Source: Candidatus Zixiibacteriota bacterium (GTDB lineage: Bacteria; Zixibacteria; MSB-5A5; GN15; FEB-12). From it: 33,694 nt of DNA. Location of the stretch: NCBI GenBank assembly GCA_020348905.1, contig CP070756.1, positions 2,803,675 to 2,837,368 of the forward strand. The letters run 5' to 3'. Within the stretch, counting starts at the first letter, position 1. Every line of letters starts with the position of its first letter. Position numbers and translations under genes: made by a program. The notes under the pieces are model-generated. The model saw only the letters and a program-made list of their open reading frames with translations, was not told where the DNA came from and did no database searches. Below, piece after piece: positions 1 to 33,694 of this stretch.

Positions 1-165
1 GATTGCTTTTTGCTGAAGTTGCAGAAGCGCTCCCGGGTCACGCTCACCAAGCGCGTTCTGTTCCTCCTCGCTCATCGTCCAGAGCTTGAAGGTATTCCAG
101 AAGGCGAAGAACGCCAGAATGACCAGTAGTACAGTAATTATGATACGCCAGTTGTGTTTCGACAT
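1..165 (-). CDS. secD: Protein translocase subunit SecD, N-terminal fragment (runs off the window)
   Basis: Only the first 55 codons are inside the window; the gene continues to the left of base 1. Translation from the ATG at 163-165 gives a short basic N-terminus (MSKHNWR), one strongly hydrophobic segment at about residues 7-24, and then a polar stretch containing LWTMSEEE and LQLQQKAI. This looks like the first membrane helix and the start of the periplasmic region of SecD, which with SecF uses the proton motive force to help pull exported proteins across the inner membrane. A purine-rich AAAGGG sits about 8 bases before the ATG. The call rests on the N-terminal pattern alone; the diagnostic SecD motifs lie outside the window. 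Confidence 0.6.
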   Translation of the reverse strand, partial: MSKHNWRIIITVLLVILAFFAFWNTFKLWTMSEEEQNALGERDPGALLQLQQKAI

Positions 166-241
166 AAGATTCCCTTTCTCATCTATGTCTTGAATTCAGA
201 TTTTCAGATGCTAATAGAACGGGTAGGCAGAAAAGAGCGGT

Positions 242-685
242 CTAACTGGTGCCGGAGGGTTTGGCACCAACCAGTGTAAATTGATGGCCCAGATCGGATG
301 AAACCAGAAAGGCAGTTGACCTGATTGTCGATCGGTTCAATCGACCCAGCCGCATAACCGGCATGAGACCGGTTCTCATCTTATCCTGCCCCAGACGGCT
401 GCAGTTTTTATTAAAGTCGATCAACGGCGCGGCAGTCAGGTAGGCATATGCTTCACTGTTTGGCTTGCTCGACGGGGTCATATTCTCAGGCGCCTCACCC
501 GGCTCAGGCGCGCCGGGAGCCATGGTGGCATTTTCCGACAGGCTTACCTCTTGGTCGCTGGGGGCCTGATAAGCTTCATAAAGCCGCTGGGCGGCCGAGG
601 CTCCATTGAGCGAAAGCGCCAGCAAAGCGATTACAATGACCAGCCATCTTGAAGCCGTAACTGCTTTTCTATAAATCTTTTTCAT
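242..685 (-). CDS. Small secreted protein of unknown function
   Basis: Not recognised. The 147-residue product starts MKKIYRKAV, has a hydrophobic core (about residues 12-27) and an ASA-A cleavage-type site, so it is probably exported. The mature part is low in recognisable features: a Pro/Glu-rich linker (around PGAPEPGEAPENMTP), a single Cys, and a basic C-terminal half. The frame could be extended to a TTG at 721, but that codon overlaps the -35 element of a promoter reading this way (721-726), so the ATG at 685 is chosen. No Shine-Dalgarno precedes it, which fits a nearly leaderless mRNA. It is upstream of secD on the same strand with a 76-base gap and may be co-transcribed with it. Confidence 0.55.
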   Translation of the reverse strand: MKKIYRKAVTASRWLVIVIALLALSLNGASAAQRLYEAYQAPSDQEVSLSENATMAPGAPEPGEAPENMTPSSKPNSEAYAYLTAAPLIDFNKNCSRLGQDKMRTGLMPVMRLGRLNRSTIRSTAFLVSSDLGHQFTLVGAKPSGTS

Positions 686-698
686 CACGGGTCTGACG

Positions 699-726
699 AA
701 TATAGCCAATGCCTCAATCAAGTCAA
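699..726 (-). promoter_or_regulatory. Predicted sigma70-type promoter for the small secreted protein
   Basis: On the minus strand, TTGACT (721-726) and TATATT (699-704) are 16 bases apart. A start of transcription about 7 bases beyond the -10 box would fall near base 692, only some 7 bases before the ATG at 685, giving an almost leaderless transcript. Confidence 0.5.
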
Positions 727-742
727 TTCAAATTTTCCGACC

Positions 743-771
743 TTGACAATCGCAGGTCGTTGGCATAATAT
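743..771 (+). promoter_or_regulatory. Predicted sigma70-type promoter for the M16 peptidase gene
   Basis: TTGACA (743-748), 17-base spacer, TAATAT (766-771). This is one base away from the full consensus and lies about 70 bases before the M16 start codon, leaving a leader of roughly 60 bases. Confidence 0.7.
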
Positions 772-840
772 AACTTATTGTTAAGCAAACAAATAAGTCC
801 TTGTCGGGGGACATAACCCTTTCCTATTCAGGAGTACATT

Positions 841-3609
841 ATGCGGTCGCTAAAGCAAATTCGTTTACCGATTTATGCATTTCTCTTCACTGTTTTGGCC
901 TTTACAATGGCAGCCGAAGCAGACGCCAAAGATCTTGTCTACCGTCTCGACAACGGAATGGAGGTCATTCTAAGGGAAAATCACAGTTCCCCTATGGTGG
1001 CCTCGGTGGTCTTTGTCAGATCAGGCAGCAAATATGAGTCCGTCTACGAAAACGGCATCACTCATTTTCTGGAGCATTTGCTGTTCGACGGCACCACCAA
1101 TCTGAGTCGGGAAGAACTGGATGCCTCCATCCGCGACCTGGGAGGCATGATTAACGCCTTCACCAGAAAAGACCTGACCGCTTACCTGGTCCTGATGCCC
1201 CGGCAGTACATCGACTACGGCCTTACGGTGCAAGCTGACATGCTTTTCAATTCGATATTTCCGGAAGAAGAACTGGCTAAGGAAAGAAAGGTTGTTCTTG
1301 AGGAAATCAATCGTGATACCGATGCCTCCGGGTCCGCTGCCGAGGCGTTCTTCACCGGGAAGGCCTACGCCGGGACTGACTATGACCGACCGGTGCTTGG
1401 TTACCGTTCTTTCATAGAGAACATATCGCGAGAAGCTATCATAGATTACTGGAGAAGATATTACGTTCCGAAAAACATGACTACCCTGATTATTGGTGAT
1501 TTCGATTCGGAAGTCATGAAAACCACATTGGAGACGATTTTCGGTGGTTACGTTGACAGTACTGCTACCGGTACGGCTGGCGAGTCACCTGCCGTCGGGG
1601 CAACAGTAACCGCGACGGTTCTCGGTACCACCCTGTCCGGTCAGACGGTTCTGGATACGGTGGCAAACGTGAAGTCTACCTATATCAATTTCTCATTCGA
1701 TGCACCCCATCATTCCGACCCTGACTATCTGGCGGCTGATTTACTGAGTCAGTATCTCAGTATGGACGATATATCGCCGTTGATGAAAGCTCTCAAAGGC
1801 GGCAGTGAACCGCTGGCCACCGAAGCATATGTATCGCTGGCTACCTACGAAGAGTTTTCACGGTTTGAGGTCTCCGCCATAACGGAAAACCCGGACAACA
1901 CCGACAAAATTGTCACCACTGTTCTGGACCAGCTTGGGACAATCTCAGGGCATTCGGCGGACAACGAGAGCCTTGAAGGCATAAAGACATCGGTTCGAAC
2001 CAGCGACATATATAACTCGGAGAAACTCTACTTTCTCGCTTTTATGATCTCCCCCATGATGGCCAGCACCGGCTGGGACTTTATCCAGACCTATCCCGAC
2101 GAGTTGGCCAAGGTGCAGTGGTCCGACTGCCAGCAAGCCGCCACACGATGGCTTGAGTCGCCCCAGTATATAGCCACGATTGTCAGACCTGTCGGGGAAA
2201 CTGAATCCACCCCGTTTGCTCCGGAGCAGATGTCACCCGAAGAGGTAATCGCATATTTCGACACCGCCCAATTCACGCGGTACAACCTGGAGCAAGGATA
2301 CCCGTTAACATTTCCGGAGACAGATTCCGTCAGCCTGACATACGAAGATCCATCAGAATATCATCGCGAGGTTCTGAGTAACGGTTTGACGGTAATCATA
2401 AAATCGAACCCGGACACCAGGGTGTTCGGTATGAACGTTATTGGCAAGGGTCGGAGTGCCAACGAGCCCGACCAAAAGGCTGGTATTACCGATTTCGTGA
2501 ACCGGTGCCTGGAGAAAGGTACCGTGACCAGAAACGCCTCGGAGTTGTCGCGCGATCTGGCCAAGATTGGCGCCAATGTCACCCTTTATGACAACCCCTG
2601 GATTCCCTATGATGACCGCTATACCACGCGCCGGTTCTCCTTTATGAAGTTTGAAACCATCGATGAGTTCGCCGAGAAGGGCTTCCACCTGTTCACGGAG
2701 ATGATTCTGTATCCATCCTTCGACTCGGTCGAGGTCGAAAACGTCCGGCGTTCTATGATGGGAACTCTTGGTCGTAATAGCGGCTCACCGTCCAAAGTCG
2801 CACGCGATGCCTTCTATGCGGCCCTTTTCGAAGGCAAGCAATACTCCAAGCCGATCATGGGTACGCCTCGCACACTGGCAATGATAACGGCCGAAGATCT
2901 GAGAAACCACCACGCAACCTACTACTCACCTTCGAACATGATCCTATCAATCGCGACACGCAGACCGATATCGGAGGTGAAACTGTGGGTCGATTCAAGA
3001 TTCGGTCGATTGACTTACCCGGAGTTCGTTTCGACCGAATGTGAAGACCCGGAACCACTGATCGAAAAGAAGCTCACCCACACTGATCTTGAAAAAGAAC
3101 AGGTCAGCATCTACCTGGGCTGTACCCTTCCCGATGCCAATCATGCCGAGGCAACATCTATAAACGTGGCCACGACGATTCTTTCCAACCGTCTGTATCT
3201 GAACCTGCGCGAGAAACAGGGGTTGGCCTACTCGGTGGGGGCGGGTACCACGCTGGATCGCAATTTCGGTTGGTTCTATACTTCCATCGGCACCGCTTCA
3301 AATAATTACCAGACCGCGCTTGATGGTATGCTTCTGCAGATTGACAAACTCAGGTTAGACGGACCATCGCCTGAAGAAGTAATCAACGCCCGAAACCAGG
3401 TGCTGGGACGCCAGATGCGGGCCGAGCTTTCCAGCATCAACCAGGCCTACTATCTGGGGGTCAACGAGTACCTTGGCCGAAGCCTGGATTACGGTTCAAA
3501 GTTCCTGGAGAGTCTCGCTGCGGTTGATGTTGAGTCGGTTCGGCGGGCGGCTTCGCGGTACTTTCGGACGGATGCTTACGTACTGGCCACTGCCGGCAAA
3601 AGACCCTGA
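841..3609 (+). CDS. Secreted M16 family zinc metallopeptidase, two-lobe (pitrilysin-like)
   Basis: The 922-residue product has a signal peptide (hydrophobic core about residues 10-24, cleavage near AEADA) and is probably periplasmic. The inverted zinc motif HXXEH is HFLEH at residues 75-79, with the downstream zinc-binding Glu at E154 or E155 in VVLEEI, so the first lobe is catalytic. A second M16 lobe begins near residue 505; where the first lobe has HFLEH it has DFVNR, so this lobe is non-catalytic. The C-terminal M16 domain (region containing NLREKQGLAYSVGAG) is intact. The family degrades peptides inside a closed clamp; the substrate here is unknown. AGGAG lies 7 bases before the ATG, and a near-consensus promoter precedes it. 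Confidence 0.93.
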   Translation: MRSLKQIRLPIYAFLFTVLAFTMAAEADAKDLVYRLDNGMEVILRENHSSPMVASVVFVRSGSKYESVYENGITHFLEHLLFDGTTNLSREELDASIRDLGGMINAFTRKDLTAYLVLMPRQYIDYGLTVQADMLFNSIFPEEELAKERKVVLEEINRDTDASGSAAEAFFTGKAYAGTDYDRPVLGYRSFIENISREAIIDYWRRYYVPKNMTTLIIGDFDSEVMKTTLETIFGGYVDSTATGTAGESPAVGATVTATVLGTTLSGQTVLDTVANVKSTYINFSFDAPHHSDPDYLAADLLSQYLSMDDISPLMKALKGGSEPLATEAYVSLATYEEFSRFEVSAITENPDNTDKIVTTVLDQLGTISGHSADNESLEGIKTSVRTSDIYNSEKLYFLAFMISPMMASTGWDFIQTYPDELAKVQWSDCQQAATRWLESPQYIATIVRPVGETESTPFAPEQMSPEEVIAYFDTAQFTRYNLEQGYPLTFPETDSVSLTYEDPSEYHREVLSNGLTVIIKSNPDTRVFGMNVIGKGRSANEPDQKAGITDFVNRCLEKGTVTRNASELSRDLAKIGANVTLYDNPWIPYDDRYTTRRFSFMKFETIDEFAEKGFHLFTEMILYPSFDSVEVENVRRSMMGTLGRNSGSPSKVARDAFYAALFEGKQYSKPIMGTPRTLAMITAEDLRNHHATYYSPSNMILSIATRRPISEVKLWVDSRFGRLTYPEFVSTECEDPEPLIEKKLTHTDLEKEQVSIYLGCTLPDANHAEATSINVATTILSNRLYLNLREKQGLAYSVGAGTTLDRNFGWFYTSIGTASNNYQTALDGMLLQIDKLRLDGPSPEEVINARNQVLGRQMRAELSSINQAYYLGVNEYLGRSLDYGSKFLESLAAVDVESVRRAASRYFRTDAYVLATAGKRP

Positions 3610-3623
3610 GCCATATTGTCTTA

Positions 3624-3648
3624 GGTTTTTGCCAAACTGGCTAAAACC
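3624..3648 (+). terminator. Hairpin after the M16 gene, possible weak terminator
   Basis: GGTTTT and AAAACC flank GCCA-AAC-TGGC with one mismatch, giving a stem of about ten pairs fifteen bases after the M16 stop codon. No long T run follows, so termination here is uncertain. Confidence 0.3.
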
Positions 3649-3660
3649 CGCGTTCTTTGC

Positions 3661-3689
3661 TTGACGCGCGACTGTTGCCTGCATATATT
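3661..3689 (+). promoter_or_regulatory. Predicted sigma70-type promoter for the Na+/phosphate cotransporter
   Basis: TTGACG (3661-3666), 17-base spacer, TATATT (3684-3689). The predicted start is near 3696, about 37 bases before the gene. A hairpin CCCGC-N8-GCGGG (3691-3708) overlaps the predicted start and early leader. Confidence 0.6.
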
Positions 3690-3733
3690 CCCCGCAATTA
3701 TCAGCGGGAATAACGACATGGTTTCAATCAAAA

Positions 3734-4861
3734 ATGGCTGACAGGCAGGTCGGCACTGTCAAAGGATTCGGCGTCAGAACACGGGCTCACGGCCAGATAA
3801 TTCTAAAGCTCGTCTTACTTGCCGCTCTTCTCTACCTGTTTATCCTGTCCATAACACTTCTGGGGAGTGCATTCAAGCTCTTCGGCAAGGACTTCGCCGA
3901 GACAATCTTCCAGGCAACGTCGAGCCCAATTGTCGGTCTGATGATCGGCATCCTGGCCACGGCCGTCATACAATCATCTTCCACCACGACTACCATGATT
4001 GTTCAGATGGTAGCCGCCGGATTATTGCCCTTTGAGTCATCGATCGCAATGGTAATGGGAGCCAACATCGGTACTTCCGTAACCAACACTATTGTATCGT
4101 TAGGGCACATCGCCCGGGGGGACGAGTTCAAAAGGGCCTTCGCCGGAGCGATGTGTCATGACTTCTTTAACGTCTGTTCCGTGATTGTGCTGTTACCACT
4201 GCAGATGAAATTCAACATAATCGGACGATCGGCGCTGTTTTTGGAGGAGATTTTCGCCGGGTTCGGAGGTCTTACTTTCAGCTCTCCTCTCAAAACTATT
4301 ACAAAACCACTGGCCAACCAGATCGTTATCCTTGCGGGGGAATCCGGCTGGATAACGGCTGCTATTTCTTTTCTCATGCTTATCATAGCTCTGAGATACA
4401 TGGTAAAAGTCCTCAAGTCTCTGGTTTTGGCGCGGGTTGAGAAGTTCTTTCAGCGATATATCTTCCGCACGCCACTTCTGGGGTTACTGCTGGGTATGTT
4501 CCTGACGGCATTAGTTCAGTCATCTTCAATTACGACCTCGCTGGTTGTTCCTTTGATCGGTGCGGGCGTAATAACACTCTCGCAGGTTTACCCCTACCTG
4601 CTCGGGGCCAATGTCGGTACCACCATCACCGCCTTCCTGGCCTCGTTCGTCACCGGTTCCCATGAGGCGGTGACGGTCGCCTTCGGACATCTCATATTCA
4701 ATGTCTTTGGCATTGCTGTGTTCTGGCCACTCAAGAGGATTCCCATCTGGATGGCCGAAGGATTGAGCGCAATTACCCTGAGATCCCGATTATACCCGAT
4801 ATTGTATATTTTGTTTGCGTTCTTTATAATACCTGGAGTGATAATTTATCTGTATAAATAA
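3734..4861 (+). CDS. Na+/phosphate cotransporter (NptA/PNaS family)
   Basis: The 375-residue membrane protein shows the internal duplication of Na/Pi cotransporters: a first QSSS repeat (QSSSTTTTMIV, about residues 76-86) followed by GANIGTSVTNT, and a second (QSSSITTSLVV, about residues 257-267) followed by GANVGTTITA. These QSSS hairpins form the substrate site in the family, which imports inorganic phosphate with Na+ across the inner membrane. Many bacterial members carry a C-terminal PhoU-like domain; this one stops after the transport core, and the PhoU-like part is the next gene. The ATG at 3734 has no clear Shine-Dalgarno. A seven-codon ORF (3718-3741) in another frame overlaps this start and might affect initiation. 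Confidence 0.9.
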   Translation: MADRQVGTVKGFGVRTRAHGQIILKLVLLAALLYLFILSITLLGSAFKLFGKDFAETIFQATSSPIVGLMIGILATAVIQSSSTTTTMIVQMVAAGLLPFESSIAMVMGANIGTSVTNTIVSLGHIARGDEFKRAFAGAMCHDFFNVCSVIVLLPLQMKFNIIGRSALFLEEIFAGFGGLTFSSPLKTITKPLANQIVILAGESGWITAAISFLMLIIALRYMVKVLKSLVLARVEKFFQRYIFRTPLLGLLLGMFLTALVQSSSITTSLVVPLIGAGVITLSQVYPYLLGANVGTTITAFLASFVTGSHEAVTVAFGHLIFNVFGIAVFWPLKRIPIWMAEGLSAITLRSRLYPILYILFAFFIIPGVIIYLYK

Positions 4862-4875
4862 AAAGAGGTGTAGTG

Positions 4876-5556
4876 ATGTTTAATAAATTCAAGGAGTTGT
4901 TCAGCTCCGAAAACCTGCTCGACACGGCCTTCAACACCACCCTGACCATGCTCGATTTCGATTACAAGATGTACGAGGCCTCCCGAAACAGCCTTCGCGA
5001 GTCAGACAATGCCGATCTGCCATTCGACATCAAGAAGACCGACCGCAAGATCAACAAGTACGAGCGCGAAGTAAGACGCAACGTGCTGACCCACCTGACC
5101 ATCGCAGGTACGCAGAATCTCGTGCCAGGCCTGGTGCTGGTGTCAATTGTGATCGATGTTGAGCGGATTGGTGATTACACCAAGAACATTGCCGGTCTGG
5201 CCAAGATTCACCCGGCCCGGCTAAAAGGCGGCAAGCATGAGTCAATGCTTCAGGAGATCGAGAAGTCGATCGAGGAGAATTTCAGCAAGGTCATCGAGTC
5301 ACTCAAAACCCAAGACAAAAGCGTGGCCCGCGCCGTCTTGCAGGTGGAGGAAAAGATAGCCAAGGCCAGCGACACTATCGTCAACGACCTCATTCTGGGT
5401 GAAAACAAGGATATTACGACCTCCGATGCAGTCACGGTGGCCATGTACGCCCGTTATCTGAAGCGTATCGATGCTCACCTGACCAACATTGCCAGTTCCA
5501 TTGTTAATCCCTTTCCGAGGATCGGATTCAGGGAGAAAAAGAAAAACAAGAAGTGA
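4876..5556 (+). CDS. PhoU-like protein paired with the Na+/phosphate cotransporter
   Basis: The 226-residue, charged, helix-rich soluble protein resembles the PhoU domain that regulates phosphate uptake. It contains two PhoU-type helical repeats: NKYEREVRRNVLTHL then LVLVSIVIDVERIGDYTKNI in the first half, and a second ending AMYARYLKRIDAHLTNIASSI. The ERIGDYTKNIA and R.DAHLTNIA stretches match the metal-binding parts of the PhoU repeats. It follows the cotransporter by 14 bases, so it is in the same operon and probably supplies the domain that is fused in other family members. GAGG is 7 bases before the ATG at 4876; a GTG immediately upstream (4873) is less well placed. Confidence 0.85.
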   Translation: MFNKFKELFSSENLLDTAFNTTLTMLDFDYKMYEASRNSLRESDNADLPFDIKKTDRKINKYEREVRRNVLTHLTIAGTQNLVPGLVLVSIVIDVERIGDYTKNIAGLAKIHPARLKGGKHESMLQEIEKSIEENFSKVIESLKTQDKSVARAVLQVEEKIAKASDTIVNDLILGENKDITTSDAVTVAMYARYLKRIDAHLTNIASSIVNPFPRIGFREKKKNKK

Positions 5557-5577
5557 CGGTCGAGACAGGTTAGCCAG

Positions 5578-5607
5578 GGCTCCCTCAATCAGGGAGCCTT
5601 ATTTTTT
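5578..5607 (+). terminator. Rho-independent terminator after the phosphate-uptake operon
   Basis: Perfect 8-bp stem GGCTCCCT / AGGGAGCC with loop CAATC, followed by TTATTTTTT. The T tract overlaps the last codons of the convergent exchanger gene. Read on the minus strand there is no T tract, so it serves the plus-strand genes. Confidence 0.85.
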
Positions 5608-6798
5608 GATATTGAGTCCTATTTTGGCGGCCGGAATCAAATCCTTGCGATGGGCGATGTGGAAGATCACTCCCAGAATAATATAGATCACCGTAACCTC
5701 GAGCCGGATCTCAGCCACAATCAACTGCGATAAGAATAGCACCAGAAGCAGAAGACTCTCTGCCCGTCTGAATTTGAGGTTAACCAGCACTGCTACCCCG
5801 AACAGTGATTGAGCCGCGGTAAGAATCAGCTCATGTTGCTGAAGGTCATCCAGGATAAATGGTTTAATGAAACCACCGGAGATAGCATAGACGAGAGGTA
5901 TTGTTCCCACCAGGAGGGTCCACTGATTGACCTTGGATGATATCAGAGCCTTCATGGCCGAACGGGCCGCGCCTCGAATAGTCCATGTAGCGGCCACAAT
6001 GAATTCCGGCGATTCCGAGGCAATCGGCGCCAGCCACTGCACCAGTAAGAATTCGCTTATGCCAAGATGAGCCCCGGTTGCGACCAGTGACTCCGCAAAC
6101 GGCTCGGCCACGAAGAAGATAACCGTCCCGGAAAAAATAAACAGTAGTATTGTCACCACCCGTCGGCGCGCCGTTGGCAGGTTGGCAACAATCTTCACCG
6201 GACCGACCATCTCCGGTTCCTCGGTGGGCATCTTCGCAATGCGCCGGGTATACAGGCCGAATAGCGTCACCAGAATAAGCGTATCGAACAGATTTAGCTC
6301 ACCTTTGAGCGGAATGGTGAAAGAGTAAATAGTCGCCATAGCCAGGTAGAAGATCTCCACCCGCTGATTTTCCTCCAGGACAATTTCCTTCCTTCTCTTG
6401 ACGAGGATATAGAGAAACAGAATCAGCGGCCAGCCCAATCCGACCAGCAGCCGGTTGGCGCCGGTCATGTTGGCAATGGCATAATGGGCCTGAGTGGGGT
6501 CGTGAGCCGACTTCCAGGTAAAAACGAAATCGACCGCGTATTCGGGCAGCACCGCCAGCAGGGCCAGTATAGCCACCGCCAGCGACTCAGAGATGTCAAT
6601 CTGGACTGCCTCGGCCGCCCAGGAAAGAATAAAAGCACCGGCAAAGATGGCCATTCCGAAAAGCAGACTGCCAACCAGCGGCGCAAGATGGACCCCCAGT
6701 ATTCCGCAGATGCATCCGGGCAGGGCCATGATAAACATCAGAACCAGAATTACATACAGATAAGGATCGATCTCGTACTTTTGGTGGTGCTGGCTCAT
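5599..6798 (-). CDS. Ca2+/cation exchanger (CaCA family membrane protein)
   Basis: The 399-residue product has about ten to eleven hydrophobic segments and the two alpha-repeats of sodium/calcium exchangers: ALLAVLPEYAVDFVF with NMTGANRLLVGLG in the first half, and LAPIASESPEFIVAATW with ALISSKVNQWTLLVG in the second. The acidic residues in LPEY and ASESPE are the expected cation ligands. Family members exchange Ca2+ for Na+ or H+ across the inner membrane; the counter-ion cannot be told from sequence. A basic hydrophilic loop (about residues 130-142 and 190-215) separates the halves. It lies 35 bases after the EIIA-CBS gene and is the last gene of its unit, so the EIIA-CBS protein is a likely regulator. 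Confidence 0.85.
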   Translation of the reverse strand: MSQHHQKYEIDPYLYVILVLMFIMALPGCICGILGVHLAPLVGSLLFGMAIFAGAFILSWAAEAVQIDISESLAVAILALLAVLPEYAVDFVFTWKSAHDPTQAHYAIANMTGANRLLVGLGWPLILFLYILVKRRKEIVLEENQRVEIFYLAMATIYSFTIPLKGELNLFDTLILVTLFGLYTRRIAKMPTEEPEMVGPVKIVANLPTARRRVVTILLFIFSGTVIFFVAEPFAESLVATGAHLGISEFLLVQWLAPIASESPEFIVAATWTIRGAARSAMKALISSKVNQWTLLVGTIPLVYAISGGFIKPFILDDLQQHELILTAAQSLFGVAVLVNLKFRRAESLLLLVLFLSQLIVAEIRLEVTVIYIILGVIFHIAHRKDLIPAAKIGLNIKK

Positions 6799-6833
6799 TA
6801 AGTAGGTCTTTGAGCGGCAACGTATCCTTTTCG

Positions 6834-7748
6834 TCAGCCGCGAATAATCATATTGACGATATCTTTTCTAAGAAGGACACCGACCAGGTCATTCTCTTTA
6901 GTGGTGACAAAGACCCTTCTGATGTCCTTAAAAATCATCATTGCCGCAACTTCGACTATCCGTGTCTCCGGGGTAGTAACTTCGTACTCTGTTCGAAAAA
7001 GCTGCGACACCTTGATCTTGTCCTCTTGCTTCAATAGCTCCTCGAACGGCTCCACCTCCATGGAATAGTTGAGATTGGAGATGAGCGACTTGTAGTCAGG
7101 CAGGGCCGCCTTAATCAGGTCACGGTCGCCGATAACGCCGAGCAGCTTGTTGTCGGTGTCAACCACGGCCAGCGCTGACAGGCGGTCACGGAACATCAGA
7201 TTGGCCACGTCCTTCAGACTATGGTCGGGTGTGACGGTGGCCACGTTGTGACGCATCACATCCTTGACCATCAGGTCTTTATCGACCGTGATGTTGGCAT
7301 CGGCGATCAATTTGACCAATTCACTCTTGTGAGTTATCGCCAGCATCTTTTCCAGGTTGCCCGGAATGCGGCCAAAGGCAGCCAGACCCGACAAGGTCTG
7401 AAGGTACAGTTTGGCTATCGTTGCCGGGGTTAAAAGCAGGCAGATTACGTGCAGCGGAATGCGATCAGGCGTCTTGCCCTCCAAGCCCACCTTCGAAATT
7501 CCTATGAGAATATACAGCTCGCTCACGGCGTCGGTGCGGGCATGCGGAAACGCAAAGCCATGGCCGTATGATGTATTCTCTATATCCTCGCGCTCGTGAA
7601 TGGATTTTAAGACCTCATCGTAATCCAGTTTCACTCCTTCGGCACTTATCATATCCAGCAGCTCATGGATGGCTTCATCTTTGGTTCGCGCCTTCAGATC
7701 AATATTGATACGGCGTTCCATCAACAGATTAGCGAGTTTCACGACCAA
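6834..7748 (-). CDS. PTS EIIA (fructose/nitrogen type) domain fused to two CBS domains
   Basis: Residues 1 to about 150 form a PTS EIIA type-2 domain. The phosphoryl-accepting histidine is H69 in HGFAFPHAR, with H63 nearby. Residues about 160-300 hold a pair of CBS domains: VKDVMRHNVATVTPDHSL...GVIGDRDLI and VTTPETRIVEV...LVGVLLRKDIV, which in other proteins bind adenine nucleotides. The fusion looks like a sensor that joins phosphorylation state to energy charge. No sugar permease or other PTS protein is in the window. Its first 20 bases overlap the DUF502 gene, and it is followed by a cation exchanger, so control of ion transport is more likely than sugar uptake; that is inference. Confidence 0.88.
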   Translation of the reverse strand: MVVKLANLLMERRINIDLKARTKDEAIHELLDMISAEGVKLDYDEVLKSIHEREDIENTSYGHGFAFPHARTDAVSELYILIGISKVGLEGKTPDRIPLHVICLLLTPATIAKLYLQTLSGLAAFGRIPGNLEKMLAITHKSELVKLIADANITVDKDLMVKDVMRHNVATVTPDHSLKDVANLMFRDRLSALAVVDTDNKLLGVIGDRDLIKAALPDYKSLISNLNYSMEVEPFEELLKQEDKIKVSQLFRTEYEVTTPETRIVEVAAMMIFKDIRRVFVTTKENDLVGVLLRKDIVNMIIRG

Positions 7749-8391
7749 CCTCTTTTTCGTTTTCTATAGCCGGGCTGTTTTTTCTGTGTATCAGAGCCGG
7801 TGAAGCTACGCCACCGGACACGAGGAATTTGACTCCCTCTTCAATGGTCATCTGGACCGGGTGAACATCTTCCTCGGGTACGACAATAACCATCCCGGAA
7901 ACCGGGGTGGGCGTCGACGGCACGAAGACGGAAACGTACTTTTTGAGGTTTCCGCCGGAGCTAATTTCGATACGATTCGAAATGAAACCAAGAGCAAAGG
8001 CACCTCGCCGGGGGTACTCGACCAGAGCCACCTCTTTAAAGGAATCCATAGTGGGCATTGTCACGGCCTCAAGGAGCTGCTTGGCGGCCGAGTAGATGGG
8101 TCTTATAATCGGCATCCGAACCAGCATCCGGTCGCCCACCCGGTAGAGCCTGGCGCCAATGAAATTCCTGGTGAGAATTCCGGCCAGTATAATAATCAAT
8201 ATGGTGGTGAACACACCCAGGCCAAATATCGAGTAACCCAGCAGGCGCTCCAGAATCGGCTGAAGGATACCGTCGAGACTCTCGAAGAGGAATTTCAGGA
8301 CGATGTAGGTGAGAATGATGGGAACGACAACCAGCACTCCGGACAGAAAATGAAGTCGCAGCGAGCCAAGGATTCTATTGACCAAAGACAT
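7729..8391 (-). CDS. DUF502 family inner-membrane protein
   Basis: The 220-residue product begins with two membrane segments (about residues 17-40 and 52-74) followed by RNFIGARLYRVGDRML, MPIIRPIYSAAKQLLE and the VFVPSTPTPVSGMVIVVPEEDV stretch that marks DUF502. The biochemical role of the family is not known. GGTGAG lies just before the ATG, and a perfect consensus promoter lies upstream in the gap after nuoN, so this gene starts its own unit rather than being the tail of the nuo operon. The 20-base overlap with the EIIA-CBS gene suggests translational coupling. Confidence 0.88.
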   Translation of the reverse strand: MSLVNRILGSLRLHFLSGVLVVVPIILTYIVLKFLFESLDGILQPILERLLGYSIFGLGVFTTILIIILAGILTRNFIGARLYRVGDRMLVRMPIIRPIYSAAKQLLEAVTMPTMDSFKEVALVEYPRRGAFALGFISNRIEISSGGNLKKYVSVFVPSTPTPVSGMVIVVPEEDVHPVQMTIEEGVKFLVSGGVASPALIHRKNSPAIENEKEVGRETR

Positions 8392-8426
8392 TTCTCACCA
8401 CCTGAACACAGGAAATACGCAACTGG

Positions 8427-8455
8427 ATTATATTCGTCGATTTTGCCGATGTCAA
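8427..8455 (-). promoter_or_regulatory. Consensus sigma70 promoter for the DUF502/EIIA-CBS/exchanger unit
   Basis: Minus strand TTGACA (8450-8455), exactly 17 bases, TATAAT (8427-8432): a complete match to the sigma70 consensus. The predicted start is about 30 bases before the DUF502 ATG. It lies wholly in the 77-base gap after nuoN. Confidence 0.8.
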
Positions 8456-8468
8456 TGTTTTTGGTGGC

Positions 8469-10010
8469 TCAGCGGGGCAGAAATCCAAAGGCCGCCGAGA
8501 TATCAGATGCCAGGTCCAGGACCGGCTCGGGGAATATACCGAACCAGAACACGCCCACCAACCCCATCAGCAGCACCACCAGAGAAGGCAGGGCGAATTT
8601 TATTTTGTAAGGCGAATCTTCGGTAGAGAAGAACATTTGCTTGATGACATTGGCGTAATAAAACAGTGAGAAGACCGCCGTAAGAAGGCCAACTCCAACC
8701 AGCCAGTATAGCCAGCTGTAGTCGGCATCGGCGGTCGCCATGCTGATTGCGGCGGCGAATACTTTGTACTTGGCCAAGAATCCCGCCAGCGGCGGAATAC
8801 CGGCCAGCGACAGCAGAAAGACGGCCAGCGTGACTGACAGGAAGGGCGAGCTTTTGGCCAGCCCGCGATAGCTCTCTATCTGGCAGGATCCGGTCTTATC
8901 CTCGAATATGGCCACGGCTGCAAAGGCACCCATATTGGCGAACATGTAAGCGAAAATATAGTAGCCCACCGAGGCCAAACCGTGCTCGTTTAGCGAAACC
9001 ATTCCGATCATGATATACCCGGCCTGGGCAATCGAGGAATAAGCCAGCATTCTCTTTATATTACTCTGGCGGATCGCCACCACATTGCCAATCACCATCG
9101 CCAGCACCGCGATCACTCCGACCAGGGTGCCCCAGTCGTTTGGGGCCTGAAGCGGATCGTAGAAAACTATCAGGCCGTTGACGAAGATCTTCGCGAAGGC
9201 GACCAGTCCTGCCGCTTTGGAGCCCACTGACAGGAATGCCGCGATCGGCGTAGGCGAGCCTTCATAGACATCCGGTGCCCACTGGTGGAACGGTGGCAGA
9301 GCCAGCTTGAAGCCAATACCGGCCACCATCATCACCACACCCATAATCAGAATAACACCGATATCTCTAATGGTAGCGTGCACCAGGCCCAGATTAATTT
9401 TCATCTGAACAATCTCGGTGGTGCCGGACAGTCCGTACAGGAACGAAAGACCGTAAAGCAGCAGGGCCGATGAAAAGGCGCCGATGACGAAATACTTCAT
9501 CCCGGCCTCGACCGACAGCTTGTTGTCCTTGAAGAAAGCCGCCAGCACGAACAGCGGGATGGTGGTAAGCTCCAGCCCAATGTACAGTGAAAGCAATTCG
9601 TTCGAAGACGACAGGAACATCATGCCGACCGTGGAGAGCAGAATCAGGCCGTAGAACTCACCGCGATGGTTGACTATTTTCTGCCGGGTAATTCCAAATG
9701 AGCTGCCGATAGCCATAAAGGCGGCACCCAGGAAAATAATCTTGAAAAAGAGCGCCATGGCATCGTTGTAAAACATGTTGCCGAAGCCGCTGCCGTAGCC
9801 GTTGGCCTTACCGGGGACTAGCACGCCGGTCCAGACCAGGGCCAGAATGAGGCCCGTAAGGAGAAGTCCCAGCAGGGCCGAATACCCCACGGCTGATTCC
9901 TTTTTGCGTTTGGTCACCAGATCAAACGTAAAAACGAGCAGGGCCCACACGAAAAGAAACAGTTCGGGCAACATCAACCAGAGATTGTAATCGGGCAGCT
10001 TGAATTCCAT
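8469..10010 (-). CDS. nuoN: NADH-quinone oxidoreductase subunit N
   Basis: The 513-residue, about 14-helix antiporter-like subunit of the complex I membrane arm is one of three predicted ion-pumping channels. Key charged residues of the family are in place: E147 in SLYIGLELT, K235 in GFKLALPPFHQWAPDVYEG, and K265 in SVGSKAAG. It is the last gene of the nuo operon, four bases after nuoM. Length is close to the family norm (E. coli 485). The stop codon is TGA at 8469-8471. Confidence 0.96.
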   Translation of the reverse strand: MEFKLPDYNLWLMLPELFLFVWALLVFTFDLVTKRKKESAVGYSALLGLLLTGLILALVWTGVLVPGKANGYGSGFGNMFYNDAMALFFKIIFLGAAFMAIGSSFGITRQKIVNHRGEFYGLILLSTVGMMFLSSSNELLSLYIGLELTTIPLFVLAAFFKDNKLSVEAGMKYFVIGAFSSALLLYGLSFLYGLSGTTEIVQMKINLGLVHATIRDIGVILIMGVVMMVAGIGFKLALPPFHQWAPDVYEGSPTPIAAFLSVGSKAAGLVAFAKIFVNGLIVFYDPLQAPNDWGTLVGVIAVLAMVIGNVVAIRQSNIKRMLAYSSIAQAGYIMIGMVSLNEHGLASVGYYIFAYMFANMGAFAAVAIFEDKTGSCQIESYRGLAKSSPFLSVTLAVFLLSLAGIPPLAGFLAKYKVFAAAISMATADADYSWLYWLVGVGLLTAVFSLFYYANVIKQMFFSTEDSPYKIKFALPSLVVLLMGLVGVFWFGIFPEPVLDLASDISAAFGFLPR

Positions 10011-10014
10011 CTAC

Positions 10015-11496
10015 TTACCTTGCCATCAGGCTGACTAAATTTTCCAGGGTAGCCGTCATAAGTTCCGTCAACGGTTTCGGATAGACACCAATGGCCACCG
10101 TAAGCACCGCCAGCGGGGCCACCGAAATGATCTCGCGAAGGTTGATATCGGTCAATCCGCCCCACTTGGCCATGTTGAACTCGCCGAGGAAAATCTTCTG
10201 GACCATGCGAAGCATATAGGTCGCGCCCAGCACGACACCCAGAACCGAGATGCCAACCAGGACCTTGTTAAGAGCCCCAAAGGCGCCCACAAATATCATG
10301 AATTCGGAGACAAAGCCTGACATACCCGGCAATCCCAGGGCCGCCATCGAGAACATCACCATGATACCGGTATATACCGGAATCTTAGCCCCCAGCCCTC
10401 CAAAGGCCGCAATCTCGCGGGTGTGGGCGCGATCGTAGATGACGCCCACCAAAAGGAACAGTGCCCCGGTTATCAGTCCGTGCGATACCATCTGGAACAT
10501 ACACCCGGCGATGGCGCTCACCGATGAAAATGCCGCCAGCGCCATCATACAGTAACCCATATGCGACACCGAGGAGTAGGCCACCAGCTTCTTGAGGTCT
10601 TTCTGAGCCATCGATACCAGAGCGCCATATATAATGGCGATCACACCCAGAATCGCGATCCAGAACGACAGATCACGCAGCGCTTGCGGGAACATGGGCC
10701 AGCTGATGCGCAGCATGGCATAGGTCCCCATCTTCAGCAGCACGCCCGCAAGGATGACCGACACCGCCGTGGGCGCTTCGACGTGAGCATCGGGAAGCCA
10801 GGTATGGAACGGCCAAACCGGTACTTTGATGGCGAAGGCGATGAAGAAGAAGATAAAGCAAACCATCTGCAGCGTATGCGACATGGTCGGCCCGTGATCC
10901 AGCAGTATTACCATATTGAGCGAATGCGGCTCCGAAGTAAAGTACATGATCAGGATCGCCACCAGCATGAAGATGGAGCCGAACAGCGTATAGAGGAAGA
11001 ACTTGATGGCAGCGTACTCTTTGCGAGGGCCACCCCACACGCCGATGAGAAAATACATCGGGACCAGCATGATTTCCCAAAACACGTAGAACAAGAAGAA
11101 GTCCAGGGCCACGAAAACGCCCATCATACCCGCCTCGAGAAGCAAGAAGAAAGCAAAGTATTCTTTGACGCGATTGTTGATTCCAAACGAGGCCAGCAGC
11201 GACAGGGTGGAAAGCAGCCCTGTCAAAAACAGCATCGGCACCGAGATGCCGTCAACACCGAGATAGTACTGGATATTCAACGATGGTATCCAGTCGTACG
11301 GTCCTTCCACGTATGCCAACGCCGAGGTGCCGGAGAGATTGAAGAAGTAGTCCCAGGTAATCCACATGGAAACCACCATTGGCACGACACTGATTAGAAG
11401 CGACGTCCATCTGATGGCGTTGAATTTATCTTTAGGAAGGAACATCACGATTATCATCCCCAGAAGGGGGACAGCAACCAGGGAACTCAATATCAT
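10015..11496 (-). CDS. nuoM: NADH-quinone oxidoreductase subunit M
   Basis: The 493-residue antiporter-like membrane subunit carries the expected pumping residues: E141 in VFWEIMLVPMYFLIG, K224 in AIKVPVWPFHTWLPDAHVEAP, and K255 in GVLLKMGTYA. It lies between nuoL and nuoN in the standard order, and it conducts ions in the middle of the membrane arm. The coding strand is opposite to several long antisense reading frames that have no independent support. Confidence 0.96.
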   Translation of the reverse strand: MILSSLVAVPLLGMIIVMFLPKDKFNAIRWTSLLISVVPMVVSMWITWDYFFNLSGTSALAYVEGPYDWIPSLNIQYYLGVDGISVPMLFLTGLLSTLSLLASFGINNRVKEYFAFFLLLEAGMMGVFVALDFFLFYVFWEIMLVPMYFLIGVWGGPRKEYAAIKFFLYTLFGSIFMLVAILIMYFTSEPHSLNMVILLDHGPTMSHTLQMVCFIFFFIAFAIKVPVWPFHTWLPDAHVEAPTAVSVILAGVLLKMGTYAMLRISWPMFPQALRDLSFWIAILGVIAIIYGALVSMAQKDLKKLVAYSSVSHMGYCMMALAAFSSVSAIAGCMFQMVSHGLITGALFLLVGVIYDRAHTREIAAFGGLGAKIPVYTGIMVMFSMAALGLPGMSGFVSEFMIFVGAFGALNKVLVGISVLGVVLGATYMLRMVQKIFLGEFNMAKWGGLTDINLREIISVAPLAVLTVAIGVYPKPLTELMTATLENLVSLMAR

Positions 11497-11521
11497 TATT
11501 ATCTATCCTCCAAAAACAAAA

Positions 11522-13606
11522 CTATTCTTCGCCGTCAGTCCGCCGGTTAGCCTTAAACTTGATCTGGGTGATTCTGGTAAGCAGCGCCAGCAGCGTCACC
11601 CCCAGGATGAAAATTATCGTCACCGTGGGCCAACCGATTTTCAAGAACTTCACTTCGAATTTATAAAGGCCGAACAGAACCACCAGAACCGCGATGAACA
11701 GGGCATAGAACTGCATCGAGCCGGTCTGCATAAAGCGCAGGATGTTTGCTCCCTGCCTGACCACCCATCCGCAGCCGTTAACGGCGCCGTCGACGATCCA
11801 GGTATCGAACCATTCTTTGATATCAGACCACTTGATTGTCAGCCAGCCGGTACCATTGACCGCTCCGTCGATCACGTTGGCATCGAACTTCCACATTAAG
11901 CCGGCGAACGCCATCACCGGATCGATGACGACCTTCTGGTATATTTCATCGAAGTAATACTTGTTGTAGAGAAGCTTATACAGCCCTTTGAATTTCTCCG
12001 CCATAGCGTCGGCCGAGATTGACTTCTTGTAATACATAAGGTAGGCCAGGTAGATACCGCTCAGTCCGACTATCAATGAAATGGCCATGAGCAGATAGTT
12101 GGCGTGCGGCTCATACGCCTCACCGTGATAAACGAACGTCGCAAAGCCCTTATGGATCCATGGCAATCCAACCCAGCCGGCGCATATCGAAAGCACCGCC
12201 AGAAATACCAGCGGATAGGTCATGTTCTTTGGCGACTCATGGGCGTGGTCGAAGCGATGCTGATCGCGCGGCTCGCCAAAGAAGGTCAAGAAGCACAGAC
12301 GCCACATATAGAACGCCGTCATAAAGGCAATGGCCAGAGTACCGATCAGGAAAATCGGATAGTGTGAGGCGGCTGCAACAATCTCATCTTTGGACCAGAA
12401 TCCCGAAAGCGGGAAAATACCGGCTATCGAAAGCGAAGCTATCATGAAAGTGGGCGCGGTGAGCTTCATCTTGCGAGCCAGTCCGCCCATCTCCTGAATG
12501 TCATTGGTGTGCACCGCGTGGATAACCGATCCGGCGCCAAGGAATAACAGCCCTTTGAAAAAGGCGTGCGTCATAAGGTGGAACGTACCGGCATAGAACC
12601 CGGGTGAGTGATGTCCCTGAGCAGTGTCATACCCGTAGAGACCCAGGGCCATAATCATGTATCCCAGCTGGCTGACAGTCGAATAGGCCAGAATTCGTTT
12701 GATATCGTTTTGAACCAGACCAATCGAGGCCGCCATAAACGAGGTAATCAGACCGATGATGGCCACTACCAGGGAAGCTTCGGCCGAGGTAACAAACAAG
12801 GGCATCGACCGGGCCACCAAATACACACCGGCGGCAACCATCGTTGCGGCGTGAATCAATGCCGAAACCGGTGTCGGACCTTCCATGGCGTCGGGTAGCC
12901 AGACGTGCAACGGCCACTGGGCCGATTTACCGACCGCGCCGCAGAAAACAAATATCGCGGCCGCCGTAAGTATGCCTGCCGGAATCACCCCCGAGCCGGC
13001 GATTTCGAAAACCCCGCCGTAATTGAACGTCCCGAAATAAATGCCGATCATAAACAGCCCGACCAGAAAACCCAGATCACCCACACGGGTAGTAATAAAC
13101 GCTTTCTTGCAGGCATCGGCGGCGGATTTCTTTTCAAACCAGAAGCCAATAAGCAGATATGACGTCAGTCCCACCAGCTCCCAGAAGATAAATATCATAA
13201 AGAAGTTGTTGGCGACCACCAGCCCCAGCATAGAGAACAAGAACAATGACAGATAGGCGAAGAAGCGGCTGAAACGCGGGTCGTTATGCATGTATCCGAC
13301 CGAATAGATCTCGACACAGGCACCAACCGTGGTAACGACCACCAGCATCACGGCCGTCAGTGGATCCACCAGGGTACCAATCTCGAGTACAAAGTTGGGC
13401 AGGTTGACGAACTTATAAGCCCACTGGAAAGGTTCATCGATGCGTCCGAGGGTCTCGATGAGAATTACCACCGACATCACCCACGCCGCCAAAATCATGG
13501 CGATAGACAGAAGCGCCGAGAACATCTCTTTCCAGCGCGTAAAGAATACGATCATGATGAACGCGAACAACGGCAGAAGCGGAATCAAGAACGTGTATTC
13601 GGTCAT
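11522..13606 (-). CDS. nuoL: NADH-quinone oxidoreductase subunit L
   Basis: The 694-residue distal antiporter-like subunit has E143 in FWELVGLTSYLLIGFW, K227 in AVGKSAQWPLHVWLPDAMEGPTP and the HAATMVAAGVY helix. The C-terminal part would form the long lateral helix that runs along the membrane arm, followed by a final membrane segment. In that region DGAVNG occurs twice (residues 580-585 and 606-611, 26 residues apart), and the surrounding sequence is partly repeated. The length exceeds the E. coli protein (613), mostly because of this C-terminal region. It is preceded by nuoK nine bases upstream. Stop codon TAG. Confidence 0.96.
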   Translation of the reverse strand: MTEYTFLIPLLPLFAFIMIVFFTRWKEMFSALLSIAMILAAWVMSVVILIETLGRIDEPFQWAYKFVNLPNFVLEIGTLVDPLTAVMLVVVTTVGACVEIYSVGYMHNDPRFSRFFAYLSLFLFSMLGLVVANNFFMIFIFWELVGLTSYLLIGFWFEKKSAADACKKAFITTRVGDLGFLVGLFMIGIYFGTFNYGGVFEIAGSGVIPAGILTAAAIFVFCGAVGKSAQWPLHVWLPDAMEGPTPVSALIHAATMVAAGVYLVARSMPLFVTSAEASLVVAIIGLITSFMAASIGLVQNDIKRILAYSTVSQLGYMIMALGLYGYDTAQGHHSPGFYAGTFHLMTHAFFKGLLFLGAGSVIHAVHTNDIQEMGGLARKMKLTAPTFMIASLSIAGIFPLSGFWSKDEIVAAASHYPIFLIGTLAIAFMTAFYMWRLCFLTFFGEPRDQHRFDHAHESPKNMTYPLVFLAVLSICAGWVGLPWIHKGFATFVYHGEAYEPHANYLLMAISLIVGLSGIYLAYLMYYKKSISADAMAEKFKGLYKLLYNKYYFDEIYQKVVIDPVMAFAGLMWKFDANVIDGAVNGTGWLTIKWSDIKEWFDTWIVDGAVNGCGWVVRQGANILRFMQTGSMQFYALFIAVLVVLFGLYKFEVKFLKIGWPTVTIIFILGVTLLALLTRITQIKFKANRRTDGEE

Positions 13607-13615
13607 CTTATAGTC

Positions 13616-13918
13616 CTACCATTTCATCACACTGACATGATCAGTGTCAATTCCCTGCCAGTTTCGGTACAACAGCAATACAATAGCCAGTCCAACCACG
13701 GCTTCAGCAGCCGCCACCACCACGATAAATATGGCGAACATCTGGCCCACCAGGCCGTCGGTCCATATGAACTTGTTAAAAGTCACGAAATTTATGTTCA
13801 CGGCGTTAAACATCAACTCAAGCGACATGAGGATTCCAATCGTGTTCCTCCTGGTGAGCACGCCAAACAGGCCAATCGAAAAGAGGATGGCTGCCAGTGC
13901 CAGGTAAGGTAGCATCAT
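13616..13918 (-). CDS. nuoK: NADH-quinone oxidoreductase subunit K
   Basis: This is a 100-residue, three-helix membrane subunit, normal for the family. The two buried glutamates of the membrane ion path are visible in GILMSLELMFNAVNINFV (helix 2) and VVVAAAEAVVGLAIVLLLYR (helix 3). The start codon overlaps the nuoJ stop (ATGA-type overlap at 13915-13918), which indicates translational coupling. Stop codon TAG. Confidence 0.96.
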   Translation of the reverse strand: MMLPYLALAAILFSIGLFGVLTRRNTIGILMSLELMFNAVNINFVTFNKFIWTDGLVGQMFAIFIVVVAAAEAVVGLAIVLLLYRNWQGIDTDHVSVMKW

Positions 13919-14427
13919 GCACTCTCCTTTCTGGCCAGTACGATTGCTCCGATCATGGCCGCCAACAACAGTACCGAGACGACTTCAAAAGGCAGCATGA
14001 ACTTGGTCATCAGGTATTTACCGAGAGTCGCAATATTCTGTGAAGGTAAAGGTTCGGTGATGGTCATTCTACCCCAGACACCCTCGTAAGTCTTCGCCAG
14101 CAACATAACGGCACTTATAGCGAACGTGACACACACGAAAAATCCCACCAGGACATTCTCATTGGACTGCTGGATCTTCTCCGAGGCCAGGTTGGAAGTC
14201 AGCATGATGGCGAAAATCATCAGAATAGCCACCGCTCCCACATAAATAAGGACCTGGGCGGCGGCCAGGAACTCGGCTCCCAACAGAATAAATATCCCCG
14301 CCACCGAAAACAGACACAGAATCAGAAAAAGCGCACAGTGGAAGATATTCTTGAGGCTAACCACCATGAATCCGGACACAAGTATAACAATCGATAATAT
14401 CCAGAACACGATTCCGGGCTCACCCAT
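13915..14427 (-). CDS. nuoJ: NADH-quinone oxidoreductase subunit J
   Basis: The 170-residue, five-helix membrane subunit contains the family stretch LGAEFLAAAQVLIYVGAVAILMIFAIML, whose third helix carries the flexible bulge that links quinone chemistry to pumping. Length matches the family. It is two bases after nuoI and overlaps nuoK by four bases. Confidence 0.95.
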   Translation of the reverse strand: MGEPGIVFWILSIVILVSGFMVVSLKNIFHCALFLILCLFSVAGIFILLGAEFLAAAQVLIYVGAVAILMIFAIMLTSNLASEKIQQSNENVLVGFFVCVTFAISAVMLLAKTYEGVWGRMTITEPLPSQNIATLGKYLMTKFMLPFEVVSVLLLAAMIGAIVLARKESA

Positions 14428-14429
14428 GA

Positions 14430-15053
14430 CTAAGCCTCTCCCTCTTTTGTGTCATCAGTCTTTTCCTCACTGGCTTCCGGTCCGGCCTCAGCCGCTCCCG
14501 GGTTGACGGGCGCTGACGGTTTCGGCGGCTCTACCGGCCGGGTATCGCTGCCACTGTTCCCTGCCTCAGGCTTGGGTGGCGTCGGTTTAGGGGCCGGTTT
14601 CTTTTTCGGTCTTGGCTCGTACGGTACGTCACGACCCATTTCCTGAAGTTTATGCATATCCCAGACCAAATCTTCTTTGTTCTCGGTGGAAAACTCGTAT
14701 TTCGGGGCCATCTTTATAGCCGCAAAATTACAGGCCTCCTCGCACAGCCCACAGAAGCAACAGATGGTATTGTCCACCTCGAACTTGACCAGTCGCCGTT
14801 TCTTATCCTCGCCGCGCGGGGCATCGATGCTGATGGCCGCTGTCGGACAGGCACGCATACAAAGCATGCAGGCGGTGCAGTTGAGTTCGCCGGTTTCCTT
14901 GTCGGACAGAAGGACCACAATCCCGCGCGAACGCTCGGGCATGGGCCATTTTTCTTCCGGATACTGAAGCGTAACGGCGTGCTTGCCGAGATGCTTGCCG
15001 GTAATGGTCATGCCCCGGACAAGTTCGACGATCCCTTTGACGATACTCAGCAT
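14430..15053 (-). CDS. nuoI: NADH-quinone oxidoreductase subunit I (2x 4Fe-4S) with Pro/Ala/Glu-rich tail
   Basis: This is the peripheral-arm subunit that carries two 4Fe-4S clusters towards quinone. First motif: C59-x2-C62-x2-C65-x3-C69-P. Second: C98-x2-C101-x2-C104-x3-C108, followed by Asn instead of the usual Pro, and with an extra Cys at 99. The ferredoxin core ends near residue 147; residues 148-207 are a low-complexity tail rich in Pro, Lys, Ala and then Glu/Asp (KKKPAPKPTPPKPE at its start), absent from standard NuoI. It sits between nuoH and nuoJ. With nuoE, F and G missing, this subunit is the probable docking point for an alternative electron donor; that is inference. Confidence 0.95.
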   Translation of the reverse strand: MLSIVKGIVELVRGMTITGKHLGKHAVTLQYPEEKWPMPERSRGIVVLLSDKETGELNCTACMLCMRACPTAAISIDAPRGEDKKRRLVKFEVDNTICCFCGLCEEACNFAAIKMAPKYEFSTENKEDLVWDMHKLQEMGRDVPYEPRPKKKPAPKPTPPKPEAGNSGSDTRPVEPPKPSAPVNPGAAEAGPEASEEKTDDTKEGEA

Positions 15054-15066
15054 AATCAGCTTACCT

Positions 15067-16137
15067 TTACCAGTACCACCCGGCGTGTTTCATCCATCCG
15101 GCCACAATCAGGTTAGCGAAGGCGATGGGCACCAGAATCTTCCAGGCGAACTCCATCAACTGATCAACGCGAAGCCTCGGATAGGTCCACCTGAAGAGCA
15201 TTAGAAGCAAAACCACCATAAAGGTCTTGCCCAAAAACCATATCCACGAAGGAATGAACTCCCATCCCTGCCAGCCGCCAAAGAACAGGGTCACCGCAAT
15301 CGCGGAAACCGTAAACAAGTTGACGAACTCGGCCAGGAAAAACATGGCGAATTTCATTCCGGAATACTCGATGTTGAAACCGGCCACCAGCTCCTGTTCC
15401 GCCTCGGGAATGTCGAATGGCGTCCGGTTGGCCTCAGCAGTGGCGGCCGTGATGTATATCATGAAGGCGATCGGTCCGAACGGGAGTCGGAATATGAACC
15501 AGTTGAACACCATACCCGATTGCGATTCAACTATGTCGACCATTGACAGCGACCCGGTGAACAGAATGACAGTCAGGATTGAGGCTACCATGGGAACCTC
15601 GTAGCTGACCACCTGGGCCGCCGAACGCATGCCACCCAGAAGGGCATACTTGTTATTGGATCCCCACCCCGCCATAAGCAGGGAGATAACCGTGAAAGTG
15701 GTGATGGCTACAATGTAGAGAACGCCGATATTGAGGTCGGCGACAATCAGGCCCTCACCGAACGGCATGACCACATAGGCACAGAAGGCAGCCACAAAGC
15801 AGATGATCGGTGCCCAGAAAAAGACCGGCTTATCGCGGGTGTCAACCAGCACATCTTCTTTTTGAAGCAGTTTCAAACCATCCATCATGGTCTGGTACCA
15901 GCCGTGCCAGCCGTTGCGCATGGGACCGAACCGTTGCTGAATGTGCCCGGCAATTTTGCGTTCCCACCACACCAGGTACAAAGCCAGAAGAGCCAGCACG
16001 CCGAACACAGTCACACCGAGACCGGCATAAACAACGACCGTAAGCAGATCGCCTTTGAAACCCAGGCTCTGCAGTAACTCGTATATCCAGGCGAACACCG
16101 GCTGCAGTTCCATGAGTATGAACGGCGTGGGGCTCAT
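15067..16137 (-). CDS. nuoH: NADH-quinone oxidoreductase subunit H
   Basis: The 356-residue, eight-helix membrane subunit forms the quinone chamber with NuoB and NuoD. Family signatures are present: WWERKIAGHIQQRFGPMRNG (after helix 1), TPFDIPEAEQELVAGFNIEYSG (acidic loop), and FRWTYPRLRVDQLM near the C-terminus. Its ATG overlaps the nuoD TGA by four bases. Length is close to E. coli NuoH (325) with a slightly longer N-terminus. Confidence 0.96.
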   Translation of the reverse strand: MSPTPFILMELQPVFAWIYELLQSLGFKGDLLTVVVYAGLGVTVFGVLALLALYLVWWERKIAGHIQQRFGPMRNGWHGWYQTMMDGLKLLQKEDVLVDTRDKPVFFWAPIICFVAAFCAYVVMPFGEGLIVADLNIGVLYIVAITTFTVISLLMAGWGSNNKYALLGGMRSAAQVVSYEVPMVASILTVILFTGSLSMVDIVESQSGMVFNWFIFRLPFGPIAFMIYITAATAEANRTPFDIPEAEQELVAGFNIEYSGMKFAMFFLAEFVNLFTVSAIAVTLFFGGWQGWEFIPSWIWFLGKTFMVVLLLMLFRWTYPRLRVDQLMEFAWKILVPIAFANLIVAGWMKHAGWYW

Positions 16138-17237
16138 CGATCCACCTCCGGCATAATGATATCAAGGGATGCGAAAATGGCCACCAGATCAGCAATCAAA
16201 CCACCGGCGCCAAAGTGCGGCAGGGCCTGAAGTTGACTGTACGATCCACCCCGGGTTTTTACTCTCACCGGCTTATCGCTGCCGTCCGAGAGAATGTATA
16301 CGCCCAGCTCACCTCGCGAATTCTCAACCCGGCTGTAGACTTCACCGGCCGGGGGCTTGAACTTGAGCGACACCTTGCCTTTGATCTCACCTTCGGGAAG
16401 TCCGTCAAGAGCCTGCTCAATAATCCTTATCGATTGCTTGATTTCATCCAACCGGAGCATGTAGCGGTCGAACACATCGCCGTTCTCCCGGCAGGGAATT
16501 TCGAAATCGAAGCGGTCGTAGATCGAATACGGGTCGTCTCTGCGGATGTCGTACTTGACGCCGGACGCCCGCAGAACCGGACCGGAAACTCCGTAAGCGA
16601 CAGCCAGTTCCGGAGAGAGATACCCCACCCCGATTGTCCTGGCCTTCCAGATGGGGTTTCCATTCAGCAGTGCCATGTATTCGTCAACCTTGCCATCTAT
16701 TATCTTGATTGCTTCGCGGCACTTGGGAACGAACTCGGCGGGAATGTCTTTCGAGACACCGCCGATACGGATATAATTGTAGGTCAGTCTCTGGCCGCAG
16801 GTCATCTCGAAAAGATCCATGATCAGTTCGCGCTCGCGAAGGGCATACAGAAATGGGGTCAGCGCTCCCAGGTCCATGGCGGTGGTTCCGAAGAAAATCA
16901 AATGCGAGGCAATTCGATTGAGCTCGAGCATTATCACCCGCAGGTACTCGGCACGCTCGGGCACCTCAACCTGGGCCAGCTTCTCGGCCGCCAGCGCAAA
17001 AGTGTAGTTGCAGGACATGGCCGTGACGTACTCAAACCGGTCCAGAATGGGAATACACTGATGATAGGTGCGATTTTCGCAGATCTTCTCCAGGGACCGG
17101 TGCAAGTAGCCTATGTACGGCTCGATAGCGACAATCTTCTCACCGTCCATGGTCAACATCAGGCGGCACACGCCGTGCGTCGACGGGTGATGCGGTCCCA
17201 TATTGACGATAAATTCTTCAGTACGTAAGGCAGACAT
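16134..17237 (-). CDS. nuoD: NADH-quinone oxidoreductase subunit D
   Basis: The 367-residue 49-kDa-type subunit is related to the [NiFe] hydrogenase large subunit and lines the quinone site. The loop MGPHHPSTHGV (residues 13-23) holds the quinone-binding His. The TYHQCIPILDRFEYVTAMSCNY region, the RGGVSKD-like IRIGGVSKD, and the C-terminal DIIMPEVDR ending are all typical. It is a separate gene from nuoC, not a fused nuoCD. The region RTYHQ...PILDR has I-L where many homologues have Y-T, a mild variant near the quinone pocket. Confidence 0.96.
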   Translation of the reverse strand: MSALRTEEFIVNMGPHHPSTHGVCRLMLTMDGEKIVAIEPYIGYLHRSLEKICENRTYHQCIPILDRFEYVTAMSCNYTFALAAEKLAQVEVPERAEYLRVIMLELNRIASHLIFFGTTAMDLGALTPFLYALRERELIMDLFEMTCGQRLTYNYIRIGGVSKDIPAEFVPKCREAIKIIDGKVDEYMALLNGNPIWKARTIGVGYLSPELAVAYGVSGPVLRASGVKYDIRRDDPYSIYDRFDFEIPCRENGDVFDRYMLRLDEIKQSIRIIEQALDGLPEGEIKGKVSLKFKPPAGEVYSRVENSRGELGVYILSDGSDKPVRVKTRGGSYSQLQALPHFGAGGLIADLVAIFASLDIIMPEVDR

Positions 17238-17240
17238 CCT

Positions 17241-17711
17241 CTAAAGCTCCGGAAAGCGCACGAAGTCAGGAGCATCCCAGTTTTTCCGCATGGGATGTCC
17301 CTGGTCCCAGTCATCAGGCAGCAGGAATCTTTTCAAATTACCATGATTTTTCACATCGATGCCGTACAGTTCCCACATTTCCCGTTCGAACCAGTTGGCC
17401 CCAGGCCAAATTTCCTGCACGGAATCTATCTTAGCCCCCTCATAGGGCAATATCACTTTGAAATCCAGGCGCAGTTTTTTGGTAATCGAGGCTAGCGAAT
17501 AGACCGCCTCGAATCGCTCGCCGGTATCGGTCGCGCCGAGATTACACAGAAAGTCGAACTTGAGATTTTCATCATCGCGAAGCGCCCGGGCAATTTCGAG
17601 AAGTTGCCCCGACTTGACTTCGTAAACCGGGTCGTAACGTCCGGTATCCAGGGGAGTCATCATGACCGGGTACTTGCCGGCGATATACTCTTTCAGCTGC
17701 TCAACGGTCAT
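17241..17711 (-). CDS. nuoC: NADH-quinone oxidoreductase subunit C
   Basis: The 156-residue 30-kDa-type subunit ends with the family signature WFEREMWELYGIDVKNH followed by LKRFLLPDDWDQGHPMRKNW. It anchors NuoD and NuoB in the peripheral arm and has no cofactor. It lies three bases upstream of nuoD and one base after nuoB. Stop codon TAG. Confidence 0.95.
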   Translation of the reverse strand: MTVEQLKEYIAGKYPVMMTPLDTGRYDPVYEVKSGQLLEIARALRDDENLKFDFLCNLGATDTGERFEAVYSLASITKKLRLDFKVILPYEGAKIDSVQEIWPGANWFEREMWELYGIDVKNHGNLKRFLLPDDWDQGHPMRKNWDAPDFVRFPEL

Positions 17712-17712
17712 G

Positions 17713-18225
17713 CTACTTCTCCTGCCAGTCGCTAAGTTTCTGGCGACGAATCTTCTCCGAAAGATGCAGGCACCCCTCCATCAACGACTCCGGCCGCGGA
17801 GGACAGCCGGGGATATAGATGTCCACCGGCACGATGTGGTCGATGCCCTTTTCGACGGCGTAGCTATCGTAGTAGAAAGGGCCGCCCTTGATGGTGCAGC
17901 CGCCCATCGCGATGACGTAGCGCGGCTCGGCCATCTGGTCATAGAGCTTGCGCAAGCGCGGAGCCATCTTCTTGGTAATGGTCCCGGCGGCAATGATAAG
18001 GTCGGACTGCCTGGGGGAAGCGCGGAATATCATCCCCAGACGGTCAAAATCATAACGGGAAGCGCCGGTGCACATAAGCTCGATCGCGCAGCAGGCAGTG
18101 CCAAAGAGTAAATACCACAGAGATTTCGCCTGCGCAAAATGCAAAACCGACTCTAAAGATGTCGTAACGATGGCGCCACCCGGAATTTTCTCAGAGTAAT
18201 AAGGAAGCTTCTTGATCAGACCCAC
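17713..18225 (-). CDS. nuoB: NADH-quinone oxidoreductase subunit B (cluster N2)
   Basis: The 170-residue PSST-type subunit holds the last iron-sulfur cluster (N2) before quinone. All four ligands are present: C45 and C46 (tandem), C110 in GGCTIKGG, and C141 in [10 protein letters not shown]. The length is short and standard. It overlaps the end of nuoA by ten bases. The presence of N2 shows that the quinone-reducing module is complete even though the NADH module is absent. Confidence 0.96.
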
Positions 18226-18569
18226 TTCAAAGCTCCCTTTCTCCAGGCATAGAAAATGCCAAAGAACAGAATCAGTATAAATATTACCATCTCAACCAGG
18301 GCGTAAAGTCCAAGCTGGCCAAACGCCACCGCCCAGGGAAACAAGAAGACCACCTCGACATCGAAGACGACAAAAATCAGGGCGAATATGTAGAAGCGGT
18401 TGTTGAACTTTATCCACGAGGTACCGATGGGATTTTCGCCGCACTCGTCATTGATGTTCTTTTCGGGATAATGGTTGAATGGTCTGAAAACCCGGGACAG
18501 CAGGAAGGTAAAAAGAACGATTCCGATACCGGCAAAGATGAAAATTAAAACTGCCAAATACTCAGTCAT
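18216..18569 (-). CDS. nuoA: NADH-quinone oxidoreductase subunit A
   Basis: The 117-residue, three-helix membrane subunit has the conserved loop [25 protein letters not shown] shortened here as [10 protein letters not shown] then [25 protein letters not shown]-type helix 2 with its buried Asp/Glu. The Cys in ECG is the loop residue that reports on the active/deactive state in other complexes. It is the first gene of the nuo operon. Only a weak purine stretch precedes the ATG. An inverted repeat lies 15 bases upstream. Confidence 0.94.
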
Positions 18570-18583
18570 TGTCTCAGTCTGCC

Positions 18584-18611
18584 GTCACATAGTGCTAGCC
18601 CAATATGTGAC
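18584..18611. promoter_or_regulatory. Inverted repeat just upstream of nuoA, possible operator or leader hairpin
   Basis: GTCACAT (18584-18590) and ATGTGAC (18605-18611) form a perfect 7-bp inverted repeat with 14 bases between, so the half-site centres are 21 bases (two helical turns) apart. It sits 15 bases before the nuoA ATG. No convincing -35/-10 pair is visible: a TTGACA occurs at 18658-18663 (minus strand) but has no -10 at normal spacing, and TATTAT lies further on. The 261-base gap 18570-18830 otherwise shows no gene. Confidence 0.4.
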
Positions 18612-18830
18612 CGAATTCACAAATAATATTTGCTCAAGAAACTCCGTTTTCACTGGATGTCAAGGAAATTTTGCTTTTTTTGGCTGAGGGGGCTCGGTCA
18701 GTAGGGGGATGTTAAACAGGACCGCAAGACCCACATATCACTTTAGTAATCAGGAAGATAACACGGGCAGATGATGGGTGAACAAGAGCGACTTGGATGC
18801 TGATAGATGATGCCTCTGAACGCAGCCAAC

Positions 18831-20075
18831 TTACTCGGCGGTCCGTTCGATCTGTCGGATCTTAAGGTACAGTGCAACCACAAGAATAGTAATAAAGAGA
18901 GTGGCAAATCCCAGCCCTTTCCGCCGAAAATGGTACTCATCGATCAATGCCGCTGAATTGGCTACGACGGAATCGGCCTTGTTGATGCCCTCGGCCGCCT
19001 TCGAGGCAACGGAGTCGGCATTGAAGGCGTGAACGAGGGTTTTGGCCTGGATCAGAGCCTGAGACACCTCCTTAAAGCGAAACTCTTCGTCGGTGGTCAT
19101 CATACCCTTGTCAATCGCTTCGGAAAGAACGGAATCGGCCCGACGGTGGGCGGTGATAAGCTGGCCAATGGCATCGGCCATTGCCGAAGCGGTTTCAAAT
19201 GCGGCCGTGCCGTCATCGGCGCTGTGGCACTCGACACAAATGGCTTTCTCGTCGATCCCCACCATACCTTCGTGGGGCTTGATAATCCTGTGATTGGAGT
19301 GGCAGCTCTCGCACATGGGGTACTCATTTTCGTCAAAAGCCGGTTTATGGGGTGAGCCATTGAAGAGGTCGGCTTCGATAGCATGGCAGTTGCCACAAAC
19401 CGCCGAGAGGGAGTTGAAACCGGGCGGGGCGGCACCGTGATTACTGTGACAGTCGTTGCAGGCTGGGGCTCCCAGATCGTTCTGCTCGAGCAACGCAATG
19501 CCATGAACAGAAGCCTTGTAATCCTCGACCTGCGACGTGGGAATTCGATATTCTCGCATATACTCAGGATCGGAGTGACACTTTCCACAGGTCTCGATGA
19601 GGTTAACCGGGTGCGTACTCGAATGAGGCATCTTGGCATCGCCAATCTCGTGCACGCTGTGGCAGGAAACGCAATTGGCGACCTTCGTATCATTCTTGGT
19701 GAGCAGAAGAATCCCGTGAACCGAGGTACGGTACTTGTCCAATTGATCGGTGGGCAGTGAGGGATTATGCCCTCGCATATAGGCAGCATCACTATGACAC
19801 CGGGCGCAGAATTGCGGTACCTGAGTATGCGACGGTATTCCCCGGTAATCGCTTACCTTACGAACATCATCCATCTCTTCCTATGATGCTTCGCAGCCGT
19901 GTCAATCGACACAGCCAAGACCTTTCTGGGCGTGAATGTGCGGCGCGATCATGTGCGAAGGCCCATCCTCGTCTTCGAAGTCGTAATGGCAACTGAAGCA
20001 GTTGTCCTCAGCCGCTACCCCGAATGGTGCGGCCAGAAGAACAGTGGAGACAGTAATCAGCGCGCGAAACAACAT
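18831..20075 (-). CDS. Periplasmic multiheme cytochrome c, frame interrupted by in-frame TGA and TAG
   Basis: Uninterrupted translation runs only from the ATG at 19874 (347 residues), but that product has no export signal. The same frame extends upstream to an ATG at 20075: signal peptide (residues 1-22), heme motif CFSCH (26-30), then C55-V-D-TGA58-H59 where the TGA replaces the second heme cysteine, then TAG at codon 65. After these come seven CXXCH motifs (CARCH, CVSCH, CGKCH, CNDCH, CGNCH, CESCH, CVECH, starting at full-frame residues 90, 135, 163, 206, 227, 255, 280), a helical region, and a C-terminal membrane anchor (about residues 389-405). Eight intact sites plus one altered. It follows cytochrome b by eight bases and would replace cytochrome c1 as electron acceptor of that complex. 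It is either recoded, a pseudogene, or miscalled in sequence; a decision is not possible from sequence alone. Confidence 0.75.
19859..19895 (-). other. Stem-loop directly behind the in-frame TGA (SECIS-like)
   Basis: Counting bases after the TGA (19902-19904), bases 7-19 pair with 32-43: TGCGAA and TTCGTA (one G-T pair) plus CATCAT and ATGATG, with one bulged G at base 13. The loop is 12 bases (AGGAAGAGATGG) and has G at its second and third positions, 19 bases from the TGA to the loop. The published bacterial SECIS pattern asks for a loop of about 3-14 bases, a G in its first two positions, and 16-37 bases to the UGA; all are met. The loop also contains the TAG codon and the ATG at 19874. 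Confidence 0.45.
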
Positions 20076-20083
20076 GGCTTTGT

Positions 20084-21202
20084 TTACTCCAAAATATACC
20101 CGAGCGCCGTCATCGCTATAATAAAGGCCAGCACGAGCCAGCCGAAAGCCATTAAGTAAGAGGCTTTCCGATTGCCTGCCTTACGATCCACGAAAGGCAC
20201 CAGGGTCCAGATAACACCACCAATCGTGAACACGATAATTCCGAACAACTCACCTTCAATAAACAGAACGTGCGCGGGAAGCATCTTAAGGGCCTGGAAA
20301 GCGAACATGAAATACCATTCCGGACGGATGACCTCCGGCGGCGGGGCAAACGGGTCGGCTTTTGTCCCCAGCGGCCAGTGAACGGCCCCAATGCCGTCCG
20401 GAAAAAGCACGGCCAAAATGGCCAGTACATTCAGCGCAATCAGCCAGACGAGAAGGTCTCGCAGGAGAAAACTCGGGAAGAATCTTTGATATTGCTTGTC
20501 CTTTTCCGTCCTGCCCTGCCATGATATCGGCTCACTCATACCCTGACGCTGGATGAAAACCAGGTGCGCTGCCAGCAGAACAGTAAAAAGGCCGGGTAGA
20601 ATAGCCACGTGGAGGCCGAAAAAGCGCCCGATTGTAGCCCCCGTTACCTCTTCCCCACCCCGCATGACGATCATCAGGTCATCGCCGATGATTGGAATTG
20701 CCCCGGCCATACCCGTTCCCACCCGGGTGGCAAAAAAGGCCAGTTCGTTCCATGGAAGCAGGTAACCGGAAAAGCCAAACATCAGGGCCAGACCGAGCAG
20801 ACCGATCCCGGTAAGCCAGGTCAGTTCGCGTGGTCTACGATAAGCGTAGGTGAAAAACACCGTGAACATGTGTACGAACACAGCCAGAATCATCAGATTG
20901 GCCGACCATGAGTGTACGGATCTCACCAGCCAGCCAAACTGGACGTTAGCCACGATAAACCGCACCGATTCATACGCCGAATCGGCGCCGGGACGATAGT
21001 ACATAAGCAGCAAGATGCCTGTCACAACCTGGACCACAAACAGGAAAAGCGAAATTCCGCCAAAGTAGTAAAAAATGGAATGGCCGTGGACGGGGACTTT
21101 CTTGTCACCCATATATTCGACCAGGGCATCGATTTTGAAGCGTTCGTTGACCCAGCCGTAGAGTGAATCGAAAAATCCTGACCCGGTTGGCTTTGTCGCC
21201 AT
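20084..21202 (-). CDS. Cytochrome b (fused b6/subunit IV type) of a Rieske/cyt b complex
   Basis: The 372-residue integral membrane protein of about eight helices has two heme pairs: H97-x13-H111 and H198-x14-H213. The 14-residue spacing of the second pair is that of cytochrome b6, rather than 13 as in mitochondrial cytochrome b. The Qo-site motif PEWY is at 294-297, and the C-terminal subunit-IV-like half is fused in the same chain. It oxidises quinol with the Rieske protein. The gene starts at the A of the Rieske stop codon (TGATG), so it is coupled to it. Stop TAA, then eight bases to the multiheme cytochrome start. Confidence 0.94.
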   Translation of the reverse strand: MATKPTGSGFFDSLYGWVNERFKIDALVEYMGDKKVPVHGHSIFYYFGGISLFLFVVQVVTGILLLMYYRPGADSAYESVRFIVANVQFGWLVRSVHSWSANLMILAVFVHMFTVFFTYAYRRPRELTWLTGIGLLGLALMFGFSGYLLPWNELAFFATRVGTGMAGAIPIIGDDLMIVMRGGEEVTGATIGRFFGLHVAILPGLFTVLLAAHLVFIQRQGMSEPISWQGRTEKDKQYQRFFPSFLLRDLLVWLIALNVLAILAVLFPDGIGAVHWPLGTKADPFAPPPEVIRPEWYFMFAFQALKMLPAHVLFIEGELFGIIVFTIGGVIWTLVPFVDRKAGNRKASYLMAFGWLVLAFIIAMTALGYILE

Positions 21203-21654
21203 CAGCTTTCCTCCCGGCTGACAAAAATCGCACCCTCGGCCTCTTTGACCGAATAAGCGGCCAGCGGCTTCGGAGGTGGTCCGGAAATATTCTTGCCGTC
21301 AAGATCGTATCGTCCATTGTGGCAGGAACACCAGATAATCCCCAGATCCGGCCGGTGCTGTACTGTACAGTCGAGGTGGGTGCAGGTGGCCGCCAGGGCT
21401 TTCAACTCACCCTGCTCGGTCTGGTAAATTATCCCCAACTCCCGTCCGTACTTGAAGTACTTCGCTTTCTTCGGATCGGCCTCGATATCGTCACGAATGA
21501 AGGACAGTTTCAGCTGCGACAGCTTCGCCTCACCGGCTGCCGGCGGTATGATAAACCTGACGATGGGATAAAAAACGGCACCCAGCGTAGCCAGAACGCT
21601 ACCACCGAGTATAAGCTCCAGAAACCCCCGTCGAGTCGACTTATTGTTGTTCAC
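21202..21654 (-). CDS. Rieske 2Fe-2S protein of a quinol-oxidising complex
   Basis: The 150-residue protein has a twin-arginine type N-terminus (STRRGFLELI, residues 6-15) and a membrane segment (about 17-37). The Rieske cluster motifs are C91-T-H93-L-D-C96 and C109-S-C111-H112: C91, H93, C109 and H112 bind the cluster, while C96 and C111 form the disulfide. The tail with GPPPKPL is the usual proline loop. Start is GTG at 21654, with GGAGG four bases upstream. It is the first gene of the Rieske/cytochrome b/multiheme c unit and lies behind a near-consensus promoter. Confidence 0.94.
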   Translation of the reverse strand: MNNNKSTRRGFLELILGGSVLATLGAVFYPIVRFIIPPAAGEAKLSQLKLSFIRDDIEADPKKAKYFKYGRELGIIYQTEQGELKALAATCTHLDCTVQHRPDLGIIWCSCHNGRYDLDGKNISGPPPKPLAAYSVKEAEGAIFVSREES

Positions 21655-21687
21655 ACAGCCTCCATTTACGGCCCGCAGGTCGCCCCT

Positions 21688-21716
21688 ATTTTAATCCCTC
21701 CCGGTCGCCCTGTCAA
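21688..21716 (-). promoter_or_regulatory. Predicted sigma70-type promoter for the Rieske/cytochrome b operon
   Basis: Minus strand TTGACA (21711-21716), 17 bases, TAAAAT (21688-21693), one base from consensus. The predicted start near 21681 leaves a leader of about 27 bases with GGAGG before the GTG start. Confidence 0.72.
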
Positions 21717-21765
21717 CCCCGCAGAAGGAAAATCGTCACCAACTTTGACCCATTTAACAAATATT

Positions 21766-22149
21766 TTACAGAAATGCTACGGCCTCGATCTCAACCTTTA
21801 CGTCAAGTGGCAACCGGGCCACCTGGACGGTAGACCGCGCCGGGGGGTCGGCACCAAAATGAGATGCGTAAACCTCGTTAACGGCAGCAAAATCGTCCAT
21901 ATCCGCGAGGAAGATGGTGGTCTTGACCACCTTTGTCAGGTCTACCCCGGAGGCAGCCAGCACCTCGGTCATGTTCTTCATGATTTGTTCACATTGTTCG
22001 GCAGCGGACTCACCGACAATCTTCATTGTCTCGGGATCGAGCGGAATGACACCGGACAGGAACACAACGGTTCCGCAGGGGACCTTTACCGCCTGCGAAT
22101 AGGGACCCACTGCAGCCGGAGCCTTCTCGGTTTTGATGACTTCTCTCAT
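21766..22149 (-). CDS. ridA: RidA family reactive enamine/imine deaminase
   Basis: The 127-residue product has the standard length and the active-site residues of RidA at their familiar numbers: Y17 in GPYSQA, R105 in PPARSTV, and E120 in VEIEAVAF. These proteins form trimers that hydrolyse reactive 2-aminoacrylate and other imines released by PLP enzymes in the cytosol. GGAGG lies seven bases before the ATG. It shares the strand with the Rieske gene, 111 bases downstream, but the Rieske gene has its own promoter, so co-transcription is doubtful. Confidence 0.93.
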   Translation of the reverse strand: MREVIKTEKAPAAVGPYSQAVKVPCGTVVFLSGVIPLDPETMKIVGESAAEQCEQIMKNMTEVLAASGVDLTKVVKTTIFLADMDDFAAVNEVYASHFGADPPARSTVQVARLPLDVKVEIEAVAFL

Positions 22150-22215
22150 TATACTTCCTCCACTGGATTGAAGAGCGAAACCTGATGATGAGAATTTAAC
22201 TAACGGGAAGTCGAC

Positions 22216-22247
22216 AAAAAACTGTTTTTAAGGCGCCGAACGGCCTT
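22216..22247 (-). terminator. Probable terminator after the HD-GYP gene
   Basis: A GC-rich hairpin with arms AAGGC (22230-22234) and GCCTT (22243-22247) is followed on the minus strand by AAAAACAG and a T6 run (22216-22221). On the plus strand the hairpin is followed by T5, so it could also stop transcription in that direction. Confidence 0.45.
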
Positions 22248-22284
22248 TTTGTTGATTGTTATGGTTGAATGGCAAAGAACCGGG

Positions 22285-23268
22285 TTAAATGTTGACCAAC
22301 CCGGTCGGACCCATCAGTTCCACAAATGCCCTGAGGGCCGCATCGTCGTAGGCGCCCTTCAGAGTGAACATAATCTTAAGCGAAGGAAATGTGTCCATGG
22401 CCTTCTGGTAGACCCGCTCGGTGGTCATGGCATCGAAAGAGTCCGCAATGGCCACGATCCTGGAATATGTGTGCATCTCATCAAGTGTCAGCCCGGTAGG
22501 GTAGCCGCTGCGGTCACCCCGTTCGTGATGCTGTAATATTGGATAGAAAGACGCCGCCGGTATATCATCCGACCCGGTCAGAATATCCACCCCCCATTTG
22601 GGATGTTTCTTCATAATCTCAAACTCGATCGGGTTAAGCGCCGAGCGCTTGTTGAGGATTCGATCCGAGATCTTGGATTTGCCGATATCATGAAGCAGAG
22701 CCCCGATGCCCAGCTCGTGGAGAAATCCGCGATCGGCAAAACCCATCTGCTGCGCCAAAGCCACCGAAAAAGTCGAAACGTTTACCGAATGGGTATAGGT
22801 GTAGTAGTCGAACGATGTGATCTTGAGCAGGTTCAAAAAGGCCTCTCGCCCACTGAGAATGTAATTAATGGTGTTGCTGACCAGATCCTTCGAGCGGCGG
22901 ATGTTCTCACCATAGGTCGGATTGGATAGGACATCTTTGACCAGGTTGGTTGACGTTTCATAAAGAATCCCGGCTTTCTTGTCCTCCTTAACCTTCGGAT
23001 CGGTCAGGATCTTGCCGAGATTCTGCTCAATATACTTCTGGTACTTCTCTTTGCATTCGCTGGAGATATAAAGGCGATCGACGTGGTTGTCGATCAATTT
23101 TTGCCTGGTAGCTTCCGTGAACGGCAGGTCAGCCGAGCGGTATAGCACAAACCGGTTATTGACCTTTATATACAGATCAAACTCGAGTATCGAATCGACT
23201 CGAATCGAATCCAAGAATATCGCTTGATAGGCCTCACCGACTAGGAACGGGGCTTCGGTGGCTGCCAT
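22285..23268 (-). CDS. HD-GYP domain protein, probable cyclic-di-GMP phosphodiesterase
   Basis: The 327-residue cytosolic protein has an N-terminal region of about 140 residues without a recognised domain and a C-terminal HD-GYP domain. Metal and catalytic residues seen: H160 in YTHS, H193-D194 in HDIGK, H222, H247-H248-E249, G255-Y256-P257, and D276 in AIADSFDAMT. The family hydrolyses cyclic di-GMP. The motif reads HHERGDRSGYP, so the Trp-Asp-Gly of the common HHERWDGxGYP is Gly-Asp-Arg; the metal ligands and GYP are kept. No receiver or transmembrane segment is present. Linked motility genes are several kilobases away. Confidence 0.9.
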   Translation of the reverse strand: MAATEAPFLVGEAYQAIFLDSIRVDSILEFDLYIKVNNRFVLYRSADLPFTEATRQKLIDNHVDRLYISSECKEKYQKYIEQNLGKILTDPKVKEDKKAGILYETSTNLVKDVLSNPTYGENIRRSKDLVSNTINYILSGREAFLNLLKITSFDYYTYTHSVNVSTFSVALAQQMGFADRGFLHELGIGALLHDIGKSKISDRILNKRSALNPIEFEIMKKHPKWGVDILTGSDDIPAASFYPILQHHERGDRSGYPTGLTLDEMHTYSRIVAIADSFDAMTTERVYQKAMDTFPSLKIMFTLKGAYDDAALRAFVELMGPTGLVNI

Positions 23269-23361
23269 CGTACCAGTTTCCCTGTGTTTGTAAAGCTCTA
23301 CCCGCCAGGGGCGGTATTTGCCATTATCTGTACTATTATCGGCAAATGAAGATTTTATATT

Positions 23362-23389
23362 AAAAAAACCCCCGGAAGGATTCCGGGGG
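23362..23389 (-). terminator. Rho-independent terminator after the unknown 206-residue gene
   Basis: Nine-pair perfect stem CCCCCGGAA / TTCCGGGGG (23369-23389) with a three-base loop, followed on the minus strand by a T7 run (23362-23368). It closes the gene at 23434-24054 and separates it from the HD-GYP gene. Confidence 0.88.
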
Positions 23390-23433
23390 CCCTGTAGGAG
23401 GGAATAAAAACAACACTAAAAACAGGAGATTTT

Positions 23434-24054
23434 TCAGGAACCGTAATTCTTAACCGTTTTCAACACTGAATTAAGAGAGTCCGTGATGTTGGTCAAAATC
23501 TTGGAGTACCTCTTGAGCAGTTCGGAATACTGCCAGCGCATGTGAAAAGCGTTCTCGGGAAAGTCGAATAACTCCAACAGGGTACTTTTGTATATCTCTT
23601 CGATGTACTTAATGGCGTAATAGGGGTAGTCCGGGATGTTAGGATCGCAAACTTCTCCTTTACTCAACCTCTCCTTATAAACCTCAACCCTCTCCAGGAT
23701 GACGGTTCCGAAACACCACGGGGTCATAACGACGCCAAAGTTTCCTCCGTCACAGTAAAAGCGGCGTATCGTCTTGAGAAGAAGGTCGAGGATAACCGAC
23801 TTGGCTCGATAATAGGCTATCGTTTCCTCATAAGCCGGCTCGATGTCCGACAATTTGAGAAGAACGTTATCGCGTTCCTTCAAGGCGTTATCATAGGTCA
23901 GCTCCAGGAAGCGGTAGAAATCATCAAAATACACTTTCGTATTTTCCGACAGCGACATAGTGTAGAAGCCCTTTTCGTCACGACGGACCCTGGGGTCGCT
24001 GCTGGCAGCCAACCGTTCCGGCGAAAATCCTCGTTGATATCTTCCCTCTAACAT
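23434..24054 (-). CDS. Hypothetical protein, 206 residues
   Basis: Not recognised. The product is soluble and mainly helical, with charged, Tyr-rich segments (IEPAYEETIAYYRAKSVI, YPYYAIKYIEEIYKSTLLEL) and a central Cys-containing stretch (RRFYCDGGNFGVVMTPWCFG). No signal peptide or membrane helix is seen. The frame is open to 24096, but ATG 24054 has AGGAG six bases upstream and is chosen over that earlier start. It is a single-gene unit: a strong terminator follows it, and a non-coding gap lies upstream. The MTPWCFG region with two cysteines 15 residues apart could be a metal or redox site; that is speculation. Confidence 0.75.
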   Translation of the reverse strand: MLEGRYQRGFSPERLAASSDPRVRRDEKGFYTMSLSENTKVYFDDFYRFLELTYDNALKERDNVLLKLSDIEPAYEETIAYYRAKSVILDLLLKTIRRFYCDGGNFGVVMTPWCFGTVILERVEVYKERLSKGEVCDPNIPDYPYYAIKYIEEIYKSTLLELFDFPENAFHMRWQYSELLKRYSKILTNITDSLNSVLKTVKNYGS

Positions 24055-24433
24055 AGTTTCTCCTAAGTTGATCATATTCAATATCCCATAGAGCATCGAA
24101 TATGCCGTGCCATAACAAATCGGCCCCGGAAGCCTTTTGGCTGCACTATGTTATTGTGAAACAAGGTGTTGCGCCCTATGTGTAAGTGTTGAACGCTTCC
24201 GCAATGAGGGCTCATCAAGAGAAAAAGTCTGCACATAATTTCGCCCGGGCGACAAAATTGTAATAAAAGGACCAGATGCGGACGATACTATTAATAGAAG
24301 CCAAATTCAGGCATTTCACGGTGATATTATCGAGTTCAGACTACATCAGATGATCAGATAGCCCATATCGACAAATTCATTCAGGTTAGAATTCAACTCT
24401 TATGTAAGGATCAAGCTCCAGCGGAGAAGTTCA
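24055..24433. other. Non-coding gap between divergent genes
   Basis: No gene is supported in these 379 bases. They must contain the promoter of the unknown minus-strand gene and that of the small plus-strand gene, but no good -35/-10 pair is evident for either. A perfect 12-bp palindrome, TCGCCCGGGCGA, lies at 24241-24252 in a more A/T-rich setting and could be a regulator site. Confidence 0.4.
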
Positions 24434-24628
24434 ATGCACAAGTCATGGCACAGCGATGACGGGCCGCGCAAGAAGCGACGCCACCACAAGAAGAAAGGCC
24501 GACCCAACGACCACGAGAACGAGGACCTGTTCTTCCACAAGAAAGACCGGCACAAGAAACACAACTACAAAGAACGAATCGATTCGATAAGACTTATGGA
24601 GGTTGCAGAATTAACCGAATCGTCATAA
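24434..24628 (+). CDS. Small Lys/His/Arg/Asp-rich basic protein
   Basis: Not recognised. The 64-residue product is very hydrophilic: runs such as PRKKRRHHKKKGR and KKDRHKKHNYK alternate with acidic DHENEDL, and a short hydrophobic/acidic end (RLMEVAELTES) follows. GGAG lies seven bases before the ATG, and a hairpin terminator follows 39 bases after the stop, so it looks like a real independent gene. The composition suggests binding to nucleic acid or ribosomes, or metal binding through the histidines; no function is claimed. Confidence 0.55.
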   Translation: MHKSWHSDDGPRKKRRHHKKKGRPNDHENEDLFFHKKDRHKKHNYKERIDSIRLMEVAELTESS

Positions 24629-24667
24629 GAATAGTCATAAAAATCACTTTGTTTGGATAGTATCAGA

Positions 24668-24694
24668 GCACCCGATTCAGTCAGGTGCCCTTTT
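24668..24694 (+). terminator. Terminator after the small basic protein gene
   Basis: Five-pair stem GCACC (24668-24672) / GGTGC (24684-24688) with an 11-base loop, followed by CC and T4 CTT. It is a modest but well-placed intrinsic terminator. Confidence 0.55.
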
Positions 24695-25042
24695 CTTCTC
24701 AGCTACCCCCCGGCCCGGGAATTCTGCTCCGTCGGTTGATTTCCGTTGACATGGCCGGTTCGAATTCATTGCTTTTAGTAACACCCAAATCTTGTTGCGG
24801 GAGGCAATCTCGCTGGCCTCCGCCCCCTGAAGAATGGGACGGGCTGGCGAATCGATAGTTAAGTAGAAAGATGCCCGGGGGCATACCAGAGCCGGACCCG
24901 GTCCTTCGGGATAGTTGGCTCATCGTTATACATCTTCGTCTTACATCGCAGTACCGGAAAAGACCGGAGAGCCTCCTACAGGACCGATCAGAACAGGTCT
25001 TACCAAAGACCCGAACCAATAATCTCTTACGGGGAGAATCAA
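24695..25042 (+). other. Structured non-coding region before the nuclease-family gene
   Basis: No protein-coding gene is supported in this gap. It holds a series of hairpin-forming stretches: GCGGGAGGC (24797-24805) with GCCTCCGC (24816-24823); the palindrome ATGCCCGGGGGCAT (24871-24884); and a nested pair GAGCC (24889-24893) / GGCTC (24917-24921) enclosing CCCG / CGGG (24897-24900 and 24907-24910). The last part may be the 5' leader of the following gene. A TTGACA appears near 24743 but lacks a good -10. Confidence 0.4.
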
Positions 25043-26020
25043 ATGAAACACGGTGAAATCAGCAAAAGCGTGGCGCGCGGTCTGAGAGTGCTCAGAGAGC
25101 GAATAGCTGAAGCGGACATCCCTTCTTCCAGTCTTGACGAGTCCATCAACCTTGCGACTTGGAACATTCGCGACTTCGGAAAGAGTCCGCGTCTAGACGC
25201 CTCGATTCATTACATCGCCGAGATCCTCAACCAATTCGACCTGATCGCCATTACCGAGGTACGGGATAACCTGACGGATTTATCCAAGGTCATGAAGATA
25301 CTCGGCCCTTATTGGGATGTGGTCTTTTCCGACTATGACACTGATTCAGGTGGGAACCATGAGCGTATTGCTTACTTGTATGACAAGCGGGCTGTGACAT
25401 TTACTGGGCTGGCGGCCGAACCCGAAGGTCCCCGCAAAAAAGACAAAAAGTCGAAAGAGTATTTACCAAAACTGAGCTGGTGGCGCAAACCTTACATGGC
25501 CTCGTTCAGAGCAGGTAGCTTTGATTTTATATTGCTCACTGCTCATATCCGATGGGGAAAAAAGAAGCAGGATCGCATCGCCCCGCTCAAGCTTCTGGCT
25601 GAGTGGGTACACAAGCGAAGAAACGAGGCACATGTCGTCGATAGAGACTTCATTGTGCTGGGAGATTTTAACATTCTGAAGGTCGGCGATGAACTCTTCA
25701 AAGCCGTAACCAGTAAGGGACTGATGATACCTGAGGGTCTCAAGGGAAAACATGGAACGAACCTGGCCAGGGCAAAACACTACGACCAGATTCTGCATTC
25801 TCCAGCGCACGAGGGATTGTTCACCGACCGCGGAGGCAAGATCGATTTCTACGATGGCAGTTTCGCTCCGCTTTATCCGGGGGTAAAAAAGACCGATAAG
25901 CAGTTGACCTGGGAGTTATCCGATCACTTGCCGCTTTGGATCCAGGTAAACGTCGACTTGGAAGATGTAGAAACTGATCAGATTCTTGCGCCGAAGAAAC
26001 GGCGGAAGCGCAAACGGTAG
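25043..26020 (+). CDS. Endonuclease/exonuclease/phosphatase (EEP) family protein
   Basis: The 325-residue cytosolic protein has the metal-dependent EEP fold of DNase I-like enzymes. Catalytic positions are visible: N41 in TWNIRDFG, E72 in AITEV, H168 in LTAHIRWG, D208 and N210 in VLGDFN, and D294-H295 in LSDHLPLW. The substrate cannot be told: DNA, RNA or phospho-lipid are all possible. No signal peptide is present. The chain ends in a basic tail (PKKRRKRKR) that may contact nucleic acid. GGGGAG is six bases before the ATG. It is convergent with mfd, with a 42-base gap that has no clear terminator. Confidence 0.88.
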   Translation: MKHGEISKSVARGLRVLRERIAEADIPSSSLDESINLATWNIRDFGKSPRLDASIHYIAEILNQFDLIAITEVRDNLTDLSKVMKILGPYWDVVFSDYDTDSGGNHERIAYLYDKRAVTFTGLAAEPEGPRKKDKKSKEYLPKLSWWRKPYMASFRAGSFDFILLTAHIRWGKKKQDRIAPLKLLAEWVHKRRNEAHVVDRDFIVLGDFNILKVGDELFKAVTSKGLMIPEGLKGKHGTNLARAKHYDQILHSPAHEGLFTDRGGKIDFYDGSFAPLYPGVKKTDKQLTWELSDHLPLWIQVNVDLEDVETDQILAPKKRRKRKR

Positions 26021-26062
26021 TACGTTGTCGCAACGCCTTCTGCAGTTTCCGATACGGCACCA

Positions 26063-29000
26063 TCAAAGCTTGCCCAGCAGCCCTCTCAGGTAACTCAGGC
26101 GGCGGTCTTTATCGACCTTCGTCATATCAATAATGATCTGGGCGTTTCCGGTGAGCGAGAACTCCATCGGGCAGTCGGTGGCTTTGCCCAGCGCCTCGAC
26201 CTCGGAGCGTTTGAGCTTGCGGCCTTCCTCGAAGAACAGGTTGACCACACCCTGCCTGATCTTGACTTTTTCAATCTCCAGAAGCGAGGCCGCAATTTTC
26301 GCCGCCGTACCGTCGAATAGATCCATAGCGGACTGAGGCATCCGTCCGAAGCGGTCGAAAATCTCCTCACGCATCTGTTCAACTTCCTCAAGCGTCCGGC
26401 AATCGGCCAGTCTCCGGTAGATATCAACTTTCTGCTGACGGTTATTGATGTATTCGTTCGGCAGAAACATTTCGATATCGCTTTCCAGCTTGGTCTGAGG
26501 AGGTCGCTTGATCTCCTGCCCTTTGAGTTCGCAGACGGCTTCCTCCAGAAGACGGTTATACAGATCGAAGCCGACTTCCTCGATGAACCCGGATTGTCTT
26601 GGACCAAGGATGGTCCCGGCTCCGCGGATTTCCAAATCGCGCATGGCCAGGGCGAAACCCGAACCCAGATCAGAGTGGGCCTCGATAGCCCTCAACCGTT
26701 TGATGGCGTCGGCCCGCAGAAGCCGAGTTGGCGGCGTCAGCAGGTAGGCGTACGCCCGTCGGGCACTTCTCCCGACCCGCCCCCGAAGTTGGTAAAGCTG
26801 AGCCAGCCCGAACCGGTCGGCCCGATTTATTATTATGGTGTTGGCGTTGGGGATATCCAGACCCGACTCTATGATCGAAGTACACAGCAGAACGTTATAC
26901 CTGCCGGCCAGAAACGCCAGCATGATGCCTTCGAGTGACTTCTCGTGCATCTGTCCGTGGGCAACGGCAATCTCGGCCCGGGGTACGACCCTCTTCAAAT
27001 AATTGTACATGGCATCTATCGTCTGCACCCGGTTATGTACAAAAAACACCTGCCCCCCGCGGTCAACCTCGCGGAGAATCGTGGTAGCAATGGTGGCGGG
27101 ATCAAACTCGGCAATCTCGGTGATGATAGGCAGACGATCTTTGGGAGAAGTGGTAATCAGGCTCATGTCCCTGGCACCCATCAGCGACATCTGAAGCGTT
27201 CTCGGGATCGGTGTGGCGGTCATCGATATCGTATCCACGTCGGTTTTCATCTGTCGCAGCTTCTCTTTGTGACGGACACCGAAGCGGTGCTCCTCGTCGA
27301 CGATCAGCAAACCGAGATCCCGGAAGTGGATATCCTTCGACAGTAATCGGTGGGTGCCAATAACCAGGTCTACCTTCCCCTGAGCCAGTTCCTCGACGAT
27401 CTTGAGTTGTTCTTTTCGGGTGCGGAACCTCGATAACATCTCCACCCGGACAGGAAACTCAGTGAGGCGCTCGCAGAAAGTATGAAGATGCTGCTGCGCC
27501 AGGATGGTGGTAGGTACAAGTACGGCCACCTGCTTTCCTTGCTCGGCCGCTTTGAAAGCGGCCCGCACTGCCACCTCTGTCTTACCGTACCCGACATCGC
27601 CGCACACCAGCCTGTCCATCGGCTCCTCGCCCGTCATATCTTTCTTGACGTCGTAAATGGCTTTGAGCTGGTCGGGTGTCTCCTCGTAAACGAAGGAGGC
27701 TTCAAGCTGCTTGAGCCAGACAGTATCCTCGCCGAACGAGAAACCGGCTTTGGCTTTTCTTTCAGCATAGAGCTTTATCAGGTCGGCGGCCATATCGGTG
27801 ATGGCCTTTTTCGTCTTCTTTTTGAGTTTCTCCCAGCCCGGTCCGCCCAGCCGCGTCAACTGTGGAGCGGCATCCTTTCCGGAATACTTGGATACCCGGT
27901 TGAATTCTTCAATAGGTATATACAACCGGTCATTCTCGGCGTAAAGCAACAGCAGACAGTCCCGATTGCGGCCATCGACCTGCAGCGTTTCCAGTCCAAG
28001 GTAGCGGGCTATACCATAGTCGGTATGTACCACGAAGTCGCCCCTCGACAGGCTTGAGTAGTCGGATATGGCAACGCCTTCTTTGAATTTCTTTCGCCGG
28101 ATGCGCCGGTGGTAGCGACTGAAGATTTCGTGATCGGTCAGAATGACAAAGCCTCCGGCAGGGCACACAAACCCTCCCTTGAGATCGGCCACCTCGATAT
28201 TAAGGTCGTTTTCAATCTCGGCTCGCTCGGACAACAGGGCCCGCAATCTCTCGGCCTGCCCTTCACTGTCAGAAGCCACCAGATACGTAAGGCCATGGGC
28301 ATGATACTCTTTGATGGCGGTCCCGAGCTGATCGATACGCGATCCAAACGCGGGATGAGGCTGGCAGGCAAAGTCTACCACGCCGGCCCGCCCGCCACGG
28401 AAGACGGTCCGGTTTATTCGCTTATAGCCCTGCAAGGATTCAAAAAGCCCCTCGACCGGCTGGTAGTATTGTTCGGGTGTCGGCATAGTTGAAAGTCGTT
28501 CCCTGAACCTCGCATAAAGGCCGGCTGCTTCTTCCATTACGGCATCCGCTTCAGTTCTCAGGGCTGGTTCCCCGTCAAGGAACAAAATCCCTTCCCTGTC
28601 GAAGTAGTCCAGAAGACATCCCTGTGCGATGCCAAACGCAACCGCCAGCCACTCCAGGCCCGGTAGTTCCGGGTCATTCAAATAGCGCCTCCGAACGTAA
28701 TCCGAATCTTCTTCGGGCATAACCTCCAGATGCTGCTCCAGCGTTTCCTGGGTGACGGGTATCTCCCTTTTCGGCAACAGGCTCACCGAGTCGATTCTTT
28801 CGATTGTCCGTTGGGTGGCAACCTCGAACTTGCGAATCGTGTCAATTTCATCGCCATAGAATTCGACTCGAACCGGAGCGACGGACCCGGGCGAAAAGAA
28901 GTCAAACAGTCCTCCCCGGAGAGCAAAGTCACCAACCTCTTCCACTATGGGAACCCTTCTGAAACCTAACTCGAGCAGCCGCTCGGCCAGCATACCCATA

Positions 29001-29482
29001 TCGGCTTCCTGCCCGGTCTTCAAATTGATCGAACTGGACTTCAGCTCATTGACGGTAATAGTGGGTTCCATCAAGGCCCGCAACGGACAGACCACGACTG
29101 AAATAGATTTCTCCAGAAGTGACGCCAGGGTGGAGATCCTCTTGCCCATGATTTCGCCCAGGGGAGCTCTGAAGTCATACGGCAGTACCTGGCGGGCCGG
29201 GAAATGCCCTACGCTGTCTTCTCCGAGGATAAAAGCGAGATCATCATACAAATCTCCTGCGCTTTCGGCGTCTCGGGTCACGACCAGAACCGGACCGAAA
29301 CCGCTTGAAACCAATCCTTTGAGCAAGAATGCGCTGGAGGAACCGCTGAGGCCGGCCACCGGGATTGATGAGCGGTCTTCCTTGTTAAGACGTTGGCAAA
29401 GATCGACAAACGGCGGATAAACTGACCACCTGTCGAATATCTGGTCTAATTTTCGAGTTCTTTGCTTTGATTCGAGTTTCAT
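26063..29482 (-). CDS. mfd: Transcription-repair coupling factor Mfd
   Basis: The 1139-residue SF2 translocase removes stalled RNA polymerase from damaged template and recruits UvrA. Domains in order: UvrB-homology region (about 1-330); CarD-like RNA-polymerase interaction domain beginning GDFVVHTDYGIARY (about 485); the helicase core with Walker A GDVGYGKTE, DEEH box in LLIVDEEHRFG, TATPIPRTLQMSL, and the motor lobe 2 signature GRVGRSARRAYAYLL; the TRCF C-terminal domain (about 1000-1100). Length equals the family norm (E. coli 1148). It is the third gene behind motA and motB but has its own promoter. Confidence 0.97.
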   Translation of the reverse strand: MKLESKQRTRKLDQIFDRWSVYPPFVDLCQRLNKEDRSSIPVAGLSGSSSAFLLKGLVSSGFGPVLVVTRDAESAGDLYDDLAFILGEDSVGHFPARQVLPYDFRAPLGEIMGKRISTLASLLEKSISVVVCPLRALMEPTITVNELKSSSINLKTGQEADMGMLAERLLELGFRRVPIVEEVGDFALRGGLFDFFSPGSVAPVRVEFYGDEIDTIRKFEVATQRTIERIDSVSLLPKREIPVTQETLEQHLEVMPEEDSDYVRRRYLNDPELPGLEWLAVAFGIAQGCLLDYFDREGILFLDGEPALRTEADAVMEEAAGLYARFRERLSTMPTPEQYYQPVEGLFESLQGYKRINRTVFRGGRAGVVDFACQPHPAFGSRIDQLGTAIKEYHAHGLTYLVASDSEGQAERLRALLSERAEIENDLNIEVADLKGGFVCPAGGFVILTDHEIFSRYHRRIRRKKFKEGVAISDYSSLSRGDFVVHTDYGIARYLGLETLQVDGRNRDCLLLLYAENDRLYIPIEEFNRVSKYSGKDAAPQLTRLGGPGWEKLKKKTKKAITDMAADLIKLYAERKAKAGFSFGEDTVWLKQLEASFVYEETPDQLKAIYDVKKDMTGEEPMDRLVCGDVGYGKTEVAVRAAFKAAEQGKQVAVLVPTTILAQQHLHTFCERLTEFPVRVEMLSRFRTRKEQLKIVEELAQGKVDLVIGTHRLLSKDIHFRDLGLLIVDEEHRFGVRHKEKLRQMKTDVDTISMTATPIPRTLQMSLMGARDMSLITTSPKDRLPIITEIAEFDPATIATTILREVDRGGQVFFVHNRVQTIDAMYNYLKRVVPRAEIAVAHGQMHEKSLEGIMLAFLAGRYNVLLCTSIIESGLDIPNANTIIINRADRFGLAQLYQLRGRVGRSARRAYAYLLTPPTRLLRADAIKRLRAIEAHSDLGSGFALAMRDLEIRGAGTILGPRQSGFIEEVGFDLYNRLLEEAVCELKGQEIKRPPQTKLESDIEMFLPNEYINNRQQKVDIYRRLADCRTLEEVEQMREEIFDRFGRMPQSAMDLFDGTAAKIAASLLEIEKVKIRQGVVNLFFEEGRKLKRSEVEALGKATDCPMEFSLTGNAQIIIDMTKVDKDRRLSYLRGLLGKL

Positions 29483-29520
29483 CGGCAGTTACCATCCGGC
29501 AGCCGGTACGAACACGAAAG

Positions 29521-29543
29521 CCCCGGTTAAAACTTAACCGGGG
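29521..29543 (-). other. Ten-pair inverted repeat between motB and mfd
   Basis: CCCCGGTTAA, loop AAC, TTAACCGGGG: a perfect 10-bp stem. It lies between the predicted mfd promoter and the mfd ATG, so it would be folded in the mfd leader. It may also end motAB transcription. On the minus strand only a short CTTTC follows, so it is not a typical intrinsic terminator. Confidence 0.45.
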
Positions 29544-29569
29544 TGTTGCTATTTCTATTTTTCGCCCGC

Positions 29570-29598
29570 AATATATGTAACTATCGTCTTAACACCAA
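29570..29598 (-). promoter_or_regulatory. Predicted promoter for mfd
   Basis: Minus strand TTGGTG (29593-29598), 17 bases, TATATT (29570-29575), in the gap after motB. The transcript would begin near 29563, with a leader of about 80 bases that contains the 29521-29543 hairpin. Confidence 0.5.
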
Positions 29599-29638
29599 GT
29601 TTAATTGCGAAAATTGTGATTGGCCAATTTGAAGCTCT

Positions 29639-30490
29639 TCACCCGGACAGTTCGTCCATCAGGTTCGCGCCTACCTCAATCTGATCGTACTGGCTTCCTC
29701 TTGATTCGTACAGGACGACGATGGTCACACGGCGGTTGCGACGGTCATAGGGATCCTTCTGGATCATGGGAAACTCGTCGGCGAACCCGCGAACCTCACG
29801 GACCTGACCATCCCACAATCCGGAAACTTCCATCAGACTGCGAGCAGCATTGGCCCGGTCGGCCGACAACTCCCAGTTGGAATAACCGTTATCACCGCCA
29901 TAGGCCGCGTCCGTGTGACCCTCGATTACGAGCCGATTTTGCAGTTTACCCAATTCCTTTGCTATGGTAATGAGGATGATGGCGCTTTGTTGCAGCAGCT
30001 TCGATGAGCCCGGTTCGAAAAATGCGGCCGATTTCTCGGACTCGTTCAGAATGATTCGAAGGCCTTCGCTGGTGAGCTGAATCTTTACATTTTTACGCAG
30101 TCGCTGGAATGCCTCCTGTTGGGTAAGCTCATGGAGGATGGTTTTAGCAACTAGGGTTAAGGCTTTTTTCTCCTGCTCCGACGGACCTGAGCCTGCTTTC
30201 TTGTCATCGTCCAGAATCCCGTTGCTGGGTCCTTCCGCTTCGATGATATTGGCGGATCCCCTGAGTACGCCGGATTTGCCCTCAGTATTGTATTTGCCGG
30301 GATCGCGAAAATAGCCAGCCACGGCCTGTTTTACTTCATCCTTTTGACCAACCAGCCACATTACCAAAAAGAAGGCCATCATGGCCGTCATAAAATCGGC
30401 AAAGGCCACTTTCCACGCACCACTGTGATGACCCTTGTGACCCCCTCTCTTTTTCCTAATTATGATGGGCTGTTCCGCTTTTTCGGCCAA
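29639..30490 (-). CDS. motB: Flagellar motor stator protein MotB
   Basis: The 283-residue inner-membrane/periplasmic protein starts with a basic cytoplasmic segment, then the single helix WKVAFADFMTAMMAFFLVMW with the ion-binding aspartate D32, in the same position as in E. coli MotB. A plug-like linker and a C-terminal OmpA-like peptidoglycan-binding domain follow (LVIEGHTDAAYGG at about residues 186-198, then LSADRANAARSLM). With MotA it forms the ion-driven stator unit. It starts five bases after the motA stop. D32 shows it is a functional stator, but no other flagellar gene lies in the window. Confidence 0.95.
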   Translation of the reverse strand: MAEKAEQPIIIRKKRGGHKGHHSGAWKVAFADFMTAMMAFFLVMWLVGQKDEVKQAVAGYFRDPGKYNTEGKSGVLRGSANIIEAEGPSNGILDDDKKAGSGPSEQEKKALTLVAKTILHELTQQEAFQRLRKNVKIQLTSEGLRIILNESEKSAAFFEPGSSKLLQQSAIILITIAKELGKLQNRLVIEGHTDAAYGGDNGYSNWELSADRANAARSLMEVSGLWDGQVREVRGFADEFPMIQKDPYDRRNRRVTIVVLYESRGSQYDQIEVGANLMDELSG

Positions 30491-30495
30491 TTGAT

Positions 30496-31353
30496 TTACC
30501 TCCTCTTGGCCTTGTTACAGGCTTCTTCCAATTCGGTAAATCCCGGTCTGACGTCGGCGTAAAGAGTTCGGCGGGCAAATTCAACGGCAATCACACCGGC
30601 CACGCCTTTGTTGAAGGACAGCAGAGCATGTTTCATGCAGTTTATGTACTGGCTGTTCTGGGTAACCCGGTGCTTAAGGCTCTGCGAAAGCGGTCCTACG
30701 AAGCCGTAACAACCCAGCACCCCCAGAAATGTTCCTACCAGCGCCGCGGCGATCTTGTGACCGATTTCCTCCGGGGGACCGTCGATGGCCGCCATGGTTA
30801 TAACGACACCCAGAACCGCTGCGACAATTCCCAGGCCGGGCAATGAGTCAGCGGTAGTTCCCAGAGCTTGCGATGGCATCATTTCCTCTTCATGCATGGC
30901 CGTAATGTCGTTATCCATCAAATCCTCCAGGTCGTGTGGTTGGACGGCACCGGATATAATGACGCGCATGGTGTCGACAAAAAAGGCTACGGCATGGTGG
31001 TTTTTGAGGAATTTGGGATAACGTTTGAAAATGTCGCTCTCATTGGGATGTTCGACGTGATTTTCAAGGCCGATCAATCCATCCTTGCGGGCTACGTTGA
31101 AGACCTCGAACATCATGACCAACAACTGAAGGTAGTCCTTCTTCGTATAACTACCGCTTAGAACACCTTTTAGCTGTGATAGAATACCCTTTATTACGCT
31201 CAATGGCGTACCAATCAGAAGAGCCCCCAGAGCCGCTCCGCCGATGATAAGCAACTCCATTGGCTGATTCAGAGCCAGAATTTTTCCCCCTTCGAACACA
31301 AAACCGGATAAAACACCTCCCAGAACAACAGCTATCCCGATAAATATGAACAT
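30496..31353 (-). CDS. motA: Flagellar motor stator protein MotA
   Basis: The 285-residue, four-helix protein is of the long E. coli MotA type. The start MFIFIGIAVVLGGVLSGFVFEGG aligns with the E. coli N-terminus and is preceded by GAGAGG, so ATG 31353 is chosen; the frame can be extended to a TTG at 31380 that has no ribosome-binding site. Helices 3 and 4 contain GLGIVAAVLGVVITMA and LVGTFLGVLGCYGFVGPL with the conserved prolines, and the cytoplasmic tail ends EFARRTLYADVRPGFTELEE. It conducts ions with MotB to drive flagellar rotation. The gene is divergent from the cation/proton antiporter. Confidence 0.95.
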   Translation of the reverse strand: MFIFIGIAVVLGGVLSGFVFEGGKILALNQPMELLIIGGAALGALLIGTPLSVIKGILSQLKGVLSGSYTKKDYLQLLVMMFEVFNVARKDGLIGLENHVEHPNESDIFKRYPKFLKNHHAVAFFVDTMRVIISGAVQPHDLEDLMDNDITAMHEEEMMPSQALGTTADSLPGLGIVAAVLGVVITMAAIDGPPEEIGHKIAAALVGTFLGVLGCYGFVGPLSQSLKHRVTQNSQYINCMKHALLSFNKGVAGVIAVEFARRTLYADVRPGFTELEEACNKAKRR

Positions 31354-31402
31354 AAGCCTCTCTGAAGCTGTTTTTGCCAACTATATGTTTTAAAAGCCTA
31401 TC

Positions 31403-31431
31403 GTTATAATTTTCGGACGATTTGGCTTAAA
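31403..31431 (-). promoter_or_regulatory. Possible promoter for motAB
   Basis: Minus strand TTTAAG (31426-31431), 17 bases, TATAAC (31403-31408). The -10 is good and the -35 is weak. No clear flagellar sigma28 site was found instead. Confidence 0.35.
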
Positions 31432-31558
31432 CCTGAGCATATTTCGGCTTTGGCCCCGGTATCGGCCATAATAGAGGCGTTTTGCTAAAAAAAACCGGGA
31501 AACAACGACAGCTATTGAGAGCGGAATTCGGGCCGGCCCACCGCGCAATTATTAAAAC

Positions 31559-31587
31559 TTGTTCCCTTCGAATCGGTCAGCTAAATT
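31559..31587 (+). promoter_or_regulatory. Possible promoter for the cation/proton antiporter
   Basis: TTGTTC (31559-31564), 17 bases, TAAATT (31582-31587). The predicted start is near 31594, about 35 bases before the chosen ATG at 31629, which supports that start over the earlier TTG at 31482. Confidence 0.45.
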
Positions 31588-31628
31588 CCCGCCATCGGTC
31601 AGATGACATTTTTCGCCCAAGAGGTTTA

Positions 31629-33020
31629 ATGCGTTTCCTGACAGAAAAAAGGTTGCTGCTTACCATGGCTGCGGTAGCCGTTTACATATTTTATGGCCTT
31701 GCCTTTGGCTCTACCGGTGCCGAGACATCGGAGCCGGTAGACGGCGGTCACGGCGGACCCGTTCTCGATGTGCTGCTCCAACTGATGGTGATCCTGCTGG
31801 CGGCCAAGCTCGGGGGCGATCTATTCGAACGGTTCCACCAGCCGGCCGTGCTGGGCGAACTTGTCATCGGCATGCTTATCGGCAACCTCCATCTTCTCGG
31901 TCTGGATGTATTCGAACCTTTCAAACACGCCCTTACTCTTGAGATTCTGGCCGAAATCGGCGTGATAATTCTGCTGTTCGAGGTCGGCCTGGAATCATCA
32001 GTCAGAGAAATGATGAATGTAGGGCTGGCGTCTTTTATGGTAGCCATCTTCGGTGTGGTTGCCCCGTTCTTCCTGGGTTGGGCCGTGGGATACTGGTTCT
32101 TACCCGAGGAGTCGATCTATGTTCACATTTTCATCGGAGCTACCCTCACCGCCACATCGGTCGGCATCACCGCCAGGGTCTTAAAGGACATCGGGAAGAT
32201 TCAGACCAAGGAGGCCAGGATTATTCTTGGAGCCGCTGTCATTGACGATATCCTGGGCCTTGTCATTTTGGCGGTGGTGGCCGGAATCATATCGGCTGTT
32301 TCAACAGGAGCCGAAAGTGTCAGCTCGGTGATGGTACTCTGGATCATAACTAAAGCGATTCTCTTTGTCGTTGGCGCCATTGTTATCGGCTCACTGGTGG
32401 TACCGCACTACTTCAATTTCGCCATAAGATTGAAAGTCAGAGGAGTATTCCTGTCGTTCTGTTTGCTGGTGTGTTTCTTTCTGGCCTTCCTGGCCGGCAA
32501 GATAGGATTGGCACCCATCGTGGGCGCCTTCGCAGCCGGATTGATACTTGATCGCGTTCATTTTCAGAAATTCCGCGAGCGAGGCGAGCACACTATCGAG
32601 GAATTGATCTCCCCCATTGCGACCTTCCTGGTGCCAATCTTCTTTGTCCGCATGGGTATGCTTGTGGATTTGACAACCTTCGGCCAGGTCGAGATTCTCG
32701 GCTTTGCTGCTGTTATGACGGTCGCCGCTATCGCCGGTAAACAGGCCTGCTCGCTGGCCATATTTGATAAAAGGACTAATCGAATTGCCATTGGCCTGGG
32801 TATGATCCCCCGCGGCGAGGTAGGTTTGATTTTTGCAGGCATAGGTGCCAAGCTGGTACTCGATGGCCACCCGGTTATATCCAGCAGTACTTATTCGGCG
32901 GTTGTGATCATGGTCATTATCACAACCCTGGTAACGCCGCCTTTGCTGAAGGTTTCCTTGCTGCGGCAGGATAAAAAGGCAGCCGAGGCCGCTGCAGCCT
33001 CTGAGGAAACAAAGAAATAG
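31629..33020 (+). CDS. Cation:proton antiporter (CPA2 / Kef-type)
   Basis: The 463-residue inner-membrane protein has about 12 to 13 hydrophobic segments. The CPA2 ion site is the double aspartate D206-D207 in GAAVIDDILGLVILA; the unwound-helix region TLTATSVGITARVL precedes it. An additional hydrophobic N-terminal segment (residues 9-27) leads to a polar linker with GAETSEPVDGGHGG before the transport core. The transported cation (Na+ or K+) cannot be told; there is no cytoplasmic TrkA/RCK domain. AAGAGG lies five bases before ATG 31629. A TTG at 31482 would add 49 residues rich in basic and polar residues and is judged wrong. The GNAT gene follows after 11 bases. Confidence 0.88.
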   Translation: MRFLTEKRLLLTMAAVAVYIFYGLAFGSTGAETSEPVDGGHGGPVLDVLLQLMVILLAAKLGGDLFERFHQPAVLGELVIGMLIGNLHLLGLDVFEPFKHALTLEILAEIGVIILLFEVGLESSVREMMNVGLASFMVAIFGVVAPFFLGWAVGYWFLPEESIYVHIFIGATLTATSVGITARVLKDIGKIQTKEARIILGAAVIDDILGLVILAVVAGIISAVSTGAESVSSVMVLWIITKAILFVVGAIVIGSLVVPHYFNFAIRLKVRGVFLSFCLLVCFFLAFLAGKIGLAPIVGAFAAGLILDRVHFQKFRERGEHTIEELISPIATFLVPIFFVRMGMLVDLTTFGQVEILGFAAVMTVAAIAGKQACSLAIFDKRTNRIAIGLGMIPRGEVGLIFAGIGAKLVLDGHPVISSSTYSAVVIMVIITTLVTPPLLKVSLLRQDKKAAEAAAASEETKK

Positions 33021-33031
33021 TGAGAATCCAT

Positions 33032-33694
33032 ATGGAAACTAAGAAACTAACTGCGGAGATGCTACAATTTCGATTGGGCCATGATCCAGATATCGATCCG
33101 GATTGGTTTGTGGCGCACCTCAACGATGTCATCCGATTCAATCCTGATGGCTGCTTCGCTCTTGTTGATGGCGACGATGTAACCGGCATGATAACATCCA
33201 CCGTCTACCAGCAGGTGGGTTGGCTGGGTTGGCTGTTTGTCCTGGAGGAGTACCGTCAGAGAGGACTGGGCGCACAACTGATGGAAAAGGGCATCGAACA
33301 CATCCGGTCCCGGGACATCAAGACTGTTCTTCTGGAGGCTGACCTCAAAGCGATTCCGCTTTACGAACGCCTGGGTTTCGTCGAACATTTCAACACCCAG
33401 CATTTCACTCTCACCAGAGGCGATTTCAAGTGCGGCCATCGTATCGCAGCACAGGTGGCTTCTATTGCCCGTGATGACCTCAATGCTATCGCCGATTTCG
33501 ATCGTGGCTTTTTCCACGAGGACCGCTTGGGCCTGTTCGAAACCGTGGTATCAAATCCCACATTCCGAGGTTTTGCCGCAACTAAAGGCGGCAAAATGGC
33601 CGGGTATATCTTTGTTACCGAAGCCACCGAGAATCAGCAGGTCAGTCCGTTGATTGTCGATTTGTCCCATGAGCACGCGGAGGAAGTCGCCGGA
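33032..33694 (+). CDS. GNAT N-acetyltransferase with two GNAT lobes, C-terminal part cut off by window end
   Basis: Translation from ATG 33032 gives 221 codons and is still open at the last base. The first GNAT domain (about residues 12-130) has the acetyl-CoA loop RQRGLGA (75-81) and the Y111-ERLGF ending. A second, GNAT-like region starts about residue 140 (RDDLNAIADFDRGFF...) with a strand GYIFVTEAT typical of the fold and is truncated. Such double-lobed acetyltransferases usually act on small molecules or amino groups; the substrate is unknown. It starts 11 bases after the antiporter stop and so is likely in the same transcript. Confidence 0.85.
   Translation, partial: METKKLTAEMLQFRLGHDPDIDPDWFVAHLNDVIRFNPDGCFALVDGDDVTGMITSTVYQQVGWLGWLFVLEEYRQRGLGAQLMEKGIEHIRSRDIKTVLLEADLKAIPLYERLGFVEHFNTQHFTLTRGDFKCGHRIAAQVASIARDDLNAIADFDRGFFHEDRLGLFETVVSNPTFRGFAATKGGKMAGYIFVTEATENQQVSPLIVDLSHEHAEEVAG

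Follow-up and report, generated by a model that had tools for sequence, protein, structure and literature searches.

Two in-frame stop codons at a heme site of a Zixibacteriota multiheme cytochrome gene point to a damaged sequence patch and do not support selenocysteine

Introduction

The evidence does not support a selenocysteine (Sec) holding heme in the cytochrome analyzed here, and the CXXUH feature predicted from its in-frame TGA appears not to be real. The gene is found in the window, i.e., the whole stretch of 33,694 nucleotides of Candidatus Zixiibacteriota bacterium (GCA_020348905.1, contig CP070756.1) that was analyzed. Its TGA and a following TAG lie together in one short patch of clustered substitutions, for which a local consensus or assembly error is the moderately favored cause. 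A selenol at a heme-attachment site, if true, would be a new cofactor linkage, and the candidate was therefore worth testing.

Results

Gene layout and genomic context

By translation of positions 20075 to 18831, a frame running from ATG 20075 to TAA 18831 was found with exactly two internal stops (Table 1). The read-through product consists of 414 residues and has an export signal, nine CXXCH positions, and a C-terminal membrane helix. The CXXCH positions start at residues 26, 55, 90, 135, 163, 206, 227, 255, and 280; eight are intact and the one at residue 55 is interrupted. The signal peptide and the C-terminal helix were judged by eye from the sequence. By the same inspection, no signal peptide was found in the downstream ORF starting at ATG 19874, and the upstream part of the frame supplies one.

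The preliminary description had stated that a single frame leads from ATG 20075 through an intact CFSCH motif into the multiheme ORF with only two interruptions, and that the TGA falls exactly on the second Cys of a CXXCH motif with the TAG seven codons later. Both statements were confirmed by translation. Its further statement, that the downstream cytochrome has no export signal of its own and that the upstream part provides it, agrees with our inspection by eye. The alignment of 29 same-order homologues along the read-through frame indicates that the upstream and downstream parts are one gene and not a chance adjacency.

Table 1. Features of the cytochrome locus in the window
Feature	Position	Strand	Basis
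Read-through frame, nonaheme c-type cytochrome	18831..20075	-	Motifs; homologues open across the same frame
In-frame TGA, residue 58, second Cys of heme motif 2 (C-V-D-*-H)	19902..19904	-	Translation; Cys in 71/71 homologues
In-frame TAG, residue 65	19881..19883	-	Translation; Leu, Ser, Lys, Ala, and others in homologues, with no stop in any
Downstream ORF, 347 aa, seven intact CXXCH	18831..19874	-	Pfam Paired_CXXCH_1, Cytochrome_C7, Cytochrom_c3_2
Clustered-substitution patch, residues 45-67, both stops inside	19875..19943	-	69 nt; conserved-column comparison
Weak hairpin following the TGA, not credible as a SECIS	19859..19895	-	Fold: MFE -10.7 kcal/mol, z -1.38, 12-nt purine-rich loop
Cytochrome b of Rieske/cytochrome b complex, directly upstream of the cytochrome	20084..21202	-	PF00033, PF13631, PF00032
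Rieske iron-sulfur protein	21202..21654	-	PF00355; weaker TM_PetC match
NuoA, first gene of the downstream complex I operon	18216..18569	-	Neighbor kept in many relatives

A cytochrome b gene adjoins the cytochrome gene at all 29 order-level loci and at most of the more distant loci, and a NuoA homologue stands beside it in the loci of many relatives. In the window, the cytochrome b, Rieske, and nuo genes are intact. From its place beside the Rieske and cytochrome b genes, and from the multiple CXXCH motifs, export signal, and membrane anchor of its product, the broken gene is predicted to be the nonaheme cytochrome c subunit of a putative quinol-oxidising Rieske/cytochrome b complex. Cytochrome c subunits beside Rieske/cytochrome b genes of Zixibacteriota, Acidobacteriota, Ignavibacteria, Aminicenantes, and others show the same gene order. 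Within the order, these subunits share 49-74% full-length identity, the heme-motif layout, and the C-terminal membrane helix, and the window copy differs from them only by the patch with two stops.

In NuoL (window 11522-13606), a lineage-specific substitution cluster was observed at residues of about 47-69 (10/20 positions conserved in both sisters). This cluster may be natural loop variation.

Homologues at the two stop sites

The cytochrome gene was present in 76 of 132 class genomes and in all four genus genomes. Among the 76 class-level genomes having the gene, only the window copy showed an internal TGA plus TAG. The preliminary description had proposed an alignment of homologues at codons 58 and 65. 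At codon 58 the answer was uniform: every one of the 71 distinct homologue sequences that span it, those of three sister species from the genus among them, has Cys, and none has TGA. Codon 65 was variable, and never a stop. The three sister species (71-74% identity) have an unbroken ORF that reads CVDCHGGD or CVECHGGD at the site. The 29 same-order homologues are single ORFs that include the N-terminal part, with no internal stop at either site.

No close paralogue of the cytochrome was found in the window's genome, where the next match had E = 3e-15. In one homologue (G085, L308), TAA replaces Lys at residue 126 of an otherwise normal copy; this stop has no connection with heme or Sec.

Clustered substitutions

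Compared with the family consensus, the patch shows R45P, D46H, C58*, G61C, D62E, L65*, and D67E. All inferred changes are substitutions and the frame is preserved; between its two halves, the patch has 33 bases that appear normal. Columns shared by at least 95% of the 29 homologues were taken as conserved, i.e., 109 columns in total, ten of them within residues 45-67. All four departures from conserved columns lay at residues 46-67, inside the interval 45-67, and 0/99 columns deviated outside (hypergeometric P = 3.8e-5, a value which is somewhat optimistic because the interval was picked after the deviations were seen). By an interval-scanning permutation test, the falling of seven residues absent from all homologues in 45-67 had p = 0.007.

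Outside the patch, pN to the sisters was 0.17-0.19, compared with a sister-to-sister pN of 0.17-0.21, and pS was near 0.73-0.80. This part of the gene is under normal purifying selection and is as constrained as in the sisters. Relaxed constraint along the gene, as is looked for in pseudogenes, was not found outside the patch, and these values are still compatible with a very young pseudogene. The substitution pattern fits an event confined to the patch and does not fit gradual decay.

A second copy of the patch was sought in the genome and none was found, and no sign of gene conversion or of a chimera from a repeat was seen. Other lineage-specific clusters were uninformative about error patches, as variable-loop clusters occurred in all three genomes and two sisters are too few.

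Selenocysteine machinery and decoding of the stops

A check for selA, selB, selC, and selD had been proposed, and all were found, selD in part. The window's genome (G000) encodes full-length SelB, tRNA-Sec, SelA (516 bits), and most of SelD; a scaffold gap of 100 N (L322:7455-7554; G000:C1:2497455-2497554) takes the place of the selD N-terminal region in which the Sec site is expected. Missing machinery is thus not the ground against Sec.

PylS had no match in the window's genome and its sisters (G000-G003), in a search whose reach was restricted by N gaps in the assembly. Among the tRNAs found, a set that is incomplete owing to gaps, none had a CUA anticodon, and the UCA anticodon occurred in tRNA-Sec alone. 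TAG ends 209 of 694 long ORFs of the genome (30%), which bears out the earlier remark that it is a normal stop for many genes here. The accompanying remark, that simple Sec insertion would still stop after six residues, also holds, as the position of the TAG was confirmed and PylS was not found.

A genome-wide scan for TGY-N6-TGA-CAY gave 110-124 matches per genome in the window's genome and the sisters alike, and the pattern alone is therefore uninformative. A scan of read-through ORFs over 1.23 Mb revealed no new selenoprotein; antisense shadow frames, and then ordinary gene ends, dominated. Molybdopterin oxidoreductases were sought as SECIS controls, and no TGA copy was present in the window's genome.

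SECIS comparison

The bacterial SECIS model has a loop of 3-9 nt with G in the first two positions, lies 16-37 nt from the UGA, and has an MFE of at most -7.5 (PMC13188914). The cytochrome hairpin fails this model by its loop of 12 nt. Among 1,200 Cys codons sampled from the long ORFs of the genome, 47% folded as well as the cytochrome site and 22% satisfied the model.

In this Zixibacteriota group, selD is a TGA selenoprotein gene (C-A-G-U), and the TGA is kept in five related genomes. As a positive control, selD of four related genomes was folded; three gave a SECIS-type hairpin with a GUU or GGU loop, and the fourth did not pass. The cytochrome is like selD, which occurs in Sec-competent genomes of the same genus and family, in that its TGA is placed three residues past a Cys. 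However, the TGA of selD is conserved in relatives and is followed, in three of the four copies folded, by the GUU/GGU-loop hairpin, whereas the cytochrome has neither, its hairpin showing no apical loop of this G-U type.

A SECIS built by the patch mutations themselves was also considered and rejected. The hairpin positions U10 and A15, which derive from G61C and D62E, do pair, and the overall fold is at background.

Assembly quality

The window's genome is a single 3.27 Mb pseudo-chromosome. The 1.23 Mb sampled contained 103 N runs, almost all of exactly 100 N, i.e., roughly 12 kb per contig joined by 100-N gaps. Its completeness is 80.65%, and in such a fragmented pseudo-chromosome a thin, poorly supported stretch is plausible. 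Several amino acids are not represented among the tRNAs found, presumably due to the N gaps. The sister genomes G001 and G003 also contain 100-N joins.

Against an error, the window contains no gaps, and about 13.7 kb separate the patch from the nearer window end. In about 180 orthologue alignments over 1.23 Mb, only two further breaks were detected besides the cytochrome, a clear internal stop and a frameshift-like one. ORFs are as long as in the sisters, and errors are not widespread in the assembly.

A second broken gene of the window's genome encodes a counterpart of a large G001 protein (56% identity) and has an in-frame TAA for Tyr (L237:3610, G000:C1 about 443610, minus strand). At L216:11638-19001 (G000:C1 about 2271600-2279000), three or more paralogues of a protein of roughly 767 residues were found in tandem, one of which has a frameshift-like break near L216:13528.

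Discussion

The insertion of Sec at the TGA by the selA/selB/selC/selD system, giving a CXXUH heme site, is favored by the presence of the machinery and by the precise fall of the TGA on a Cys. There is also precedent, as two Sec-containing multiheme cytochromes are listed in a recent review, i.e., ExtKL (NF040886) and the tetrathionate reductase family octaheme cytochrome TIGR04315 (PMC13188914). The window cytochrome resembles these two in being a multiheme c-type protein whose gene has an in-frame TGA and whose host is Sec-competent, whereas it has no match to NF040886 or TIGR04315, no SECIS, no TGA homologue, and a second stop. Among the features looked for in a selenoprotein gene, the machinery and Cys homologues are thus present, and a SECIS, TGA homologues, and an open frame past the TGA are not. 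Because residue 58 is Cys in every homologue, the hairpin is at background and unlike the selD SECIS, and the TAG, a common stop for which PylS was not found, would block read-through, Sec decoding is rejected with high confidence. Such insertion is very improbable on the sequence evidence, and the candidate selenocysteine cytochrome of the preliminary description is not supported. An elaborated version, in which an unusual SECIS and an unrecognised UAG suppressor would yield a full-length cytochrome with a thioether/selenoether heme at heme 2, is the least probable reading considered.

Division into two genes by design, i.e., an exported mini-cytochrome of 57-64 residues and a re-initiated 347-aa cytochrome from ATG 19874, would be physically possible, as this ATG lies six bases after the TAG. 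However, without a signal peptide, the 347-aa product could not have its heme sites matured in the periplasm. The homologues, moreover, are one fused ORF, and the patch changes invariant residues besides adding stops. This arrangement is scarcely credible, even less so than Sec insertion by the known system.

The other possibility named in the preliminary description, i.e., a broken gene or a base-call error, is supported, with sequence error ranked first and a genuine lesion second. The frame and its homology are real; that error rather than mutation altered the patch we infer with somewhat better than even confidence. A local consensus or assembly error in this fragmented metagenome-assembled genome would have altered the 69 nt by substitutions only, creating the TGA and TAG and changing other conserved residues. 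For example, a single read of low quality or foreign origin may have spanned a stretch of thin coverage. Under this explanation, the cell itself would carry an intact gene with an ordinary heme-2 CXXCH site. The reasons for ranking error before a genuine lesion are the intact partner genes, the retention of the cytochrome in all genomes of the genus, and the lack of a close paralogue.

A genuine lesion is a tentative second explanation, less likely than error. A recent clustered mutation, by error-prone repair or similar, would have left a young pseudogene and a weakened Rieske/cytochrome b complex. The low general error rate of the assembly speaks for it, as do nonsense lesions elsewhere, i.e., the TAA at residue 126 of the G085 homologue and the TAA for Tyr in another gene of the window's genome. 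However, a decaying pseudogene is expected to gather lesions along its length, and here the conserved columns outside the patch are all unchanged and constraint is normal. The retention of the gene across the genus and in much of the class, beside intact partner genes, also argues against it.

The outcome is mainly methodological. A TGA at a conserved Cys together with a working-looking Sec system is insufficient for a selenoprotein call. In this cytochrome, a damaged patch is indicated jointly by conservation, by comparison of the hairpin with the SECIS of a real selenoprotein from this group, and by the way in which substitutions are distributed locally.
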